A stretch of DNA of 64,000 nt from NCBI GenBank assembly GCA_903919075.1, contig CAIXGR010000077.1:1-64000 (forward strand), read 5' to 3'. Every line of letters starts with the position of its first letter. Within the stretch, counting starts at the first letter, position 1. The stretch comes from an uncultured Bacteroidota bacterium (GTDB lineage: Bacteria > Bacteroidota > Bacteroidia > Chitinophagales > LD1). Positions 1 through 64,000 of this stretch are shown one piece after another. A model generated the notes under the pieces. The model saw nothing but the letters and a program-made list of their open reading frames with translations, did not search any database and had not been told where the DNA came from. Both the position numbers and the translations under genes were made by a program.

Positions 1-1
1 G

Positions 2-72
2 AGGTCGGGAGCGGATTTGAACCGCTGTGGGAGCTTTTGCAGAGCTCAGCCTAACCCCTCGGCCACCCGACC
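2..72 (-). tRNA. tRNA-Cys (GCA)
   Basis: Read on the minus strand, this folds as a complete cloverleaf. The acceptor stem GGTCGGG pairs with CCCGACC, and the T-arm contains GGTTCAAATCC. The anticodon stem GAGCT/AGCTC carries the loop CTGCAAA, which places GCA at positions 34-36. The discriminator base is U, as expected for tRNA-Cys. The CCA end does not appear to be fully encoded inside the window, which begins one base beyond the discriminator. Confidence 0.93.
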
Positions 73-165
73 CTAATATTTAAAAGGAACACAAATTTAC
101 CACAGTTTTCAAATTTGCAAAATCATTTCGATGCAGATTGCATTATTGTTTACTGTATTACGTAA

Positions 166-1779
166 TTATTCTGTAAACTGTTTCTCTTTAGGTGCCCAGC
201 GTCCATGTATCGAACTGAATAACCTACTCCACCTTATTTTATGAAGTATGTCTGTGTTAGCATCGGTACTCATCCAAATAAACCATGCTTTACCAACTAT
301 GTGGTCTTCAGGCACAAACCCCCAATACCGCGAATCTTGCGAATTGTGACGGTTATCGCCCATCATCCAATAGTAATCCATTTTAAAAGTATATGTAGTA
401 GTTTCTTGTCCGTTGATAATAAACTTGCCATTCTTTCTTTCAACAGTATTGTTTTCATAAACACGTATAGCCCTGTCGTACTGCGGATAAATAGAGTCAT
501 TTAAAGTTAGTGTGTAACCTTTTTTAGGAAGGTAAACCGGACCAAAATTATCAACGTTCCATCTATAATGTGCAGTGTCATTAGGGAAAATATCCTCAAT
601 AGGCGATTGTGCAGCACCCACTGGGTAAGCAAAAGGTTCAAGTGTAGTTGTTACGCCCATGGCTTGTAAATCGGCCACATGTTGCTTGGTCATTAGCACC
701 ACATAATGATCGGGGGCAAGAGTTGAAAACCGGTTGCTAATATTTTCAATTTCCAGTTCTTGCGATTTTTCCTCAGGCAATACATATCCGCTTTTAAACA
801 CTACCGAATATGGCGTATAAAGATTTTCGGGGCGGTAAGCCGGTTTGTCATTAATAAATAGAACTCCGTCTCTCACCTGAAGTCTGTCACCTGGTATCGC
901 TACGCAACGCTTAATATAATTTTCGCGTTTATCAACCGGTCGAGCAGCTATATGGGTATTCCCATCACTCCAAAGCATTTGGCGTGCGGCGTTATAGTCA
1001 ACATGGTTGTTATAAGCCGTGTAACGAATAATGTCGTAATAAGATGGTGCCTGGTTTTCTAACACCACAGTATCGCCTGCCGGGAAATTAAAAACCACCA
1101 TATCGTTGCGCTTCACTTTTTCAAAACCCGGTAAAGTTTTGTAAGGTAACTTGATCCATTCACTATATGACTTACAATTAAGTATAGGAATAGTGTGGTG
1201 AACAAAAGGCATGGCAATCGGAGTATTGGGTATTCGTGCACCGTACTGAAATTTCGATACGAAAAGAAAATCACCAACCAACAAAGTTTTTTCCATCGAT
1301 GGGGTTGGTATCATATAAGCCTCGGCAACAAAAATACGGATGAGCGTAGCGGCTACAATCGCAAATACTATGGCATCTGCCCATTCCCTTACGGCTGACC
1401 TCTTAGGAGGATTTTGTCCGGGCAATACCCCGTTCGGTCCTATAAATTTTTCCTTATCGCTAAACCCAAGATATGTAAAGTAGTATCCACCCAGCAAAAC
1501 TGCCATTGCATGGTGTCGGAAAGAAAATTTTCCAAAGCAGGTAACCAGTTCAACTTCAATTCCGGCAGCATAAAAAATATTTACTCCAGGGACAAGTAAC
1601 ATAAAAAACCACCACCAGGGCCGTTCAATTATTTTTAACCAAACAAAAGTATTGTAGATGGGGATAAGGGCTTTCCATGGTGCTACCCCAGCTTTTTTAA
1701 AAATGCCATAAAGCCCGATAAAGAAAAATGGAACATTGCCGAGAAGTATTACGATAAAAATTAATCCGGTTATTGACAT
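166..1779 (-). CDS. lepB: Signal peptidase I (long Bacteroidota form)
   Basis: This is the membrane serine protease that removes Sec signal peptides. The catalytic Ser161 lies in MIPTPSMEKTLLVGD, the general-base Lys290 in YIKRCVAIPGD, and the C-terminal box is MGDNRHNSQDSRYWGF. At 537 residues it is much longer than the E. coli enzyme. The N-terminal 110 residues hold several hydrophobic segments (about 5-26, 54-72, 90-105) resembling the DUF5684-type extension seen in Bacteroidota homologues. A further membrane segment (about 135-152) precedes the serine. Between the Ser and Lys boxes, and again after Lys290, there are long insertions, as usual in this phylum. It lies 52 bp downstream of dapB on the same strand, so co-transcription is likely. 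Confidence 0.95.
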   Translation of the reverse strand: MSITGLIFIVILLGNVPFFFIGLYGIFKKAGVAPWKALIPIYNTFVWLKIIERPWWWFFMLLVPGVNIFYAAGIEVELVTCFGKFSFRHHAMAVLLGGYYFTYLGFSDKEKFIGPNGVLPGQNPPKRSAVREWADAIVFAIVAATLIRIFVAEAYMIPTPSMEKTLLVGDFLFVSKFQYGARIPNTPIAMPFVHHTIPILNCKSYSEWIKLPYKTLPGFEKVKRNDMVVFNFPAGDTVVLENQAPSYYDIIRYTAYNNHVDYNAARQMLWSDGNTHIAARPVDKRENYIKRCVAIPGDRLQVRDGVLFINDKPAYRPENLYTPYSVVFKSGYVLPEEKSQELEIENISNRFSTLAPDHYVVLMTKQHVADLQAMGVTTTLEPFAYPVGAAQSPIEDIFPNDTAHYRWNVDNFGPVYLPKKGYTLTLNDSIYPQYDRAIRVYENNTVERKNGKFIINGQETTTYTFKMDYYWMMGDNRHNSQDSRYWGFVPEDHIVGKAWFIWMSTDANTDILHKIRWSRLFSSIHGRWAPKEKQFTE

Positions 1780-1831
1780 ATAGGGAATTGAAGATTTTTT
1801 ACTATGTAAAGCGAAAATAAAATTTCAAACG

Positions 1832-2584
1832 TTATAATTGAATCTCAAGCAAATCTTTCATTTCAAAAACGCCCTTTTTGCCAACCAACCAGCGAGCAGC
1901 TAATACTGCCCCTTCAGCAAATCCTTTGCGGTTTTTAGCCTCATGTTTAATTTCGATGCAATCAACGCTACTCTCGTATCTTACTGTATGCGTGCCTGGT
2001 ACATTAGGCTCGCGCTTTGCAACAATTAACAATTGTGCAGGGTTCAATTCTTGATTCTTGGTTCTTGGTTCTTGGTTCTCCAATTTCCATTCTGTTTTTT
2101 GTTTCAACTCGGTCATTACTACTTCAGCCGTTTTTATAGCTGTTCCGCTCGGGACATCTAGCTTTTCGGTATGATGAATTTCCTCCATACATATTTCGTA
2201 CTGTGCCTGTGTATTCATTATGGCAGCAAGTTTTTTATTAACCGCCCAAAAAATATTTACACCAATACTAAAGTTAGGAGAGAAGAAAAGGCCACCTTTT
2301 TTCTCGGCGCACTTTGCCTTAACCTCAGGCAATTTATCAAGCCAGGCCGTAGTACCCACCACTACCGGAATTCCTGCATCAAAGCACTTATATATATTTT
2401 GAATTGCTGAGTGGGGCGTGCTAAACTCAATAGCCACATCGGCTTTTTTAAGATTTTCAGTAGTTAATTCGGCAAGATTTTGGTCGGTTATTTTTAACAC
2501 AATTTCATCGCCTTTATGCTGTTCCAAAATTACCTGCTCAATGGTTTTACCCATTTTCCCGTATCCTATTAAAGCAAATTTCAT
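1832..2584 (-). CDS. dapB: 4-Hydroxy-tetrahydrodipicolinate reductase
   Basis: This enzyme reduces hydroxy-tetrahydrodipicolinate in the diaminopimelate/lysine pathway. The N-terminal Rossmann motif is MKFALIGYGKMGKTI. The substrate-binding signature is EEIHHTEKLDVPSGTA, and the C-terminal part contains VPGTHTVRYES and HEAKNRKGFAEGA. I chose the ATG at 2584 because it puts the nucleotide-binding strand at the N-terminus; the frame stays open nine codons upstream, to 2611. An unusual insertion (NQEPRTKNQEL) sits in the loop before the LLIVAKREPNVPG strand. It is encoded by a tandem 7-bp repeat, described separately. The length of 250 residues is normal for the family. Confidence 0.94.
   Translation of the reverse strand: MKFALIGYGKMGKTIEQVILEQHKGDEIVLKITDQNLAELTTENLKKADVAIEFSTPHSAIQNIYKCFDAGIPVVVGTTAWLDKLPEVKAKCAEKKGGLFFSPNFSIGVNIFWAVNKKLAAIMNTQAQYEICMEEIHHTEKLDVPSGTAIKTAEVVMTELKQKTEWKLENQEPRTKNQELNPAQLLIVAKREPNVPGTHTVRYESSVDCIEIKHEAKNRKGFAEGAVLAARWLVGKKGVFEMKDLLEIQL
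2047..2081 (-). repeat. Tandem 7-bp repeat inside dapB
   Basis: Five consecutive heptamers occur on the plus strand: ATTCTTG twice, GTTCTTG twice, then GTTCTCC. They lie wholly inside dapB and encode the Asn/Gln/Glu-rich loop NQEPRTKNQEL. Gain or loss of any number of units that is not a multiple of three would shift the reading frame. Confidence 0.85.
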
Positions 2585-2655
2585 ATCTAAAATTTTGGCG
2601 AAAATGAACAAAAGCCACCAGTTTACGAAGCCCGTTGTACTTGTTTAGCGGTTAT

Positions 2656-2700
2656 TTTTCCCCTCGAGAGGGAGTGTGTTTGGTTGAGGGTGCGCAGAGG
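2656..2700. repeat. REP-like palindromic repeat (copy 1)
   Basis: This holds the palindrome CCCTCGAGAGGG followed by GGTTGAGGGTGCGCAGAGG. The tail resembles the GAGGGTGCG tail of the copies at 57965 and 63499. It lies in the spacer between dapB and hmgA. Confidence 0.5.
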
Positions 2701-2742
2701 TACGTTTTTAGCTTAACTAAGTAGCAATAGACTTAAAAAAAC

Positions 2743-2942
2743 ATGGGTTACAGGTTACACTTTAAAAATCAAAACGCTGAAAACCAATTGTTTGCGCTCA
2801 AAAAGTGTTGCCCATTGTAACCCATTCCCCAAATAAGAATTATCAATTTCTTAGTTGGTGCGCTAATCCGTAGTTTTAGTTTAAATTCATACCATAAAAA
2901 TAATATTTATTTATTAAAGATAAAAATTATCTTTTTGTTAAT
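2743..2942. repeat. Miniature inverted-repeat element A
   Basis: The left arm (2743-2763, ATGGGTTACAGGTTACACTTT without its final T) pairs with the right arm (2802-2825), across a loop of about 38 bp. It is followed at 2888-2942 by an AT-rich box ending AGATAAAAATTAT(C)TTTTTGTTAA. The same plan, with a different arm sequence, is seen at 59060-59249. The outer AT box is also shared with the right flank of the ATPase cassette at 41984-42039. No open reading frame is present. Together with the REP-like copy this fills the 480-bp gap between dapB and hmgA, apart from the hmgA promoter. Confidence 0.7.
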
Positions 2943-2997
2943 TACATCATTGTATTAAACCGGAACCTATAGTCAGGTCTTCGAAAGCCATCTTAAT

Positions 2998-3028
2998 TTG
3001 TGTTATTTCCCAAATGTAGGTAACTTTG
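2998..3028 (+). promoter_or_regulatory. Predicted hmgA-hpd promoter (Bacteroidota type)
   Basis: A -33 element TTG (2998-3000, within TTTG) and a -7 element TAACTTTG (3021-3028) are separated by 20 bp. This matches the Bacteroidota consensus TTG-N17-23-TAnnTTTG. Transcription would start near 3035, giving a leader of about 57 nt before the hmgA ATG. Confidence 0.65.
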
Positions 3029-3056
3029 GTCTTCGTATAAGGTTTGTTGGATATAC

Positions 3057-3084
3057 TTCCAACTTCCGAATTCCGAATTCAAAC
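3057..3084 (+). repeat. Tandem 7-bp repeat in the hmgA leader
   Basis: The heptamers TTCCAAC, TTCCGAA, TTCCGAA and TTCAAAC run head to tail and end 7 bp before the hmgA ATG. They lie inside the predicted mRNA leader, so copy number would change leader length and ribosome access rather than the protein. Confidence 0.75.
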
Positions 3085-3091
3085 TTAAACT

Positions 3092-4249
3092 ATGCCTCAT
3101 TATCAAGAAAGAGGGAAAATCCCACACAAACGGCACACCCAATTCCGCAATCCTGAAGGGGGGCTTTATAGCGAGCAATTAGTGTCAACCGAGGGCTTCT
3201 CAAGTGTATCTTCTCTCATCTATCACTGCCATCCGCCTACCGTGGTTATAAAGGTCGACGAAGCCATTGATGTAACTCCGGTTATTGCATCTATGAAAAA
3301 CATGCAACATCGCTGCTATATGGGTTTCAACATAAAGCCTGAAGACGATTTTTTGAAATCGCGCAAACCGATGTTAGTGAACAACGATGTTCATATAGTT
3401 TTGGCGGCCCCGAAAAAATCAATGAAGGATTACTTTTATAAAAACTCTGATGCCGATGAAGTAATTTTTGTGCACGAAGGTACCGGTGTGCTAAAATCAG
3501 TTTTCGGCCAGCTGGAATTTAAGTATGGCGACTACATTGTTATTCCGCGAGGCACTATTTATCAAATTGAATTTGCAGAAGAAAATAACCGCCTCCTCAT
3601 TGTCGAATCTTTTTCGCCGGTGGTTTATCCTAAACGTTATAGAAATGATTTTGGGCAACTGCTTGAACATGCCCCTTACTGTGAGCGCGATATTAAAGCC
3701 CCGCAAAACCTTGTAACTACCGATAAAAAAGGCGATTTTTTAGTATACATTAAAAAACAAGGACTGCTTTACCCATATCATTATGCCTATCATCCTTTCG
3801 ATGCCATAGGTTGGGATGGCTGCCATTATCCGTATATTTTTTCAATACACGATTTTGAACCTATTACCGGCAGGGTGCATCAGCCACCACCGGTGCATCA
3901 AACTTTCGAAGCGCATAATTTTGTAATATGTTCTTTTGTGCCTCGCTTGTACGATTATCATCCGCAAGCTATACCGGCTCCATACAATCACAGTAATGTG
4001 GATAGCGATGAGGTATTATATTATGTAGATGGAGATTTTATGAGCCGTAAACATGTTGAACGCGGTATGATTACGTTGCACCCAATAGGTATACCTCACG
4101 GCCCACACCCAGGAACAGTTGAAAAAAGTATTGGCGCGAAAGAAACAAAAGAGCTGGCCGTAATGGTAGATACCTTTAAACCACTTTGGATAACAAAAGA
4201 AGCGAAAGGAGTGGAGACACCTGATTACTTCGGCTCGTGGATAGAATAA
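3092..4249 (+). CDS. hmgA: Homogentisate 1,2-dioxygenase
   Basis: This Fe(II) ring-cleaving enzyme converts homogentisate to maleylacetoacetate in tyrosine and phenylalanine breakdown. The cupin signature of the family is clear in the C-terminal half. GWDGCHYPYIFSIHDFEP is followed by QPPPVHQTFEAHNFVICSFV, then PYNHSNVDSDEVLYYVDGDF (His300 and Glu307, with Asp306 adjacent), then IGIPHGPHPG (His336). The iron ligands probably come from the last two blocks. The length of 385 residues fits the shorter bacterial form. It is immediately upstream of hpd, and together they carry out two consecutive steps. No fumarylacetoacetase or maleylacetoacetate isomerase is present in the window. Confidence 0.93.
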   Translation: MPHYQERGKIPHKRHTQFRNPEGGLYSEQLVSTEGFSSVSSLIYHCHPPTVVIKVDEAIDVTPVIASMKNMQHRCYMGFNIKPEDDFLKSRKPMLVNNDVHIVLAAPKKSMKDYFYKNSDADEVIFVHEGTGVLKSVFGQLEFKYGDYIVIPRGTIYQIEFAEENNRLLIVESFSPVVYPKRYRNDFGQLLEHAPYCERDIKAPQNLVTTDKKGDFLVYIKKQGLLYPYHYAYHPFDAIGWDGCHYPYIFSIHDFEPITGRVHQPPPVHQTFEAHNFVICSFVPRLYDYHPQAIPAPYNHSNVDSDEVLYYVDGDFMSRKHVERGMITLHPIGIPHGPHPGTVEKSIGAKETKELAVMVDTFKPLWITKEAKGVETPDYFGSWIE

Positions 4250-4267
4250 ACTTTTTGTAACATTTGC

Positions 4268-4291
4268 ACTTTAACACTTTAACACGATAAC
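4268..4291 (+). repeat. Tandem 8-bp repeat before the hpd start
   Basis: The octamers ACTTTAAC, ACTTTAAC and ACGATAAC lie head to tail and end one base before the hpd ATG. The same octamer family reappears immediately before gyrA (36998-37029). Confidence 0.75.
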
Positions 4292-4292
4292 A

Positions 4293-5420
4293 ATGGAAAC
4301 TACTTTGAAGAAGCCAAACCCACAAATAGCAGAAGATTTCTTGCCATTAAATGGCACCGATCATGTTGAATTTTATTGTGGCAACGCCAAGCAATCAGCA
4401 TATTACTACCAACATGCCTGGGGCTATGAAATAATAGCATACGCAGGCCCCGAAACCGGAGTGCGCGACCGCGCCAGTTATGTTTTGCAGCAAGGCAAAG
4501 TTCGGTTAGTATTAACCTCCGCAATGCATCCCGATAGCGAAATATCGAAACACGTTTTGCAACATGGTGATGGTGTAAAGGTATTGGCGCTATGGGTAGA
4601 TGATGCCCGCAAAAGTTATGAAGAAACCACTAAGCGCGGTGGGGTGGGAGTAATAGAGCCCACAGTAATAAAAGATGAATTTGGCGAAGTAGTAATATCT
4701 GCCATTAAAACCTACGGCGAAACCATTCACAAATTTGTTGAGCGTAGAAATTACAAGGGCGTGTTTATGCCCGGGTATGTAGCTAAAAAATCAAACTTTG
4801 CTGTAAAGCCGGTTGGCTTAAAACATGTTGACCACTGTGTAGGCAACGTTGAGTTGGGCAAAATGAACGAGTGGGTTAAGTTTTACGAAGACGTAATGGG
4901 CTTTAAACTACTGCTAACTTTCGATGATGAGGATATATCAACTGAATATTCGGCATTAATGAGCAAGGTGGTTTCTAATGGTAATGGCTATGTAAAATTC
5001 CCAATCAACGAACCGGCTGATGGTAAAAAGAAATCGCAAATTGAAGAGTATATCGAGTTTTATCATGGCGCCGGCTGCCAGCATATTGCTTTAGCTACCG
5101 ATGATATTATATCAACCGTTACCGAACTTCGCGCACGCGGTGTTGAATTTTTAAATGTACCTGAAGTATACTATGATGAAGTTTGGAGCCGCGTAGGAAA
5201 AATACACGAAGACGTAAACGCCATAAAGAAGCTCAATATCCTTGTCGACCGCGATGACGAAGGCTACCTGTTACAACTTTTCACCAAACCGGTGCAAGAC
5301 AGGCCCACCGTATTTTTCGAAATCATACAACGCTGTGGCGCCAAAAGTTTTGGCAAAGGCAACTTTAAAGCCTTATTTGAAGCTATTGAAAGAGAGCAGG
5401 GGTTGAGAGGGAATTTGTAG
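4293..5420 (+). CDS. hpd: 4-Hydroxyphenylpyruvate dioxygenase
   Basis: This non-heme Fe(II) dioxygenase forms homogentisate from 4-hydroxyphenylpyruvate. It has two glyoxalase-fold halves. The likely iron ligands are His181 (KHVDHCVGNV), His264 (GAGCQHIALATDDI) and Glu343 (PTVFFEIIQRCGA). The C-terminal helix region GNFKALFEAIEREQ is typical. At 375 residues it is normal length. The start is 43 bp after hmgA on the same strand, so the two genes form an operon in which hpd supplies the hmgA substrate. A short hairpin follows the stop. Confidence 0.96.
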   Translation: METTLKKPNPQIAEDFLPLNGTDHVEFYCGNAKQSAYYYQHAWGYEIIAYAGPETGVRDRASYVLQQGKVRLVLTSAMHPDSEISKHVLQHGDGVKVLALWVDDARKSYEETTKRGGVGVIEPTVIKDEFGEVVISAIKTYGETIHKFVERRNYKGVFMPGYVAKKSNFAVKPVGLKHVDHCVGNVELGKMNEWVKFYEDVMGFKLLLTFDDEDISTEYSALMSKVVSNGNGYVKFPINEPADGKKKSQIEEYIEFYHGAGCQHIALATDDIISTVTELRARGVEFLNVPEVYYDEVWSRVGKIHEDVNAIKKLNILVDRDDEGYLLQLFTKPVQDRPTVFFEIIQRCGAKSFGKGNFKALFEAIEREQGLRGNL

Positions 5421-5440
5421 GATGAGTTTGTCTAAATGCA

Positions 5441-5458
5441 GAAGGTAATTTAACCTTC
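5441..5458 (+). terminator. Possible hairpin terminator between convergent genes
   Basis: GAAGGT and ACCTTC pair across the loop AATTTA, 20 bp after the hpd stop. The following tract is only moderately T-rich, so this is a weak candidate. Confidence 0.4.
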
Positions 5459-5461
5459 CTT

Positions 5462-5737
5462 CTAGATATTCTTGTATATAATACTAACTAAGGCATTTAA
5501 AAAGGTTATAGTTTCAGCATTATCACAATTGAGCTTGATTTTGTTCTGTAACTCCTGTGCAAATGATCTCGATGCGAACTTTGTATTTACAAGATAAAGA
5601 TCTTGGAGGAAGCTACCTATTAATGACCAATCGTTACGGTCAAATGTGCTGTTGGGTATATCCTCATTGTACCTAGCATAACCATCCACATCACCTCCGT
5701 ATCTACGGTAAATTTCAAGCTTTTCCAGTGTCAACAT
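5462..5737 (-). CDS. Small uncharacterised protein
   Basis: This is a 91-residue open frame I do not recognise. It begins MLTLEKLEIYRRYGGDVDGYARY, with a Tyr/Asp-rich N-terminal half and an amphipathic C-terminal helix (about residues 60-90). There is no signal peptide, membrane segment or cysteine motif that suggests a function. Gene-like amino-acid use and its placement convergent to hpd, with no competing frame, argue that it is real. It is flanked downstream (in its own sense) by the hairpin at 5441-5458 and has about 200 bp of free sequence upstream. Confidence 0.6.
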   Translation of the reverse strand: MLTLEKLEIYRRYGGDVDGYARYNEDIPNSTFDRNDWSLIGSFLQDLYLVNTKFASRSFAQELQNKIKLNCDNAETITFLNALVSIIYKNI

Positions 5738-5941
5738 AATCTTGCTTTTGCATGATAACTAATTAAAAGGTTATTGTATAGTTTTGTGAAAATAAGCTAA
5801 TAGAAATTACTTCCCCACGTCCCATTCTACCAACAATTAACAACCTAAGGTGCAGTAGTAGCCTACCTAATAAGCATTAACAAAGCCACATTTGTCATAA
5901 TGTTTTTACCAAGTATTCGTTATTCTTAAAACCTGCGCATA

Positions 5942-6625
5942 ATGACATTACTCCAAATTGTAGCCGATACATCGGCTGCTGCTAAAGGAATAGCCCAACA
6001 GCAACCCCCTATTAACCTGTTCGAATTGCTACTAAAAGGTGGACCTGTAATGATACCTATTGGTATACTTTCGGTTATAGCTGTCTACCTCATTATCGAA
6101 AAATTTATTGTTATAAACAGGGCTTCAAAAATAGACCCTGCATTTATGGCGAACATAAAACACATGTTGCTTGATGGTAAAACCGAAGCCGCGTTAAGCC
6201 TATGCCGTAGCACCAACATGCCCATTGCCCGGTTACTCGAAAAAGGAATTAAGCGCCTTGGCAAACCGGTTAAAGAAATTGAAAGTGCAGTTGAGAATAC
6301 CGGTAAGCTCGAAATCTATAAGCTTGAAAAAAATCTCTCTTACCTGGGCATTATTGCCGGTATAGCACCCATGTTTGGTTTCGTAGGAACTATTGCAGGA
6401 GTAATAAAGATTTTCTATAATATTTCATTAGCCGATAACATCAGCATTAGTTTAATTGCCGGTGGTCTTTATGAAAAGATGATTACCTCAGCATCAGGTT
6501 TATTGGTGGGTATAATTGCACACATAGGTTTTCATTATTTAAATGCGATGCTGGACCGTGTAAGTTTTCAATTAGAAAGCACCACAGTTGATTTTATTGA
6601 CTTAATACAAGAACCAACAAAGTAA
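5942..6625 (+). CDS. exbB: MotA/TolQ/ExbB proton channel family protein
   Basis: This is the inner-membrane proton-channel subunit that energises TonB. The N-terminal membrane segment (about residues 36-52, VMIPIGILSVIAVYLIIEKF) is followed by the cytoplasmic part (ALSLCRSTNMPIARLLEKGI). A conserved pair of segments follows (LSYLGIIAGIAPMFGFVGTI and SISLIAGGLYEKMITSASGL), the hallmark of the family. The length of 227 residues fits. It is the first gene of an exbB-exbD-tonB cluster. The spacer of 111 bp to exbD contains a REP-like palindrome. Confidence 0.92.
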   Translation: MTLLQIVADTSAAAKGIAQQQPPINLFELLLKGGPVMIPIGILSVIAVYLIIEKFIVINRASKIDPAFMANIKHMLLDGKTEAALSLCRSTNMPIARLLEKGIKRLGKPVKEIESAVENTGKLEIYKLEKNLSYLGIIAGIAPMFGFVGTIAGVIKIFYNISLADNISISLIAGGLYEKMITSASGLLVGIIAHIGFHYLNAMLDRVSFQLESTTVDFIDLIQEPTK

Positions 6626-6654
6626 CTTAGAAGTTAGAAGTGGGAAAGTTTGAA

Positions 6655-6711
6655 GGTGAGCGAGGTGGGGAGCGGTTCTCCCTTTAGGGAGTTAGGGGGT
6701 AGCGGGAGCTG
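6655..6711. repeat. REP-like palindromic repeat (copy 2)
   Basis: The core palindrome CTCCCTTTAGGGAG (6678-6691) is followed by TTAGGGGGTAGCGGGAGC. The core and tail match the copies at 57965-58017 and 63499-63546. It lies between exbB and exbD, so it would be transcribed as part of the operon mRNA. Confidence 0.7.
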
Positions 6712-6736
6712 GATTGATTTTAAACAGTAAAACAAA

Positions 6737-7138
6737 ATGGAACTAAGAAGAAAATCAAGAGTATCATCCGAGGTAAGCACCTCTTCGCTGAACGATATTA
6801 TGTTCTTCCTCATGCTGTTTTTCCTCATCATGTCAACCATGGTGGCACCTTCAATTATTAAAGTGAATGTGCCTAAAAGTGATGCGGGAAAAGCCGTGAG
6901 CAAGAAAAATATTGTATTAGCTATTGATTCTAATTCTAACTATTACCTGAATAATGAAAAACTGGCTTTTGAAGATTTAGATACAAAACTTAAAACTTTT
7001 ACCAGTAAGGATACTGCAGACCAACCTACAGTAGTTTTAAATGCAAGCCGTGCACTGCAATTTCAAAAGGTGGTAGATGTAATGAGCGTAGTTTATAAAA
7101 ATAAGTTTAAAATGGCCTTCGGCACAACAAATAAATAA
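6737..7138 (+). CDS. exbD: Biopolymer transporter ExbD
   Basis: This 133-residue partner of ExbB has one N-terminal membrane segment (about residues 18-36, LNDIMFFLMLFFLIMSTM). The conserved membrane Asp20 (SSLNDIMF) is the proton-path residue of the family. The periplasmic domain follows, with VNVPKSDAGKAVSKKNIVLAID and the terminal VVDVMSVVYKNKFKMAFGT. It lies between exbB and tonB on the same strand, so the three form an energy-transduction operon for the TonB-dependent receptors encoded nearby. Confidence 0.92.
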   Translation: MELRRKSRVSSEVSTSSLNDIMFFLMLFFLIMSTMVAPSIIKVNVPKSDAGKAVSKKNIVLAIDSNSNYYLNNEKLAFEDLDTKLKTFTSKDTADQPTVVLNASRALQFQKVVDVMSVVYKNKFKMAFGTTNK

Positions 7139-7179
7139 TACCGGTTGTTGTTGAAATTAATTGCAAAGTATATACCTAA

Positions 7180-8091
7180 ATGTTCGCATCACAATTTGAA
7201 AATGAGGATAAGAGTTTCAAAAATAGAAAGACAGCTATAGCTGGCTTTACTACTATTTTCATTCATGCACTTATTATACTCTTTCTTATTTTCAATATTC
7301 TGCATACCCCCGTTCCACCTTTCGAAGATAACGCCGGTGGAATGAGCGTAAACTATGGCACTGACCAAACCGGCCAGGGCGATATACAGCCGTTTACCTA
7401 TAATCCGGGGCCGGTAGCTGCTTCACCCGCAGCTTCAAAAGCAAGTAGCGCACCCGAGGAGAGTGCACCGGAGAACGTAATTACAGACGAGAAGAGTGAA
7501 AGTGAAGTTGTTGTGCCTAAAACAGAGGAGAAACCTAAACCAAAAATTGACAACAAAGCAATTTTTAAACATAATCCTAAACCTAGTAAGGCTGAACCAA
7601 GTGTAACACCAAAGGCAAGCGCACCTAATCCTGAACCGCCACAGCCTAAGGCAGATGCTAACGCACTTTTTCATAAAGGTGCTTATGGTAAGCCAAATAA
7701 TAGTAAGGGCGATGGCACCGGTGGCCCGCAAGGCGACCAGGGTAACCCTAATGGCGACCCCAATTCAAAGAATTATTTGGGTGAGCCCGGTTTAGGCGAG
7801 AAGCCTGGCTCCGGAGGTTTAAAAGGCGGATATAGTTTAAAGGGAAGGAAAAAAATTGCGCTGCCTTCGCCAAGCCAATGCGGCACTCCGGGCAAAGTGG
7901 TAATTGGAATTAAAGTGGATAAAACCGGTAAAGTAGTTGAAGCTACATACCGCCGTTTCGAATCTACCACATACGATGAATGCAATAAAAATAACGCACT
8001 AAACGCTGCCCGTAAAGCCACATTTAGCCCTGACCCTAACGCGCCTGATATTCAGGAAGGCACCATTACCTATATTTACAGGATTGATTAG
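7180..8091 (+). CDS. tonB: TonB-family energy transducer
   Basis: This 303-residue protein links ExbBD to outer-membrane receptors. The N-terminal cytoplasmic stretch is followed by a membrane anchor (about residues 20-45, TAIAGFTTIFIHALIILFLI). A long Pro/Lys/Ala-rich periplasmic spacer with PEESAPE and KTEEKPKPKID follows, then a Gly/Asn-rich stretch. The C-terminal TonB fold (about residues 230-303) contains CGTPGKVVIGIKVDKTGKVV and ends TITYIYRID. The Gly-rich segment (GDGTGGPQGDQGNPNGD) is unusually long. It sits 41 bp after exbD. Confidence 0.88.
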   Translation: MFASQFENEDKSFKNRKTAIAGFTTIFIHALIILFLIFNILHTPVPPFEDNAGGMSVNYGTDQTGQGDIQPFTYNPGPVAASPAASKASSAPEESAPENVITDEKSESEVVVPKTEEKPKPKIDNKAIFKHNPKPSKAEPSVTPKASAPNPEPPQPKADANALFHKGAYGKPNNSKGDGTGGPQGDQGNPNGDPNSKNYLGEPGLGEKPGSGGLKGGYSLKGRKKIALPSPSQCGTPGKVVIGIKVDKTGKVVEATYRRFESTTYDECNKNNALNAARKATFSPDPNAPDIQEGTITYIYRID

Positions 8092-8154
8092 ATTCATTTG
8101 ATGCCCTCTTGCATCAGTTTTATATTTTTACCACCCAATTAAAATTCCTTTCGT

Positions 8155-9375
8155 TTGACTTATAAAGAAACCCTGAAGTATCTTTTAGAACAACTACCCA
8201 TGTTTCAGCGTGTAGGCGCAGCCGCTTACCGCGAAGACTTGGGTAATATTATTAAGCTTTGCAAAATACTAGGCAATCCCGAACGCGACTTGAAGTGCAT
8301 ACACGTTGCCGGTACTAATGGCAAGGGCTCTGTTACGCATATTATAGCATCTATATTGCAAGAGCAGAGGTATAAAGTTGGTGTTTTTGTTTCGCCACAT
8401 TATAAGGATTACCGGGAGCGAATAAAAATCAACGGCAAGTTTATCAGCAAAAAATTTGTAACAAAATTTGTTGAAGAGAATATCAAAAAGTTTAAAACGG
8501 TTGATGCTTCTTTTTTTGAAATAACAACTGCTATGGCTTTTGAATATTTCAAAGAAAAGAAAGTTGACTATGTTGTTATTGAAACCGGTATGGGCGGCCG
8601 GTTAGATTCAACAAATATTATTACACCAGTAATTTCGGTTATTACCAACATTAGTTACGACCATCAACAATTTTTGGGTAATACTTTACCACTTATTGCT
8701 GCCGAAAAAGCGGGTATTATCAAATCGAAGATTCCGGTAGTGATAGGTGAAACGCAGCCCGAAACAAAGCCTGTGTTTATTAAAAAAGCAAAAGCTACCG
8801 GTTCAAAAATTTACTTCACCGATAAACTCATATCCGGTAAAGGTTTTAAAACTGATTTGCGAGGAGATTATCAGAAGAAAAATATCCGCACCGCTTTAAT
8901 GGCTGTTGAAGTGCTTAACAAGCAAGGCATTTCAATTTCAGATAAAGCAATTAAGCGAGGATTAAAGCATGTAAGCCGCAATACTTATTTTATTGGCCGT
9001 TGGATGGTAATGAATAAAAAGCCGGTAATCATTTTTGACAGCGCACATAACGAAGGAGGGTTGAAGCAATTATTAAATGGATTGAAGCAAACACCGCACA
9101 AAAAGCTACATTTTGTTTATGGCACGGTAGGAGATAAAGATATTTCAAAAAACCTGATATTATTGCCTAAAAATGCCGAATATTATTTTTGTAAAGCCGA
9201 TCTTCCACGAGCGTTAAATGCCGATGAATTAAAATTGCAAGCGGCAAAATTTAAACTGGAGGGCGAGACATATTCTTCCGTAAAAGCTGCTTTTAAAACT
9301 GCAAAAAAGCAAGCCGCTAAAGGTGATATGATACTAGTAGCCGGTAGCATATTTATAGTAGCTGAAGTATTGTAA
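8155..9375 (+). CDS. folC: Folylpolyglutamate synthase / dihydrofolate synthase
   Basis: This Mur-ligase family ATPase adds glutamate to folates. The P-loop is VAGTNGKGSVTH (residues 51-62), followed by IETGMGGRLDSTNII and VITNISYDHQQFLGNTL. Later come AGIIKSKIPVV and the C-terminal FDSAHNEGG block. At 406 residues it is normal for the family. The start is TTG at 8155, the first codon that leaves the N-terminal helix intact. It follows tonB by 63 bp on the same strand and may be read from the same transcript, although there is no functional link. Confidence 0.93.
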   Translation: MTYKETLKYLLEQLPMFQRVGAAAYREDLGNIIKLCKILGNPERDLKCIHVAGTNGKGSVTHIIASILQEQRYKVGVFVSPHYKDYRERIKINGKFISKKFVTKFVEENIKKFKTVDASFFEITTAMAFEYFKEKKVDYVVIETGMGGRLDSTNIITPVISVITNISYDHQQFLGNTLPLIAAEKAGIIKSKIPVVIGETQPETKPVFIKKAKATGSKIYFTDKLISGKGFKTDLRGDYQKKNIRTALMAVEVLNKQGISISDKAIKRGLKHVSRNTYFIGRWMVMNKKPVIIFDSAHNEGGLKQLLNGLKQTPHKKLHFVYGTVGDKDISKNLILLPKNAEYYFCKADLPRALNADELKLQAAKFKLEGETYSSVKAAFKTAKKQAAKGDMILVAGSIFIVAEVL

Positions 9376-9411
9376 TTTAAACACCCAATGCATTAGCTCC
9401 GGTTTCACTTT

Positions 9412-9858
9412 TTAGCGGACGACACCCCATTTGACCTTCATCCACGTTCTTTCATGTAGCCAGAAAAGCAATACTTTGGTAATTACTTCAGTGGCCGATA
9501 TGTAAAACGCTGTTTGCATGGCCTGTTCAGATTCTCGATTTACAAACAAGGCAATCCAAAATGTATCTATTGAACCTATTATCCGCCAGCTAATGCCTTT
9601 TACTATACTCCGGTAATGCTTTTCATGTTGAATAGCCAATCCATTGTGTATGGTGCTTGTAATGCCAAATGGCAGGCGCATCCATACCCTTTCATGCAGG
9701 TAAAAAAGAAATATCTTGGTAAATAGTTCTATGGCTCCAATCTTGAATGCTTTGCTAGCCTGCCCAGTAAAAAGATACGAAAGAAACATAGTGTCAAGTG
9801 TGCCCACTGCTCGCCAACTTGCGCCTTTAACAACACTCCGAATATGGTTTTCCTTCAT
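9412..9858 (-). CDS. Tandem DUF2061 membrane protein
   Basis: The 148-residue protein contains two copies of the same unit. Copy 1 (about residues 5-66) starts HIRSVVKGASWRAVGTLDTM and ends FYLHERVWMRLPFG. Copy 2 (about residues 80-145) starts HYRSIVKGISWRIIGSIDTF and ends FWLHERTWMKVKWG. Each copy has two hydrophobic segments, so the product is predicted to be an inner-membrane protein. DUF2061 is a recognised family without an assigned mechanism. In some bacteria it is linked to sulfate-assimilation genes, which are not seen here. It is convergent with folC. Confidence 0.85.
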   Translation of the reverse strand: MKENHIRSVVKGASWRAVGTLDTMFLSYLFTGQASKAFKIGAIELFTKIFLFYLHERVWMRLPFGITSTIHNGLAIQHEKHYRSIVKGISWRIIGSIDTFWIALFVNRESEQAMQTAFYISATEVITKVLLFWLHERTWMKVKWGVVR

Positions 9859-10040
9859 GAAAGCAATCTTAAATAGTCTATCATTTTTGTAGAGAATGTA
9901 AAAATAACAATAGATTTCAAAAACAGCATGATTTGCGGTAATAGAGCATCTTTTTATGTATTTAGCACAATTAGCTTGGTTATTTCATGTTAAATCAATA
10001 GGGGCTGTTTTCAATCATAAAACATTTAGCCATAAAACTG

Positions 10041-10766
10041 ATGAACATTTATATTTTCGTTATCGTGAAAAAATATCTTGTAACATTATTAGTAGCTATT
10101 ACCTTCTTTTCTACTGTTTCTGCGCAAGCAAAGCAAGGGAAAGTGATACAATTTTCAGGCTATGCGCTTACTGCCGATAGTTTGATGGGCGTACCATTTG
10201 TGCATATTACCATAATGAACCGTGGCAGAGTTGCAACTGCAGGGGCCGATGGATTCTTTTCCTTTGCCGCTGTTGAGGGAGATACTCTTTATTTTACTTC
10301 GGTGGGTTTTAAGCCTTGGGTTTATATAATCCCTAAAAATTTGGAATCTGATAAGTTTTCGATGATACAACCTATGTCGAAATCTGAAGTTTACCTTCGT
10401 GAAACTATTATTTTCCCTTGGAAACGTGATAATTTTCACCAGGTATTTATGGATACGCACCCACCGGAAGACGCCCTGGAGCGTGCAAGGAAAAACTTGG
10501 AGCGTGAAAGGCTCGCAGCCTTGGGTCAGAAACTTGAGCCCGATGGAAGAGAGGCTTCGGAGTTATCTTTACAACAACAATCAGCTAACAAGTACTACTA
10601 CGGACAAACACCGCCGCAAAACATTTTCAATCCATTGGCCTGGGCTGACTTTATAAAATCATGGCAGCGCGGCGATTACAAGAAGAAAAACACAGGTACC
10701 AACGGCGCCGGTGATAATACAGACGAGAAGTATAATGGTGAGGATATATACAACACCAACCATTGA
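10041..10766 (+). CDS. Secreted carboxypeptidase-regulatory-like domain protein
   Basis: This 241-residue exported protein has a signal sequence (VKKYLVTLLVAITFFSTVSAQ). A GTG at 10065 may be the true start rather than the ATG at 10041. Residues about 35-115 form a small beta-sandwich like the regulatory domain that precedes TonB receptors (FSGYALTADSLMGVPFVHIT, then GADGFFSFAAVEGDTLYFTS). The rest is charged and helical, with LERARKNLERERL, and the C-terminus is low-complexity, Asn/Lys-rich. It lies just upstream of a TonB-dependent receptor on the same strand. Its function is unknown, and an envelope-associated role is inferred. Confidence 0.75.
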   Translation: MNIYIFVIVKKYLVTLLVAITFFSTVSAQAKQGKVIQFSGYALTADSLMGVPFVHITIMNRGRVATAGADGFFSFAAVEGDTLYFTSVGFKPWVYIIPKNLESDKFSMIQPMSKSEVYLRETIIFPWKRDNFHQVFMDTHPPEDALERARKNLERERLAALGQKLEPDGREASELSLQQQSANKYYYGQTPPQNIFNPLAWADFIKSWQRGDYKKKNTGTNGAGDNTDEKYNGEDIYNTNH

Positions 10767-10829
10767 ATTATTAGTTCCTATTATTCATTACTGCATTTTA
10801 AGTTAAAATCTTACAATAGTTATTTTTAT

Positions 10830-13247
10830 ATGTACAAATTGCCCGATTTGCTAAATTGTAGAATGAATAGTGCCCTAAAGTTTTTTTTATGGCTGCATTT
10901 GGCAATTATTTCAATAGCAGTTTTTTCGCAAACAACGTATAATGTTTCGGGAAAGGTGCTAGCGGATGATTTAAAGCCATTGGTAAAAGCCGGGGTTTAC
11001 GTATCGCATTTTTCTACCAGGGTTTTTACTGATTCTACCGGTAGTTTTAAATTGCAGGTAAAACCCGGGTTGAATGAAATATCCTTTTCTTACACCGGTT
11101 ATTACTCACAGAATATTAAAGTTTATATTGACAAGGATACTTTAATTGAGGTGCAATTAAAGAGCGAGGTGCAATTATCTGAAGTTGTTATAACCGATGA
11201 TAGAAAATTAAAAACTGCATTGTATAATGCTGATGGAAGCATTACCTTAAAAACCGAAGATTTTTATGCCCAACCAGCAATGCTAGGGGAGAATGATCCG
11301 GTGCGTAGCATACAAATGCAATCCGGTATACAATCTGGAAACGAGGGCCTGGGTGGTTTATTAATACATGGTGGAGGCCCTGACGAAAGCTTGGTATTAA
11401 TGGACGGCGTGCCGGTATTTAATATCTCGCATCTTTATAGTTTCATTTCGGTTTTTAATGCCGATGCTATTGATAAAGTAGATATTTATAAAGATTCTTA
11501 TCCCGCACGTTTTGGCGGAAGGCTGTCTTCGGTAATGGATGTTGAAACCAACGCAGGTAATAATGATCACTTGAAAGCGTCAATTTCTATTGGCCTTATT
11601 ATTTCGAGGTTTCACTTAGATGGCCCGATAGGTAAAAACCATAAAACCACCTTTTCGTTATCAATGCGTGGGTGTTATGCCGGCTTAATTTCATTACCGG
11701 TATCCGAAAAACACTATAAATCACAAGGCTTAACCGGTAGGTTAGCTTATTACTTTCAAGATTCAAATTTAAAGTTACTGCACAGGTTTAATGATAAAGA
11801 CAAGATAGCATTAAGCTTTTTTAGTAACAACGATTTTTATCTTATCGACCGCGGAAGTGAAGATTCATATTCTTCATACAGCCATATAAACTCCTATTTT
11901 CAGCAGGCAAATTGGGCCAATTATGTTTCTTCAGTAGCTTGGACACATGATTTTAGTAAGAAATGGAAATGGCAAAATTCATTTTCATTTAGTAATTACA
12001 GTTCAACCTATATACAATGGTTTCACGATTCTTATATAGAGGCAAACCTCAATAATAATTCTGTATACTATACCGATAGAAATATCACTTCCTATCTTAG
12101 AAACTTATCGTACAAAAGTGATATAGATTTTTTGCCCGATGGGCTGCAAAGCTTTAAGGCTGGTGCATTGCTAACCTATATAGATGTGGGCGTTGGCAAT
12201 GGAAAGGCGCTAATAACACAGGGCTATGTTACTGATCTGATAAGAAACGAAATACCTTTAAAAGGCGACAATACTAAAGCGCTTGAAGCTTCTGCATACA
12301 TTGAAGATGAGATTAGGCCAACCGAGCAGTGGCTTATTAATTGTGGCTTTCATGCGCGCAGTTACACTGTCTCCAACAAAACTTTTTTTACCTTTCTTCC
12401 ACGGTTAAATATTGTTTTTACACCGGTTAAAAAAATCTCCATTTTTGCCTCGGTTTCGGGTACATCGCAAAACTTACATTTTCTTATCCCAAATTCTACA
12501 AATGTTTTGGCTACTTATTGGGTACCGGCTAAAGATAATGCTCCACCGGAAACTGGTTGGAATTATGTAATGGGCATAAAGCACAAACTTCCTTTAAATT
12601 TTGAGTGGGGGGCTAATGGTTTTTATCGAAGTATGAAAAATTTAGTTGACTACAAAGATGGCGTTGACTACTCTTTTTCAACTGTTAAATGGGAACAACA
12701 GGTATACAGCGGCGGTATAGGGAGGGCCTATGGATTAGAAATGTATGTAGCCCGAAGTTACGGTAAAATAACCGGCTCAATAGCTTACACTCTTGCCTGG
12801 AGCGACAGGGAATTTACTGGTTTGAATTATGGCGCTTGGTTTCCCTACGCTTTCGACCGCAGGCATGATTTTGCAGCCCAGCTTAATTATGTTATAAGCA
12901 AGCATTTTGAAGTTGGTGCGGCGTGGATATATGGAAGTGGTAATATGGTTACCTTGCCAGAGCAACGCTACAACAATACCAGCTACAATAGCTACGGAAA
13001 CACGTATATAACTGCTTACACTTCAAAAAACGCTTACCGGTTGCCTTCGTATCAGCATTTAGATATTTCATTTACCTATAGGAAACAAATAAAACACACC
13101 GAGCATGTTTTTAATTTCAGCGTTTATAATGTTTATAATCACTATAACATCTTTGAAATTTATTCCGTTTCGCAAAATGAAATGAAACAGTTGAGTTTAT
13201 TCCCTGTTCTTCCATCCCTTTCGTACACCATAAAATTTGGCGTTTAG
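10830..13247 (+). CDS. TonB-dependent receptor with regulatory-like N-terminal domain
   Basis: This is an outer-membrane active transporter. A signal peptide (ending about residue 34, IISIAVFSQ) is followed by a carboxypeptidase-regulatory-like domain (YNVSGKVLADDLKPLVKAGV). The plug domain has MQSGIQSGNEGLGGLLIHGG and LVLMDGVPVFN, and the rest is a C-terminal beta-barrel ending SYTIKFGV. A second in-frame ATG at 10863 gives a tighter signal peptide and may be the real start. It is followed after 2 bp by a DUF4249 lipoprotein, so the two are translationally close and probably form one uptake or export pair. The substrate is not evident. Confidence 0.9.
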   Translation: MYKLPDLLNCRMNSALKFFLWLHLAIISIAVFSQTTYNVSGKVLADDLKPLVKAGVYVSHFSTRVFTDSTGSFKLQVKPGLNEISFSYTGYYSQNIKVYIDKDTLIEVQLKSEVQLSEVVITDDRKLKTALYNADGSITLKTEDFYAQPAMLGENDPVRSIQMQSGIQSGNEGLGGLLIHGGGPDESLVLMDGVPVFNISHLYSFISVFNADAIDKVDIYKDSYPARFGGRLSSVMDVETNAGNNDHLKASISIGLIISRFHLDGPIGKNHKTTFSLSMRGCYAGLISLPVSEKHYKSQGLTGRLAYYFQDSNLKLLHRFNDKDKIALSFFSNNDFYLIDRGSEDSYSSYSHINSYFQQANWANYVSSVAWTHDFSKKWKWQNSFSFSNYSSTYIQWFHDSYIEANLNNNSVYYTDRNITSYLRNLSYKSDIDFLPDGLQSFKAGALLTYIDVGVGNGKALITQGYVTDLIRNEIPLKGDNTKALEASAYIEDEIRPTEQWLINCGFHARSYTVSNKTFFTFLPRLNIVFTPVKKISIFASVSGTSQNLHFLIPNSTNVLATYWVPAKDNAPPETGWNYVMGIKHKLPLNFEWGANGFYRSMKNLVDYKDGVDYSFSTVKWEQQVYSGGIGRAYGLEMYVARSYGKITGSIAYTLAWSDREFTGLNYGAWFPYAFDRRHDFAAQLNYVISKHFEVGAAWIYGSGNMVTLPEQRYNNTSYNSYGNTYITAYTSKNAYRLPSYQHLDISFTYRKQIKHTEHVFNFSVYNVYNHYNIFEIYSVSQNEMKQLSLFPVLPSLSYTIKFGV

Positions 13248-13249
13248 GT

Positions 13250-14143
13250 ATGAAACATCTATTATTTATCATATTAACGAGCCTTATTTTATCATCGTGC
13301 GAGAAGGATTTTAATACGCCCTTGTCTGGCACAAAAATGTCTATCAGTAGTTTTTTTAGTGATACTTCAGTAGTAACCGTAGTTGTAAGCAAAAGTTACC
13401 CCCTTGCTAATAATAACACCGCCGGCATTTCTGATGCCAGTATTGAGTTATACGAAGACAGCGTTTTTAAAGAAATATTACATCATGTTTCGTCAGGCTC
13501 AACATCCGGCACCTATAAATCAAACCTGATTCCGCAAAGGGGGAGGAATTATTCTATTACCGTAACCGAACCTGTGTACGGTAAAGCCACAGCACAAGAT
13601 AATATCCCATTGCCAGCAACTATTAATTCGTGCCAGTTATTGCAGTATGTGGATTCGGGTAATTATGGAATTGCAACAGTCGATTTAAACTTTACTGACA
13701 ACCCATCTGTGCCGAATTATTATAGTATTAGTATGACGGAAAAGGCAGTTTCGTTTTATCTGGATACTGCCGGTGATACTATTTTATACACCCATAATTT
13801 CTTTGTTCACCCCAGTGCATTAACTAAATTGCAGGATTCGGTATTTGATTACAGCAGCGATGCTATTTTATTTAGTGATAATGGGTTTAACGGCCAACAA
13901 AAGCAAGTAATATTAAATTGCGACGCTTATACAAATACCAGCAATATTTTGCACGCTACTTTATATATAAATTTAAATACTATTTCAAAATCGTATTACG
14001 AATACTTTCGTACGCTTGCCTTATTGGCAAATACTAATCAAAGTGCAACCTATACTTCGGTTAATATATACGGCAATATTCAAAATGGATATGGAATTTT
14101 TGCCGGACAAAGTGCACAATCAGTGCAGGTTCATATTAAATAA
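13250..14143 (+). CDS. DUF4249 family lipoprotein
   Basis: The 297-residue protein starts with a lipoprotein signal (MKHLLFIILTSLILSSCEKD; modified Cys17). It then shows the DUF4249 pattern: a short beta-rich N-terminus (VVTVVVSKSYPLANNN), a strand block with YSITVTEPVYGKATAQDNIP, and a C-terminal AGQSAQSVQVHI. Members of this family are routinely encoded next to TonB-dependent receptors in Bacteroidota, as here with a 2-bp gap. It probably acts as a surface partner of that receptor. A second pair of the same type lies at 55509-59022. Confidence 0.85.
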   Translation: MKHLLFIILTSLILSSCEKDFNTPLSGTKMSISSFFSDTSVVTVVVSKSYPLANNNTAGISDASIELYEDSVFKEILHHVSSGSTSGTYKSNLIPQRGRNYSITVTEPVYGKATAQDNIPLPATINSCQLLQYVDSGNYGIATVDLNFTDNPSVPNYYSISMTEKAVSFYLDTAGDTILYTHNFFVHPSALTKLQDSVFDYSSDAILFSDNGFNGQQKQVILNCDAYTNTSNILHATLYINLNTISKSYYEYFRTLALLANTNQSATYTSVNIYGNIQNGYGIFAGQSAQSVQVHIK

Positions 14144-14232
14144 CTTCGGTCTGTGTAAAGAAGGTAATCCAAACCTTTATGCAATATGATTTACAGTTTT
14201 CTGGTTTACATTTACGCAGATAAACCAATTGA

Positions 14233-15879
14233 ATGATAAAACCGTATCCATATTTCAGAAATACTATTCACTATTTACTATTCACTATTTGCTGTTTTTT
14301 GCAATCGTGCAATAGTTGCAACCAGGCGCACACTGAAAAACTTAATTTTTTTCGGTATAACCAATCATCCGGCATTACTTCGCTTGACCCTGCTTTTGCT
14401 AAAGACCAGGGTGTGATTTGGCCCTGTAACCAGTTATATAATTCGCTTGTGCAGTTAGATGATAGCTTGAATATTAAGCCCTGTATAGCCCGCAGTTGGG
14501 AAATATCGGAAGATGGTAAAACTTACACTTTTCATCTTAGGAGAGATGTGAGATTTCATAACGATAGTTGCTTTAATGGTGGCAAGGGAAGATATGCAAA
14601 TGCGCAGGACGTGGTATATAGCTTCAATCGTATTATTGATCCTAAAACAGCTTCGCCAGGTGCATGGATATTTAGTAATGCTGTAGATAAATCGGAACCT
14701 TTTATTGCGCTAAACGACTCTACATTTCAGTTAAAACTGGTAAAACCTTTTCGCCCTATGTTGGGCATATTAACTATGCAATATTGCTCAGTAATCCCTT
14801 CGGAAGCTATTAAAAAATATGGCGCTAATTTTCGTTCACATCCGGTAGGCACCGGTCCTTTTATGTTTAAATATTGGAAGGAGGGAACGGCTTTGATATT
14901 GGCAAAAAATCCAAACTATTTTGAAGCAGATGGGCAAGAAAAGCTTCCTTATTTAGATGGTATTAAAATATCTTTTATTGATAATAAGAAGACTGAATAC
15001 CTATCGTTTAAGCAAAAAGAACTGGACTTTATAAATAGCATTGATGCCAGTTATATGGATGAAGTAATGGGTGATGATGGCAACCTGAAGAATGATTTGA
15101 AAGAAAAATTTAACCTGATTAAAACACCATATCTTAATACAGAGTATCTGGGCTTTTTAACTACAGAAACCACCGTTGTCGAGAAAAATCCTTTTATGAA
15201 TAAAAGGCTGCGCCAGGCCATTAACTATGGTTTCGACCGCCGTGAGATGCTGAGGTATTTACGCAAGGGTATTGGCAAGCCAGCCGAAAGTGGTTTTACA
15301 CCTTACGGGCTTCCATCTTTTAATGGCGAAAAAGTTATAGGCTATACTTACAACCCTGATAAAGCAAAACAATTACTGAAAGAAGCAGGATATGAAAATG
15401 GTAAAGGCCTGCCACAGCTAAAGCTTTATACTAATGAAACGTATAAAGAGTTTGCACTGTTTATAAGCAAGCGTTTAGAGCAGCTTGGTTTAAATATAAA
15501 AGTTGAAATTGACCAACCCTCAATTTTGCGCGAATGGATGACAAAAGGCACCGTTCAGTTTTTTAGGGGTAGCTGGCTGGCAGATTACCCTGATGCCGAA
15601 AGTTATTTTGCTGTGTTCTATAGTAAAAATAGTGCACCGCCCAATTATACCCGATTTAGTAATGTTCAGTATGATGCGCTGTACGAAAAAGCACTTGCGG
15701 AAAATGACGATGTGAAACGTTATGAAATATACCACCAAATGGAAAATATTATACTTGCCGAGGCACCGGTGGTGCCGCTTTATTATGACGAGGTGTTACA
15801 TTTCTCGCAAAAAAATGTTGAAGGGCTTACCGCCAATGCAATGAATATTTTGAATTTGAAAAGAGTGAAGCTGAAATAG
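14233..15879 (+). CDS. Peptide-type ABC transporter substrate-binding lipoprotein
   Basis: This is a solute-binding protein of the SBP_bac_5 family (oligopeptide/dipeptide/nickel class). A lipoprotein signal (about residues 8-26, ending FLQSC) precedes the mature domain. Family landmarks are CIARSWEISEDGKTYTFHLR, DVVYSFNRIIDP, the VGTGPFMFKYWKEG block and NKRLRQAINYGFDRREML. No permease or ATPase genes lie beside it, so it works with a transporter encoded elsewhere or stands alone. The 5' coding region, in the signal peptide, is built from 7-bp tandem repeats. Confidence 0.9.
   Translation: MIKPYPYFRNTIHYLLFTICCFLQSCNSCNQAHTEKLNFFRYNQSSGITSLDPAFAKDQGVIWPCNQLYNSLVQLDDSLNIKPCIARSWEISEDGKTYTFHLRRDVRFHNDSCFNGGKGRYANAQDVVYSFNRIIDPKTASPGAWIFSNAVDKSEPFIALNDSTFQLKLVKPFRPMLGILTMQYCSVIPSEAIKKYGANFRSHPVGTGPFMFKYWKEGTALILAKNPNYFEADGQEKLPYLDGIKISFIDNKKTEYLSFKQKELDFINSIDASYMDEVMGDDGNLKNDLKEKFNLIKTPYLNTEYLGFLTTETTVVEKNPFMNKRLRQAINYGFDRREMLRYLRKGIGKPAESGFTPYGLPSFNGEKVIGYTYNPDKAKQLLKEAGYENGKGLPQLKLYTNETYKEFALFISKRLEQLGLNIKVEIDQPSILREWMTKGTVQFFRGSWLADYPDAESYFAVFYSKNSAPPNYTRFSNVQYDALYEKALAENDDVKRYEIYHQMENIILAEAPVVPLYYDEVLHFSQKNVEGLTANAMNILNLKRVKLK
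14263..14297 (+). repeat. Tandem 7-bp repeat in a signal-peptide coding region
   Basis: Head-to-tail heptamers ACTATTC, ACTATTT, ACTATTC, ACTATTT and GCTGTTT encode part of the hydrophobic signal core (NTIHYLLFTICC). Slippage by one unit would shift the frame of the whole lipoprotein gene. Confidence 0.85.
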
Positions 15880-15896
15880 AACTAAACGCTATGCTC

Positions 15897-18278
15897 TTAA
15901 AAATTATAACTAACCTGGAAAGTATAATTTCTCGGTGCCTCAACAAGGCCCGGCTGCAGCATGTATTCTGTATTTGAAACATTTTTGCAGATAAACATGA
16001 AAGTAAATTTATCCTTGTAATTATACCCGGCACGAACATCAGCTACAAACTCGCCATTCTGATGGGCTTTGCGGAATTTTGAAACTACCGCTAAAGCACC
16101 TATGCCAACATTGTCTATATATCTCATGTTGCTCCCGTAAAAAGCGCTACCTCCCAGCACAAAGCCTTTGTAAGTAAATTGTATATCTGCCTTAAGGGTA
16201 TGCTGTACCCTGTATTTAAGTAAGGGTGTTGAGTTAGAATTGGCAGGGTTGTAACTAAGATTTTGAGGATAAAGATAAGTATAGCCAACCAGAAAATTTA
16301 AAGGAACACCAAACAATTTCCCATTGGCAAAAGTTGAAACTTCTACCCCAAGTATTTGCGCGTTTTCAACGTTTTGTGCCTGGAAAGGAAAGCCGGGAGC
16401 GTTTGCAGGAGCATAGTCATCGTGCTCAAATTCAATCATATCATGATAGCGTGTTATAAAACCACTTAAATCGAAATACGCTACCCATTTACTTATTTTT
16501 AAACTTTGTTTAATGCCTATTTCTGCATTCCAACTGTTTTCCGGTTTAAGCGAATCGTTCGGGTAAACCTGTGCCCCGCTACGAAGTGAGTAAATGTATT
16601 TTTCGGATAAAGCAGGGTATCGGAAACCCTGGCCTACCGAGGCCCTTATAAAAGTTCCTTCTGTAACCTGGTAATTTAATCCAACCCGTGCCAAAGGTGT
16701 AATAGGCGAGTAGATATCATTTTTGCCGCCAAACAGTTTGTTTATGGCGTTGATTATAGGCAACCGGTTTTTAACTGTAGTATCCGCAAGTTGAGCATAC
16801 TCGGCCCTTAACCCGCCCGAAATAATAAGCCTGTTTTTAAAAAACTTTTTTTCGAACTGAATAAAAGCAGCTACATTTTTTACACCGCGTGTATTTATTG
16901 GCGCATTACTATTGGCATACATATCGCCGGTAACTGAAGTAATAAACCCATTTACCCCGGCAGTTAAAACCATGTTTATTTTTTTGAAGTTATGAAGAAA
17001 GGTATAATCAAGATAATACTGTATTGAGTTGGTGCTGTCGCCGCCAGAATTAGAGGAACCGCCCAGAACAGCGGCTGAATTATATGCAACATTAAATATT
17101 CTGAATTTAAAACTGTGCCGGTTATCCTTATCATCATAATAATTAAAGTAGGGGTCTATATTAATAGCGTGTTGGTTGGCAACCGGAGGGGGGGTGCTGG
17201 ATATATACATCAATGAATCTACGCCTTTGCCCACAAAAAAATCATTAAAGCTTTTGTAGTATATATTAAAGTTTAAGCCTAATGTTAAGTGTGGGTGTTT
17301 GTGCGGCGTGTAGCGAAGCTTTGATCCAAAACGGGCTACAGTATAGCCGGCATTTTGTAAAAAGTTTTGGTTTTGTAAATATGCCGCCGAAATCACCACT
17401 CCAAAATCGCCATATTGTTTTCGGTGCAAAAACTGGGCATTACCAAACATAGGCAGGTGAAGTTTTGTAACTGTTTTGCCATTTTGAGTAACCGGCACCC
17501 GCCACCACCAATCCCATGCCCTGTTCTTAGGTTGGTCATAAAGGCCGTACGAAATAATTAGCTTGTTTTCCATTTTGGGGGTAGGGTTTACGGTTATCAT
17601 GTTCATAACCCCATCCAACGCAGAAGAGCCGAAAAATGAAGAAGAAGAGCCCTTAATTATTTCTACCTGTTCTAACTCCTCAATAGGTACCATATCCCAA
17701 ATAATGCTTCCGTTTTCGGGGCTAATAATTGGCATATCATCAAAAAGCGCCAAAACCCGGTTGCTGGTAGCATCAGCAAATCCGCCACCACCGCGTATAG
17801 ATATAGACTTACCTAGCATGTTTACTCCCGGAATCAGATTCATGCCCTCATCCATTGTTAAGTTGCCCTGCTGCAACATTTGGGGCTTAATTACTTCTGT
17901 TGAGGTTATTTCTTCGCCAAGCTTTTTTTCGTATTTGGTGCCGGTTACAACTACTACATCCAGCTCCTTATTAACTTCAGCCATTTTTACATCTTGGCGT
18001 TTTTCCTTTTTATCAATTGTGCTTACTAAAAAGGTTCTTTTTTCGTAACCTAAGAAGCTAACTTCTATTGCATGTGTTCCCGGGTCAATTTCAAGCTGGT
18101 ATTTGCCTGTGCTGTCAGTTAGGGTGCCTATTGCTGTTCCTTTTACGGCTACGGTTACGCCAGCCATAATACTGTCGTTCTCATCGGTAACCGTGCCGTA
18201 TAGTTTTACTTTTTGGGCAAAAAGGGTAATTATTAAAACCATTTGAACAGATACAAGCAGCAACTTCTTCATGGGCAT
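15897..18278 (-). CDS. TonB-dependent receptor (vitamin/siderophore-like)
   Basis: This outer-membrane receptor has a signal peptide (MPMKKLLLVSVQMVLIITLFAQ), which sets the ATG at 18278; the frame is open to 18317. A carboxypeptidase-regulatory-like domain follows (VKLYGTVTDENDSIMAGVTV). The plug has LDVVVVTGTKYEKKLGEEIT, MNLIPGVNMLGKSISIRGGG and VEIIKGSSSSFFGSSALDGV. The barrel ends at the terminal aromatic signature NYTFQVSYNF. Unlike the other two receptors here, it has no DUF4249 partner. It converges with the substrate-binding protein gene with a 17-bp gap. The cargo cannot be assigned from sequence. Confidence 0.9.
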   Translation of the reverse strand: MPMKKLLLVSVQMVLIITLFAQKVKLYGTVTDENDSIMAGVTVAVKGTAIGTLTDSTGKYQLEIDPGTHAIEVSFLGYEKRTFLVSTIDKKEKRQDVKMAEVNKELDVVVVTGTKYEKKLGEEITSTEVIKPQMLQQGNLTMDEGMNLIPGVNMLGKSISIRGGGGFADATSNRVLALFDDMPIISPENGSIIWDMVPIEELEQVEIIKGSSSSFFGSSALDGVMNMITVNPTPKMENKLIISYGLYDQPKNRAWDWWWRVPVTQNGKTVTKLHLPMFGNAQFLHRKQYGDFGVVISAAYLQNQNFLQNAGYTVARFGSKLRYTPHKHPHLTLGLNFNIYYKSFNDFFVGKGVDSLMYISSTPPPVANQHAINIDPYFNYYDDKDNRHSFKFRIFNVAYNSAAVLGGSSNSGGDSTNSIQYYLDYTFLHNFKKINMVLTAGVNGFITSVTGDMYANSNAPINTRGVKNVAAFIQFEKKFFKNRLIISGGLRAEYAQLADTTVKNRLPIINAINKLFGGKNDIYSPITPLARVGLNYQVTEGTFIRASVGQGFRYPALSEKYIYSLRSGAQVYPNDSLKPENSWNAEIGIKQSLKISKWVAYFDLSGFITRYHDMIEFEHDDYAPANAPGFPFQAQNVENAQILGVEVSTFANGKLFGVPLNFLVGYTYLYPQNLSYNPANSNSTPLLKYRVQHTLKADIQFTYKGFVLGGSAFYGSNMRYIDNVGIGALAVVSKFRKAHQNGEFVADVRAGYNYKDKFTFMFICKNVSNTEYMLQPGLVEAPRNYTFQVSYNF

Positions 18279-18423
18279 ATTTTCAGTTAATTCAAAGTTA
18301 AAATTTTTAACTATCACTCTGTTTTTGAGGGCGAAATATTATCCACAGCTAAGTTATTTGGTGTAGGCCTACATAATATTGCATTTATTGCATAATTTGC
18401 ACCCTCGGAGCATTTGACATACT

Positions 18424-19104
18424 ATGGCTAAAAATTTTGTTTCTAATGACGATAAATCCGTTAGGGTATTTGATAACCCCATCCTTGACTTTTTAAGTAG
18501 GGTTCACTTTACTGTACCCCTTCTTATTTATGTACCAATGGTGGTTTATTTTCTTTACAAAGCCATTTTTGTTTACCAGTTAAGTGTATTATATATTATT
18601 CCGTTTTTTGCGCTTGGTTTAATAACCTGGAGCTTTACCGAATATAACATGCACCGGTTCGTATTTCATTGGATGCCACCGGGCGAATTGGGAGCCAAAA
18701 TTAACTTTATGTTTCATGGCGTGCATCATTCATATCCGCGCGATAGTATGCGCCTTGTAATGGTGCCTGCTATAAGCCTGCCACTGTGCGCACTATTTTA
18801 CTTTACGTTTTTATATCTTTTGGGCGAGCGGTATTTAGCTCCTTTTTTCAGCGGGTTGGTGCTTGGCTATTTGTTTTATGATATGACCCATTACGCCCTA
18901 CACCATTTAAATTTCAAAAGCAAATTTTGGTTGGATTTGAAGCAACACCACATGATACATCATTATAGCGACCCTGATAATGGTTTTGGTGTAAGCACTA
19001 AGTTTTGGGATTTAATATACCGCACTACTTTTAAAAAGAAAACCGACAAACCTGTTATAGTTGAAGAGCGGGAACATTTAGAGGTAACTGAGGTGAACCA
19101 CTAA
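18424..19104 (+). CDS. Fatty acid / sphingolipid 2-hydroxylase family protein
   Basis: This 226-residue multi-pass membrane di-iron hydroxylase belongs to the FA hydroxylase superfamily. It has the full set of histidine clusters: His77/His82 (MHRFVFHW), HGVHH (98-102), HYALHH (156-161) and HHMIHH (175-180). It ends with the conserved GFGVSTKFWDLIYRTTF. The spacing and the HHSYPRDSMRLVMVP segment most resemble eukaryotic FA2H/Scs7, the enzyme that 2-hydroxylates sphingolipid acyl chains. Many Bacteroidota make sphingolipids, so that role is a reasonable inference. A carotenoid or other lipid substrate remains possible. A small lipoprotein gene follows after 11 bp. Confidence 0.85.
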   Translation: MAKNFVSNDDKSVRVFDNPILDFLSRVHFTVPLLIYVPMVVYFLYKAIFVYQLSVLYIIPFFALGLITWSFTEYNMHRFVFHWMPPGELGAKINFMFHGVHHSYPRDSMRLVMVPAISLPLCALFYFTFLYLLGERYLAPFFSGLVLGYLFYDMTHYALHHLNFKSKFWLDLKQHHMIHHYSDPDNGFGVSTKFWDLIYRTTFKKKTDKPVIVEEREHLEVTEVNH

Positions 19105-19115
19105 ACTATCGGGCT

Positions 19116-19616
19116 ATGAAATATTCTTTTTTTCTACTGCTATTTTGCTGTTTTTTTGTTGGTTGCCATGAAAAACACGGGCACCACTTAAACCCGCAAC
19201 AGAAGGCCGCCCGAATGGATTCACTGAAAAATGATTTATTAAAAACTGATATAGCATTTTCGCAATTAGCTGAAGAAAAAGGGCGCAATGCAGCTTTTAT
19301 TGAATATGCCGATAGCGGTGCCACTATGCTAAGGGCTTTTAGCATGCCTATTAATGGCAAGGACAGCATAATCAACCTATTGGGCCGTCATCCCGACTCT
19401 ACATTTGTAATTAGCTGGATACCGATATATGCTGATGTGGCGCGTTCGGGTGATTTGGGTTACACCTATGGCACTTATTCAATAGCTGCAAAGGATAAAG
19501 AGAAGACCGGTGGAACCTACTGCACCATCTGGAGAAAAGACGCAAACAATAAGTGGAAATATACCTTAGGAACAGGTACCAGAGGCCTAAAACCTGAAGA
19601 CAATAAAGAGGAGTAG
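19116..19616 (+). CDS. Small lipoprotein with SnoaL/DUF4440-like fold
   Basis: The 166-residue protein starts with a lipoprotein signal (MKYSFFLLLFCCFFVGCHEK; Cys17). The mature domain has the NTF2/DUF4440 pattern: an N-terminal helix (LLKTDIAFSQLAEEKGRNAAFIEY), then a strand region (YADSGATMLR). The C-terminal sheet contains GDLGYTYGTYSIAAKDKE and YCTIWRKDANNKWKYTLGTG. This fold often binds small molecules, but no catalytic residues can be assigned. It follows the hydroxylase by 11 bp and may be co-transcribed with it. It is convergent with def. Confidence 0.75.
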   Translation: MKYSFFLLLFCCFFVGCHEKHGHHLNPQQKAARMDSLKNDLLKTDIAFSQLAEEKGRNAAFIEYADSGATMLRAFSMPINGKDSIINLLGRHPDSTFVISWIPIYADVARSGDLGYTYGTYSIAAKDKEKTGGTYCTIWRKDANNKWKYTLGTGTRGLKPEDNKEE

Positions 19617-19630
19617 TTTTTATATTGAAA

Positions 19631-20197
19631 CTATGCTTTAGGAAACTTCATTTTATATTCCACATCAACAATTCCCTTCGAAATTTTATCCAATCTTCCT
19701 TTTAGTAAACTCTTTTTAAGTGGCTTTAAATGGTCAATAAAAAGCTTTCCCTGTATATGGTCGTATTCATGCTGAATAACCCGTGCTGTTAGGCCTTTAA
19801 ATTCCTTTTCGTGAGATTTGAAATTGCGGTCCTGGTATTGAATTACGATAGTATCTTTTCTAAAAACATCTTCTCTAATTCCCGGAATGCTTAAGCAGCC
19901 TTCCTCGTAAGGCCATTCTTTGCCCAATTCTTTTATCATCTGCGGGTTAATAAATACTTCGCGAACACCTTCGTTTACTTTTTCTTCATCATACATGCGC
20001 GTTGAATCAATAACAAACAACCGGATGGCTTTATTTACCTGCGGCGCTGCAAGTCCAACGCCTTTGGCTTTTTCCATTGTTTCGTACATGTCGTCAATAA
20101 GCTTTTCAAGCCCGGTGTAGGTTTTTGTTATTTCTATAGCAGTTTTTCGTAAAACAGGGTCGCCGTAAGCAATAATGGGAAGAATCATTTTTTTCAA
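19631..20197 (-). CDS. def: Peptide deformylase
   Basis: This metalloenzyme removes the formyl group from nascent proteins. All three motifs are present: GVGLAAPQV (residues 47-54), EEGCLSIPG with ligand Cys101, and QHEYDHIQG with His143, catalytic Glu144 and His147. The length of 188 residues is typical. A second Met at residue 4 is an alternative start. A 7-bp repeat lies just upstream, and ruvX is the next gene upstream on the same strand, an arrangement common in the phylum. Confidence 0.96.
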   Translation of the reverse strand: MKKMILPIIAYGDPVLRKTAIEITKTYTGLEKLIDDMYETMEKAKGVGLAAPQVNKAIRLFVIDSTRMYDEEKVNEGVREVFINPQMIKELGKEWPYEEGCLSIPGIREDVFRKDTIVIQYQDRNFKSHEKEFKGLTARVIQHEYDHIQGKLFIDHLKPLKKSLLKGRLDKISKGIVDVEYKMKFPKA

Positions 20198-20205
20198 GTT
20201 AAGGA

Positions 20206-20226
20206 ATACGAATTACGAATTACAAA
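20206..20226 (-). repeat. Tandem 7-bp repeat upstream of def
   Basis: The heptamers ATACGAA, TTACGAA and TTACAAA (plus-strand reading) lie head to tail about 8 bp before the def start codon. This is the same kind of short-unit array as before hmgA, hpd and gyrA, but with a different unit. Confidence 0.6.
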
Positions 20227-20259
20227 ACGGATTTTCCAAATCCTAGATGCAGTTTTGTG

Positions 20260-20676
20260 CTATTTACCCTTCATTTCAAGAAATGATTGTAGTATGATAT
20301 TGGCCGATATAGCATCAATGTTGCCTTTATTATGCTTTTCTTTTTTAGTAACCCCGCTGGTAGCCAATGTGTGTGCTGCAATTTTAGAGGTAAAGCTTTC
20401 ATCTACTTTATGCACCTTTTTTTCAGGGTAAAGCTCATTCAGTTTTAATATAAATTTATCAATGTGCTTTACAATTTCATTTTCCGAATGGCCATGGCTG
20501 AACGGATATCCTACTACAAAGGCCTCTACATCTTCTTTAAGGCAATAGCTTTTTATAAAATCAAAAATTTTGTGGGTAGGCGATGTTTCAAGGCTAACGG
20601 CAATTATTTGTAAGGGATCGGTTACTGCCATGCCCACTCTTCTTAATCCGTAATCAAAAGCTAGTATGCGGCCCAT
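20260..20676 (-). CDS. ruvX: Holliday junction resolvase-like / pre-16S rRNA nuclease YqgF
   Basis: This 138-residue RNase H-fold protein of the YqgF/RuvX family acts in 16S rRNA 5' maturation in characterised bacteria. The first acidic motif is MGRILAFDYGLRRVGMAVTD (Asp8). The middle Glu/Gly block is VEAFVVGYPFSHGHSENE, and the final acidic block is VHKVDESFTSKIA. The start overlaps the stop of the DUF1573 gene (TAATG), so the two are translationally coupled. Confidence 0.92.
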   Translation of the reverse strand: MGRILAFDYGLRRVGMAVTDPLQIIAVSLETSPTHKIFDFIKSYCLKEDVEAFVVGYPFSHGHSENEIVKHIDKFILKLNELYPEKKVHKVDESFTSKIAAHTLATSGVTKKEKHNKGNIDAISANIILQSFLEMKGK

Positions 20677-21257
20677 TATTTATCGCGGGGTATTACAGTT
20701 GATTTAATAGTAAGTATAGTTGATGGTGGGTTGGTATTGGCAACTACCGTAACTGTTTTTTCTGTTTCACCGTGTTTGCCATTGCTATCAAACTCAACAT
20801 CAATTTCGCCCGATTCACCCGGTTTAACTGGTTGTTGCGGCCAGGTTGGCACAGTGCAACCACAAGAGCCCTGTGCATGAGAAATGATAAGCCCAACATT
20901 ACCGGTATTAGTAAACATAAATTTAGTGCGCACTTTTTTTCCCTCATCAATTCTGCCAAAATCATGTGTAAGGCGGTCGAATTTAATAGTGGTTAATTTT
21001 TGGGTAGCCTCTGCTGCATTAGCCGGAAACTGATTTGCCGCAGGGTCAACATTCGGTTTATCAAACGGGCTTGCACCGGCAGGGTTTGCAGGTTTGGTTT
21101 CCGGTAGTTTTGGAGACGTAGGTGTTTCTATATTCGCTTTTTCCGAAGTTGCTTCAAGCAATTTATTTTGCAGCTTTATATTTTGCAGTAGCAAAATTGC
21201 AACTGAAGCCGACAAAGCCAATATAAATATAACTGCAAGCTTATTTTTCATAATCAC
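20676..21257 (-). CDS. DUF1573 domain protein, membrane-anchored
   Basis: This 193-residue protein has an N-terminal membrane anchor or uncleaved signal (about residues 6-24, LAVIFILALSASVAILLLQ). A Pro/Asn/Ala-rich linker follows, then a DUF1573 domain (about residues 90-190) with LTHDFGRIDEGKKVRTKFMF, NTGNVGLIISHAQGSCGCT and PVKPGESGEIDVEFDSNGK. The Ig-like domain with the SCGC cysteine pair is characteristic. It is periplasmic and of unknown role. It is coupled to ruvX by a one-base stop/start overlap. Confidence 0.88.
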   Translation of the reverse strand: MIMKNKLAVIFILALSASVAILLLQNIKLQNKLLEATSEKANIETPTSPKLPETKPANPAGASPFDKPNVDPAANQFPANAAEATQKLTTIKFDRLTHDFGRIDEGKKVRTKFMFTNTGNVGLIISHAQGSCGCTVPTWPQQPVKPGESGEIDVEFDSNGKHGETEKTVTVVANTNPPSTILTIKSTVIPRDK

Positions 21258-21335
21258 TATATTTTTATGAAATGCAAATGTAAATAATTGGCATTTTCAT
21301 TTTAATGCAAAAACGAAGATGACGCAAAATTGACA

Positions 21336-22337
21336 TTAAATATGATATCGTGCCAATGGCTCGGCGGCTTGTGTAGTAAATTCGTTGTTCAAATATTTAT
21401 AGTGTGCTGCAATAGCTATCATAGCTGCATTATCAGTACAATATTCAAATTTTGGTATATAGGTAGTCCATCCATTTTGCACCCCCAATTCCTGAAAACG
21501 CGTTCTTAATTCGCTATTGGCCGATACTCCACCGGATAGGGCCATTTCATTAATGTTTAATTTTTGTGCAGCTTTTGTCAGCTTTTTTAAAAGGATATCG
21601 ATGATTGTTTTTTGAATACTAGCGCACAGATCGTTCAAATTTTCTTCAACAAACTTCGGGTTTTTCTTAGTTTGTGCTTGCAGAAAATAAAGAACAGAGG
21701 TTTTAAGCCCGCTGAAACTAAAATCTAACTCAGCGATTTGTGGTTCTGCAAAATGAAATTTTTCAGGGTTTCCCTTTTTAGCGTATTCATCAATTAATGG
21801 CCCACCTGGGTACGATAAGCCAAACAACTTGGCAGATTTATCGAAAGCTTCACCGGCTGCATCATCTAGTGTTTCACCAATTACCTCCATTTGCAGAAAA
21901 TCTTTAACCAATACAATTTGCGTATGTCCGCCTGAAACAGTTAAGCACAAAAACGGAAATTTGGGTTTATTATCAATAAAATGAGCCAGCACGTGCGCTT
22001 GCATGTGGTTTACCTCTATTAAAGGCACGTTTAATGCCAGGGCAAATGCTTTGGCAAAACTTACACCCACTAATAACGAACCTATAAGGCCAGGCCCCCT
22101 AGTAAATGCTACCGCATTAATTTCTTCCTTCCTTATTCCTGCATTTTTAATAGCCATATCAACCACCGGCACAATGTTTACCTGGTGGGCTCTTGAGGCT
22201 AGCTCGGGCACTATACCACCCCAATTTTTGTGAACTTCCTGATTAGCAGTAAGATTGGCAAGAATTTTGACATCTTTGCAAACAGCCGCCGAGGTATCGT
22301 CGCAGGATGATTCAATGGCAAGAATAGTTATACTCAT
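21336..22337 (-). CDS. tsaD: tRNA N6-threonylcarbamoyladenosine transferase subunit TsaD
   Basis: TsaD transfers the threonylcarbamoyl group to A37 of ANN-decoding tRNAs. The N-terminal ASKHA motif is ILAIESSCDDTSAAVC. The metal-binding pair His111/His115 is in VNHMQAHVLAHF, and further family blocks are LTVSGGHTQIVLV, LSYPGGPLIDEYAKKG and EMALSGGVSANSELR. The start at 22337 (MSITILAIE) is preferred to an ATG three codons upstream. It is divergent from tamB with a spacer of about 100 bp that contains TTAACAC-type repeats. Confidence 0.96.
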   Translation of the reverse strand: MSITILAIESSCDDTSAAVCKDVKILANLTANQEVHKNWGGIVPELASRAHQVNIVPVVDMAIKNAGIRKEEINAVAFTRGPGLIGSLLVGVSFAKAFALALNVPLIEVNHMQAHVLAHFIDNKPKFPFLCLTVSGGHTQIVLVKDFLQMEVIGETLDDAAGEAFDKSAKLFGLSYPGGPLIDEYAKKGNPEKFHFAEPQIAELDFSFSGLKTSVLYFLQAQTKKNPKFVEENLNDLCASIQKTIIDILLKKLTKAAQKLNINEMALSGGVSANSELRTRFQELGVQNGWTTYIPKFEYCTDNAAMIAIAAHYKYLNNEFTTQAAEPLARYHI

Positions 22338-22441
22338 GAACCACAAAAATACTTAAATGTGCGAACGTGGGAATGTGTTAATATAATACATTAGTATTTT
22401 AACACGTTAACACTTTGTGTAAAGAGATTTAAAACAGGATT

Positions 22442-25400
22442 TTGATTAAGAAAATAGGCAAAATTATTCTTTGGTTTTTTGCCGTTCTACTAGTGCTTTC
22501 TATAGCGTTTTTGGTAGCGGTGCGGTATCCTGCTTTCCAAACTTACCTAGCCCACCGGGTTACCGATGTTCTTACCAAAAGTCTTGATACAAAAGTTTCA
22601 ATTGATAGGGTAGAGCTTTCATTTTTCAATAAAGCCGACCTAGTTAATTTTTATATGGAGGACCATAACCATGATACCTTAATAAGTGCTAAGGAACTTA
22701 AAATTCAGTTTAAGGTTTTTGAATTATTAAAACGTAAAATTAATGTTCATTCCATTTTGTTAGATGGGGGCTCATTATATCTGCATCGCGATTCTACAGG
22801 GCAAAAACTGAACCTTACTGAAGTATTTAAAACAAAACAATCGAATACACAGTCACCGCCTATATCAACCGGTAATAAAACCGCAGCATTAAAATGGGAT
22901 ATTGATTTGCAGGAATTGGACTTGCATAATGCTGCCTTCCGTTACTGGGATGAAAAAAATCAATCTGACCTAAAAGTGAATGTGGCTAGCTGTGCAATTA
23001 CCGTAAATGATTTCGATTTGCAGAAAAAGCTGGCCTACATTAAATCTATACAAATAGACGGTGCCAATGTTTCAGTGGATTTAAGAAAGCACGCAATGGA
23101 TAGTGCTAAAGCGGGCATAAAAGAAGAATTCCATTTAATGAGCGATGGAATGAAATTAACTTTCGATGAGATTGCAGTTACCAATTCAAGATTTGTGTTC
23201 AATAATTATAAAAGCGACTCGATTGTATTAAAGGGTATAGATTTCAACCACCTTGATTTAGCGAAAATCAATTTCCGAGCACAACAGGGCGCTATGATTG
23301 CCGATACTATTTCGGCAAATATCGAATCGCTCTCGGCTACCGAAAAGAGCGGCTTTATTTTACAAAACCTTACCGCCGAAACTAAATTTTCGGTTAACGC
23401 ATTGGTGTTCGATAAATTAAATATTAAAACCCCAAACAGTCATATTACCGACTATTTAAGTTTTCGCTATAACTCACTCGACGATTTTAGCGATTTTTTT
23501 AATGCTGTAAGAATTAAAGCAAAACTTGATCACACAAAATTTTCATTGAAAGATTTAAACTATTTTATAAAAAATCTTGATAAAGTTGAGCATAACCAGT
23601 TTTTAGTTAGCGGCGAAATTGATGGGCGAATAAATAATTTGAAGGGTAGAGGCATTGAAATAACAACAGCCGATAACACCATTTTTAAAGGCGATTTTTA
23701 CAGTCGCGGATTGCCTAATGTTTTCGAAACTTCAATTAACGTTAATGTGGGCAGGCTTGCCACTACAGCAGCGGATATAAAAAAGATTTATCCGCTGGCT
23801 ATCATCCCTAATAATTTAAATACCCTCGGCTTAATTTATTATACGGGTACATTTGATGGGTTTGTTACAGATTTTGTATCGAAAGGAAAGTTTGTAACAT
23901 CTATAGGCTCCGCTACCACCGATGTAGATTTTAAATACAATAAAGAAACCAATAAAGCCAGCTACGATGGTAGCCTTGCCCTAAACGAATTTAATCTTGG
24001 CGCTTACTTTAACAGCGAAAATATTTTAGGAAAAGTTTCGCTTGAAACAAAAATTAAAGGCGGCGGCTTAACTGCCGAAAGTTTAAATGCACAATTAGAG
24101 GGAAATATTTCAAGCATTACTATTAAAGGGTACGATTACCGCGATTTGAAAATAAATGGTTCGGTTTTGAAAAAATCATTCAATGGTTTACTGGAGGTAC
24201 GCGACAAGTATTTAGATATGGATTTTAATGGCAAAGCAGATTTAACCAATAAAACCCCCGCATTTAATTTTGATGCCATTGTTAGAAAAGCAGATTTAAA
24301 AAACCTGAATATTACCAAGGATGATATACGTGTTGCCGGAAAAATGACATCGGATTTTGCTGGCAGTAATATAGATGACATGGTGGGCTCTGTTAAGTTA
24401 AACAATGTAACCATTAGCCGCGATTCAGCCACAGCGCAAGTGAAATATTTTGATATAGAGGCTAAATTGCTTTCGAACCAGAAGAAAGAAATTACTTTGA
24501 ATTCTGATTTTGCAGAAGCCGAGATGAGTGGTAACTTCACTTTGGAAGAATTGCCTAAAGCGTTAATTAATTTTGGTAAGCATACTTTTACAAAAGACTA
24601 TGTCGATACTTCATCGGTTAAAATACCACAGAATTTTGCCTTAGATTTCAGATTATATGAGCCCGGAAATTTATTGCCAATTATTTATCCCAAAATAACA
24701 GCACTTAATAGTTCGCGTCTTACTTGCGATTTTAATTCAGTTAATCACACCATAAATCTTTACGCATCTATTCCCGAATTTGGCTATGGCGATTTTGATA
24801 TTCGCAGAGCCGAAGTTATTGCACATTCTACCGATGGAAAATTCGATGTATCAGTCTTGGCTGGCAGAGTTTATAAAGGCGATAGTGTAATGCTGGATTC
24901 GGTAATGTTGGCCACCAGAAGAGAAGGAAATGATATTCGATTTGATTTGAAAGCTTCAGACGAGGCCAAAAATAATTATGCAAAACTTACTGCCTTTATA
25001 ACACCGCTTAAGGATAAAACTATAGTAAGGCTTGAGCCCGGCGATATAAGACTGGGCGGAAGTAATTGGCGCTTCGATCCCGGTGATTCAATTTTTATTG
25101 AAGGGAAAAAAGTAACGTCGAAGAACCTCGTTTTCCGGTCCGATAACCAAACAGTATACATTAACAGCTACCTGAAAAATGACAGTTCAACATCTTTAAA
25201 ATTAGTGTTGGATAATACTAATCTTGATGAATTTTCGAAAACAGTTGCTACTAAATCGAAAGAAATTTCGGGGATTATGAATGGCAAATTAATAATAGAA
25301 GACATTTTTAATACACCAGAGGTGTATGGTGATTTTGTTATTAGCGATTTTAAACTTGGCGATGAGCTAATAGGTGATATAAACGTTGATTCGCGTTTAG

Positions 25401-27364
25401 ATTCTTCAAGAAATAATGTAAATATTTTTGCATCGGTTAAAAGCATTAATAACAATATTGAGGCACGGGGACATCTTTCAATCGACCCCGATCACCCCGA
25501 TTTAAAAATTGATATTGATGCAAAGCGATTGGGACTTAATGTTCTTAATTATAAATTTTTCGACCGGTACGTGAAGAATGTAAAGGGTTATGCCACGGCT
25601 AATGCCACAATATATGGAACGTTGAAAAATCCGCTGCTTAAAGGCAAGGTAAATTTAGTAGATGATACGGTAACTGTTACCTTTTTAAATACCACCTACA
25701 CCCTGCATAATCAAAGTGCAAAATTAGATGAACATGGGTTTGATTTGGATGGTATTGTAATTAATGATATTCATGGCAAAGAGGCATACGGTAGTGGGCG
25801 CATTAACCACGAAAGTTTCAGAGATTTTAATCTTGACGTAAAGGTTAGTACTCAAAACCCATATCAATATAACCAGAAGAACGTAGTTCAGTTTATAAAT
25901 ACTACCGAAAAAGAAAGCCCGGGCTTTTATGGTGTTGCTTACGGTACCGGTTATGTAACATTCAGCGGGTCCATTAACTCACCCGTTATAAACGCAGTTG
26001 CCACTACCGGTCGCGATACTTATTGTAAGTTACCTGTTAATTCAAGTTATGAAACTAACCGGTATTCATTTTATAAATTTATTGGGCATGGTAAGGATAC
26101 CATTATTACAAATAAACCGGGTAAAGTAAGAGCAAATGGCGTAACCTTTACGCTTAACCTAACTGCAACAAATGATGCAAGGATGGATATTCTGCTTGAC
26201 CCTATTGCAGGAGACCTACTTACAGGCTACGGAAACGGAGATTTAAAAATAGCCATAGCTAAAACCGGTGAAATTTCAATGTATGGTTCTTATGAGATAG
26301 ATAGAGGTACTTATAAGTTTACTATGCAAAATGTAGTGAACAAACAGTTTTTGCTGGATAAAGGAGGCACTATAAATTTCGACGGGCAGGTTTACCGCGC
26401 AAAATTAAACCTGAATGCAGTTTATGAAATCAGGACTTCCCTTACCTATTTAATTGAGGATATGATAGGAAGTGCCAGTACCAATAATCCGGCACTTAAC
26501 AGTGCCATGCAAAGCCGTGCACCTGTCGATTTATTACTAAAAATTAATGGTGTGCTAGAGCGGCCTCAAGTGTCATTCGACATTAAGGTTGTTGACCCGG
26601 ATCCAAACATTAAAAGCTATGTTGATCAAAAAATGACTTTGTTAAGAGCTAATGAAACTGAGATGAATAAACAGGTTTTTGGTCTGTTGGTAATGAACCA
26701 GTTTATTCCAACCAGCGTTAGTACTCAAAATACTATTGCTAATACAAGCTATGCAGGCTCTACTGCGGCTAACACGGTAAGCGAATTTTTATCATCACAG
26801 TTTTCGAATTACCTGGGCAACCTGTTAGAGTTTGCCAATATAAAAAACTTAGATTTTAACGTTGGTTACAAGCAATCTGACCAGTTGAATACTAATCCGG
26901 CCTCTATTTCAGGCACAACCAATGCGGCCACACTTTACAAAACGTATAGCGAGTTTCAGTTTGCACTGCAAAAAAAGTTTTTTGACCAACGCCTTAGCAT
27001 AAGCGCTGGTGGAAACCTTGATTTTGGTGCTGATATTACTGGTGTAAGCCCAAGCGGGCAGTCAGGCAGTTCCAACAAATCTGTAATCCCAACTGGCGAT
27101 TTCCAGGTAAGCTATTCTTTAACCCCTGATGGTGGCTGGCGTGCAAAGGCATTCAACCGAACTGATTATGATTATTATAACGCAAGGAATACGAACAAAA
27201 CAGGTGTGGGAATATCTTACAGGCAAGAGTTTGATAAACCATCAGACCTGTTTAAGAAAAAAGATAAGAAAAAGGTAGCACCTAAGATAGAACTGAAAAC
27301 GGATACACAGAACGATGTTTTTCCAGCTGCCACAGCCCCTGATTCAACAAAAATTGTCAAATAG
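22442..27364 (+). CDS. tamB: Translocation and assembly module protein TamB
   Basis: This giant (1640-residue) AsmA-like envelope protein is thought to carry lipids or assist outer-membrane protein assembly between the two membranes. An N-terminal membrane anchor (residues 5-28, IGKIILWFFAVLLVLSIAFL) is followed by a long run of repeated beta-strand units forming the groove. The C-terminal TamB (DUF490) domain (about 1180-1520) contains GNGDLKIAIAKTGEISMYGS, YEIDRGTYKFTMQNVVNKQF and QVSFDIKVVDPDPNIKSYVD. A TTG codon at 22442 is the start. The C-terminal about 70 residues are Lys-rich and probably disordered. It is divergent from tsaD. Confidence 0.92.
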   Translation: MIKKIGKIILWFFAVLLVLSIAFLVAVRYPAFQTYLAHRVTDVLTKSLDTKVSIDRVELSFFNKADLVNFYMEDHNHDTLISAKELKIQFKVFELLKRKINVHSILLDGGSLYLHRDSTGQKLNLTEVFKTKQSNTQSPPISTGNKTAALKWDIDLQELDLHNAAFRYWDEKNQSDLKVNVASCAITVNDFDLQKKLAYIKSIQIDGANVSVDLRKHAMDSAKAGIKEEFHLMSDGMKLTFDEIAVTNSRFVFNNYKSDSIVLKGIDFNHLDLAKINFRAQQGAMIADTISANIESLSATEKSGFILQNLTAETKFSVNALVFDKLNIKTPNSHITDYLSFRYNSLDDFSDFFNAVRIKAKLDHTKFSLKDLNYFIKNLDKVEHNQFLVSGEIDGRINNLKGRGIEITTADNTIFKGDFYSRGLPNVFETSINVNVGRLATTAADIKKIYPLAIIPNNLNTLGLIYYTGTFDGFVTDFVSKGKFVTSIGSATTDVDFKYNKETNKASYDGSLALNEFNLGAYFNSENILGKVSLETKIKGGGLTAESLNAQLEGNISSITIKGYDYRDLKINGSVLKKSFNGLLEVRDKYLDMDFNGKADLTNKTPAFNFDAIVRKADLKNLNITKDDIRVAGKMTSDFAGSNIDDMVGSVKLNNVTISRDSATAQVKYFDIEAKLLSNQKKEITLNSDFAEAEMSGNFTLEELPKALINFGKHTFTKDYVDTSSVKIPQNFALDFRLYEPGNLLPIIYPKITALNSSRLTCDFNSVNHTINLYASIPEFGYGDFDIRRAEVIAHSTDGKFDVSVLAGRVYKGDSVMLDSVMLATRREGNDIRFDLKASDEAKNNYAKLTAFITPLKDKTIVRLEPGDIRLGGSNWRFDPGDSIFIEGKKVTSKNLVFRSDNQTVYINSYLKNDSSTSLKLVLDNTNLDEFSKTVATKSKEISGIMNGKLIIEDIFNTPEVYGDFVISDFKLGDELIGDINVDSRLDSSRNNVNIFASVKSINNNIEARGHLSIDPDHPDLKIDIDAKRLGLNVLNYKFFDRYVKNVKGYATANATIYGTLKNPLLKGKVNLVDDTVTVTFLNTTYTLHNQSAKLDEHGFDLDGIVINDIHGKEAYGSGRINHESFRDFNLDVKVSTQNPYQYNQKNVVQFINTTEKESPGFYGVAYGTGYVTFSGSINSPVINAVATTGRDTYCKLPVNSSYETNRYSFYKFIGHGKDTIITNKPGKVRANGVTFTLNLTATNDARMDILLDPIAGDLLTGYGNGDLKIAIAKTGEISMYGSYEIDRGTYKFTMQNVVNKQFLLDKGGTINFDGQVYRAKLNLNAVYEIRTSLTYLIEDMIGSASTNNPALNSAMQSRAPVDLLLKINGVLERPQVSFDIKVVDPDPNIKSYVDQKMTLLRANETEMNKQVFGLLVMNQFIPTSVSTQNTIANTSYAGSTAANTVSEFLSSQFSNYLGNLLEFANIKNLDFNVGYKQSDQLNTNPASISGTTNAATLYKTYSEFQFALQKKFFDQRLSISAGGNLDFGADITGVSPSGQSGSSNKSVIPTGDFQVSYSLTPDGGWRAKAFNRTDYDYYNARNTNKTGVGISYRQEFDKPSDLFKKKDKKKVAPKIELKTDTQNDVFPAATAPDSTKIVK

Positions 27365-27455
27365 ACACAAAAGCGAAGCATCAAGAAATGTAAGAGACGG
27401 GTATTAATAACACTAAATCCACACAATATTCTCTACATTCTGTCATTATCATATC

Positions 27456-30400
27456 TTGTATTTTATTTACCGTGTGAAGTTGCCTGACAGCCCGCCTATT
27501 GCTTATGTTAAAACCGTGTTGAAAAAATACGGGCTGCCACTGCTATTCATTTTTTTAGGCTTGCAAGGGTGGGGGCAAAGCATATCAAATATTCATAGTA
27601 AGAACTTTTCTGTAGCCAGTGATACTCTTTTTCTGGATAGCATGAGCGTTGTGCCTGGAACACTAATCATAAGTGGGCCTGCTAATTCCGGCATGTTAGA
27701 CTCTTCATTTTATGTTATAGAACCATACCAATCTTTGCTTATCTGGAAAAAAAAACCTGCCGGTGATTCGGTAAAAATTTTTTTTCGCACTTACCCCTTT
27801 TCAGTTGCCGCGGCTACTTACCACAAAAGCTACGCATCATATTTAAAAGCCTCTGCTAATTCTATAGCACGGCCGTTTACTTATAACCCAGATGAAGCAC
27901 CCGGCAAACTGGTCGACTTTGGCAGCCTTGATTATAATGGTAGTTTTTCAAGAAGCATTTCATTCGGTAATAATCAAAGCGTAGCGCTTAACTCAATGTT
28001 TAACCTGCAGCTATCCGGTATGCTAACGCATGATATTGAAATTACAGCGGCCATTACCGATAACAACGTGCCCATACAACCCGAAGGCAACACGCAACAA
28101 TTACAGGAGTTCGATAAAATTTTTATTCAGATAAGAAAAGATCAACAGAAAGTTATTGTAGGCGATTTTGATTTGGCGAGCCCCGATGATTATTTTTTAA
28201 AATTCTCAAGAAAGTACCAAGGCTTATATTATTCGGGTGCGTTTAAAATTAAGCACTTGGGAGTTTTAAAAACGCAAGTGGCTGGTGGTATTGTGCGCGG
28301 TAAATTTTCAAGCAATGTATTGGCCGTTACCGAAGGCAACCAGGGGCCTTATACGCTTATAGGTGCCAGCGGCGAAACGGTTATTACTATTTTGGCAAAC
28401 AGCGAGCGTGTTTTTGTAAACGGCCAGCAAATGGAGCGCGGTGCAGATAGAGACTATGTAATTGATTACAATTTGGGGCAGGTAACCTTTACACCCAAAA
28501 GAATAGTATCACCCGATATGCGCGTGGTGGTTGAGTTTCAATATGCCAATAATGCTTACCAACGCTCGGTTGCTTTTTTAAGTACCGAACTGCAAACAAA
28601 AAAAGTAAATGTACATTTTAGTTTGTTTTCAGAACAGGATAGTAAGGGGCAAAATCTTCAACAAAGTCTTACCTCCGGTCAGCAGACTTTTCTTTCGCAA
28701 TTGGGCGATAGTATTCAAAAAGCCTTTTATCGCGGATACGATACCACAACTTTTGACCCAAACAGAATATTATACCAGTTAACCGATACAATAATTACCC
28801 CCTATCATTTCGATTCAATTTTTGTTTATTCAACCAATCCGGCTAATGCAAAATATGCAGTCAATTTTTCGTTTGTAGGTAACAATCAGGGCAATTATAT
28901 CCCTTCTACATCATCAGCAAATGGCAGGGTATACCAATGGGTTGAACCGGTTTTTGATACGGCGCATCATGTTTTTGTTCCACAAGGCTCATACGATCCG
29001 GTAATTTTTCTAACTACCCCGAAATATCAGCAAATGTATACGCTAGGTGCCGATTATCATATAAATAAATTTAATACTATTTCGGTTGAGGGTGCCATGA
29101 GCAATAACGATCAAAACATGTTTTCGAAAATAAATAACAATACCAATATTGGTTTTGGGGGCCATGTTGCTTATAAAGGAACAGCAATAACCGCTAATGA
29201 TAGTGCTAAGAAAAAAAATCAAAGCATTAATTACGATGTTAGTTACGACTTCATTCAGAATACATTCATGTCAATAGAGCGTTTTAGGAATGTTGAATTT
29301 GCCCGCGATTGGAATATTACACAAGCCGCGCAAACCTATAACCAGCACCTTATTTCTGGCAACGCTAGCTATTTATGGGCCGGTTTAGGCAGTCTTACTT
29401 TTCACGTAAAGTCGTTGCTTGAAGACACAGTATACCGGGGTATTGAAACAGGGTTAAACGGTAGTTTTTCGAAAAAGGCCTTCAGCGTTACATTTGCTAA
29501 TAGCTATCTTAATTCAAGTTCCGAAGGATTAAATACCAATTTTATTCGCCCCAAAGCAGATTTTTGGATTTCACCTAAAGCGCTTAAGAAGTGGAGAATA
29601 GGGGCAGGATATGACCATGAGATAAATATTTTTAAGTACAAAGGTGCCGATACATTATCATCGGTCAGCTATATATGGCAAAATTATAGTATGTATATTG
29701 CCAGCCCTGATTCGTCAAAAAGCAAATATCGATTCGAAGTTTTATTGCGTTACCAACAAAGGCCCGATAGTGCAACCGGAGGTTTCGGAAAGCCATATTA
29801 CGCCGCACAAACAATAAACTTTAAAGGCACCATAGGCAATTGGAAAAATCAAACCCTTAATTATACTCTAACATTCCGGCACGCAAAAAATGCTGACTCA
29901 ATTGCAGCATCAAGCCCCGAGCCGGAAAATTTTTATTTAGGCCGGGTTGATTACAATATTACTTTGCTTAAAGGAGTTATACACTCCACAACTTTATATG
30001 AATTAGGAACCGGTCGTGAACAACGAACACAGGTTACTTATCAGGTTTCGCCAACCAACCAGGGCGATTATATATGGGTAGATTTTAATCACAATGGGAT
30101 TAAAGAAATAAACGAATTTGTATTGTCGCCATACAAGACTGATACTTCATACGTGCAAATTTTTATTCCAACGCCCGAATATGTTTCCGTAAACACCAAC
30201 CAGTTTAATGAAGTGCTGAACATTAATCCGGCTGCCGTATGGAAAAACACAAAGGGAATTAGAAAAATTGTGAGTTTATTCAGTGCCTTTGCAAGCATTC
30301 AAATAAACAAAAAAACTTATGTTGAGCCTAATAAAAAAGTATACGAATATCTCAATCCCATTCCTTTAAAAAAGGAAGATACCTCAATTGTTGCCACAAC

Positions 30401-31073
30401 AATATCAAGCCGGAATTCATTATACTTTAACCGGCTGGGGCCAAAATTCGGAATGCAGTTTGATTATAATTATATACGAGCCCGAAACTACCTAACCGGT
30501 GGCTTTGAAAACAACCTTTCGGAAATTAAGGATGTTATTTTAAGGTGGAATGTAGTAAAGGCATTTAATACCCAAACCACTTATACTAACGGTTTAAAAG
30601 CGAACGAATCTGCCTTTTACGCGGGATTAAAATACAGGTTTACTTATAATGAAATTAATACCGACTTAAGTTATCAGTTCAAAACATTTTTGCGACTTGA
30701 TATAAAATACGATTTTGCAATGAAAATAAACCCGACTGATACCGTAGGAAATCAAACCGCACAAATCAATACATTTACGCTGGAGGCACGATACAACCGG
30801 CAAAAGAAAAGCACAATTAATTCCAGTATTGCCTATTCTACTATTAAGTATAACGACAAAAATTATCCTAACGAGCAGCTTCAATATGCCATGCTGAATG
30901 GTTTACAGAATGGCAATAATTTAGTGTGGTCAATAAGCTTTTCCCAAAATCTAATTAATAACCTTCAGCTAACAGTAAGTTATGATGGGCGTATGACAGG
31001 CTTTGAACCTTCGGATAAAAGTACTATGAAACCAATCCACACAGGTAGGGCTGAGTTGAGAGCACTTTTTTGA
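27456..31073 (+). CDS. Giant outer-membrane beta-barrel protein, SprA-like repeats
   Basis: The 1205-residue protein has an N-terminal signal (LPLLFIFLGLQGWGQ). Start candidates are TTG at 27456 and GTG at 27474. Residues about 170-375 resemble segments of the T9SS translocon SprA: FIQIRKDQQKVIVGDFDLAS, GPYTLIGASGETVITILANS, ERVFVNGQQMERGADRDYVI and then DYNLGQVTFTPKRIV. The remainder consists of amphipathic strands rich in Tyr, Asn and Thr, consistent with a large outer-membrane barrel. At about half the size of SprA it is not SprA itself. It follows tamB by 91 bp on the same strand. An envelope or secretion role is inferred; no specific function is known to me. Confidence 0.75.
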   Translation: MYFIYRVKLPDSPPIAYVKTVLKKYGLPLLFIFLGLQGWGQSISNIHSKNFSVASDTLFLDSMSVVPGTLIISGPANSGMLDSSFYVIEPYQSLLIWKKKPAGDSVKIFFRTYPFSVAAATYHKSYASYLKASANSIARPFTYNPDEAPGKLVDFGSLDYNGSFSRSISFGNNQSVALNSMFNLQLSGMLTHDIEITAAITDNNVPIQPEGNTQQLQEFDKIFIQIRKDQQKVIVGDFDLASPDDYFLKFSRKYQGLYYSGAFKIKHLGVLKTQVAGGIVRGKFSSNVLAVTEGNQGPYTLIGASGETVITILANSERVFVNGQQMERGADRDYVIDYNLGQVTFTPKRIVSPDMRVVVEFQYANNAYQRSVAFLSTELQTKKVNVHFSLFSEQDSKGQNLQQSLTSGQQTFLSQLGDSIQKAFYRGYDTTTFDPNRILYQLTDTIITPYHFDSIFVYSTNPANAKYAVNFSFVGNNQGNYIPSTSSANGRVYQWVEPVFDTAHHVFVPQGSYDPVIFLTTPKYQQMYTLGADYHINKFNTISVEGAMSNNDQNMFSKINNNTNIGFGGHVAYKGTAITANDSAKKKNQSINYDVSYDFIQNTFMSIERFRNVEFARDWNITQAAQTYNQHLISGNASYLWAGLGSLTFHVKSLLEDTVYRGIETGLNGSFSKKAFSVTFANSYLNSSSEGLNTNFIRPKADFWISPKALKKWRIGAGYDHEINIFKYKGADTLSSVSYIWQNYSMYIASPDSSKSKYRFEVLLRYQQRPDSATGGFGKPYYAAQTINFKGTIGNWKNQTLNYTLTFRHAKNADSIAASSPEPENFYLGRVDYNITLLKGVIHSTTLYELGTGREQRTQVTYQVSPTNQGDYIWVDFNHNGIKEINEFVLSPYKTDTSYVQIFIPTPEYVSVNTNQFNEVLNINPAAVWKNTKGIRKIVSLFSAFASIQINKKTYVEPNKKVYEYLNPIPLKKEDTSIVATTISSRNSLYFNRLGPKFGMQFDYNYIRARNYLTGGFENNLSEIKDVILRWNVVKAFNTQTTYTNGLKANESAFYAGLKYRFTYNEINTDLSYQFKTFLRLDIKYDFAMKINPTDTVGNQTAQINTFTLEARYNRQKKSTINSSIAYSTIKYNDKNYPNEQLQYAMLNGLQNGNNLVWSISFSQNLINNLQLTVSYDGRMTGFEPSDKSTMKPIHTGRAELRALF

Positions 31074-31222
31074 ATTACTAAATTGAACATGGAATTGCTG
31101 ATTTTAACTCATTTATTCATAAATCTTCAAAACTTAATACATTAAATTTTTGAAAGCAGAGGAGAGTTACGTTATAATTGTAGTATTAAAATGTTTTAAT
31201 CATTACTTTAAACATTAATAGA

Positions 31223-31981
31223 ATGAAAACAATAATCTTTCTTGCGTTTGCACTTTTAAGCAGTGCTGTTATGTTTGCCCAAGGCCCGCCACCCGATAGC
31301 GCGAAAATGACTAAATATCAAAAGCTTGCTGAAACAGCGAAGAAGTTACCAGATATGATTGTAGGCAAAGCCGATACCGGCCCCGATAGCAGCATGTATT
31401 TTTTTAAAAATGATTATTTGCAAATGACAGTAACCCCTATGTGGCAAGAAAAAGGAACACAAACAGGGAACGATTTAAAACTTAATAAAATAAACGAAGA
31501 GCCTTTTGATGAAACTTTTCCACTAGGAGAGAAGAAGCTTGCTAATGGATTAATAATTACAATGGCTAATATTAAAAAGCCGGTTGAAGATAAAAAGCAA
31601 ATGGTAATTGGCCAGGTTAAAACACACTTGGCTGCATTGTATAAACAAAGTGGAAAAATTGCCAGTTCAGATGAAATAGCCGCACAGGCAACTTCGCAAA
31701 TAAGCGGGCCTGAACCTTTTACTACTGACCAGGGTAAACAGGGCGAGTTGTATTTAATTAATGATTTTCAGCCGCAGCAAACTGGTTTTTGTGTAGCATT
31801 ATTTCTACCAGGCACCAAGCCCGGAACAAGCTATTTTGTTCAGTTTAATTATTACAAATTTATATACGACACAAATTTGCCGGATGATCTTTCAGATTTA
31901 AAGGTATTTCAGTTTCCAGATGACCAATCTACTTATGTGAATTTTAGCAATAAGTTTTTAAAAACGTTTAAAACACCTTAG
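31223..31981 (+). CDS. Secreted protein of unknown function
   Basis: The 252-residue protein starts with a clear signal peptide (MKTIIFLAFALLSSAVMFAQ, cleaved near GPPP). The mature part is soluble and mixed alpha/beta, with KLAETAKKLPDMIVGKADTG, LQMTVTPMWQEKGTQTGNDL and VALFLPGTKPGTSYFVQFNY. There are no cysteines forming a lipobox and no catalytic motif that I recognise. It has its own spacer of about 150 bp upstream, so it is probably a single-gene unit. It converges with the collagen-like gene. Confidence 0.7.
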   Translation: MKTIIFLAFALLSSAVMFAQGPPPDSAKMTKYQKLAETAKKLPDMIVGKADTGPDSSMYFFKNDYLQMTVTPMWQEKGTQTGNDLKLNKINEEPFDETFPLGEKKLANGLIITMANIKKPVEDKKQMVIGQVKTHLAALYKQSGKIASSDEIAAQATSQISGPEPFTTDQGKQGELYLINDFQPQQTGFCVALFLPGTKPGTSYFVQFNYYKFIYDTNLPDDLSDLKVFQFPDDQSTYVNFSNKFLKTFKTP

Positions 31982-32016
31982 CCCTTTTAAGTTTAGGTTT
32001 TCAGCTTTCTAAAAAA

Positions 32017-33069
32017 TTAATATCTGCGAACAGCACGAACGTGAAAGGCGTAGCCTTTACTACCCCAACTAGTTCCGCCATCATAAAAACTCATACCCCA
32101 GGCTTGGTAATTATCCATTTCGGTGGATGTCCAATAGTAGCCGGGGTGGCCGTTAACGCCTGACTGAAAACAATTAGTATCGCCTAAAACCTGGTTCACA
32201 ATCATATCTGCATTATAGCATTGTTGCAACTCCCACACAGCAGGCAAATACCAATCGTTATACCCGCCACCGGTATAATTATGACAAAATAATGCAGCGC
32301 TGGTAATATGTCCCGGCTGTGCAACTATTGCATCAGTATTTGCAGCCCCGGTTCTTGGGTTTTGTGCGGTAACCCCTATTTGTATTGTACTATCGTTACT
32401 CCAAACCGAAGAAGTGCTTAAATCGGTTAAAGATGCCACCAAGCCATGTTCATTACCACTGGTATCTTTCCAAACCGATACAACTATACCACCGGCATAA
32501 AGCTGGCCAATATAATGTTGGAAGCCAGGCCCTGAAGCCCCGGTAGCGCCTTGTAGGCCTATGGGCCCTGTGTTACCTGTTATTCCGGTTGCCCCGGCCA
32601 TACCCGTTGGCCCGGTATCACCGGTCGCTCCAGTCGGCCCTGTTATGCCTTGTTCGCCCGTTGCCCCTGTTGGCCCAGCAATATTATTGCCCGAAAAAAG
32701 TGAATAAGGAACACTTAATAATTGCGAAGTTCCCATATCTACATAATCGTTGCTACCTGTGGTATCCAATTGAACTCGTAAAAATTTAGGGCCAGTCGAC
32801 CAATCAACCACATTAAGATTATTCACCGAACCTATTTGTGCATTAACCAAGCCAAACTGATTGGCGGTAACATTTTGTATTTCGGTAAAAGCCTGTGTGC
32901 CTGTTGCAGAATCATTATGGATAATGAAACGAAGCGATACAGTGCCATTACTAACCGGTTGCCCGCTAGCGTTGTGCACTACTGCTTGGTAATTTAATTG
33001 TTGCGGCGCTTGGGCCATAGCTAAGTTGGCAAGTAGAATAGCTATGAATAGGGTATATATCTTACTCAT
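32017..33069 (-). CDS. Secreted collagen-like repeat protein with DUF1566 domain
   Basis: A signal peptide ([15 protein letters not shown]) precedes an N-terminal beta domain ([20 protein letters not shown]) of the kind found on Bacteroidota surface proteins. Residues about 131-178 are a collagen-like Gly-X-Y tract of about 16 triplets (GPTGATG, GITGPTG, GPIGLQG and similar). The C-terminal part (about 180-350) is a DUF1566/Lcl-like domain, with [30 protein letters not shown] and [10 protein letters not shown]. It is extracellular, with trimerisation by the collagen stretch a plausible inference. There is no T9SS tail. Confidence 0.85.
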
Positions 33070-33160
33070 GGTTAGTGAAGTAATTACTGAATTTGAAGTA
33101 AAAATTAAACATTTAATTTAAAATGCCAGATGTTGTTATGAAGTTGCGCCAGGGTTAATG

Positions 33161-36100
33161 CTACAGCTTCACCAATTTGCGCGTTACAACTGTAGTTCCC
33201 GAAACAATTCTTAGCAAATAAATACCGTTGGATAGATGGCATGGAATTTCAGAATGAAGTGTTTTTATTTCGCCTTTATATACTATTCTGGCGTTGTCAT
33301 CAAATATTTCAATCTGGCTGCCTAGCAGGCGGCTGCCAACCATTAGCTGCCAATTGCCATTAGAGAGTGGATTAGGGTACACAGAAATATTTTCTTCATC
33401 ATTAATATTTTCAATACCGGTATAAAGTACAGGGCTCGAAGTTGACCTGCAACCATTGGCATCGGTAACTTGAACGGTATAGCTGCCGGTTGTTTGGGCA
33501 ATGTAAGTATTTTGTGTTGCTCCGTCAATAGGGTTATTGTCAATATACCATTGCACGCCTATAGCATTATAGGCCGTAAGCGTATCTCCATTGCGCGAAA
33601 TACTGATGGGCAAAGCTTGAATAATAGCAATGCCTAAGTGATTGGATTCGGCAGTACAGCCATAGTAATCAGATACAGTAACATAATAATTACCTGCATC
33701 TTTTGCTGCAATACACTTCGTAGTTCCATTATTGTTATTCCAGTTGTACGAAATATAATCAACAGTTGTACAGATTCGGGAGCTATCGGAAGAGCATATC
33801 GTATCGTCGCTTGCAGTAATAGTTACTGTAGGTGTTTGGAAAGTTGTAATACCAAGATGGTTTGATTCGGCGGTGCAGCCATGGTTATCTGTAACGGTTA
33901 CATTATAGTTGCCCCCGCTTTTTACTTCAGTGCAGCGTGTGCTGCCTGCACTATTCCAATTGTAGGAAGCAAACCCGGCAGGTGCACATAATTTGGAACT
34001 ATCACCGGTACAAAACGCCAGGTGGTTGGCCGTAATATTTGCTGCCGGTGCCTGTGTTACGGTTATGCCAATGTTGTTGGATTGCGCTGTGCAACCGTAA
34101 TTGTTTGTTGCAATTAAATAGTAACTGCCGGTGGCTTTAGCTTCAATGCAAGTGGTAGTTGCAAAGTTGTTGTTCCAGGTATATGATGCAAAACCAGAAG
34201 GTGCACAAATATGCGCGCTATCGTTGGGGCAAAGTGTATCAGTGTTTGTGGTAATGGTTAGCACGGGCATTTGTATGGCCGTAATACCAATGTGGTTCGA
34301 TTCAACTGTGCAACCGTAGTTATCTGTAGCAGTTAAATAATAGCTACCGGCATTTTTTGTATAGATGCAACTGGACGTATTAAGTATGTTATGCCAGGCA
34401 TATGCAACATAACCTGAAGGTGCACAAATATGTGCGCTGTCGTTAGGGCAAAGTGAATCGGTATTTGCAGTAATGGTTATGGGCTGTGGTTGCGATACGG
34501 TAATATTAATATGGTTCGATTCGGCACTGCAACCATTGTTATCTGTAACAGTTAAATAATAGCTGCCCGAATTTTTTGTATCAATACAATTAGTTGTATT
34601 AATAAGGTTATGCCAACTGTATGTGGCAAAACCACCTGGAGCGCAAATGTGCGCGCTATCTGTACCACAAATGGTATCGGCGTTGGTGGTAATGGTTATT
34701 GCCGCCAGCTGCGTGGCTAAAATATTAATGTGGTTCGATTCGGCACTACAGCCGTTGTTATCGGTTACGGTTAAGTAATAGCTACCGGTATTTTTTATTT
34801 CTATGCAATTTGATGCATTTGAAATATTATGCCAGGTATAAGATGCGAAACCAGCGGGAGCACAAATTTGGGCGCTATCGTTAGCGCAAATTGTATTTAC
34901 ATTGCTGGTAATAGTTACTTGTGGTGCCTGTAAAACAGTAATGCCAATATTATTTGATTGAGCGGTACATCCGTTATTATCAGTTACAATCAGATAATAC
35001 GTACCGGTATCTTTAGCTGCCATACATTGTGTGTTGGAATGGTTACTCCAATTATATAAAGCAAAACCCGAAGGCGCACAAATATTAACGCTATCGTTGC
35101 TGCAAATGGTTGTGGTATTGGCCGATATAGTAGGAGGGCTTGGATGGCAAAGTTGCCCACAGGCAAACCCACCGTAGCACGATGGGTTTAGCACATATCT
35201 CCATATGTCGTTACAATAGCCGCTACTGTTGCGTCCGCCAAACAACCAAAGATTACTGTTTTTATCGGTAAAACTACAAGAGCCAAAGCGGCCCGATGGG
35301 TAGTTTTGGGCGCTCGACATACCTTGGGTGCCAAAGCTACCGGCTGCCGCACCTTCACTTACTTCCATCCATTCTTGTTGGTTGGGTAAAAATCCCCAGA
35401 AATTATTTTGTATATTTCTATTGAACGTACCATAATAACCACCATAGTTAAGAATAAGGTCGTCGCATACTTTCCACACTGCCCTGTTTTCGTAACGGCC
35501 GCTTTCTTCATTGTCGGTATCCGGTACACAATTTACCGAAGCTACATTAACAGTGTCGTTTTGAGGGTTGCCTTTTATTAAAGTCCATTCCAACGACATG
35601 GGGTTGAATTTCCAAACGTCGTTATAGTAATAATTATTATTAGAATTAAAATTTCTGCTTTGTCCCCCAACCAGCCAAAACTGGCCCATACTGTCCTGCC
35701 AATGAAAATTACATTCTCGGGATGACGGATAATAATTCGGTGAAGGCACCCCCACCGGTCCGTATACTCCCATACTTCTACCGGTATCACTACCGCTCAT
35801 CCAGGCCCATTGGTTTAAGTTTATATCATATTTCCACATGTCGTTGTAATCACCCGGATACTGAAACCCCATAGAATCTATAGCGCCATACCCGCCAAAC
35901 ATCCACAAATTGCCAGCGTTATCTACCCAAGATGCATTTCCTTCCTGCCTTACCCCCGGCGAATTTGAAGGGCTTGTTATTCCTTTAGTTCCATAAACAG
36001 GAAAAATGTATGGAAAATTCTGCCCTCCATTCATAAAGGCCCATTGATTACTAACAGGGTCGTATTGCCAAAGGTTATTGCTACTGCTTAAAAGGCCACC

Positions 36101-36553
36101 ACGGCCGCCGTACATCCATAAATGATTTTTTTTATCGGTCCAGGTACACATGCCATACCCAAGGCTACCCGGGCTATTGTTTACATTGTAAACACCGGGA
36201 GCAGCAGCAAAAACTGCTGGCGAATTACTGGTATCAGGGCCCTTCATCCAGGTCCACATCATTAGCACCGGATTAAATTTCCATAAATTGGCCATGGTAT
36301 TGCCATTAAAACCATAAAAGCTGGTGTCGGGTGCGGCGCCGCCATATACCCATAAATTACCTGCTGTGTCTGTCCAAAAGCCTGCTGCGTAAAGGCCCGG
36401 CGGTTTGTTAGTAGGCGAAGTAACACCCATCGCTCCAAAATTGCCGAAGCTATCATAGGTGCTATCCCCTTTCATCCATGTCCATTCACCGGCCTGGCTA
36501 TATGCCTGCAAGTAGAAGAAAAGTAGAAACAGAAAAGAGGAAAGAATTTTCAT
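33161..36553 (-). CDS. T9SS-secreted kelch protein with seven Cys-rich Ig-like repeats
   Basis: The 1130-residue secreted protein has a signal peptide (MKILSSFLFLLFFYLQAYSQ). Residues about 20-455 contain kelch-like propeller repeats (WTDTAGNLWVYGG, WVDNAGNLWMFGG, FTDKNSNLWLFGG). Next come seven tandem units of about 72 residues with four cysteines each, of the pattern TICxxDSxxICAPxGFxxYxW and then VTDNNGCTAxSNxIxI. An eighth, different Ig-like domain follows (VQWYIDNNPIDGATQNTYIA). The C-terminal about 75 residues form a type A T9SS sorting domain (ISVYPNPLSNGNWQLMV, ending TRKLVKL). It is predicted to be displayed or released outside the cell, with an adhesive or sugar-binding role unproven. 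Confidence 0.9.
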   Translation of the reverse strand: MKILSSFLFLLFFYLQAYSQAGEWTWMKGDSTYDSFGNFGAMGVTSPTNKPPGLYAAGFWTDTAGNLWVYGGAAPDTSFYGFNGNTMANLWKFNPVLMMWTWMKGPDTSNSPAVFAAAPGVYNVNNSPGSLGYGMCTWTDKKNHLWMYGGRGGLLSSSNNLWQYDPVSNQWAFMNGGQNFPYIFPVYGTKGITSPSNSPGVRQEGNASWVDNAGNLWMFGGYGAIDSMGFQYPGDYNDMWKYDINLNQWAWMSGSDTGRSMGVYGPVGVPSPNYYPSSRECNFHWQDSMGQFWLVGGQSRNFNSNNNYYYNDVWKFNPMSLEWTLIKGNPQNDTVNVASVNCVPDTDNEESGRYENRAVWKVCDDLILNYGGYYGTFNRNIQNNFWGFLPNQQEWMEVSEGAAAGSFGTQGMSSAQNYPSGRFGSCSFTDKNSNLWLFGGRNSSGYCNDIWRYVLNPSCYGGFACGQLCHPSPPTISANTTTICSNDSVNICAPSGFALYNWSNHSNTQCMAAKDTGTYYLIVTDNNGCTAQSNNIGITVLQAPQVTITSNVNTICANDSAQICAPAGFASYTWHNISNASNCIEIKNTGSYYLTVTDNNGCSAESNHINILATQLAAITITTNADTICGTDSAHICAPGGFATYSWHNLINTTNCIDTKNSGSYYLTVTDNNGCSAESNHINITVSQPQPITITANTDSLCPNDSAHICAPSGYVAYAWHNILNTSSCIYTKNAGSYYLTATDNYGCTVESNHIGITAIQMPVLTITTNTDTLCPNDSAHICAPSGFASYTWNNNFATTTCIEAKATGSYYLIATNNYGCTAQSNNIGITVTQAPAANITANHLAFCTGDSSKLCAPAGFASYNWNSAGSTRCTEVKSGGNYNVTVTDNHGCTAESNHLGITTFQTPTVTITASDDTICSSDSSRICTTVDYISYNWNNNNGTTKCIAAKDAGNYYVTVSDYYGCTAESNHLGIAIIQALPISISRNGDTLTAYNAIGVQWYIDNNPIDGATQNTYIAQTTGSYTVQVTDANGCRSTSSPVLYTGIENINDEENISVYPNPLSNGNWQLMVGSRLLGSQIEIFDDNARIVYKGEIKTLHSEIPCHLSNGIYLLRIVSGTTVVTRKLVKL
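33608..35120 (-). repeat. Seven ~216-bp coding tandem repeats
   Basis: This is the part of the kelch/T9SS gene encoding the seven Cys-rich units. The units keep the same length (about 72 codons) and the Cys spacing but have diverged. The central units, with PNDSAHICAPSG, are closest to each other, which suggests duplication from the centre. Confidence 0.75.
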
Positions 36554-36825
36554 TTCTTAAATATACAGTCTTTTCAAATTTTCAAAGTTTTAAGTTGAAA
36601 ACTTTAAGTTGAAGCTTTGGTATGGGCAAAGCAATGCCAATGTGTGGGTGCTATAGCAAGTGTCGGGAACTTAATTGAATATGAGTTGCAGATTTGGGAT
36701 TTTGCGTTGCAGATGTTATAAATGAAAAGCACGGTTTTAAATTACTCCAGACTATTATATTTTTGCTTCATCAATGGTATCGGTAAAGGTAATAATCAGT
36801 CTATTTGATGCTTTCATCTGCTAAA

Positions 36826-36905
36826 TCCCCCTCACCCCCGTTAATTTTGCCAAAAGTGTTTAAATGTTGAAAATTTCCCCTCCAACTACCTTGCAAGGGG
36901 GGTGA
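36826..36905. repeat. REP-like palindromic repeat (copy 3) upstream of gyrA
   Basis: CCCCCTCACCCCCGTTAAT and, about 45 bp on, CCCCTCCAACTACCTTG followed by CAAGGGGGGTG form a G/C-rich repeat like the others in this window. The right half overlaps the predicted -33 element of the gyrA promoter. The remainder of the 485-bp gap before gyrA (36554-36825) holds only short A/T-rich repeats of TTTTCAAA and TTTAAGTTGAA, and no gene that I can support. Confidence 0.5.
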
Positions 36906-36921
36906 CGAAACACTATATTTG
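36891..36921 (+). promoter_or_regulatory. Predicted gyrA promoter (Bacteroidota type)
   Basis: TTG (36891-36893) and TATATTTG (36914-36921) are separated by 20 bp, a full match to the Bacteroidota -33/-7 pattern. The implied transcript start near 36928 gives a leader of about 110 nt that contains the 8-bp repeats before gyrA. Confidence 0.6.
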
Positions 36922-36997
36922 AGCGCTTAAAAGCAAGATAAATCAATAATTACACTTGAAGGGACCTTGAAATGTTAAAATCCTAAGCAGGATTAAC

Positions 36998-37029
36998 CTT
37001 AACACTTTAACACCTTCGCACTTTAACAC
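36998..37029 (+). repeat. Tandem 8-bp repeat before gyrA
   Basis: The octamers CTTAACAC, TTTAACAC, CTTCGCAC and TTTAACAC run head to tail and end 9 bp before the gyrA ATG. They share the unit of the array before hpd (4268-4291). Confidence 0.8.
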
Positions 37030-37038
37030 GTTTAAAAA

Positions 37039-39615
37039 ATGAGCGACGACTTAACCCCGCACAACCCAAACGAACCGGACCAGCAAAACCCGAGAATCAT
37101 TCCTATTAATATAGAGGAAGAGATGAAAACCGCCTACATTGATTATTCAATGTCGGTTATTGTATCGCGTGCCATACCCGATGTAAGGGATGGTTTAAAG
37201 CCTGTTCACCGCCGTGTACTTTTTGCCATGAACGAACTGGGCCTAAGCCCCGGCAAACCCTATAAGAAGAGTGCCCGTATAGTGGGTGAAGTTTTGGGTA
37301 AGTATCACCCGCACGGCGATAGTTCGGTTTATGATGCCATGGTGCGTATGGCCCAGGACTGGAGTTTGCGCTACCCATTGGTTGACGGACAAGGTAACTT
37401 TGGTAGTATTGATAACGACCCACCTGCAGCAATGCGTTATACTGAAGCACGCCTTCGGAGAATAAGCGAGGATATATTAGGCGATATTGAAAAAGATACG
37501 GTGGACATGCGCCTTAACTTTGATGATAGCTTGGAAGAACCCAGCGTGCTACCTTCAAAAATCCCGAATCTATTAGTTAACGGGGCATCGGGTATTGCCG
37601 TAGGTATGGCTACCAATATGCTTCCGCATAACCTTTCAGAGGTTATTGATGGAATTGTAAAATACATTGATAATAAGGATGTTACCATAGAAGACTTAAT
37701 GCAAGTAGTTAAGGCTCCCGATTTTCCTACAGGGGGCACTATTTATGGTTACGATGGCGTTCGCCAGGCGTTTTTAACAGGGCGTGGTAGGGTAGTATTA
37801 CGCGGAAAAGCCGAGATTGAAACCTTAGATAATGGCCGCGAGCAAATAATTATTACCGAAGTGCCTTACCAGGTTGTTAAAAGCGATTTGGTAAAGAAAA
37901 TAGCCGAATTAGGCGATGAAAAGAAGATTGAAGGCATTAGCGAAGTGCGCGATGAATCGGACCGTAATGGTATTAGAGTAGTAATTGAACTGAAGAAAGA
38001 TGGCATGTCAAATGTTATTCTTAATCAGCTATTTGCGCTTACTTCCTTACAAACTTCCTTTGGGGTAAATAACGTAGCACTTGTTCACGGCAGGCCACAT
38101 ATTTTAAACCTGCGCGACATGATAAAATACTTCGTGGAGTTTCGCCATGAGGTAATAGTACGCCGTACAAAATGGGAGTTGAGAAAGGCCGAAGAACGTG
38201 CCCATATTTTAGAAGGCTTACTAATAGCCATCGACCATTTAGATGAGGTAATTGCATTAATAAGGGCTGCTGCCGACCCTGATATTGCTAAAGAAGGCTT
38301 AATAAGCAAGTTTGCTTTAAGCGAAATACAGGCAAAAGCCATACTGGAAATGCGTTTACAGCGCTTAACCGGGCTGGAAAGAGATAAAATACGTGCTGAA
38401 TACAACGAATTAATGAAAACCATCGAGTGGTTAAAAAGGATTTTAGCCGAAGAGCCACTTCGTATGCAAATCATTAAAGATGAGATGATTGAGGTGAAAG
38501 AAAAGTATGGCGATGTTCGGAAAACCAATATTGAGTACGCCGCCGGCGACTTTAATATGGAAGACCTGATATCGGATGATGAGGTGGTGGTTACTATCTC
38601 TCACTTAGGCTATATAAAACGCACACTATCAGCCGAATACAAAACACAGAACAGGGGAGGACGTGGCAGTAAAGGCGGCGCAACTCGCGATGAGGACTTT
38701 ATAGAGCACATGTTCCTGGCCACCAACCATAACTACATTTTATTCTTTACCCAGTTGGGCCGTTGCTTCTGGATAAAAGTTTACAACATACCCGAAGGTG
38801 AGAAAACCGGAAAAGGCAGGGCAATTCAGAACCTGATTAATATTCCGAAAGAGGATAAAATCATGGCCTACATTCCGGTTGATAACCTGGAAGAGGATAA
38901 TTACCTGGATAATAACTTCGTGATTTTCTGCACCAAGAAAGGCACTATCAAGAAAACTACTTTAAAGGCATACTCTAATGTTCGTGCAGGTGGTGTTAAT
39001 GCTATCGACATTCGCGAAGGCGATGAGTTGGTACAAGTTGCCCTTACCAGCGGAAAGAGCGAAATAGTAATAGCCACTAAAGCCGGAAAGGCCATTCGTT
39101 TCCATGATGAAACTGTTCGCCCAGTGGGTAGAAATGCCGCCGGGGTGCGTGGGGTTACTTTGGAAGATGAGAAGGATGAAATAGTGGGTATGATAACCGT
39201 TAACCCGGAAAATAAGTCCGAAACCATTATGGTATTATCTGAAAGAGGATACGGAAAACGTACCGATATTGAAGACTACCGTATAACCAACCGTGGCGGA
39301 AAAGGAGTAAAAACCATTAACGTAACCGATAAAACCGGAACTTTAATTGGCATACTAAATGTTACTGATAATGACCATCTTGTAATTATTAATAAATCGG
39401 GTGTTGCCATACGTATTGCAGTTGAGCAATTGAGGGTAATGGGCAGGGCCACCCAAGGTGTGCGTATTATCAAATTAGATGCAACTGACGAAATAGCAGC
39501 CATAGCAAAAGTTGAAAACGGCAAGCTAAACTACAATGCCGAGGAAGACGGCGAATTGGGTGCTACCGATGCAACACCTGATACTACGCCTGATATAACA
39601 CCAGATGTAGTGTAA
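37039..39615 (+). CDS. gyrA: DNA gyrase subunit A
   Basis: This is the breakage-reunion subunit of DNA gyrase. The catalytic Tyr134 is in [10 protein letters not shown]. The quinolone-determining region reads [17 protein letters not shown], with Ser95 and Asp99 at the positions equivalent to E. coli Ser83 and Asp87, the drug-sensitive state. The C-terminal beta-pinwheel is present, with a GyrA box as QNRGGRG, which distinguishes it from topoisomerase IV ParC. At 858 residues it is full length; the acidic, Thr-rich tail ([12 protein letters not shown]) is typical. It is a single-gene unit with its own promoter and terminator. Confidence 0.97.
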
Positions 39616-39631
39616 ACTGTTAAACTCAAAA

Positions 39632-39682
39632 AGTCGCCATTCTTAGCTAAGCTTTTAAGCATAGTAAAGGGTGGCGATTTTT
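39632..39682 (+). terminator. Rho-independent terminator after gyrA
   Basis: TCGCCATTC pairs with GGGTGGCGA across a loop of about 25 bp and is followed by ATTTTT. It begins 17 bp after the gyrA stop codon. Confidence 0.65.
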
Positions 39683-39743
39683 AATTGAGGGAGTCTAGTT
39701 TTCATTATGTTTTGATTTGCATAAAGTATACTATCTTTATAGT

Positions 39744-40199
39744 ATGTGCAGGCGATTCACCTTTTTGTTAGGTTTATTAATGTTGTGTTTTTGTGCTTGC
39801 AAGAAAGAGAAGCCAATACAACAACCGGTTCCAATTCCAGTTCCGGTTCCTTCGGCTTTTTCGTGGATGGGAACAACATATGTCTGCCAACATGTAGGGG
39901 TTAGTACGGTAACTAATTTATATAATTATACCACCACTAAGCATTATTACTATTTTACTGATACTGTGTATATCAAAAACGTTGATAATGATAGCGTAGG
40001 CATCTCTTGGTCTTACTGGCAATTATACCGTGATGCACCAGTTAATGACACCGTATTTTCATATTGTAATTACTACACACATGCTGAATGTTTGTCGTTT
40101 TCTAAAAATAAGCCAGATAGTTTATTCTATAGTTTGAGCGAAGAAATAACGCCGGCTGAAATGTACTCGGATAATGCTATTGGGTATAAAATTCATTGA
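39744..40199 (+). CDS. Small lipoprotein of unknown function
   Basis: This is a 151-residue lipoprotein. The ATG at 39744 gives a standard signal (MCRRFTFLLGLLMLCFCACK) with a Cys lipobox; the frame is open nine codons further upstream. After a Pro-rich linker (QQPVPIPVPVPSAF) comes a Tyr/Thr-rich beta domain. It ends at a TGA (40197-40199). The same frame then stays open to 40427, through the left inverted repeat of the neighbouring cassette, so the gene may have been shortened at its 3' end. No family is recognised. Confidence 0.6.
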   Translation: MCRRFTFLLGLLMLCFCACKKEKPIQQPVPIPVPVPSAFSWMGTTYVCQHVGVSTVTNLYNYTTTKHYYYFTDTVYIKNVDNDSVGISWSYWQLYRDAPVNDTVFSYCNYYTHAECLSFSKNKPDSLFYSLSEEITPAEMYSDNAIGYKIH

Positions 40200-40260
40200 G
40201 TGGTCTTTGCACAAGAACACTTCATGTCAGTCTCGCCCTACATTCTTTTACCAAGCGCTA

Positions 40261-40313
40261 CTGTAACACCTGGCACACCCGGCACAGTTCATAAAGCCGT
40301 TCCACCTGTTCCA
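40261..40313 (+). repeat. Left inverted repeat of the ATPase cassette
   Basis: This 53-bp sequence holds the direct sub-repeats CACCTGGCA and CACCCGGCA and then ACCTGTTCCA. It matches the reverse complement of 41873-41925 with five mismatches. It lies 8 bp beyond the ATPase stop codon. Confidence 0.85.
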
Positions 40314-40321
40314 ATAAATGG

Positions 40322-41341
40322 CTATGTTTTTAGCCCGTTTCTTTTTAATACCCGGTTTACCCTTACGTGGTTAGTGTTTAACTGCCTGGCAATTTCGCGT
40401 TCAGATAGGGTGGGGTTTTCGTTGTAAAGTGTAATAATTTGCGTGTCTAAGCTATCCATTTCATCTTCGGTAAGCCGCCTTAAGTGCAAATGTTCGCTTT
40501 GGGTGTTGTGTGCAACAAAGCGTAAAAAGTTAAAGTTCTTTTCAAGCCCGCATACTATTACGTTATCGGCACCATATATTATTTCGGTGGCCCGTGCTTT
40601 AATTTGCTTAATGTAGCGGGTGTTGGGCAGGGTATAGCTATTGCCCAGTGCAAAAATGCTATCGGCAAAGTTGCCCAGGTGCTTGCTGCCGGCAAGGTCG
40701 TTTATGGTAATGGGGTTAGCGGCATTGCGCTTGGGGGTATGTGCCAGCGCCAGTATTGATAAGCCGTATTTACGCTTTAGGCTGATTAGGGCATTCATTA
40801 AAGGCAGTGCTTCTTTAGCGGTATCGGTACTTTGCGTTTTTAAAAACGTTACGTTATCAATAATCAAAATTTTTGATTGATGTTCGTTCACCGCATGTTC
40901 AATAGCAATAAGCAGTTGGTTTTCGAAATCGCCAATGCCTGCGTATTGGGTATTAATTTCAATACGAATAAAATCGCGGTCGAAAATATAATGGTTACTA
41001 TAGTCGGCCGAGTAGCGTTTTTCGAACTGCTTGGCCGAAAGCTCGAAATCGAAATACAACACCTTTTGCCGTGCAGCTTCAATCGTAAAATAGTTTTCGC
41101 TTTCGCCCTTGCTTATGGCATTGGCCATTTGCACCGCCAGTATTGATTTGCCTAAGTTGGTATCGGCAAATAAAAAGCACAATTCGCCTTCATGCCACAG
41201 CTCGCCAAAAAGCATTTTAGGCACCGGGCATTTTTTAGCTTCTTCCATCCATTGGTTAGCGGTTTTAATGTTGAACATATTTTTTTCATCATCCTTAAAA
41301 TTGGTTTGTTGAAGAATAATTTGGGCAATGCTGTCATTCAT
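40322..41341 (-). CDS. RecA/RepA-like AAA ATPase with C-terminal HTH
   Basis: This 339-residue ATPase is of the RepA/AAA_25 (RecA-fold) type. The P-loop is FLFADTNLGKSILAVQMAN (Gly64-Lys65-Ser66). A YFDFELS block (96-102) follows, then Walker B KILIIDNVTF (157-166), then ALAHTPKR (198-205) and DLAGSKHLGNFADSIFALG (215-233). A helix-turn-helix (about 311-335, LSEREIARQLNTNHVRVNRV) closes the protein. Plasmid RepA hexamers share this core, but there is no primase or origin-binding partner here. Its start overlaps the stop of the coiled-coil gene by 4 bp. It probably binds DNA, perhaps at the flanking repeats. Confidence 0.85.
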   Translation of the reverse strand: MNDSIAQIILQQTNFKDDEKNMFNIKTANQWMEEAKKCPVPKMLFGELWHEGELCFLFADTNLGKSILAVQMANAISKGESENYFTIEAARQKVLYFDFELSAKQFEKRYSADYSNHYIFDRDFIRIEINTQYAGIGDFENQLLIAIEHAVNEHQSKILIIDNVTFLKTQSTDTAKEALPLMNALISLKRKYGLSILALAHTPKRNAANPITINDLAGSKHLGNFADSIFALGNSYTLPNTRYIKQIKARATEIIYGADNVIVCGLEKNFNFLRFVAHNTQSEHLHLRRLTEDEMDSLDTQIITLYNENPTLSEREIARQLNTNHVRVNRVLKRNGLKT

Positions 41342-41775
41342 AGTTTGGGGTTTTTATGGTTTGGGTTTATTTTATTTTCTATCATTTCATGCAAAAACAG
41401 GCCATTATCAATAGCCGCATGCATGCAAAATTGCAACTCGGCAACCTGCTGGTTTAAGTGCTGTATTTGGTAAAGCATTTGGTGGTAGTTTTCGGTATTG
41501 GGTATACCGGTGTTATCAGGCGGGGTTTCGTAGTGTTTTTGCAGCTCTATTATATATTGTTCAAAATCGTAAAGCAGTTGCAGCTCTTCAGTAAGCCGGT
41601 GCATTAGTTTTTGCAGCTTCAGGGCTTCGGCTATGGGCATGGCAAATAAATCTTTTTGCTCCAATGCGTTTAAATGCCTGGCCTTATCTACTATCAACCT
41701 GTGAAAACCCGCCATTTTATTTTGATGCAGGTATTGCCAAAAGCCAGGTTGGTTATATGATTTTGGATAAGACAT
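41338..41775 (-). CDS. Small helical/coiled-coil partner of the ATPase
   Basis: This 145-residue protein is not recognised as any family. It is almost entirely helical: residues about 15-75 (KMAGFHRLIVDKARHLNALE and IAEALKLQKLMHRLTEELQL) and about 95-130 (YHQMLYQIQHLNQQVAELQF) look like coiled coils. It has no signal peptide, membrane segment or zinc motif. Translation is coupled to the ATPase by a 4-bp stop/start overlap, so the two products are likely to work together, for example as loader and regulator. The upstream leader contains a strong stem-loop and the right inverted repeat. Confidence 0.75.
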   Translation of the reverse strand: MSYPKSYNQPGFWQYLHQNKMAGFHRLIVDKARHLNALEQKDLFAMPIAEALKLQKLMHRLTEELQLLYDFEQYIIELQKHYETPPDNTGIPNTENYHQMLYQIQHLNQQVAELQFCMHAAIDNGLFLHEMIENKINPNHKNPKL

Positions 41776-41820
41776 AGCTATTTTAATTGCCGTGGCGTTT
41801 TATAAAAAAGCATCCCCTCT

Positions 41821-41843
41821 GCGATACTGAGAGGCAGTGTCGC
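41821..41843 (-). promoter_or_regulatory. Stem-loop in the leader of the cassette operon
   Basis: GCGATACTG pairs with CAGTGTCGC (one wobble pair) across the loop AGAGG. It lies between the right inverted repeat and the first gene of the operon. It could be an RNA control element or a protein-binding site. Confidence 0.45.
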
Positions 41844-41872
41844 TAAGTATAAAACAGTAAATAGTGCTTAAG

Positions 41873-41925
41873 TGGAACAGGTGGCAAGGCTGTATCAACT
41901 GTGCCAGGTGTGCCAGGTGTTACAG
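41873..41925 (-). repeat. Right inverted repeat of the ATPase cassette
   Basis: This is the mate of 40261-40313. The sub-repeat TGTGCCAGG occurs twice in a row in slightly different phase (CTGTGCCAGG and TGTGCCAGG), so the arm is itself iteron-like. It lies about 98 bp upstream of the first cassette gene. Confidence 0.85.
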
Positions 41926-41983
41926 GGCTGCTTTATCGGGTATGGTTAAATAGTGCAGAGTTGTTTTTTTGGTTTAAAAATAT

Positions 41984-42039
41984 CATAATACAAAAATACT
42001 AAATTTATTTTTTATAGATAAAAATTATTATTTTGTTAA
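41984..42039. repeat. AT-rich outer box flanking the cassette
   Basis: CATAATACAAAAATACTAAA leads into ATAGATAAAAATTATTATTTTGTTAA. The same ordered words are found at 2888-2942 and 59195-59249, always to the right of the paired arms. Read on the minus strand it contains TATTTTTG, a possible -7 promoter element facing the cassette operon. Confidence 0.6.
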
Positions 42040-42088
42040 GTAGTGATTATACTTTAAAAACTGTTGGCGTTTTCAGTTGCTGCTTCCC

Positions 42089-42215
42089 GGTGCCTCACCC
42101 CGTCTCGCTTCACTTGCCACCCCTCTCCACTTTGTGGAGAAGGGAATACAACGGCTGTTTCCTTATCCATGCAATGGAGAGGGTGGCCGCGCGTAGCAAG
42201 GCCGGGTGAGGCCAC
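42089..42215. repeat. REP-like palindromic repeat (copy 4)
   Basis: GTGCCTCACCCCGTCTCGC begins the copy. It contains the hairpin TCTCCACTTTGTGGAGA, then ATGGAGAGGGTGGCC and GCCGGGTGAGGCC. A 22-bp piece (42090-42111) recurs inverted and identical at 63426-63447. An open frame runs through it into the sensor kinase gene, but the peptide it would encode has no kinase-like features. Along with the cassette leader, the right arm and the AT box, it accounts for the 520-bp gap before 42298. Confidence 0.7.
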
Positions 42216-42297
42216 TTGCTTTTTCACACTTCGCAGCTTATCTTATAGGGTATTTGTTTCGCCCATACAAGGCGTATTTTGTATTATTGCACCCAAA

Positions 42298-44070
42298 ATG
42301 GAAGCCCTTCATAACATATTGCTAATAGATGCCAACGGGCAAAGCGCTCAGGAAATACAGGGTTTTCTGAAGGTAAGCGCTTATGCCTTTAGCATTAGCC
42401 ATGCATTGGGCTTGCAGGAAGGGGTAAGCTATTTGAATGATAAAAAGCCCGAAATTATTTTGTTGGATGCCGGTGTTTTAAATGATGCCAATTTTAAACA
42501 GTTTAAACAACTTGCCGAAAGAAAGAATATACCCATCATTCTTCTTTCCGACGTTAAAGCCGGCGAGATAAGAGCCCAGGCCGAACAAGCCGGTGCTGTT
42601 GATTACCTGGCTAAAACCGATATCAACCTTTTTCAGCTGCAAAAGGTGATTCTGAACACTTTAAAAATTAATGAAGACGAAAGTAAATTGGATGCTACTT
42701 TTAGCCAATTTAACGCAAAGCAGGCCTCCTTGTACAAGCTGTTGGATAAAACCAATTCGGGAATACTAATAGTTGATAAAAGCGACTCGGTATTGTATGC
42801 CAACGCCAAAGCATATCATATTATGGGCGATGAGGCTTTGCGCAATCAACTGGCGCGTTACATTGTTTACCGCGAGTTGGAAGAAGATGAGCTACTGGAA
42901 TTAAAACCCCGGAAAGACCTTGCCATTAAAATACGCATAAGCCCTACCGATTGGAATGATGAAAAAGCAAACATGTTTGTTATTGACAAAGTGCGGATAA
43001 AGGATAACACCGGTATATCGTTTTTAGCCGATGAGGTATCGATTACCTTTCTTAATTCGATAGGCGAAAATGTGATGGTGCTGCATGAGGGCAAAATAGC
43101 ATTTGCCAATAAGCCCGCTTTACTAAAACTGAATTTAAGCGAAACCGAAATACGCAACCGGCAGGTGAAGGATATTTTTGCTGGTGATATTCAGGCACCG
43201 GCAAAGCTATCTGTTCGCGATTTTTTTGGAGCCCGTGAATCGAAAGGCATATTACGTGGGTTGGATGGCACTATGAAAGAGGTGAAGTTTTTGGTGAAGC
43301 CCATAAACCTTGCAGGTGCTTCGTACGAGATGCTGATTTTTGAAATAAAGGGAGAGGAGCAAGGCATTAATTTACCCAAGGGCCGAAGCAGTGAAGATAA
43401 ATTTACTACCGATGGTATATTACACATGGCATCGCACGATTTGCGCGAACCGGTAAGAACTATTTTGAATTACGTGCAGCTGATATCGGAAAACCTGAGC
43501 AATAAAAAATATGATGTAGCCACCGAATACGCCGATTTTGCCAAAGCCGCTGCCGATAGGATGGATAAGCTGCTTTCGGACTTTAAGGTGTATGTGGCGC
43601 TTAACGATTATAAATTCTCGGCATCAAAAGTAAGTACGAAACTGGCAGTAGCTGATGTGTTGAAACAGCTTAAACCTAAAATTGACCAGGCCGGTGCCGA
43701 AATTAATATTGCCGAACTACCCGATGTAAATGCCGACCGTGAACTGGTGGAAAAATTATTATTTCAGCTGATTGATAATGCCCTTAAATTTCAGAAGAAG
43801 GGAAAGAAAACGGTTATTGATATAGGCTTCGATAAATTTGAAGGCAACAACCTTTTCTGCGTGCGCGATAACGGGATAGGCATATCGAAAAAATATCAGG
43901 AAAAAGTTTTTGGCTTATTTGAACGATTAAACCGGGTAGATGAATACCCCGGTAATGGACTGGGCTTAGCTATTTGCAAAAGAATAATTGATATGCACGG
44001 CGGGAAGATTTGGATTGAAAGTACACCCGGGTTGGGTAGTTCTTTTTATTTTACGTTTAGCAATGGCTAA
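42298..44070 (+). CDS. Sensor histidine kinase with N-terminal receiver-like domain
   Basis: The ATG at 42298 starts a 590-residue soluble protein. Residues 1-120 form a receiver domain (phospho-acceptor Asp57 in PEIILLDAG, Lys106 in DYLAKTD). Residues about 145-350 contain two PAS-like sensor regions (NSGILIVDKSDSVLYANAKA and NVMVLHEGKIAFANKPALLK). The kinase core has the H-box LHMASHDLREPVRTIL with His380, the N-box LIDNALKF, the G1 box CVRDNGIGI and GNGLGLAICKRIIDMHGG. The order receiver-PAS-kinase without a membrane segment suggests that it receives a phosphate from another kinase and senses a cytoplasmic signal. The longer frame from 42064 only crosses the REP-like repeat. Confidence 0.88.
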   Translation: MEALHNILLIDANGQSAQEIQGFLKVSAYAFSISHALGLQEGVSYLNDKKPEIILLDAGVLNDANFKQFKQLAERKNIPIILLSDVKAGEIRAQAEQAGAVDYLAKTDINLFQLQKVILNTLKINEDESKLDATFSQFNAKQASLYKLLDKTNSGILIVDKSDSVLYANAKAYHIMGDEALRNQLARYIVYRELEEDELLELKPRKDLAIKIRISPTDWNDEKANMFVIDKVRIKDNTGISFLADEVSITFLNSIGENVMVLHEGKIAFANKPALLKLNLSETEIRNRQVKDIFAGDIQAPAKLSVRDFFGARESKGILRGLDGTMKEVKFLVKPINLAGASYEMLIFEIKGEEQGINLPKGRSSEDKFTTDGILHMASHDLREPVRTILNYVQLISENLSNKKYDVATEYADFAKAAADRMDKLLSDFKVYVALNDYKFSASKVSTKLAVADVLKQLKPKIDQAGAEINIAELPDVNADRELVEKLLFQLIDNALKFQKKGKKTVIDIGFDKFEGNNLFCVRDNGIGISKKYQEKVFGLFERLNRVDEYPGNGLGLAICKRIIDMHGGKIWIESTPGLGSSFYFTFSNG

Positions 44071-44072
44071 GA

Positions 44073-44348
44073 TTAATCTCGCCGCACTTCAAATTGGTTG
44101 AAGCTATTTAATGTTCCTTCGCTTACTAATACAATCTCTACAGCAGCATTTTCCGGCCCTTTATTGCACCAATCAACAAACTTTAGTAGTAATGCTTCTT
44201 CTGCTTCGGCCTCAATATATACATCGCTATTAGTTTCATTGCGAACAAAACCGGCTATACCCAATTCATCAGCTTTTTGTTTTGTTGATGCCCGGTAAAA
44301 AACTCCCTGCACTTTTCCTTTAACCGTAATGTTGTAGTGGCGTTTCAT
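44073..44348 (-). CDS. acyP: Acylphosphatase
   Basis: This 91-residue enzyme hydrolyses acyl phosphates. The phosphate-binding loop with catalytic Arg is VKGKVQGVFYRAST, and the catalytic Asn is in GFVRNETNSDVYIEAE. The start is set at the ATG at 44348 (MKRHYNITVKGKVQG); eight further codons upstream are open but would encode nothing family-like. It converges with the sensor kinase gene, 2 bp apart. Confidence 0.94.
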   Translation of the reverse strand: MKRHYNITVKGKVQGVFYRASTKQKADELGIAGFVRNETNSDVYIEAEAEEALLLKFVDWCNKGPENAAVEIVLVSEGTLNSFNQFEVRRD

Positions 44349-44365
44349 AACATCTAAAATAAAAA

Positions 44366-44389
44366 ATGGCATCTGTATACAGACACCAT
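44366..44389 (-). terminator. Terminator downstream of the rhodanese-thioredoxin gene
   Basis: The perfect palindrome TCTGTATACAGA is extended by the pairs ATGG/CCAT. On the minus strand it is followed by TTTTTTATTTT. It lies 28 bp beyond the stop of the gene at 44417 and just before acyP. Confidence 0.6.
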
Positions 44390-44416
44390 TTCATTTATTT
44401 TTTATGGCAAAATTTC

Positions 44417-45142
44417 TTACTTCGAATACTGGGCAATCTTACTAGCTATAGTTTTCTCATCAACTAAGCCAAGGTTACGCCAAACTTCTTTACCCTGTTT
44501 GTATAAAATAAGAAGCGGAATGTTTTGAATATTCATGGCTCGAGATATCTCAGGGTTTTTATCAACGTCAATATCCAGTAGTTCCAGCTTATCGGTGTTT
44601 TTTTGCGCTGTATTTATAACTGCGGGTTTTAAAAGTTTGCATGGGCCACACCATACGGCATTAAAATCAACAATCACCAACTGCTTATTCGAATTTTTAA
44701 TGTAGCTTATAAAATCATCAAAACTCATGCCTTCGGAAGGCGCCTTACCAGTAGCGGTAACCACCGGCTTCTTAGCCGATGTCCATGAGTTGATTCCCTT
44801 TTCTAGATTATAAACTTCGGTAAATCCATGCTCTGCAGCCCAGTCGGCAGCCTTTTTGCTTCGGCCACCTACCAGGCAATAAATGTATGTGGGTTTCGAT
44901 TTATCAAGTGCGCCCATACGCTTATCAAAATCGTTATCGTTCACATTAATATTTACGGCATTGGCAATGTGCTTCTCGGTGTATTCCTCAGGTGTACGCA
45001 CATCAACAAGCTGAACATTGCTATTGGCAATTCCCTTTTCAAAACTATCAGGGTTTAAATTTTTAACCGCTGCATTTTGGCTATTGCAAGAATAACACAA
45101 AAGCGCTACAAACAAGGTTATGACGAAAGATTTGGTATACAT
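44417..45142 (-). CDS. Rhodanese-thioredoxin fusion, exported
   Basis: This 241-residue exported protein has a signal with a Cys19 that may be lipid-modified (LFVALLCYSCNSQN), though the lipobox is not canonical. Residues about 30-125 are a rhodanese domain with active Cys89 (YIYCLVGGRSKK). Residues about 138-241 are a thioredoxin domain with CGPC (165-168, NAVWCGPCKLLKP). It is 8 bp downstream of a persulfide dioxygenase gene on the same strand, so it probably relays persulfide sulfur in the periplasm to a thiol acceptor. This role is inferred from the domain pair. Confidence 0.9.
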   Translation of the reverse strand: MYTKSFVITLFVALLCYSCNSQNAAVKNLNPDSFEKGIANSNVQLVDVRTPEEYTEKHIANAVNINVNDNDFDKRMGALDKSKPTYIYCLVGGRSKKAADWAAEHGFTEVYNLEKGINSWTSAKKPVVTATGKAPSEGMSFDDFISYIKNSNKQLVIVDFNAVWCGPCKLLKPAVINTAQKNTDKLELLDIDVDKNPEISRAMNIQNIPLLILYKQGKEVWRNLGLVDEKTIASKIAQYSK

Positions 45143-45150
45143 AAACTACA

Positions 45151-46548
45151 CTATTTAATTTCAGTAACAAGATTACTTTTCGGAATATCAGTTTTAGCAA
45201 TTTCAGAATAGCCACCTGCAATGTTCACCAGGTTTTCAAACCCACGGGCTTTCAAAATTGAAGCGGTAATCATAGACCGGTAACCACCGGCGCAGTGGAT
45301 GTAGTAGGTATTCTTTGGCGATAATTCAACCGTCCAATCATTAATAAAATCAAGCGGTTTGTTTTCTACATTAGCTACATGCCCACCTTCATACTCCGAT
45401 GGCTTACGAACATCTAATACATTCAACTTTGCATTATACTTTTCTTTAAACTCATCTGCATTTATTGTTGCAATTGAATCAACCGGCTTACCGGCTTTTT
45501 TCCAGGCTTCAACTCCTCCGTTAAGGTATCCCAATGTATTATCATAACCCACACGCGCTAATCGGCGAATGGTTTCTTCTTCTTTTTCTTCATCGCAAAC
45601 CACAACTATGGCTTGATTCAAATCGGTTATTAAAGCACCTACCCATGGGGCAAATTGCCCGTTTAAACCAATGTTAATGCTACCGGGTACAAAACCTGCG
45701 CCAAAAATTAGCGGGTCGCGGGTATCTATTATCATGGCATGGGTGCTTTCAACAACAGTCTCCAGCTCATCAGGCGATAATTTAATTAGGCCATTTTCGT
45801 AAACCTTATCCAGGCTACCGGCGCCTTGTTTATTAAGCATGGCGTTTTTTGAAAAGTACTGAGGTGGTGGAAGCAATCCGGTGGTAACTTCTTTAATAAA
45901 TTCTTCTTTGCTTATGGGTTGCAGTGCGTAGTTTACTTTTTTCTGATGGCCGAGGGTATCAAATGTTTCCTTGCTCATACTCTTGCCACAGGCCGAACCG
46001 GCACCGTGAGCGGGATAAACAATTACATCATCGGGTAAAGGAAGAATTTTGTTGTGCAGCGAATCATAAAGCATGCCGGCCAAATCTCGTTCAGTAACAT
46101 CGGATTTAATGGCAAGGTCAGGACGACCTACATCGCCAATAAATAAAGTATCGCCGGTAAAAATGCAGTGCTGTTTTTTGTTTTCATCTATCAATAAAAA
46201 CGTAGTCGATTCGGGCGTATGTCCGGGTGTGTGAAGGACCTTAATAGTTATATCTCCAATTTTAAATTCCTCACCATCCTTTGCTGAATAACATTTAAAA
46301 CCGCAATCGGCATTAGGGCCGTATACTATTGTGGCACCTGTTTTACCAGCCAACTCAACATGCCCCGAAACAAAATCGGCATGAAAATGCGTTTCGAAAA
46401 TATACTTGATTTTAGTGCCGTTGCCTTCAGCTTTACGAAGATATGGGGCAGTTTCGCGCAAAGGGTCAATAATAGCGGCTTCGCCTTTCGATTCAATATA
46501 ATAGGCAGCCTCTGCAAGGCATCCGGTGTAAATTTGTTCAATTTTCAT
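45151..46548 (-). CDS. Persulfide dioxygenase-like MBL-fold protein with two rhodanese domains
   Basis: The 465-residue protein begins with a metallo-beta-lactamase fold of the ETHE1 type. Its metal motif is THFHADFVSGH (His54, His56, Asp58, His63), followed by VLHTPGHTPES and a CIFTGDTLFIGDVGRPDLA block. Two rhodanese domains follow: residues about 262-365, whose active loop CDEEKEEE is acidic and probably non-catalytic, and about 370-460 with active Cys in IHCAGGYRSM. Proteins of this architecture oxidise glutathione persulfide to sulfite. It is in an operon with the rhodanese-thioredoxin fusion. Confidence 0.9.
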   Translation of the reverse strand: MKIEQIYTGCLAEAAYYIESKGEAAIIDPLRETAPYLRKAEGNGTKIKYIFETHFHADFVSGHVELAGKTGATIVYGPNADCGFKCYSAKDGEEFKIGDITIKVLHTPGHTPESTTFLLIDENKKQHCIFTGDTLFIGDVGRPDLAIKSDVTERDLAGMLYDSLHNKILPLPDDVIVYPAHGAGSACGKSMSKETFDTLGHQKKVNYALQPISKEEFIKEVTTGLLPPPQYFSKNAMLNKQGAGSLDKVYENGLIKLSPDELETVVESTHAMIIDTRDPLIFGAGFVPGSINIGLNGQFAPWVGALITDLNQAIVVVCDEEKEEETIRRLARVGYDNTLGYLNGGVEAWKKAGKPVDSIATINADEFKEKYNAKLNVLDVRKPSEYEGGHVANVENKPLDFINDWTVELSPKNTYYIHCAGGYRSMITASILKARGFENLVNIAGGYSEIAKTDIPKSNLVTEIK

Positions 46549-46661
46549 GGTAGCATTAACAATTAATCTGCCACAAAGTTGCTGAAATTAAATTACAAAT
46601 TATCATCAGGTTTTAAAGGGCAATAAATAGCCTGATTGCGAAGCAATTCCAACGGTAATTG

Positions 46662-48506
46662 CTACCGGGTACGCTTTTTTGTAATGGTTTTTTTAGCGCG
46701 GGTACTTGGTGCTGTAAGCTTCTCAATAACCTTACCCGTTTTGTCTATTTTATAGCGTTGGCTTATCATTAAATCACGGTGCTTAGGGTCTTTTTCCTTT
46801 TTCGAAACAATAGCAAAACCGCCTTCAAAATCATCGGCATCTTCATACACCGGGCTTATTACAAAAGTGCCTGCTTTATTAATGTAGCCCCAATTAGTGC
46901 CATCGGCAGTTACTGCGCATAAACCTTCTTTAAAAGAAGAGACATCGCTGAAATTATCAATAAATAATTGCTTACCGGTGCTATCAATAAAAAACCAACT
47001 GGTATCTAACGCAACTGCCGCTGCACCTTCGCTGAACGAAACTGCGTTATTATATTTTACACTAATTACAACATCGCCGGCCTGATTGATAAATCCAAAT
47101 TTATCATGCTTACTTACCAGGTAAAGGCCACCGGTGGGGTCGTTCAATTCATCGTACACCGGTTTTATAACCCAGTGGCCACGTTTATCTATCATGCCAT
47201 ATTTGCAGGAATCGCTTTCGCAATTACCAATGCCCGCAATGGCGAAACCATTTTCAAAATCGCTGGCGAAATTAAAGTTACCGGCAATGGCCCGGTCGCC
47301 TTTTTTATCAATATAAAAATAATTGCACTTACCGGCAGTGCAAGCTGTAGTGCGAACTGCCGCAACGCCGTTTTTAAATGCAAAGGCTTCTTCATAATCG
47401 GCAGAAAGAATTACTGTTAACGAATCGGGCCTTGGTTGCGCTGCATAGCCCCACTTGTTGCCTTGCTTAAAAGGTTTCAATTCAAGCTTTGATAACTCCA
47501 TGTCTTTATGCAATCTTTCCTGGTTAGGAAAATCAGGGAATTGCTCCATAAATTTATGATACATAAATTCAGTGGCCTCAGCATTATAAAGGGTATAAAA
47601 TTGTTCGAAGGCATCTTTATAATTGCGATTGCTTTTAAAGTTTTTTACAAAGTTTAAGTAAGCATCAATAGTTCCTGATTGGGTTGAAAGCACATAAATG
47701 CTATCCTGTATACTGTTATAGGCAGGATTATCCTTATACTTTTTCTCAAATTCAATGTATGAAACCAAGTCGTGTTTATTGTTGTAATACTCCAGTAACT
47801 TATCTTGGTAGTTTTTCTTAGCCTCGGTTACATAGGCCCCGTTAGGGTATTGATCAAAATAGCTTTTGTATGAGGTATAAGTTTTATCGGCTGTAGTTTG
47901 TTCGTATAAAAGCTTTTCGTAAATCGTTTTTGCGTCTTTTATCTCATCTGCATTCGGGTAGTTTTTTACAAATTCAGCAAGTGCCTTCGGGTCGTTTTTA
48001 CCACGTGCACGAATAAACGCTAATTGATTGCGTGTTTGCATGGCCCTGGCCAGCAAACCGGCATCGGTAAAGTTGTTTAAAAAATATTGGTACGATTCAA
48101 CAGTGTTTTCCTGCTCTACATCGGTAAAGGCAGCTTTATTAATCTCTTGCTGTAAATTTTGTATGGTATAATCACGAACTCCCAGCGTTAGAAATTTTTT
48201 GGTTTGTTTATCCTCAGGGTTAAGTGGAACTTTTTTTACTGCCCGTTTAATATAATAATTGGCCGAATCAAGATTGTAAGATTTGTTATCCTTTAAAAAG
48301 TAAAACTTGGCCAAGCCAAAGTTAACGGCAGCGTTACCGGGGTCTTGAACTACAGATTCGTAAAGATATTTGGAAGCGTTCGGGTAATCGCCGGTATTCA
48401 GGTATTTAAAAGCTTTATCAATATCGCCGGCAAACGTTATAAAGTATAGCGCAATAAAAAATATAACCAGCAGGTTTTTAAAAACACAATTTTTCTGCTT
48501 CGTCAT
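46662..48506 (-). CDS. WG-repeat protein with N-terminal TPR region
   Basis: The 614-residue exported protein starts with a signal or anchor (about residues 10-27, LLVIFFIALYFITFAGDI). The first half (about 30-350) is helical and TPR-like (YLNTGDYPNASKYLYESVVQ, NFGLAKFYFLKDNKSYNLDS). The second half (about 360-600) has about six WG-type repeats (KYGMIDKRGHWVIKPVYDEL, KFGFINQAGDVVISVKYNNA, NWGYINKAGTFVISPVYEDA). The C-terminus is a Lys/Arg tail. It overlaps the racemase gene by 4 bp. The family is common in Bacteroidota envelopes without a defined role. Confidence 0.88.
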   Translation of the reverse strand: MTKQKNCVFKNLLVIFFIALYFITFAGDIDKAFKYLNTGDYPNASKYLYESVVQDPGNAAVNFGLAKFYFLKDNKSYNLDSANYYIKRAVKKVPLNPEDKQTKKFLTLGVRDYTIQNLQQEINKAAFTDVEQENTVESYQYFLNNFTDAGLLARAMQTRNQLAFIRARGKNDPKALAEFVKNYPNADEIKDAKTIYEKLLYEQTTADKTYTSYKSYFDQYPNGAYVTEAKKNYQDKLLEYYNNKHDLVSYIEFEKKYKDNPAYNSIQDSIYVLSTQSGTIDAYLNFVKNFKSNRNYKDAFEQFYTLYNAEATEFMYHKFMEQFPDFPNQERLHKDMELSKLELKPFKQGNKWGYAAQPRPDSLTVILSADYEEAFAFKNGVAAVRTTACTAGKCNYFYIDKKGDRAIAGNFNFASDFENGFAIAGIGNCESDSCKYGMIDKRGHWVIKPVYDELNDPTGGLYLVSKHDKFGFINQAGDVVISVKYNNAVSFSEGAAAVALDTSWFFIDSTGKQLFIDNFSDVSSFKEGLCAVTADGTNWGYINKAGTFVISPVYEDADDFEGGFAIVSKKEKDPKHRDLMISQRYKIDKTGKVIEKLTAPSTRAKKTITKKRTR

Positions 48507-49705
48507 TTTATTTTTATTATTTTATTTTTAATTAATTCAAATATACGCTCATCTGTGTAATTTATTTCTTTTAAAATTGCCACAGTGTCTTCACCAAGCT
48601 CGGGAGCGTTTTTGTTATTACTAAATTGAGCTTGTTTAAACTTTAAGGGCTGGTTGATGGTCTTATACTTACCCACCTGCAGGTGTTGATTTTCGACAAA
48701 CATGTTTCTTTCATTCAAATAAGCATCATTTTCCAAATCTGATATTTCGTTTACCAGGGTAAAACAAATGTCATCTTCTTTGAACATTAATAGCCATTCT
48801 TCGCTTGTTTTACTGGCAAATAACTCCTGCATTTCGCGCTTTAGTTCAGTTAAATCTTTTCCTTTTTTGCCAGCTTTTTCTACCCATTGTGGTTTGCCAA
48901 CACGGGTACAAAATTTATTCCAGAATTTTGGTTCAAGGCTGCCCAACGCTATATGCTTTCCATCGTGGCATTTGTAAATATTATAATTGGCAAGGCCGCC
49001 CGATAGTTCGAGCCAATCATTTTTTTTGGTGGCTTGGTGCTGCGCAAACTGCAAAACATTTAAGGGCAATACTGCATCTGTCATTGCTACATCTACAAAT
49101 TCACCCTTACCGGTTTTTTCGCGTTGGTATAAAGCTGCCAGTACAGCATTCATGGCTATGTATGCGCCACCGGCTATATCGGCCATTTGAAAGCCCGGTA
49201 TTACCGGTGTGCCATCTTCAGATTTATTTGCTCCTAATGCACCGGCCACAGCCATATAATTTATATCATGCCCGGCAGCTTGTGCTTTTGATGAATTTTG
49301 CCCGTAACCGGTTATGGAAACATAAATTAATTTAGGGTTTATGCTTGAAAGCATTTCATAACCCAACCCCCATTCGTTCATAGTACCGGGGCGGTATTGT
49401 TCTATTACTACATCGGCATTTTTAATCAAATCGTAAATAATTTGCTTACCGGTAGGTGAAAGATAGTTAATCGCCAAACTCTGTTTGCACCGGTTTAAGG
49501 AAAGGTAAAACATGCTAACCCCATTAATATGCGGCTCGTAATTTCTAACGTAATCAGGGTTGTCGGGGTCTTCAACTTTTATTACATCGGCGCCCATATC
49601 GCCTAAAAACATAGTAGCTAGTGGGCCAGGTAGTAATCGGGTAAAATCAATAATTTTCACACCGGATAGCGGACCAGATTTCGAAGCTTTCGTTTCACTA
49701 TCCAT
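48503..49705 (-). CDS. CaiB/BaiF CoA-transferase family, alpha-methylacyl-CoA racemase-like
   Basis: This 400-residue class III CoA-transferase fold enzyme has the N-terminal GVKIIDFTRLLPGPLATMFL, then the conserved GADVIKVEDP. The pair His146 (AAGHDINYMAVAGAL) and Asp176 (MADIAGGAYIAMNA) has the 30-residue spacing of the His/Asp acid-base pair of mycobacterial methylacyl-CoA racemase. The C-terminal cap domain includes LKREMQELFASKTSEEWLLM. That pair favours racemase over transferase activity, but this is an inference. The gene follows an SCP2 gene by 8 bp and overlaps the WG-repeat gene, forming an operon. Confidence 0.85.
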   Translation of the reverse strand: MDSETKASKSGPLSGVKIIDFTRLLPGPLATMFLGDMGADVIKVEDPDNPDYVRNYEPHINGVSMFYLSLNRCKQSLAINYLSPTGKQIIYDLIKNADVVIEQYRPGTMNEWGLGYEMLSSINPKLIYVSITGYGQNSSKAQAAGHDINYMAVAGALGANKSEDGTPVIPGFQMADIAGGAYIAMNAVLAALYQREKTGKGEFVDVAMTDAVLPLNVLQFAQHQATKKNDWLELSGGLANYNIYKCHDGKHIALGSLEPKFWNKFCTRVGKPQWVEKAGKKGKDLTELKREMQELFASKTSEEWLLMFKEDDICFTLVNEISDLENDAYLNERNMFVENQHLQVGKYKTINQPLKFKQAQFSNNKNAPELGEDTVAILKEINYTDERIFELIKNKIIKIK

Positions 49706-49713
49706 TTTACTTA

Positions 49714-50058
49714 TTATAGTTCGCTAATGCGACTGAAGTAGGCAACAAATTTCAACACTTCGCCAATGTTCGAAACTTTAATTTTACCCATCATAAACAT
49801 TAATTGTGGGTTGCCACGGCCCATTTCAAGGTCTTCGTAGTCGGAAGCCTTGGCTTTTATCTGGCAAGTGGGTTCGTCAACCAAACCATCCAGCACTACT
49901 ACTTTTCCATTTTTTAAGGTTACTGTAAAGTTCCCACCGGTAGGGCCATCAAGCAAAATATGAAACCTGTGCACCGCAGTATCGTCAACTTCATCCGTCT
50001 TTAATCTCTTAGGTAGAGAGTAAATCATTTCTCTTGCTGTTTCGGGAAGCGAAGCCAT
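49714..50058 (-). CDS. SCP2 sterol-binding domain protein
   Basis: This 114-residue lipid-binding domain of the SCP-2 family has the strand pattern RFHILLDGPTGGNFTVTLKN, then GKVVVLDGLVDEPTCQIKAK, ASDYEDLEMG and QLMFMMGKIKVSNIGEVLKF. It is a stand-alone cytoplasmic copy. It is the first gene of the operon with the racemase-like enzyme, and in eukaryotes the same two functions meet in branched-chain acyl-CoA oxidation, so a fatty-acyl handling role is plausible. Confidence 0.88.
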   Translation of the reverse strand: MASLPETAREMIYSLPKRLKTDEVDDTAVHRFHILLDGPTGGNFTVTLKNGKVVVLDGLVDEPTCQIKAKASDYEDLEMGRGNPQLMFMMGKIKVSNIGEVLKFVAYFSRISEL

Positions 50059-50151
50059 ATTTTCAGTTTTATATGTTACAAAATGCTTTTCAAGTGTTGC
50101 AAGGGGACTGAATCCAGTAAATATTCGAGAACAATAGTTGATACTAATTAA

Positions 50152-50433
50152 CTATTCAATAGTTGCGCTAATACCGCGCTCAACTATCTGGTCTTTCATA
50201 GGCTTCAGCCTGTCAAATTTGCCATGCTTTACTGCGTATTTACCCTTGTTGTGGATAATATAGGCGCATTGCTCTGCCTGTTCTTGCGAATGCTTACAAA
50301 TATCTATAAGTGTTTCAATCACCCAATCAAAGGTGTTTACCTCGTCATTGTGTACAACAAGGTTATTTTCCGGCAAGGTTGTATCCTGCACCGAGGTTTC
50401 GTCTTCTTGATAAGGTTTGTGAGAGAATGTCAT
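50152..50433 (-). CDS. clpS: ATP-dependent Clp protease adaptor ClpS
   Basis: The 93-residue adaptor brings N-degron substrates to ClpA/ClpC-ClpP. The ClpS core is NLVVHNDEVNTFDWVIETLI, followed by EQAEQCAYIIHNKGKYAVKH and the closing VERGISATIE. The Asn-Asp-Glu of HNDEVNT are at the N-degron pocket. The length is normal. It lies alone between the SCP2 gene and the aldose epimerase gene, all on the minus strand. Confidence 0.93.
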   Translation of the reverse strand: MTFSHKPYQEDETSVQDTTLPENNLVVHNDEVNTFDWVIETLIDICKHSQEQAEQCAYIIHNKGKYAVKHGKFDRLKPMKDQIVERGISATIE

Positions 50434-50502
50434 AGTGGGTGGTTTTCGGTAGGGGACAAAAATAATCTACCTAAACAGCATTTCAAATACCTGTTGATTA
50501 CT

Positions 50503-51372
50503 TTATCCCATCTCAATATTGAATGAGACCGAAAAACTAGTCGCTGGTGCAAGCATTACTACACCTTCTTTATTTTTGAATTCTACTGGCTTATCGGCTG
50601 TATCGGCACAACCCAGCCAGGGTTCTATACACACATACGGAGCACCAACTTTGGCCCAAACCCCTAAATAGTTAAAGCCCTTAAAATTAACAGATAGGAA
50701 GTGATTGTGGTTTTTGCTTTTAATGCTCACTTTGCGCGATTTCAGGTGCTTAAAAATAAGGGCGTCATCTTTAAACAGGCCATTTTTAAGGGCAATGGTG
50801 TTTGAATTTGACAGCGATACATCCTTCCTTCCATCAAAATAACCCGAATCGTTGATGTAGTATCTTGAGGCATCTTCAATTTCTTCAAACTCCAGGTAAT
50901 AATCATGGTAATCTTCGTTAGGCATAAAAGGGGCCGCAAAGGCAGGATGACCGCCCAACTGGAAATAGATGTCTTTATTATCTCGGTTTATTACTTCATA
51001 CGAAACAACCAGCGAACTAAGGTTTAAGCGGTAGCCCACCAAAAACTCAAAATTATAAGGGTATACTTTTAGCAGTTCTTCGTTAGATTTTAGCGAAAAA
51101 ATCATTCGGTTTTCATTTAAATCAAGCAATTTAAACTCCGATTTTCGTGCAAATCCGTGCTTTTGCATTTCGTAATTACGGCCGTCAATAATAATTTCGT
51201 CATTCAAGCATCTTCCTACAACCGGAAAAAGAACCGGAGCATGCCATTCCCAAAATTTCGGGTCGGCCTGCCATAAATGTTCAATATTATGCTGTTTATC
51301 AAACACCGATGTAAGCTCAGCGCCATATTCCCGTGCTTTAATCTTCAAAAAACTATTTTCAAGTTTATGCAT
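50503..51372 (-). CDS. Aldose 1-epimerase family protein
   Basis: This 289-residue enzyme is of the galactose mutarotase-like (GalM/YeaD-type) beta-sandwich fold. Key segments are HLWQADPKFWEWHAPVLFPV, GRCLNDEIIIDGRNYEMQKH, GFARKSEFKLLD, FQLGGHPAFAAPFMP (with the likely catalytic His) and YVCIEPWLGCADTADKP. It is nearer the LACX/YeaD branch than true GalM, so the natural sugar or sugar phosphate is uncertain. It is probably cytoplasmic, as no signal is present. It is transcribed away from the coiled-coil gene at 51612. Confidence 0.88.
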   Translation of the reverse strand: MHKLENSFLKIKAREYGAELTSVFDKQHNIEHLWQADPKFWEWHAPVLFPVVGRCLNDEIIIDGRNYEMQKHGFARKSEFKLLDLNENRMIFSLKSNEELLKVYPYNFEFLVGYRLNLSSLVVSYEVINRDNKDIYFQLGGHPAFAAPFMPNEDYHDYYLEFEEIEDASRYYINDSGYFDGRKDVSLSNSNTIALKNGLFKDDALIFKHLKSRKVSIKSKNHNHFLSVNFKGFNYLGVWAKVGAPYVCIEPWLGCADTADKPVEFKNKEGVVMLAPATSFSVSFNIEMG

Positions 51373-51611
51373 AGTTCTAATTCCCTTTTTAACAACGCCG
51401 AAATTGTAAAATGATGATATGGATTTCTAACAGGCCTCTGTTTTCAACTAAACTATTCAAAGAAATACTCTTATACACTTTTATGAATCAATTCTTCGGG
51501 TTATCTTGCCAACAAAATAAAGGATACTATGTAAGAGTATGAAAAATAATTTCATTTATGTTCATGCTTCAATAGATTTGCAACAATTTTTAAATTAAAC
51601 CACCTCAAAAA

Positions 51612-52466
51612 ATGAAAAAGCTTTTTACCCTTACGGCATGTGTTATAATGCTGTTTAGTTTTTCAACGGCACAATCCTCTTCAAAAGAAGATAAAAAGAA
51701 AGCAGCTGCCGAGCAAAAACTTGCAAAAGAAGAGAAGAAGAAGGCTGACGCTGCTGAGAAGCAAGCAAAAAAAGGTAAAGGTAAATCATCTAAAAAGGAT
51801 AATAACTCTTCTTCAGCTATAACCGGAAAGATTTCAAAAGAAGAAGCATCAAGAATAAAAGAAGAGTTAAAAGGCTATATGAAAAATCCTGAAGCTTATA
51901 AAGCTAAAATGGAGGCCAATCAAGCAGCACTTGATTCGAATGATGTTCAAATAAAACAGTTAACCCAAGACCTTGCTTCGGCCAATAGTAAACAAGCTGA
52001 ACTGGAAAACAAGCTAAGCGAAACCGATGCCCAGTTAAAAAGCGCACAGGAAGAAAAAGGCGAAATGACAATGAAAACAGAAGAGTCATCTACAGCCAGT
52101 AATAACGCCCCCACAAATGCCCCTTCAAAAGGCATTATTTACAAAGTTCAATTGGGTATATATAAAACATTAAACATTAATAAGTATTTCGACCAACAAC
52201 GGCTTATAGGTTATGAAGAAGTGGATGGAATGAATCGCTATATAATTAGCTATTTTGCCGATGAGGATGTGGCTCAAAATTTCGTTAAAGATATTCGTAA
52301 ACTAGGCATAAAAGATGCTTTTGTAGCTAAGTATATAGATGGAACCCGTGTATACGAATGGAGCGAAAACCCTAAATATAAAGGCAAGAAAGTTCCTGAA
52401 ACATTAGAAGAGGCTATTGAGATTAACAAGGCACCACAAAAAGCACCGAAAGCAGCTAAAAAGTAA
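51612..52466 (+). CDS. Secreted Lys/Glu-rich coiled-coil protein with SPOR-like C-terminus
   Basis: The 284-residue protein starts with a signal peptide (MKKLFTLTACVIMLFSFSTA). Residues about 22-70 are almost pure Lys/Glu/Ala (KEDKKKAAAEQKLAKEEKKK). Residues about 95-155 are a coiled coil (LTQDLASANSKQAELENKLS). The C-terminal about 85 residues (IIYKVQLGIYKTLNINKYFD, then VDGMNRYIISYFADEDVAQN) look like a SPOR-type peptidoglycan-binding fold. It is predicted to be periplasmic. TAGATTTG (51573-51580) could be the -7 promoter box, but a -33 TTG at the right distance is lacking. Confidence 0.78.
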   Translation: MKKLFTLTACVIMLFSFSTAQSSSKEDKKKAAAEQKLAKEEKKKADAAEKQAKKGKGKSSKKDNNSSSAITGKISKEEASRIKEELKGYMKNPEAYKAKMEANQAALDSNDVQIKQLTQDLASANSKQAELENKLSETDAQLKSAQEEKGEMTMKTEESSTASNNAPTNAPSKGIIYKVQLGIYKTLNINKYFDQQRLIGYEEVDGMNRYIISYFADEDVAQNFVKDIRKLGIKDAFVAKYIDGTRVYEWSENPKYKGKKVPETLEEAIEINKAPQKAPKAAKK

Positions 52467-52470
52467 AAAG

Positions 52471-53373
52471 CTAAAATATTGTTGAAAGCAATTCAGAAGC
52501 GTTAGGGTAAATCTCTAACGCTTTTTTTATGGAAGCATATTCATATTTCACACCTAGCAAATCGGGTATACTATCCGGGCCTGATATTTTTATAATAACG
52601 CCATTATCAATTTCAATTTCAATTTCGCCTTTGGTAATTTTTGTATGCGGACTTCGGCCATAAACCCACTCAAAAGACTGGAATTTTTCGTTTGCCAGTT
52701 TTTCAATGTTGTTCCATTCAATATCAGTAAAACGATATGTAGGTTGCGTTGTTAATGTTTGGGTAAGGTAATTACTCAAGTCTTGTGCAGTTGCAAATTG
52801 CTTGGTAATTTCTTTAGTGTTTATTACCGGGCTGCCTACTGATCGAACAGCTTTGGTTTCAATCTTAAAACTATTTTCTGCCAAACAACTTCTAAGTATA
52901 TTTAAGTCAGCATCAACCAAGAGTGTTCCATGGCTTATAATATTCTTTCGGTTGGTAAACTGAGCATTGCCCGAAATTTTTTTGCCCTGGCAAATAATAT
53001 TATTCCTTGCATCGAAAGAGGCATTTATTCCTGTATTTTGAAGTGCCAGTATAAGTTCGCGATTTAATAACTTGTAGTTATTTATTTTTTCCTCTGCAAA
53101 TTTCGAAATCAGGGCAAAATTAAGGTTGCCGGTATCGTGATAAACGGTACCGCCACCTGAAATTCTTCGGGTAAGTTTTAGCTTTTCATTTCTTAAAAAA
53201 TCGAAATTTATTTCTCTGTAAATGCTTTGGTTTTTCCCTAGCACAATACAAGGCTCGTTAATATAAAGCAACAAAAAACCGTTATTGGTGCAATCGGCGT
53301 TTTTAACCAGGTATTCCTCAATAGCCAGGTTAATGTATGGATTTGATGTGTTTCGGTTATCTGCTAAAATCAC
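52471..53373 (-). CDS. lplA: Lipoate-protein ligase A family
   Basis: This 300-residue cofactor transferase attaches lipoate to 2-oxoacid dehydrogenase and glycine-cleavage proteins. The N-terminal NPYINLAIEEYL is followed by EPCIVLGKNQSIYREIN, the family RRISGGGTVYHDTGNLNF (residues 69-86) and KISGNAQFTNRKNIISHGTL. The C-terminal accessory part (about 235-300) contains KGEIEIEIDNGVIIKISGPD. At 300 residues it is slightly shorter than E. coli LplA. It converges with the coiled-coil gene with a 4-bp gap. Confidence 0.92.
   Translation of the reverse strand: MILADNRNTSNPYINLAIEEYLVKNADCTNNGFLLLYINEPCIVLGKNQSIYREINFDFLRNEKLKLTRRISGGGTVYHDTGNLNFALISKFAEEKINNYKLLNRELILALQNTGINASFDARNNIICQGKKISGNAQFTNRKNIISHGTLLVDADLNILRSCLAENSFKIETKAVRSVGSPVINTKEITKQFATAQDLSNYLTQTLTTQPTYRFTDIEWNNIEKLANEKFQSFEWVYGRSPHTKITKGEIEIEIDNGVIIKISGPDSIPDLLGVKYEYASIKKALEIYPNASELLSTIF
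52498..52528 (+). terminator. Strong terminator located inside the lplA 3' end
   Basis: AGCGTTAG pairs perfectly with CTAACGCT across GGTAAATCT and is followed by TTTTTT. It would terminate the coiled-coil gene, whose stop is 32 bp upstream, yet it lies wholly within the last codons of the convergent lipoate ligase gene. Confidence 0.75.
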
Positions 53374-53450
53374 CGGGCAAGGTTATAAATAAATTACGAA
53401 GCAAACAGTATGTTGGGTAAATTGTTGGTGGAATTTGCCGATAAAAAGAA

Positions 53451-53650
53451 GGTTACCTCCTTCGTTCACAGTGCGGTGTCTTAATGGGTGTCAGGGGCAG
53501 CGCATTGGGCATTTTCGGGCCATGGGTTGTTCACAGGTGGGCCTACTAGTGCTATAATTTCAGGAGGTAACCATAAGTCAGCAAAACTCAGGTGTAATAT
53601 ATAATAATTAGTTTAAAAAGTAAATAGCACTAAATTTTTTTTTATGGTAG
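53451..53650. repeat. Possible inverted-repeat element D
   Basis: GGTTACCTCCT (53451-53461) and AGGAGGTAACC (53562-53572) are perfect 11-bp inverted arms around 100 bp that hold two copies of GTTCACAG. About 45 bp further right comes AGCACTAAATTTTTTTTTAT, similar to the cassette outer box ATACTAAATTTATTTTTTAT. The GTTACC ends and the layout recall elements A and B, but the match is weaker. It fills most of the 372-bp gap between lplA and the BtuF-like gene; I see no gene or recognisable riboswitch there. Confidence 0.45.
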
Positions 53651-53746
53651 CTGAATTGAAATAAATAAGATAACCATTTATAGAAAGTGGTTTTTGAATA
53701 ATGCTTGAAGATTAGCGATTTTAGATTTCAGAATTAAACAAAACCG

Positions 53747-54544
53747 GTGAGCACACATATTCATTCCATCGATCAGCTTGGCAATACCATCCAAATTAAT
53801 TTCCCGCCACGCAAAATTATTTCCTTAGTGCCTTCGCAAACCGAATTTCTTTTCGACATAGGGCTTTACGATGAAATTGCAGGTATCACACGCTTCTGCA
53901 TTCATCCTTCGAATAAAGTGAAGATGAAAGAAGTTATAGGAGGCACTAAAAAATTTAATATAGAAAAAATAAAATCTCTTACGCCCGACCTTATTATTGG
54001 CAATAAAGAAGAAAACTATAAAAAAGGTATTGATGAATTGTCAAAGCATTTCCCGGTTTGGATGAGCGATATATATAATCTGGATGACGCTTTTGATATG
54101 ATGATACGAGTTTCAGAAATTGTGAATCGCAAAGCAGAAGGAGAGAAGCTGCTGTCGGAAATTTCTTTATCATTTGAAAAGTTCAAACCCTTAAACGCCG
54201 TTAGTACAGTTGCTTATTTTATTTGGCGCAAACCGTACATGGTAGCTGCAGGCAATACATTTATAGATAATATGCTAAGTGTATTTGGTGTAAAAAATGT
54301 TTTCTCGGCATTTGAGCGTTACCCTGAGATTGAACCTGAAAAGCTGGCCGAACTAAAGCCCAATTTTATTTTTCTTTCATCAGAACCATACCGGTTTACC
54401 GAAAAGCATATCGAAGAATTTAACGCGTACTCACCTAATTCAAAAGTTGTTTTGGTTGATGGGGAAATGTTTTCGTGGTATGGTAGCAGGTTAAGGTTTG
54501 CGCCTGAGTATTTTCTTAAACTGTGGCAAAAGTTAGAAGCGTAG
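53747..54544 (+). CDS. BtuF-like substrate-binding protein without signal peptide
   Basis: The 265-residue protein has the class III periplasmic-binding fold of cobalamin/siderophore binders (BtuF/FhuD). Landmarks are KIISLVPSQTEFLFDIGLYD, EVIGGTKKFNIEKIKSLTPD, LIIGNKEEN, and YMVAAGNTFIDNMLSVFGV with ELKPNFIFLSSEPY. The GTG start at 53747 gives no signal peptide or lipobox, so the product appears cytoplasmic unless a start upstream is missed; no in-frame signal sequence was found. It has no adjacent permease or ATPase. The ligand is unproven. Confidence 0.85.
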   Translation: MSTHIHSIDQLGNTIQINFPPRKIISLVPSQTEFLFDIGLYDEIAGITRFCIHPSNKVKMKEVIGGTKKFNIEKIKSLTPDLIIGNKEENYKKGIDELSKHFPVWMSDIYNLDDAFDMMIRVSEIVNRKAEGEKLLSEISLSFEKFKPLNAVSTVAYFIWRKPYMVAAGNTFIDNMLSVFGVKNVFSAFERYPEIEPEKLAELKPNFIFLSSEPYRFTEKHIEEFNAYSPNSKVVLVDGEMFSWYGSRLRFAPEYFLKLWQKLEA

Positions 54545-54549
54545 TAGTA

Positions 54550-55278
54550 CTATTCCGAAGCCACGATAATCCTATTCCAAACGGTTTTTCTCAATTTGCC
54601 GTTCAGGCCATCAACCCTAATGAAAACCGGGGTAGGTTTTTTTATTTTTTTTATTTCGCGCAAAGCTTCATTGCTAATCGTATCGCTCTTAGAAACATAA
54701 TGTTTTCCTTCCTTTTCAAACAATGCTATAGTAACACCTTTTACTTCCAGCTTTTTCATGTTTACTTCATTGTCATAAAGTGTAACAAACGGGAAGGCAT
54801 CAGAAAACACTGATTTTGAATATTGCTCATTTCTTTCAAGCAACGTTTTATCATTTACCATAATAACATTCGTCTTAGGCTTGGCAATAACCGGGTAAGC
54901 TTTTTCAGGCACACGTATTACAAATTGCTTTTGAAAAAGCATTATGCGCGAACCGGTTGTGCTGGTTACTATTACACGCAGGGTGGCAGTATCTACTCCT
55001 CCATCTTTAATACTGCTGGGTGTAATAACAAGCACACTATCATTTTGAATAGCCAAACCTTTTTCGAACAAAAATTGCGAAATATTAAAATCGGGCGATA
55101 CCCTGATTTTAAATTCGTAATCTACCTTGTTATCCAGTGTATCAATTTTAGGTTTCAGCCAAATTTCATTCCGGTTATTCATCGGTATAAAAATTTCGCC
55201 GTTAATATGCTGGCCACATACATCAATATATATACTGATTAGAAGTAGGAAAGTATATATATGTGGATAGCGTTTCAT
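54550..55278 (-). CDS. Secreted protein, possibly GldM-C-like
   Basis: This 242-residue protein has a signal peptide (YPHIYTFLLLISIYIDVCGQ). The mature protein is beta-rich (ATLRVIVTSTTGSRIMLFQK, EVKGVTIALFEKEGKHYV). The final about 35 residues (NEALREIKKIKKPTPVFIRV, then DGLNGKLRKTVWNRIIV) resemble the last domain of the T9SS motor protein GldM. It lacks the membrane anchor and coiled part of GldM, so it may be a periplasmic paralogue of the C-terminal domains. That relation is tentative. Confidence 0.65.
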   Translation of the reverse strand: MKRYPHIYTFLLLISIYIDVCGQHINGEIFIPMNNRNEIWLKPKIDTLDNKVDYEFKIRVSPDFNISQFLFEKGLAIQNDSVLVITPSSIKDGGVDTATLRVIVTSTTGSRIMLFQKQFVIRVPEKAYPVIAKPKTNVIMVNDKTLLERNEQYSKSVFSDAFPFVTLYDNEVNMKKLEVKGVTIALFEKEGKHYVSKSDTISNEALREIKKIKKPTPVFIRVDGLNGKLRKTVWNRIIVASE

Positions 55279-55286
55279 AAATGATC

Positions 55287-55306
55287 CTTACGCTGTTTAA
55301 CGTAAG
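55287..55306. promoter_or_regulatory. Small inverted repeat in a divergent spacer
   Basis: CTTACG and CGTAAG pair across CTGTTTAA, just upstream of the secreted protein gene and in the 230-bp spacer shared with the TonB receptor gene. It could be an operator. The rest of this spacer shows only a possible -7 box TATTTTTG (55478-55485) ahead of the receptor gene. Confidence 0.3.
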
Positions 55307-55508
55307 ATAGAAAAAATAGTTGGACCCTATACAGGTTGCAGCTTGTTTTTTAAAATAAATATTTGTGACTTAGGACTAAAGAGCATAGGTAGACAATGCT
55401 AAAGAGCCATATACCTGTTAATTTAATACTCAAGTTAAATTGAAGCGATTTATATCGTTTAGCGCTTTGAAGTTTTATATTTTTGAGTAGGATTCATATT
55501 TGTAGTAA

Positions 55509-57905
55509 ATGGGGTACAGTATTCGGCGGTTTCTATGGTGTTTCTCTTTGTTTTCACTGTGTAGTATAATACTTAGTGCGCAAAGTAAATTTACTATAAG
55601 TGGTTTTGTAAAAGATAGTTCCAACGGCGAAAGCCTTCCTGCAGCAGCAGTTTACGTAGCCAAAATTAATAAGGGTGTTAATACTAATCAATACGGCTTT
55701 TACACCGTTACTTTGCCAGCCGACACATACGCTATCAGGGTATCGTACATAGGTTATACCCCTCAACAGGCTGTAATAATTCTTAATAAAGATGTGCACC
55801 TAAACTTCGAACTTTTTTCGAAAGCTTTTGAAGAAAAAGAGGTGGTAATTACCGCTGAGAAAAAAGACCAAAACGTTGAAAGCACAGATTTGGGCAGACA
55901 AGAGTTAAAAATGGAGGAAGTAAAATCTATCCCAGCGTTTTTAGGCGAAATAGATATTCTAAAAACTCTTCAGCTTTTACCAGGTGTTATGTCATCCGGC
56001 GAAGGCAACACCGGTTTTTATGTTAGGGGAGGAGGAGCCGATCAAAACCTGGTGTTGTTGGATAACGCAACAATTTATAACACTGGGCACTTATTAGGCT
56101 TTTTCTCAGTCTTTAATGGCGATGCTGTTAAAGATGCGACAATAATTAAGGGCGGAATGCCTGCCGAATATGGTGGAAGAATCTCATCGGTGGTTGATGT
56201 GCAAATGAAGGATGGCGATATGAAAAAGTGGGATGTAGAGGGTGGGCTGGGTTTAATTTCATCGCGCCTTACAGTGCAGGGGCCAATTAAAAAAAATAAA
56301 TGTTCGTTTATAGTTTCCGGTCGCCGAACATATCTTGATATATTGTTAAAGCCAATATTGCTGAATATTAATAATGGTGCCTACTCGCATAATAGCTATT
56401 ATTTCTACGATTTAAACGCTAAAATAAATTACATTATTTCTGATAGAGACCGGCTTTATTTAAGTGGCTATTTTGGACGTGATGTCTTCAATTTTGCCGA
56501 TCCCGGCGGCGTTTTCAATATCAATTTCCCCTGGGGAAACACAACCGCTACTGCCCGTTGGAACCATCTTTTTAGCGATAAGCTTTTTTTAAACACCATG
56601 CTTATTTACAATAGTTTTGGTTTTAAGGCTAACACTAATTTTCAAAATGTTTCGTACAACCTTAATTCATCCGTTCAGGAAGCAACCGCTAAAATGGATT
56701 TCGAATACTCACCGGTTATTGGTCACTTGATGAAATTCGGAGGCCAATACAATTTTCATGTACTCACTCCTTATCAAACCAGCGCACAAGCCGGTGGCAC
56801 GGCTCTGCTTACCACCAATCAATCCAACAAATATGCCGATGAAGCTGCCATTTATTTTCAAGACGATTTTGAGGCTACCAAATGGCTTAAAATAAATTTC
56901 GGCCTTCGTGCTTCGCTCTTCAATTTTCTAGGACCTTACTCAAAAATTATTTTCGATGACAACGGACATGCCTTAGATACGATTCATTACAAGCCCGGTC
57001 AAAATATAAAAACCTATTGGGGGCTCGAGCCGCGTCTTTCTTTACGCTTTAAGGTTGATAAATACTCTTCTATAAAAACAGGTATATCGCTCAACAGGCA
57101 ATACATTAGCCAGGTTTCCAGTGCAGCTACTACCTTGCCTATCGATTTGTGGGTGCCCAGTACCTCAACTGTAAAACCACAAACCGGCTTGCAAACTTCC
57201 ATAGGCTATTTCCGAAATTTTAAAGACGATATGTTCGAAACCTCGGTTGAAGTTTACTACAAATATTTGTGGAACCAAATTGAGTTTGGACAGAGCGCCA
57301 TACCGGTAAATCCTACTACCGATGTTGAAGACCAGTTTACCTTCGGCAGAGGCTGGACATATGGTGCCGAATTTTTTGTAAAGAAGGCACGTGGCAAATG
57401 GACCGGTTGGGTTAGCTATACACTTTCATGGGCGTGGCGCAAGTTTCCGGGTATCGACAATGGACAAACCTTTTTGGCAAACTTCGATCGCCGGCATGAT
57501 TTATCTATTGTAAACATGTACGAAATTAATAAGCATTGGAAGGTATCAGCCACCTTTGTGTTTTCTACCGGTAACCGGGTTACCCTTCCCGTTTCATATT
57601 ATTTGGTCGAGGGGCAGCCGAGTTATGTTTACGGCCCACGTAATTGGTATCAAATGCCATCTTACAACCGCCTCGACCTTGGTTTTACTTACAGTATTAT
57701 TCCTAAAAAGAAGAAGAAAAGAAACCTTAATTCAGATATTACTTGTTCTATATACAATGCTTATAATAGGTTAAATCCGTTCTTTCTTTATATAGCTTAT
57801 AAAGGCGATGTGGGTGCCGGTGGCAAACAATCTATTTCGTTTAAGGCGTATCAGGTATCACTTTTCCCAATATTGCCCAGTGTAACATGGAATTTTAAAT
57901 TTTAG
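55509..57905 (+). CDS. TonB-dependent receptor with regulatory-like N-terminal domain
   Basis: This 798-residue outer-membrane receptor has a signal peptide (CFSLFSLCSIILSAQ) and a carboxypeptidase-regulatory-like domain (FTISGFVKDSSNGESLPAAA). The plug has LLPGVMSSGEGNTGFYVRGG and NLVLLDNATIYNTGHLLG, and then comes the barrel (NFDRRHDLSIVNMYEINKHW). It is the same type as the receptor at 10830-13247, whose plug and barrel blocks align with it (YEIN/YVIS, FDRRHD). It is followed after a few bases by a DUF4249 gene, as that one is. A GldM-like gene diverges upstream. Confidence 0.92.
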   Translation: MGYSIRRFLWCFSLFSLCSIILSAQSKFTISGFVKDSSNGESLPAAAVYVAKINKGVNTNQYGFYTVTLPADTYAIRVSYIGYTPQQAVIILNKDVHLNFELFSKAFEEKEVVITAEKKDQNVESTDLGRQELKMEEVKSIPAFLGEIDILKTLQLLPGVMSSGEGNTGFYVRGGGADQNLVLLDNATIYNTGHLLGFFSVFNGDAVKDATIIKGGMPAEYGGRISSVVDVQMKDGDMKKWDVEGGLGLISSRLTVQGPIKKNKCSFIVSGRRTYLDILLKPILLNINNGAYSHNSYYFYDLNAKINYIISDRDRLYLSGYFGRDVFNFADPGGVFNINFPWGNTTATARWNHLFSDKLFLNTMLIYNSFGFKANTNFQNVSYNLNSSVQEATAKMDFEYSPVIGHLMKFGGQYNFHVLTPYQTSAQAGGTALLTTNQSNKYADEAAIYFQDDFEATKWLKINFGLRASLFNFLGPYSKIIFDDNGHALDTIHYKPGQNIKTYWGLEPRLSLRFKVDKYSSIKTGISLNRQYISQVSSAATTLPIDLWVPSTSTVKPQTGLQTSIGYFRNFKDDMFETSVEVYYKYLWNQIEFGQSAIPVNPTTDVEDQFTFGRGWTYGAEFFVKKARGKWTGWVSYTLSWAWRKFPGIDNGQTFLANFDRRHDLSIVNMYEINKHWKVSATFVFSTGNRVTLPVSYYLVEGQPSYVYGPRNWYQMPSYNRLDLGFTYSIIPKKKKKRNLNSDITCSIYNAYNRLNPFFLYIAYKGDVGAGGKQSISFKAYQVSLFPILPSVTWNFKF

Positions 57906-57964
57906 ATGAATGTTTAGTATTAATAAATATTATTCTATGAAGTGGCTCCTCAGAACTCTGTTTT

Positions 57965-58017
57965 GCAGGGGGGCGGTCCTCCCTTTAGGGAGCCAGAGGG
58001 TGCGCGCAGGCAGCAAA
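57965..58017. repeat. REP-like palindromic repeat (copy 5) at a gene 5' end
   Basis: TCCTCCCTTTAGGGAGCC followed by AGAGGGTGCGCGCAGGCAGC. It matches the copy at 63499 in core and tail. It sits between the receptor stop and the likely GTG start of the DUF4249 lipoprotein gene. Confidence 0.75.
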
Positions 58018-58032
58018 ACAGAAACCCGGTGG

Positions 58033-59022
58033 GTGAATAATTTAATTAAGAGTGCTCTGTTTATTAGTGCTATAATTCTTACTGCCTGCTCCAAACAAAT
58101 TAATGTAACCATACCTCCGGCGTCGCAACAAGTAGTGGTTGATGGCAGCATTGAAAACAACGTGCCACCAATTATTTTGCTAACTAAAAGCCAACCTTTT
58201 TTTGGCAACACAAACCTTAACGATTTAAGCAGCTATTTTGTGCATGGCGCAAAAGTTACAATAAAGGCCAGCGACGGAACCCAATCCGATTTACCCGAGT
58301 TTTGCCTTCAAGACCTCAACCTATCCACATCGCAAACCGAAACTTTGTTGAGTGCATTGGGCTATACAAGCATCGACTCGGCCAATGCACTTAATGTATG
58401 TGCCTACACCGTTCCCGATATTATTACTTATTACCTTACCGGTAGCTGTAGTTTTATGGGTAAAGAAAAGCTAAGCTATACGCTCAACATCGTTACACCG
58501 CCCCTTTACTCCGGCCACGATTCAATTCATCTTACCTCAACCACCACTATTCCTACAGCAGTGGGTATTGATTCACTCGCCATACGCCCCGACCCAAATG
58601 CGGCTTATGCCGATTCATTTTCTGCCATATATACTTACATCACTGTCCCCGATACTTTCGGCAATTTTATACGCTACAAAACCAAAATAAATAACCAGCC
58701 CTACTATGCACCACCCGGTGGCTCGGTTTACGACGACCGGCAGTTTGTAGGCCTTTCACTTTCGCTTCCTTTAGAACCAGGCCAATCGCCCGATGCCAAA
58801 TTAGATATTAATACCCTTCTGTATTTTCATAAAGGCGACACCGTTACACTTAAATGGAGCAACATTGACGGCAACACCTATAATTTTTTCAATACGCTTG
58901 AAAACGACGGCGGTAGCAGCCCCTTTTCATCACCGGTAAAAATTCAAACCAACGTTAATAATGGCCTTGGCGTATTTGCTGGCTACGGCACAAAGTATTA
59001 TACCATTGTTGTGCCGAAATAA
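58033..59022 (+). CDS. DUF4249 family lipoprotein
   Basis: The GTG at 58033 gives a clean lipoprotein signal (VNNLIKSALFISAIILTACS; Cys19 of the 329-residue product). The frame is open upstream to 57910, but those codons run through a REP-like repeat and would put about 40 odd residues before the signal. DUF4249 features are the N-terminal QQVVVDGSIENNVPPIILLT, then KVTIKASDGTQSDLP, and the C-terminal TLKWSNIDGNTYNFFNTLEN with GVFAGYGTKYYTIVVPK. It forms a pair with the TonB receptor directly upstream. Confidence 0.82.
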   Translation: MNNLIKSALFISAIILTACSKQINVTIPPASQQVVVDGSIENNVPPIILLTKSQPFFGNTNLNDLSSYFVHGAKVTIKASDGTQSDLPEFCLQDLNLSTSQTETLLSALGYTSIDSANALNVCAYTVPDIITYYLTGSCSFMGKEKLSYTLNIVTPPLYSGHDSIHLTSTTTIPTAVGIDSLAIRPDPNAAYADSFSAIYTYITVPDTFGNFIRYKTKINNQPYYAPPGGSVYDDRQFVGLSLSLPLEPGQSPDAKLDINTLLYFHKGDTVTLKWSNIDGNTYNFFNTLENDGGSSPFSSPVKIQTNVNNGLGVFAGYGTKYYTIVVPK

Positions 59023-59059
59023 ACGTATTAGCGCGATAAAAAATGGAAAAATTGTTGTC

Positions 59060-59249
59060 AAGGGGGTAACACTTTAAAAGTTAAAGTATTGAATATTAAT
59101 TTTTTGCAAAATAAAAGTGTAACCACCTGTAACCCCCTTTGAACCCTGATTGGCGCGGGCATTAGGCATTTCTCATTTGGCTAATAATTATATACATACT
59201 GCAAAATAGTATTTATTTATTTGAGATAAAAATTATTTTTTTGATAATT
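59060..59249. repeat. Miniature inverted-repeat element B
   Basis: The left arm AAGGGGGTAACACTTT (59060-59075) pairs with the right arm (59114-59140, AAAGTGTAACCACCTGTAAC and then CCCCTTT). The AT box GAGATAAAAATTATTTTTTT follows at about 59195-59249. A 67-bp stretch (59069-59135) aligns without gaps to 2757-2823 of element A at 47 of 67 positions. Like A it contains no gene. It fills most of the 288-bp gap after the DUF4249 gene. Confidence 0.7.
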
Positions 59250-59310
59250 ATGAAATTGCCTTTAAAAAAAGACTTATAAGAAATTGAAGAAAAGACTTGC
59301 TTTTTTACAC

Positions 59311-62142
59311 TCAGTTGAGGATTATTTTGCCTTTCACTTCTATGCCTTTGTTGAAATGAATAGAGTAGATGGTCACCCCTTTTGGGATTGAAAAAACATC
59401 TAACATATTTAGTCCAGTCTTTATCTTAAAAGAACCTTCCTGTTGCCCTATAATATCAATAAAGGTTATAGTTCCATCTTCTGGTGAATTCAAGTAAGCA
59501 GCATCCGTAGCCGGATTGGGAAACAGATAGACAGAAGAAGCTGAGAAGGTATGATCAGAAATACCAGTTTGAAGGCCCGGTATATAGTAAACAGTATGTT
59601 GGGTGGAATTGGTAATTACCGGTGCATTTAAATCAAAATAAATATAAGCTGTATTCTGAACTAGGCTATTGGGTGCTGCGTTGGGTTTGATGCGCAGCCG
59701 AAACTTTATAAATCCATTGGAATTTAACTGGCTATGTCCTGAATCGGGTAAATTGATTCCAGGAAAATCAAATTTTAAAATATTAGAACCCGCAAAGCTG
59801 AAATTATATTTATGGCTTGAGGAGATAACATCGAAATAATTTAGGTCTAGAAATTGTGATAAAGTATCTACAATAAACACGCTGCTCGCACTCGCAGTAC
59901 CGGTATTCTGAAAATGAATAGTATATTCAATATCTCCGCCTTGCAAAATGTAATTCTGTTCTTCAAAGCCTTTCGGCACAGCAGATTTACTATTCGGGTC
60001 GAAAGCAAAAACGTTTTGTTTAATATCTTCAGCATAGGCATCAAAGCAATTTTCAGGATAGTTATTCAGATATTTAACGGAGTAAGGATTGGCACTATCG
60101 CAAGCCCAAATATTTGCATATTCTACAAATGACCATGCGTTAGTGAGAATAGGGTAAAACTCCTGAACAGCCTCTACCCGATAGAAATTACCGTGATGTG
60201 ATGGCAGTTGAATAACAAATGACTCATTATTTGTTAACCTAAGTTTACCGGTTAATAGTAAAGAATCATTTTCGTAAATGTTGAATACGGTACTATCGGC
60301 CATGCCTGCACCAACGTTGCGGGCCGTAAAAAGTATAGAATCGTTGAGACATGCAGCATAGCACTTTATAACCGAATGTTCCGAAAGGATGCCTTCGCAA
60401 ATAGTATCACCGCGCATTGAAACCCTGGATAAATGGTACCAGCCAAGTGGTGCCGTTGAATCTACTTGCGCCACAATTTTATAAGAACTGTCTGCGGTTA
60501 CCGGTAGTTGATTCAATGAAAAAGTATAATGGTTTTCGCCTAAATTGTTTAAAGGAATTTCGGAACTAAGCACTTTAATAAATGTATCAATATATAAATC
60601 AAAAGTAAGATTCGATGCACCTGCGGTACCTATATTTTTGCAATTTAAAATGTAATAGGCGCTATCGCTTGGTACAAAACCAAAACAAGAGCTCGTTAAA
60701 TTAAGAGTTACAATTGGGCAATTGTCGGCAACATTAATCCCCAAGGAATCAACAATTGCAGTATCATTTTGCAAAAGGGATACCATAAACGTACGGCACG
60801 TATCTTCCAGAATAGAATTTAGAAATGGGTAAATTTTATAAACTCCCGTATCAGCATCTATGCTATACAAACCCGTGTTGTCCGTAATGCCATAATAGGA
60901 TTGCTGCGGCGAAGAAGCTACCACTAATCGGTTAGGTAGAGCTGTTTTGATTGAATCGCAATTATCGTAATACGAAACATTACCGAAAATACTACTTGAA
61001 TAAAGTTTGCCCTGTAGATCGGTTTTTATAAGAATTGCCTGTATATTAATATTCTGCAAGTTTGGATGGTCTATATATCCCTGGCCAGCTATTAAATAGC
61101 CATCAGAAAGTCGGCTTAAAGTTTGTGGGGTCCATTGAGCATCGGGCGGGGCGGGGTAGGTTCTTTGCCATACAATATTGCCCGCAAGATCGAATCTGGC
61201 CAGATAAAAATTATCAAGATAGCCACTTGCAGGGGAGGCTATAGTTCCAGCCAGAACAAAGGCTGTATCACCATCGACATAAACATCATAGCCATTAGTA
61301 ATTACTAAATGAGGTACGCTACCAATGATATAATCCTTAATTCTGTGCCCTATTGAGTCTGTTACCCTTAAGAGTGCTCCATCATTGTTTGTAGAATAAT
61401 TCGTCATATTTCCGCAAAGCAATATTTTATTGCCCCAAAGCTTAATACTGTTGGTAAAAACATAATTAGTGTCATAATAATAAAAAGCCGTAAAGTGTTC
61501 ATGTCCGTTGGAGTCAACCATGGTAATATAGTTACCATGTCCATCACCTGCCAAAAAAACATTTTTATTGGCATCATCAATAACGGTCCATATTCGAGCG
61601 AAACCATCATTTGTGAGTTGGGTTGAATCAATGAAATTACCATTCTGATCGAATTTGTAATAATAGCTAACAATATGCCCCGAAATCCCATAACCCCCAA
61701 CGCTAAAATAGTAGTTACCGGTTTTATTGAAATATTGAGCAATAGACAACCACATATTACCAATGGGCACCAAGCGGGTTCCACTGCCACTCATCATTAC
61801 ATAGCCAAATACCGCTTGAACCGCAACAAAATCATAGGTAACTGCACCGCAATAAAATATTGTATCGCCGGAAAATAACAGCCACATTGGTATAACAGGT
61901 ATTACTTTTGTAAGGTAATTGCCAGAATTAATATTGTAAAATATTATAGAGCCGGTGGAGTCGTCCTTATTGACTGCGCCGAATATAAAAATGCTGTCGT
62001 TATATTGTTTAGTAATCCGGATGCCGGCAATCTCACTAAATTGCTTTATATAATACGATTGCGAAAAGCTCTTACTTGTGGTAAGTGCCAGTAATAATGC
62101 TATTAAAATAAGTGCTATCGGTCGATATTTTTTGTTGTGCAT
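59311..62142 (-). CDS. Large T9SS-secreted surface protein
   Basis: This 943-residue secreted protein has a signal peptide (LILIALLLALTTSKSFSQ). Residues about 30-440 have propeller-like repeats with NDSIFIFGAVNKDD, ANKNVFLAGDGHGNYITMVD and LWGNKILLCGNMTNY. Residues about 480-700 are beta-sandwich domains of the CARDB/DUF11 type. A DUF7619-like domain follows (about 735-865) with YILQGGDIEYTIHFQNTGTA and SSVFIVDTLSQFLDLNYFDV. The C-terminal about 75 residues form a type A T9SS sorting signal (SVYLFPNPATDAAYLNSP, ending GKIILN). It is expected at the cell surface. Confidence 0.9.
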   Translation of the reverse strand: MHNKKYRPIALILIALLLALTTSKSFSQSYYIKQFSEIAGIRITKQYNDSIFIFGAVNKDDSTGSIIFYNINSGNYLTKVIPVIPMWLLFSGDTIFYCGAVTYDFVAVQAVFGYVMMSGSGTRLVPIGNMWLSIAQYFNKTGNYYFSVGGYGISGHIVSYYYKFDQNGNFIDSTQLTNDGFARIWTVIDDANKNVFLAGDGHGNYITMVDSNGHEHFTAFYYYDTNYVFTNSIKLWGNKILLCGNMTNYSTNNDGALLRVTDSIGHRIKDYIIGSVPHLVITNGYDVYVDGDTAFVLAGTIASPASGYLDNFYLARFDLAGNIVWQRTYPAPPDAQWTPQTLSRLSDGYLIAGQGYIDHPNLQNINIQAILIKTDLQGKLYSSSIFGNVSYYDNCDSIKTALPNRLVVASSPQQSYYGITDNTGLYSIDADTGVYKIYPFLNSILEDTCRTFMVSLLQNDTAIVDSLGINVADNCPIVTLNLTSSCFGFVPSDSAYYILNCKNIGTAGASNLTFDLYIDTFIKVLSSEIPLNNLGENHYTFSLNQLPVTADSSYKIVAQVDSTAPLGWYHLSRVSMRGDTICEGILSEHSVIKCYAACLNDSILFTARNVGAGMADSTVFNIYENDSLLLTGKLRLTNNESFVIQLPSHHGNFYRVEAVQEFYPILTNAWSFVEYANIWACDSANPYSVKYLNNYPENCFDAYAEDIKQNVFAFDPNSKSAVPKGFEEQNYILQGGDIEYTIHFQNTGTASASSVFIVDTLSQFLDLNYFDVISSSHKYNFSFAGSNILKFDFPGINLPDSGHSQLNSNGFIKFRLRIKPNAAPNSLVQNTAYIYFDLNAPVITNSTQHTVYYIPGLQTGISDHTFSASSVYLFPNPATDAAYLNSPEDGTITFIDIIGQQEGSFKIKTGLNMLDVFSIPKGVTIYSIHFNKGIEVKGKIILN

Positions 62143-62346
62143 TTAGGGTATAATTATACAACGTATAAAAAAATATTTAATACCAAATCTACATTATCAA
62201 TGGTTACCGTCAAAATATTTCTTTTTACAAGAAATGATTAAGGATATGGTATGCCTATTCTTTACTTAAAGATGACCAACAGCATTTTCTTTTGGCTTCT
62301 CCATCTGATTCGTGAACCATTCCCCCAAAAACCTGTTTACGTTAAC

Positions 62347-62382
62347 CTACTTCCCCTTTTAGGGAACGGAAGGGGTGTTAAT
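62347..62382. repeat. REP-like palindromic repeat (copy 6)
   Basis: CTTCCCCTTTTAGGGAACGG followed by AAGGGGTGTTAA. This degenerate copy, upstream of trxB, has the TTTAGGGA core word but a different flank. Confidence 0.4.
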
Positions 62383-62445
62383 TAAAATCATTTTTATTAT
62401 TTCCATACCTGATTATTTTAGCGGCTTCCTTACTTGATTGACACT

Positions 62446-63390
62446 ATGAACAACCATACCGAAAAAATTCACTGCTTAATTATAGGCTCCGGGCCTGCCG
62501 GTTATACCGCTGCTATTTATGCTGCACGTGCAAACCTTAAACCTATTATGTATACCGGCCTTCTGCAAGGTGGCCAGTTAATGAACACCACCGATGTTGA
62601 AAATTACCCCGGTTACCCCACCGGTATCCTCGGCCCCGAGATGATGGAAGATTTTAAAAAACAAGCCGAACGTTTTGGTACCGATATCCGTTTTGGATTG
62701 GCTACCAAAGTCGATTTTTCATCTCACCCACATAAAGTTTGGATTGATGGCGAAAAACTGGTCGAGGCCGATGCCGTAATATTAGCCACCGGTGCTGAGG
62801 CCAAATGGCTTGGCATACCCAGCGAAAAGCGCCTAAATGGTTCGGGTGTAAGCGCATGTGCCGTGTGCGATGGCTTTTTTTACAAAGGCACCGAAGTAGC
62901 CATTGTAGGCGCTGGCGATACAGCAGCCGAAGAAGCTATTTATCTCTCAAAACTTTGCACCAAAGTACACATGATAGTACGCAGAGACCAAATGCGCGCC
63001 TCAAAAATTATGCAGGATAGGGTAGTAGACACCCCCAACATACAAGTATACTGGAATAGCCTTACCGACGAAGTAATAGGCAGCAATGTAGTGGAAGGTG
63101 TAAGAATAGTGAACACCAAAACAGGTGATAAAACAACCATACCGGTAACCGGTTTTTTTGTTGCCATCGGCCATCAACCAAATTCCGAAGTTTTTAAAGA
63201 CTACATAAAAACCGACGACCAAGGCTATATCATCACCAGCCCCAACTCAACTAAAACCAATCTACACGGCGTATTTGCCTGTGGCGATTTACAGGATAAA
63301 ATATACCGCCAGGCAGTAACCGCCGCCGGCACAGGCTGCATGGCCGCCCTCGAAGCTGAGAGGTGGTTATCTGAAAAAGGATTTAAATAG
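62446..63390 (+). CDS. trxB: Thioredoxin-disulfide reductase
   Basis: This 314-residue FAD/NADPH enzyme reduces thioredoxin. The FAD motif is CLIIGSGPAGYTAAIYAAR. The redox pair is Cys138/Cys141 (SACAVCDGFFYKG), the NADPH motif is VAIVGAGDTAAEEAIYLS, and the C-terminal FAD block is GVFACGDLQDKIYRQAVTAA. I chose the ATG at 62446; an in-frame TTG at 62434 adds four residues. Its electron acceptor could include the thioredoxin domain of the fusion at 44417, but this is only a possibility. Confidence 0.96.
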   Translation: MNNHTEKIHCLIIGSGPAGYTAAIYAARANLKPIMYTGLLQGGQLMNTTDVENYPGYPTGILGPEMMEDFKKQAERFGTDIRFGLATKVDFSSHPHKVWIDGEKLVEADAVILATGAEAKWLGIPSEKRLNGSGVSACAVCDGFFYKGTEVAIVGAGDTAAEEAIYLSKLCTKVHMIVRRDQMRASKIMQDRVVDTPNIQVYWNSLTDEVIGSNVVEGVRIVNTKTGDKTTIPVTGFFVAIGHQPNSEVFKDYIKTDDQGYIITSPNSTKTNLHGVFACGDLQDKIYRQAVTAAGTGCMAALEAERWLSEKGFK

Positions 63391-63425
63391 GGTATTTGAT
63401 TTTTCGTGTATTCCCTTCTCTGCGC

Positions 63426-63447
63426 GAAGCGAGACGGGGTGAGGCAC
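63426..63447. repeat. REP-like repeat fragment (copy 7)
   Basis: A 22-bp fragment containing GCGAGACGGGGTGAGGCAC is an exact inverted copy of 42090-42111. It lies 36 bp after trxB. Confidence 0.7.
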
Positions 63448-63498
63448 TGGGGAAAATTGCTTACAGCGAAGGAATATAGATAGTGTGAGTGAAGCATG

Positions 63499-63546
63499 GG
63501 GGAGGTCCTCTCTTTAGGGAGTTAGAGGGTGCAGGCAGGCATTGCC
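63499..63546. repeat. REP-like palindromic repeat (copy 8)
   Basis: GGAGGTCCTCTCTTTAGGGA then GTTAGAGGGTGCAGGCAGGC. It is the closest relative of copy 5 and also similar to copy 2. It fills the spacer between trxB and the START-domain gene. Confidence 0.75.
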
Positions 63547-63631
63547 TGTTTAAAAATATTTAACCTCTTTTAAAATATAATTCCTTCTCAACAGTTAATG
63601 TGTGTATCCAATAAAAAGTAAATTTGCATAT

Positions 63632-64000
63632 ATGAAACCCGGTATTAAGTTTTTGGTACTTTTTTTAGCTTTCTTTTCGCTTTCGTCTTTCTGGCATTCA
63701 AGGCCGCAACAAGCTAACGATTGGGTTTATGAGCGCGAGAAAAAAGGTATTGAAATTTTTACCAAAAAAGGTTCATGGGGCAAGTTGCGCGATAGTAAAG
63801 CAACAATGACTGTTGCCGCTACACCGGAACAAACTCTTAGCCTGCTAACTGATTTCGACCATTATAATACTTGGCTTCCCCGCTGTAAAAAGTCACGCTT
63901 ACTGGCACGCCCTAACGACCACGAATATATTGTGCGCCTTGTTTTTGGAGCCCCTTGGCCTATTAAAGATCGCGACTGCGTAGTGCGTGTTAAGGTTGAA
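63632..64000 (+). CDS. START/SRPBCC-domain protein, truncated by window end
   Basis: An ATG at 63632 opens a frame that reaches the end of the window (123 codons) without a stop. It starts with a signal peptide (MKPGIKFLVLFLAFFSLSSF). The mature part reads DWVYEREKKGIEIFTKKG and then TPEQTLSLLTDFDHYNTWLP, followed by FGAPWPIKDRDCVVRV. This is the START lipid-binding pattern (SRPBCC fold) seen in exported bacterial proteins. The ligand is unknown, and the C-terminal half is missing only because the window ends. Confidence 0.8.
   Translation, partial: MKPGIKFLVLFLAFFSLSSFWHSRPQQANDWVYEREKKGIEIFTKKGSWGKLRDSKATMTVAATPEQTLSLLTDFDHYNTWLPRCKKSRLLARPNDHEYIVRLVFGAPWPIKDRDCVVRVKVE

Follow-up and report, generated by a model that had tools for sequence, protein, structure and literature searches.

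A dispersed hairpin element beside dapB in an uncultured member of the Bacteroidota and its relatives with helix-turn-helix genes

MITEs such as those of Porphyromonas gingivalis are one of several described systems that come close to the element found between dapB and hmgA in the present window, the whole stretch of 64,000 nucleotides that was analysed. Like them, this mini-element is short, non-coding and dispersed, and has fuller, gene-bearing copies beside it. Unlike them, it lacks terminal inverted repeats: its repeats form an internal hairpin, and the sequence of the hairpin end does not recur in inverse orientation at the end that carries an AT-rich box. No autonomous relative with a transposase was found, the fuller copies encoding a helix-turn-helix (HTH) protein only. 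REP sequences are defined as palindromes of 20-40 bp with a GTAG or CGTC tag, and CGTC repeats apparently have no dedicated transposase (PMC3733652). The GTAG and CGTC families of the REP/RAYT system resemble the mini-element as dispersed intergenic hairpins, but the mini-element is longer, has a promoter-like box and, in fuller copies, an HTH gene, and shows no GTAG or CGTC tag in the alignment.

Iterons and the AAA-DUF6371 module of Tn4555/NBU elements share with it tandem repeats of variable core beside a gene for an HTH protein; the mini-element differs in its arm unit, its fixed loop of about 38 nt with a TTGATTATCAA core and its solitary position. Integron attC sites, with their core consensus of RYYYAAC / GTTRRRY boxes, are likewise strand-specific hairpins with one-sided extrahelical bases, situated past a gene. 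No cassette array was seen here, however, and the 3' arms of the mini-element (TGTAACC) do not fit RYYYAAC. Searches of the open-licence literature found no title or abstract describing a family with box, HTH gene and hairpin, the mini-element had no match above chance in Rfam, and a search of a defence-system library gave nothing meaningful. The copy beside dapB is probably a solo-hairpin, non-autonomous, MITE-like member of a dispersed family built of a promoter-like box, in fuller copies a leader and a winged-HTH gene, and a hairpin.

Anatomy of the copy beside dapB

The functional strand of the window copy appears to be the minus strand, on which an AT-rich box, a spacer of about 53 nt, an 84-nt hairpin and a run of seven T follow one another from 2942 to 2735. 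The box (2880..2942), of type 1 and promoter-like, reads TATTTTTA in the window copy and TATTTTTG in other copies, close to TAnnTTTG. The spacer (2827..2879) leads to the hairpin (2743..2826), which has 21 pairs and scored 85.6 bits (E 1.7e-14) with covariance model R1. Its arms each consist of two tandem units: an outer 5' arm with the unit GGGTTACA (2816..2825) is separated by a 3-nt bulge, present on one arm side only (2813..2815; ATG here, usually AYG or TGG elsewhere), from an inner 5' arm (2802..2812; GGCAACACTTT, decayed GGTTACACTTT). A 38-nt loop with a core similar to ATTGATTATCAAT (2764..2801) and a 3' arm consisting of AAAGTGTAACC and then TGTAACCCAT (2743..2763) complete the structure, and the T run follows immediately (2735..2741). 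Such a run was present after the hairpin in a minority of copies, about a quarter. The region 2735-2945 folded with -41.7 kcal/mol (z = -3.8), and none of 200 shuffled sequences did as well. Downstream, on the same strand, lies dapB; hmgA is divergent and starts at 3092.

The paired arms, the loop of about 38 nt and the shared AT-rich box that a preliminary description had placed at 2743-2942 were thus all present. Its statement that the interior holds no gene was right for this copy, but two other copies each carry one. A second, degraded hairpin copy lies at 59060..59139 on the minus strand; on its own its fold was not significant (z = -0.09), despite a covariance-model match of 52.7 bits. 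Its type 1 box (59203..59265, minus strand) was 81% identical over 63 nt. The type 1 pattern occurred at three sites in the window (2904, 42002 and 59210), where none was expected.

Copies, boxes and arm types in the host genome

The host genome (3.53 Mb, 97 contigs), assigned to Bacteroidota by its gene content and by the relatives of its AAA gene, gave 51 blast matches to the mini-element. Covariance model R1, built from 19 hairpins, found about 42 loci with both strands merged, and overall about 40 copies can be counted. They are intergenic with one exception (contig C27), which overlaps a predicted ORF on the opposite strand. Among 39 relatives, 17 of them of the same genus, hits were obtained in one same-genus genome only (G013), where they were weak and had other arm sequences; the mini-element thus appears nearly restricted to one species. 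The preliminary description had named an absence of further genomic copies, or a strictly conserved place beside dapB, as observations that would refute its reading. The many scattered copies rule out the former, and the latter does not hold either, as relatives lack the element and copies stand beside unrelated genes. Among the same-genus relatives examined, dapB and hmgA were adjacent in a single genome, G007, which has no element.

Two types of box precede hairpins across the host genome. Every match of the type 1 pattern (8 of 8) and of the type 2 pattern (TTTAGCTAATTTTGTTATATTTG; 22 of 22) had a hairpin downstream of it on its own strand, and reversed box patterns, used as a control, gave no match. 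One further type 1-like blast match, on contig C34, has no hairpin and stands ahead of an ordinary gene whose sequence is metallo-beta-lactamase-like. Both types contain TAnnTTTG, the -7 promoter element of Bacteroidetes, and no clear -33 element was seen at either. The promoter role of the boxes is accordingly putative.

The arms are built mainly from the units GGGTTACA (type A) and GGTTGACA (type B), with GTAACA and GTTAACA as minor types; type B copies outnumber type A copies. Both main arm types were found with both box types, the rough automatic box labels having been checked by eye, and box and arms therefore look like exchangeable modules. All four arm units could be read in 31 copies and were identical in 23; in none of these 31 did GTTACA and GTTGACA occur together. 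Four pairs differ on both sides between types A and B (32 cells), the compensatory changes that the preliminary description had proposed to look for in the arms. Shuffles averaged a covariation of 0.113; the observed value, 0.229, was reached by none of 500 shuffles and collapsed when the alignment was slid by one column; the copies share descent, so these pair changes are not independent events. Among non-Watson-Crick cells, 28 were G-U and 7 A-C (20 and 2 with the outermost pair dropped). Because the arms co-vary and G-U is favoured over A-C, it is the box-to-hairpin strand that folds, as RNA or as single-stranded DNA; covariation and G-U bias fit both alike.

Inner and outer arm units agree within copies beyond what base pairing alone requires. 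Either descent or a protein that recognises the unit would account for this agreement, and recognition of the arms by the HTH protein would be the most economical reason for the coordinated unit changes. One chimeric hairpin (C95:3185-3268), with GTAACA units in the 5' arm and GTTGACA (type B) units in the 3' arm, was counted against our preferred explanation. In many type B copies (for example C7:74016, C29:60115, C27:16292 and C89:23248), about 25 nt, a second TTATTGATAATGAATTTATTG-like core and a single GGGTTGACAGT half-site follow the hairpin; this continuation is possibly the true right end of the element.

Fuller members and the AAA cassette

In two copies (C16 and C4) a type 2 box and a hairpin are about 480 nt apart and enclose an HTH ORF of about 136 amino acids, which ends just ahead of the hairpin. 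The C4 ORF is broken by an in-frame TAG. The only intact HTH gene found, that of C16, goes with type A arms and not with the commoner type B, and this too was counted against our explanation. A solo copy on C64 retains the leader GCGTTTAAATTGCC and the start region, followed by the hairpin; it looks like a deletion intermediate, as expected for a deletion derivative. The predicted model of the HTH protein is a winged HTH with helical flanks (mean pLDDT 71). Foldseek returned HTH domains only, with LexA domains on top and none at E <= 0.001, and a full-length homologue searched against phages gave no match. The HTH region is distantly similar to phage terminase small subunits (phrog_24579) and to phBC6A51-type HTH proteins.

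Homologues of the HTH protein are present in five relatives (G006, G008, G011, G012 and G013), some of them similar to phage terminase small subunits; most of the hairpin-adjacent homologues are extended at both the N and the C terminus, unlike the terminase-like ones. About six homologues outside the host genome, in others of the same genus, have a related hairpin with arms of its own 4-35 nt past the stop codon; these hairpins were partly judged by eye, and in a few cases shuffled sequences reached their score. A generic hairpin alignment across species was poor and was left out of model building. In G013, GGTGGTCA...TGACCACC occurs at four sites, two after an HTH gene and two solo, and is absent from G006, G011 and G012. 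The pairing of gene-bearing and solo copies thus recurs in a second species with other arms. A scan for hairpins with a TTGAT core found five at HTH loci and none at AAA loci; it is weak alone, since hmgA control loci gave four by chance.

The window itself contains a gene pair (40322-41775, minus strand) that shares a type 1 box and the arm style with the mini-element. The box (41995..42057; 70% identity over 63 nt) and an arm with the repeats TGTAACACC, TGGCACACC and TGGCACAG (41861..41925) precede ORF1 (41338..41775), of 145 amino acids and without confident family assignment; in locus L084, too, the AAA gene is preceded by an ORF of similar appearance. The second gene (40322..41341) encodes an AAA_25/DnaB-like ATPase of 339 amino acids (PF13481, E 1.2e-19) with a C-terminal HTH, for which matches were weak. 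Past it stands an arm (40261..40325) that is 85% complementary to the upstream one. All these features are on the minus strand. The preliminary description had derived the mini-element from this cassette, its gene pair being replaced by a short loop. This did not hold up: the box-HTH gene-hairpin copies on C16 and C4 are the better full-length counterpart, and the repeat unit of the cassette is TGGCACA, against GTTACA or GTTGACA in the mini-elements. The different unit, together with the single copy of the AAA gene in the host genome, rules the cassette out as a direct parent. It is best read as a relative in design, a parallel branch with an ATPase with a C-terminal HTH between such repeats.

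For the cassette itself, kinship with the AAA-DUF6371 region of Tn4555-type mobilizable elements is likely. In nine other genomes, AAA relatives mostly have TGNNACA or GTGAACA repeats past the gene, often also before it. The Bacteroides plasmid record CP103138.1 contains an element that bears cfxA, an integrase gene and mobilization genes and that we take to be Tn4555-like. There (L167:1000-1085), three TGTCCCA face three TGGGACA in a palindrome at the end of the AAA gene, directly ahead of the DUF6371 gene. Within one genus the recognition helices TTVHRYL, TTVARYL and STVNRYL go with the repeats TGGAACA, TGGTACA and TGGGACA, respectively, and the STVNR of the Tn4555-like element is likewise paired with TGGGACA. 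A Mantel test over 15 hand-aligned sequences of the AAA branch showed that the repeat varies with the helix (r 0.34, p 0.0007; partial p 0.036). On the side of the mini-element's HTH gene, suggestive examples of such a correspondence were seen by eye. In another genus (L087, genome G023), the AAA gene and its repeats are followed, after about 200 nt, by a RAYT-like Y1 ORF.

Mobility and competing readings

In the proposed MITE-like family, the box would start transcription, the HTH protein would recognise the arm repeats, and copies with the same arm type would be acted on in trans. Spreading would rely on an enzyme other than the encoded protein, because the latter shows an HTH fold only. No recombinase could be linked to the family. 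Target duplications, which the preliminary description had suggested looking for, were not found: words shared by the two ends did not exceed in length those of permuted pairs (the observed mean was reached in 81 of 300 permutations; the exact element boundaries are uncertain). No empty site was found either, G007, the sole relative with dapB next to hmgA, being too diverged to align. For want of these three marks, mobility is inferred. The earlier label of a non-autonomous, MITE-like derivative agrees with about 40 intergenic copies nearly confined to one species, the lack of a conserved position beside dapB and the gene-bearing relatives.

The main rival treats the loci as genes for small structured RNAs of one family, with the box as promoter, the hairpin as the RNA, a terminator in some copies and a dispersal that is secondary or ancient. 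The constant box-to-hairpin orientation in all pattern matches, the compensatory pairs and the G-U bias on the box strand, the T7 run past the window copy and the same-strand gene at which 30 of 40 copies point are all in line with it. A structured RNA with an upstream promoter box, the alternative offered in the preliminary description, is supported in part by the pairs and the G-U bias. We consider RNA genes unlikely nonetheless, in view of the missing Rfam match, a T run in about a quarter of copies only, the joint change of inner and outer units that pairing does not demand, the near confinement to one species and the two copies with an HTH gene between box and hairpin. The shared orientation of mini-element and downstream gene, seen in 30 of 40 cases, leaves room for a regulatory role of the mini-elements. 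A conserved local feature such as a cis-regulatory leader of dapB would agree with the place of the hairpin, which precedes dapB on its strand, but is scarcely credible with some 40 copies by unrelated genes and relatives devoid of the element; as a conserved dapB element it is refuted, neither adjacency nor element being conserved.

The hairpins might also be replication-origin or iteron sites left by Tn4555/NBU-type mobilizable elements, with arms that bind an AAA/HTH replication protein and a hairpin that serves as initiation site. Palindromic repeats of similar form do occur directly past AAA genes in Tn4555-like elements and in relatives, with a recognition helix that varies along with the repeat. 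Such an origin is nevertheless improbable, given the GTTACA or GTTGACA units of the mini-elements versus TGGCACA in the genome's only AAA cassette, the absence of the TTGATTATCAA loop from AAA-locus hairpins (0 hits) and the solitary, intergenic position of the mini-elements. Still less probable are REP/BIME-like repeats moved by a REP-associated tyrosine (Y1/HUH) transposase. Although the mini-elements, like REPs, are bulged, dispersed, intergenic and species-specific hairpins, and one copy on contig C22 has a Y1 gene at a distance of 2 kb, this only Y1 gene of the genome is flanked by unrelated palindromes of its own (GCTCGTCCTCGTC...) and not by mini hairpins. REPs moreover have neither promoter box nor HTH gene, and the mini hairpin measures 84 nt with a 38-nt loop, versus 20-40 nt. 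A RAYT/REP origin is therefore largely ruled out, the host Y1 gene being tied to other palindromes.

More tentatively than the MITE-like assignment, we propose that these loci may represent a new class of self-recognising dispersed elements in Bacteroidota, in which an HTH protein, either a small winged HTH or an AAA-ATPase-HTH, would read the variable core of the adjacent hairpin repeats with its recognition helix, specificities would diversify from element to element and from genome to genome, and solo hairpins would multiply in trans with no known recombinase. If this were true, a recognition code between HTH protein and hairpin repeat could be traced across the mobile DNA of Bacteroidota, Tn4555-like elements included, and the spreading of a dispersed repeat family would fit no known transposase class. 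The arms, HTH genes and solo copies would lend themselves directly to tests of specificity and of recognition of RNA versus single-stranded DNA.

Some other repeats were seen as well. The genome's single REP-associated Y1 gene (L132:1228-1785, on C22 near 80 kb) forms with its own palindromes a separate REP-like system. In the window, another dispersed intergenic repeat (GGGGAGCGGTTCTCCCTTTAGGGAGTTAGGGGGT) occurs at 6667-6700, 57968-58001 and 63497-63530, and similar stretches flank several hairpin copies. A repeat of about 208 nt is present five times at 33618-34917, four times at a spacing of 219 nt, the copies being 63-75% alike. Finally, a near-identical 26-nt inverted repeat (CCCGGTGCCTCACCCCGTCTCGCTTC) lies at 42086-42111 and 63426-63451, with related stretches near several copies of the element.

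Follow-up and report, generated by a model that had tools for sequence, protein, structure and literature searches.

A two-gene ATPase cassette between inverted iteron arrays in an uncultured Bacteroidota bacterium: a probable stand-alone replication module descended from integrative mobilizable elements

Introduction

The window, a 64-kb stretch of DNA from an uncultured Bacteroidota bacterium, contains a pair of genes enclosed by inverted repeats. A layout of this kind raises the question of what the unit is, where it comes from, and whether its ends are termini of a moving element or sites bound by its own protein. It had originally been predicted to be an undescribed mobile or domesticated element, the ATPase of which recognises the iteron-like ends.

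Structure of the cassette and its ends

The left end of the cassette, a degenerate iteron array on the plus strand (40261..40313), is identical at 48/53 positions to the reverse complement of the right end, which is located upstream of the operon on the minus strand (41873..41925). Ungapped extension lengthens the match to 55/65 (40261-40325 / 41861-41925), and the pair reached E = 2.6e-13 in a whole-genome search. The inverted alignment scored 81, as compared with 14 in direct orientation, 11 for the self-palindrome and no more than 19 in shuffles (n=200); therefore, the ends are truly inverted copies and not palindromes. The left end includes the iterons TGTAACA (40262-40268), TGGCACA (40271-40277), CGGCACA (40280-40286), GTTCCAC (40299-40305) and TGTTCCA (40307-40313), which are degenerate relative to those of related loci. 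Despite the divergence of the iterons from one another, the two ends are 91% alike.

Between the ends there are just two genes, which are read from the minus strand and share 4 bp. The stop codon of the ATPase gene lies 8 bp from the edge of the left repeat, the 65-bp version of which overlaps this codon, and a distance of 86-98 bp separates the right repeat from the start of the operon, upstream of which it is located. On the 3' side of the ATPase gene there are only the left end and a gene at 39717-40199.

Neither of the two proteins carries a transposase, nuclease or recombinase domain or matches Y1 (HUH) transposases, and neither gene inside the repeats matches relaxase families. The integrase, HTH_17 and primase-like (Zn-ribbon/DUF6371) genes of related elements have no match anywhere in the 64-kb window. 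No target-site duplication was found at the ends of the cassette or of its gene-less relative on contig C18, described below; the window flanks CCAAGCGCTA and GGCTGCTTTA have no common direct repeat at the junctions, and old insertions can lose such repeats. As DNA hairpins, the window ends fold no better than shuffles (z 0.13 and 0.32), and the hairpin was rejected as their functional form; better folding than in shuffles was obtained for the palindromic arrays of L027 (z -3.2) and of the Tn4555-type element (-4.7) and for the C18 arm (-6.4).

Just outside the cassette, before a histidine kinase gene, there is a long imperfect inverted repeat (42092-42212, 71% over 55 nt) with arms GCCTCACCC...CTCTCC and GGAGAGGG...GGGTGAGGC. 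This downstream kinase was used to look for an empty site of the window copy in 30 relatives; no true empty site was found, gyrA never being adjacent to the kinase gene in the loci fetched.

Cassette proteins

The ATPase gene (40322..41341, minus strand) encodes a 339-aa RepA/DnaB-type RecA-fold protein with a C-terminal three-helix HTH. It matches Pfam family PF13481 (AAA_25) with E = 1.2e-19, and alignment A1 locates Walker A (GKS, 64-66) and Walker B (...D162). The HTH is weak in Pfam and forms a confident three-helix unit at residues 292-334 in the AlphaFold model, which has a pLDDT of 83. The nearest solved folds of the RecA-type core are those of T7 gp4, DnaB, RadA and KaiC. By its modelled RecA fold and its Walker motifs, the protein appears to belong to the DnaB/RepA-type hexameric helicase superfamily, with hexamer formation and unwinding being predicted. 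A defence role considered after PADLOC analysis was dropped, the only match being a weak one of mad8 to part of the Walker region (E 0.0013).

The partner gene (41338..41775, minus strand) encodes a coiled-coil-like protein of 145 aa. In 60 related genomes it has a single relative, which immediately precedes the ATPase gene of an integrase-bearing element in G011, a genome of the same genus. The ATPase closest to that of the window (61%) likewise comes from an integrase-bearing element of this genus in which the coiled-coil gene is present. Both window genes are open and intact, with the Walker motifs kept, and the cassette genes are present in one copy in the window's own genome.

The structure described in the original prediction was thus borne out, the inverted ends by alignment, shuffles and genome search, their position beside the ATPase stop codon and the operon leader by the distances given above, and the content of an ATPase with C-terminal HTH and a coupled coiled-coil gene by gene calls, Pfam and AlphaFold. 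The reported lack of a transposase agrees with the domain content of both proteins.

Relationship to integrative mobilizable elements of Bacteroidota

Relatives of the ATPase are patchily distributed, being found in 10 of 100 related genomes and in 15 of 299 from the order, with several copies in some genomes. Loci of named genomes were examined for the best 80 of 467 relatives. The usual gene order in this set comprises a tyrosine integrase (Phage_int_SAM_5), an HTH_17 excisionase-like gene, the ATPase, and a Zn_ribbon_16+DUF6371 gene; RteC genes are also among those preceding the ATPase in related elements, and mnmE is next to the integrase in 16 of these best 80 loci. Relatives found in the plasmid database belong to Tn4555/cfxA-type elements. 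The order described for Tn4555 is TnpA, integrase, TnpC, excisionase, AAA ATPase, DUF6371 and cfxA (PMC13183296). The ATPase belongs to a replication-type module that is conserved among integrative mobilizable elements of Bacteroidota, the kin of Tn4555. The idea of an undescribed element was therefore not supported in its original wording, since the gene family is known from Tn4555-type and related mobilizable elements.

Two circular "plasmids" of Bacteroides, L188 (CP103138.1, 10,057 bp) and L191 (CP103131.1, 11,598 bp), contain a Tn4555/cfxA-type gene set. Both look like the excised circle of such an element, the 10,057-bp one being from B. fragilis. According to a 2017 review, no study had yet addressed how integrative mobilizable elements replicate after excision (PMC5704250), and no account of the role of the ATPase in Tn4555 was found in the literature searched, which mostly did not extend to subscription papers. 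One relative of the ATPase (L037:9107-10040, G011:C47) is split across two reading frames and is probably a decaying copy.

Iteron arrays and the recognition helix

An array, defined as at least four copies of one 7-mer, is located at the ATPase stop codon in 49 of the best 80 of 467 relatives, against 1.0 expected from random positions of the same loci; at other ORF stops arrays occurred in 23 of 877 cases. The arrays are usually palindromic, with about three copies one way and three in the opposite direction, and their motifs vary by element, including TGTAACA, TGTTCAC, TTCGTAC, TGTTTCA, TGTTCCA, TGTCCCA, TGTACCAC and others.

Individual recognition helices are paired with individual iterons, namely SHMKVSR with TGTAACA, SLGAVNKYL with TGTTCAC, SEGAVRKWI with TTCGTAC, SAATVNR with TGTTTCA, and TNHTRVKR with TGTTCCA. 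The pair STVNR/TGTCCCA was found in two distant lineages, the stand-alone locus L034 and the Tn4555-type element. With the ATPase core controlled for, iteron distance correlated with recognition-helix distance in 33 dereplicated loci (partial Mantel r=0.57, P=2e-4), while the value for the ATPase core given the helix was -0.01. The five 12-residue blocks that co-vary best with the iteron are all within the HTH; some arrays start within the last codons of the gene, yet past the helix. Since the recognition helix is the only part of the protein that co-varies with the iteron, the cassette ends are very probably binding sites of the cassette's own ATPase, predicted to be read by its HTH, in line with what had been proposed for them.

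An integron-like reading was also considered, with the array as attC, as arrays often follow a stop codon. It was rejected, there being no integron-type feature and the match between ATPase and iteron fitting this position better.

Stand-alone forms of the ATPase

Other stand-alone ATPases were found in genomes G012, G020, G023, G025 and G028. On a tree of 90 ATPases the stand-alone forms correspond to at least four changes, the labels of L127 and L163 resting on short contigs that end near the gene, and forms without integrase or primase appear from this phylogeny to have arisen several times. At L027, a fragment of an integrase C-terminus (39% identity) is located beyond prfC at 6479-6655, 4.5 kb from the stand-alone ATPase. 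Because of the short contigs (L127, L163) and of this fragment at L027/L127, some of the stand-alone loci may be decaying elements. Between stand-alone pairs other than the window, dN/dS is 0.06-0.24, indicating that stand-alone forms in relatives are maintained by purifying selection; the window gene is outside this set, its nearest relative being saturated at synonymous sites.

A second array or inverted end is present in 8/8 stand-alone loci (the window, L027/L127 and L030-L035), but in only 2 of 53 complete elements within the fetched flanks, the latter being loci that have a clear iteron and carry integrase, HTH_17 or primase-like genes. In the window, L033 and L034 neither end is palindromic and the pair is clearly inverted, while the arrays of L030/L031 are palindromes whose copies can be matched either way round. 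What is new is this recurrent stand-alone variant with two inverted arrays and a readable recognition code, whereas the replication module itself is known.

Rearrangements and gene-less arrays in related genomes

Signs of REARRANGEMENT were found in related genomes as array-bounded gain or loss, inversion, cargo exchange and gene-less arrays. Between the same neighbours, G023 has an array-ATPase-array unit and G020 has one array (presence/absence, L030 versus L178). In G025 and G020 the unit occupies one common locus and faces opposite ways, with the inversion extending from array to array (L032 versus L035), and the cargo slot of this unit holds different genes, one of them DzbB-like. In addition, two arrays of G023 lie between genes whose G020 counterparts have no array nearby. 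Host homologous recombination between repeats would be enough for the G023/G020 gain or loss and for the G025/G020 inversion with its cargo exchange.

At L163:1280-2819, directly after the ATPase gene, a Fic/DOC-family gene is located between two inverted TGTTTCA arrays. Locus L030 contains a Y1_Tnp (RAYT-like) gene (L030:8246-8800) with its own REP-like palindromes (GTAGATGAAGG...CTTCTACGGAC) at 40-155, 388-529 and 1278-1332, which lie beside the iteron arrays yet are distinct from them.

All 15 TGTNCCAC gene-less pairs of G025 carry motifs of the two ATPase types of this genome. Pairs of TGTTCAC arrays number 25 in G023 and 12 in G028, with none in the ATPase-less G026, G027 and G029; however, 5 pairs in G020 and 4 in G025 occur without a TGTTCAC-type ATPase, so the match between motif and ATPase is not absolute. 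A gene-less pair with ends 79% identical to the window ends is present in the window's own genome at G000:C18:43-465, and among the TGTTCCA arrays of this genome only the window and C18 rise above chance matches. No inner sequence is common to gene-less pairs and gene-bearing units, which share arrays only.

The proposed search of the genome with the ends and the proteins thus recovered a gene-less relative of the ends, but no further copy of the genes. As for the predicted mobile nature of the element, its layout does recur at other loci and in other genomes, while movement of the window copy is no more than plausible, as neither a target-site duplication nor a close relative with an empty site was found for it and its genes occur once in the genome.

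Comparison with known systems

Tn4555/cfxA-type elements encode a homologous ATPase (42% identity), and six TGTCCCA copies form an array where its gene ends. Unlike Tn4555, the window unit encloses no gene for an integrase, excisionase, TnpC, DUF6371, mobilization or cargo, and its arrays are two in number and inverted, as against a single one. Thus, of the features of an integrative mobilizable element of the Tn4555/NBU kind, it has the ATPase and the stop-codon array, but not the integrase and Zn-ribbon/DUF6371 gene. RepA of RSF1010 (IncQ) is a hexameric RecA-fold helicase acting with iterons; it is not known to have an HTH and needs a separate iteron binder, RepC, whereas here binding and helicase domains are predicted to be in one protein.

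SGI1 is similar to the parent elements in combining an initiator gene and an iteron origin directly downstream of it within an integrative element at mnmE/trmE, and replication of its excised form by rep and the iteron oriV was shown experimentally (PMC7433901). It differs in being a complete island and in its Rep, which is an initiator of the RepA_C type that uses 17-bp iterons and not an HTH-bearing RecA-fold helicase. The RAYT/REP-REPIN systems resemble the window in having a gene flanked by inverted copies of palindromic repeats that occur elsewhere without the gene (PMC3116915, PMC8266576). However, RAYTs are Y1 (HUH) transposases, which neither cassette protein is, and the copy numbers of the cassette are far lower. 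From insertion sequences and DDE transposons the window differs in having neither a transposase between the repeats nor a target-site duplication.

Proposed origin and alternative explanations

On balance, the window unit is probably a stand-alone replication module descended from a Bacteroidota integrative mobilizable element, a reading for which sequence comparison shows descent, architecture, helix-iteron co-variation, recurrence, and purifying selection in relatives. We infer origin function, priming and ATPase-driven rearrangement as follows. In the parent element, the C-terminal HTH of the ATPase would bind the array of 7-bp iterons with which the ATPase gene ends, and the ATPase would load there as a hexameric helicase, so that the excised circle begins to replicate. 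Because the half-arrays are opposed, two hexamers would come to stand back to back, and the adjacent Zn-ribbon/DUF6371 protein probably primes. The window form would have lost integrase and primase, keeping the gene pair intact and having a second inverted array on the other side, and would thereby be bounded by two copies of its predicted binding site. Helicase loading most likely turns the arrays into hot spots of template switching or recombination, which would provide a slow, recombinase-free route of spread and would explain the gain or loss, inversion and cargo exchange seen in relatives. Against this explanation are the degenerate iterons of the window and the folding of its ends, no better than that of shuffles; moreover, rearrangements at repeats are possible through host homologous recombination alone, and the single array of L178 could be the older state. 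A broader proposal is put forward with little confidence, namely that there is a class of recombinase-free mobile cassettes, in which a helicase-initiator lying between inverted copies of its iterons would disperse both genes and gene-less derivatives through array-directed replication and template switching. Such cassettes would have arisen repeatedly from integrative elements, out of their replication modules, and every lineage would have a helix/iteron code of its own.

It is conceivable, though unlikely, that the unit is instead a true mobile element, with the inverted arrays for its termini; it and gene-less derivatives would then be moved around the genome in a RAYT/REP-like manner by the ATPase, either unaided or helped by a recombinase in trans. 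The occurrence of the same layout at several loci and genomes is consistent with this, as are the gene-less C18 pair with its 79% identical ends in the window's genome, the G025 gene-less pairs of matching motif, and the two arrays of G023 missing from the vicinity of the G020 counterparts. These points are offset by the lack of target-site duplication at the window and C18 ends, by one gene copy per locus type and low copy numbers, by proteins without nuclease or recombinase domains, and by gene-less pairs and gene-bearing units having arrays rather than inner sequence in common. The absence of integrase and primase, the degenerate window iterons and the integrase fragment near the stand-alone copy L027 would suit a passive relic, that is a decayed integrative element, the replication genes of which were left with a duplicated, functionless origin array. 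Such a relic is quite unlikely in view of two open, intact genes with Walker motifs kept, of the dN/dS of 0.06-0.24 that reflects purifying selection on stand-alone pairs elsewhere, of the second array at every stand-alone locus as against 2/53 complete elements, and of ends that are still 91% alike though their iterons diverged from one another.

Plasmids are known to show incompatibility based on iterons. A discussion of handcuffing is given in PMC7433901. By analogy with iteron-type incompatibility, the arrays and the ATPase might act as a decoy that hinders replication of incoming related elements and so serves as a resident defence, to which the recognition code shared with complete elements of the same genus, and the DzbB-like defence gene and Fic gene in array-bounded slots, would point; the presence of several ATPases together in each of G025, G028 and G011 makes this improbable. 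Ordinary autoregulation, with the right end as operator and the left end as terminator or second operator, would agree with the location of the former just upstream of the operon and of the latter at its stop codon. It is nevertheless very improbable, as complete elements have the array at the stop codon only and not at the operon start, and arrays occur also without an adjacent ATPase gene.

Significance

For the preferred reading of the cassette as a replication module descended from an integrative mobilizable element, the recognition code names a candidate initiator and a candidate origin for Bacteroidota elements, among them Tn4555, which carries cfxA, and allows the iteron bound by a given ATPase to be predicted. 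The recurrent form with two inverted arrays is testable as a unit that may rearrange genomes without a recombinase.
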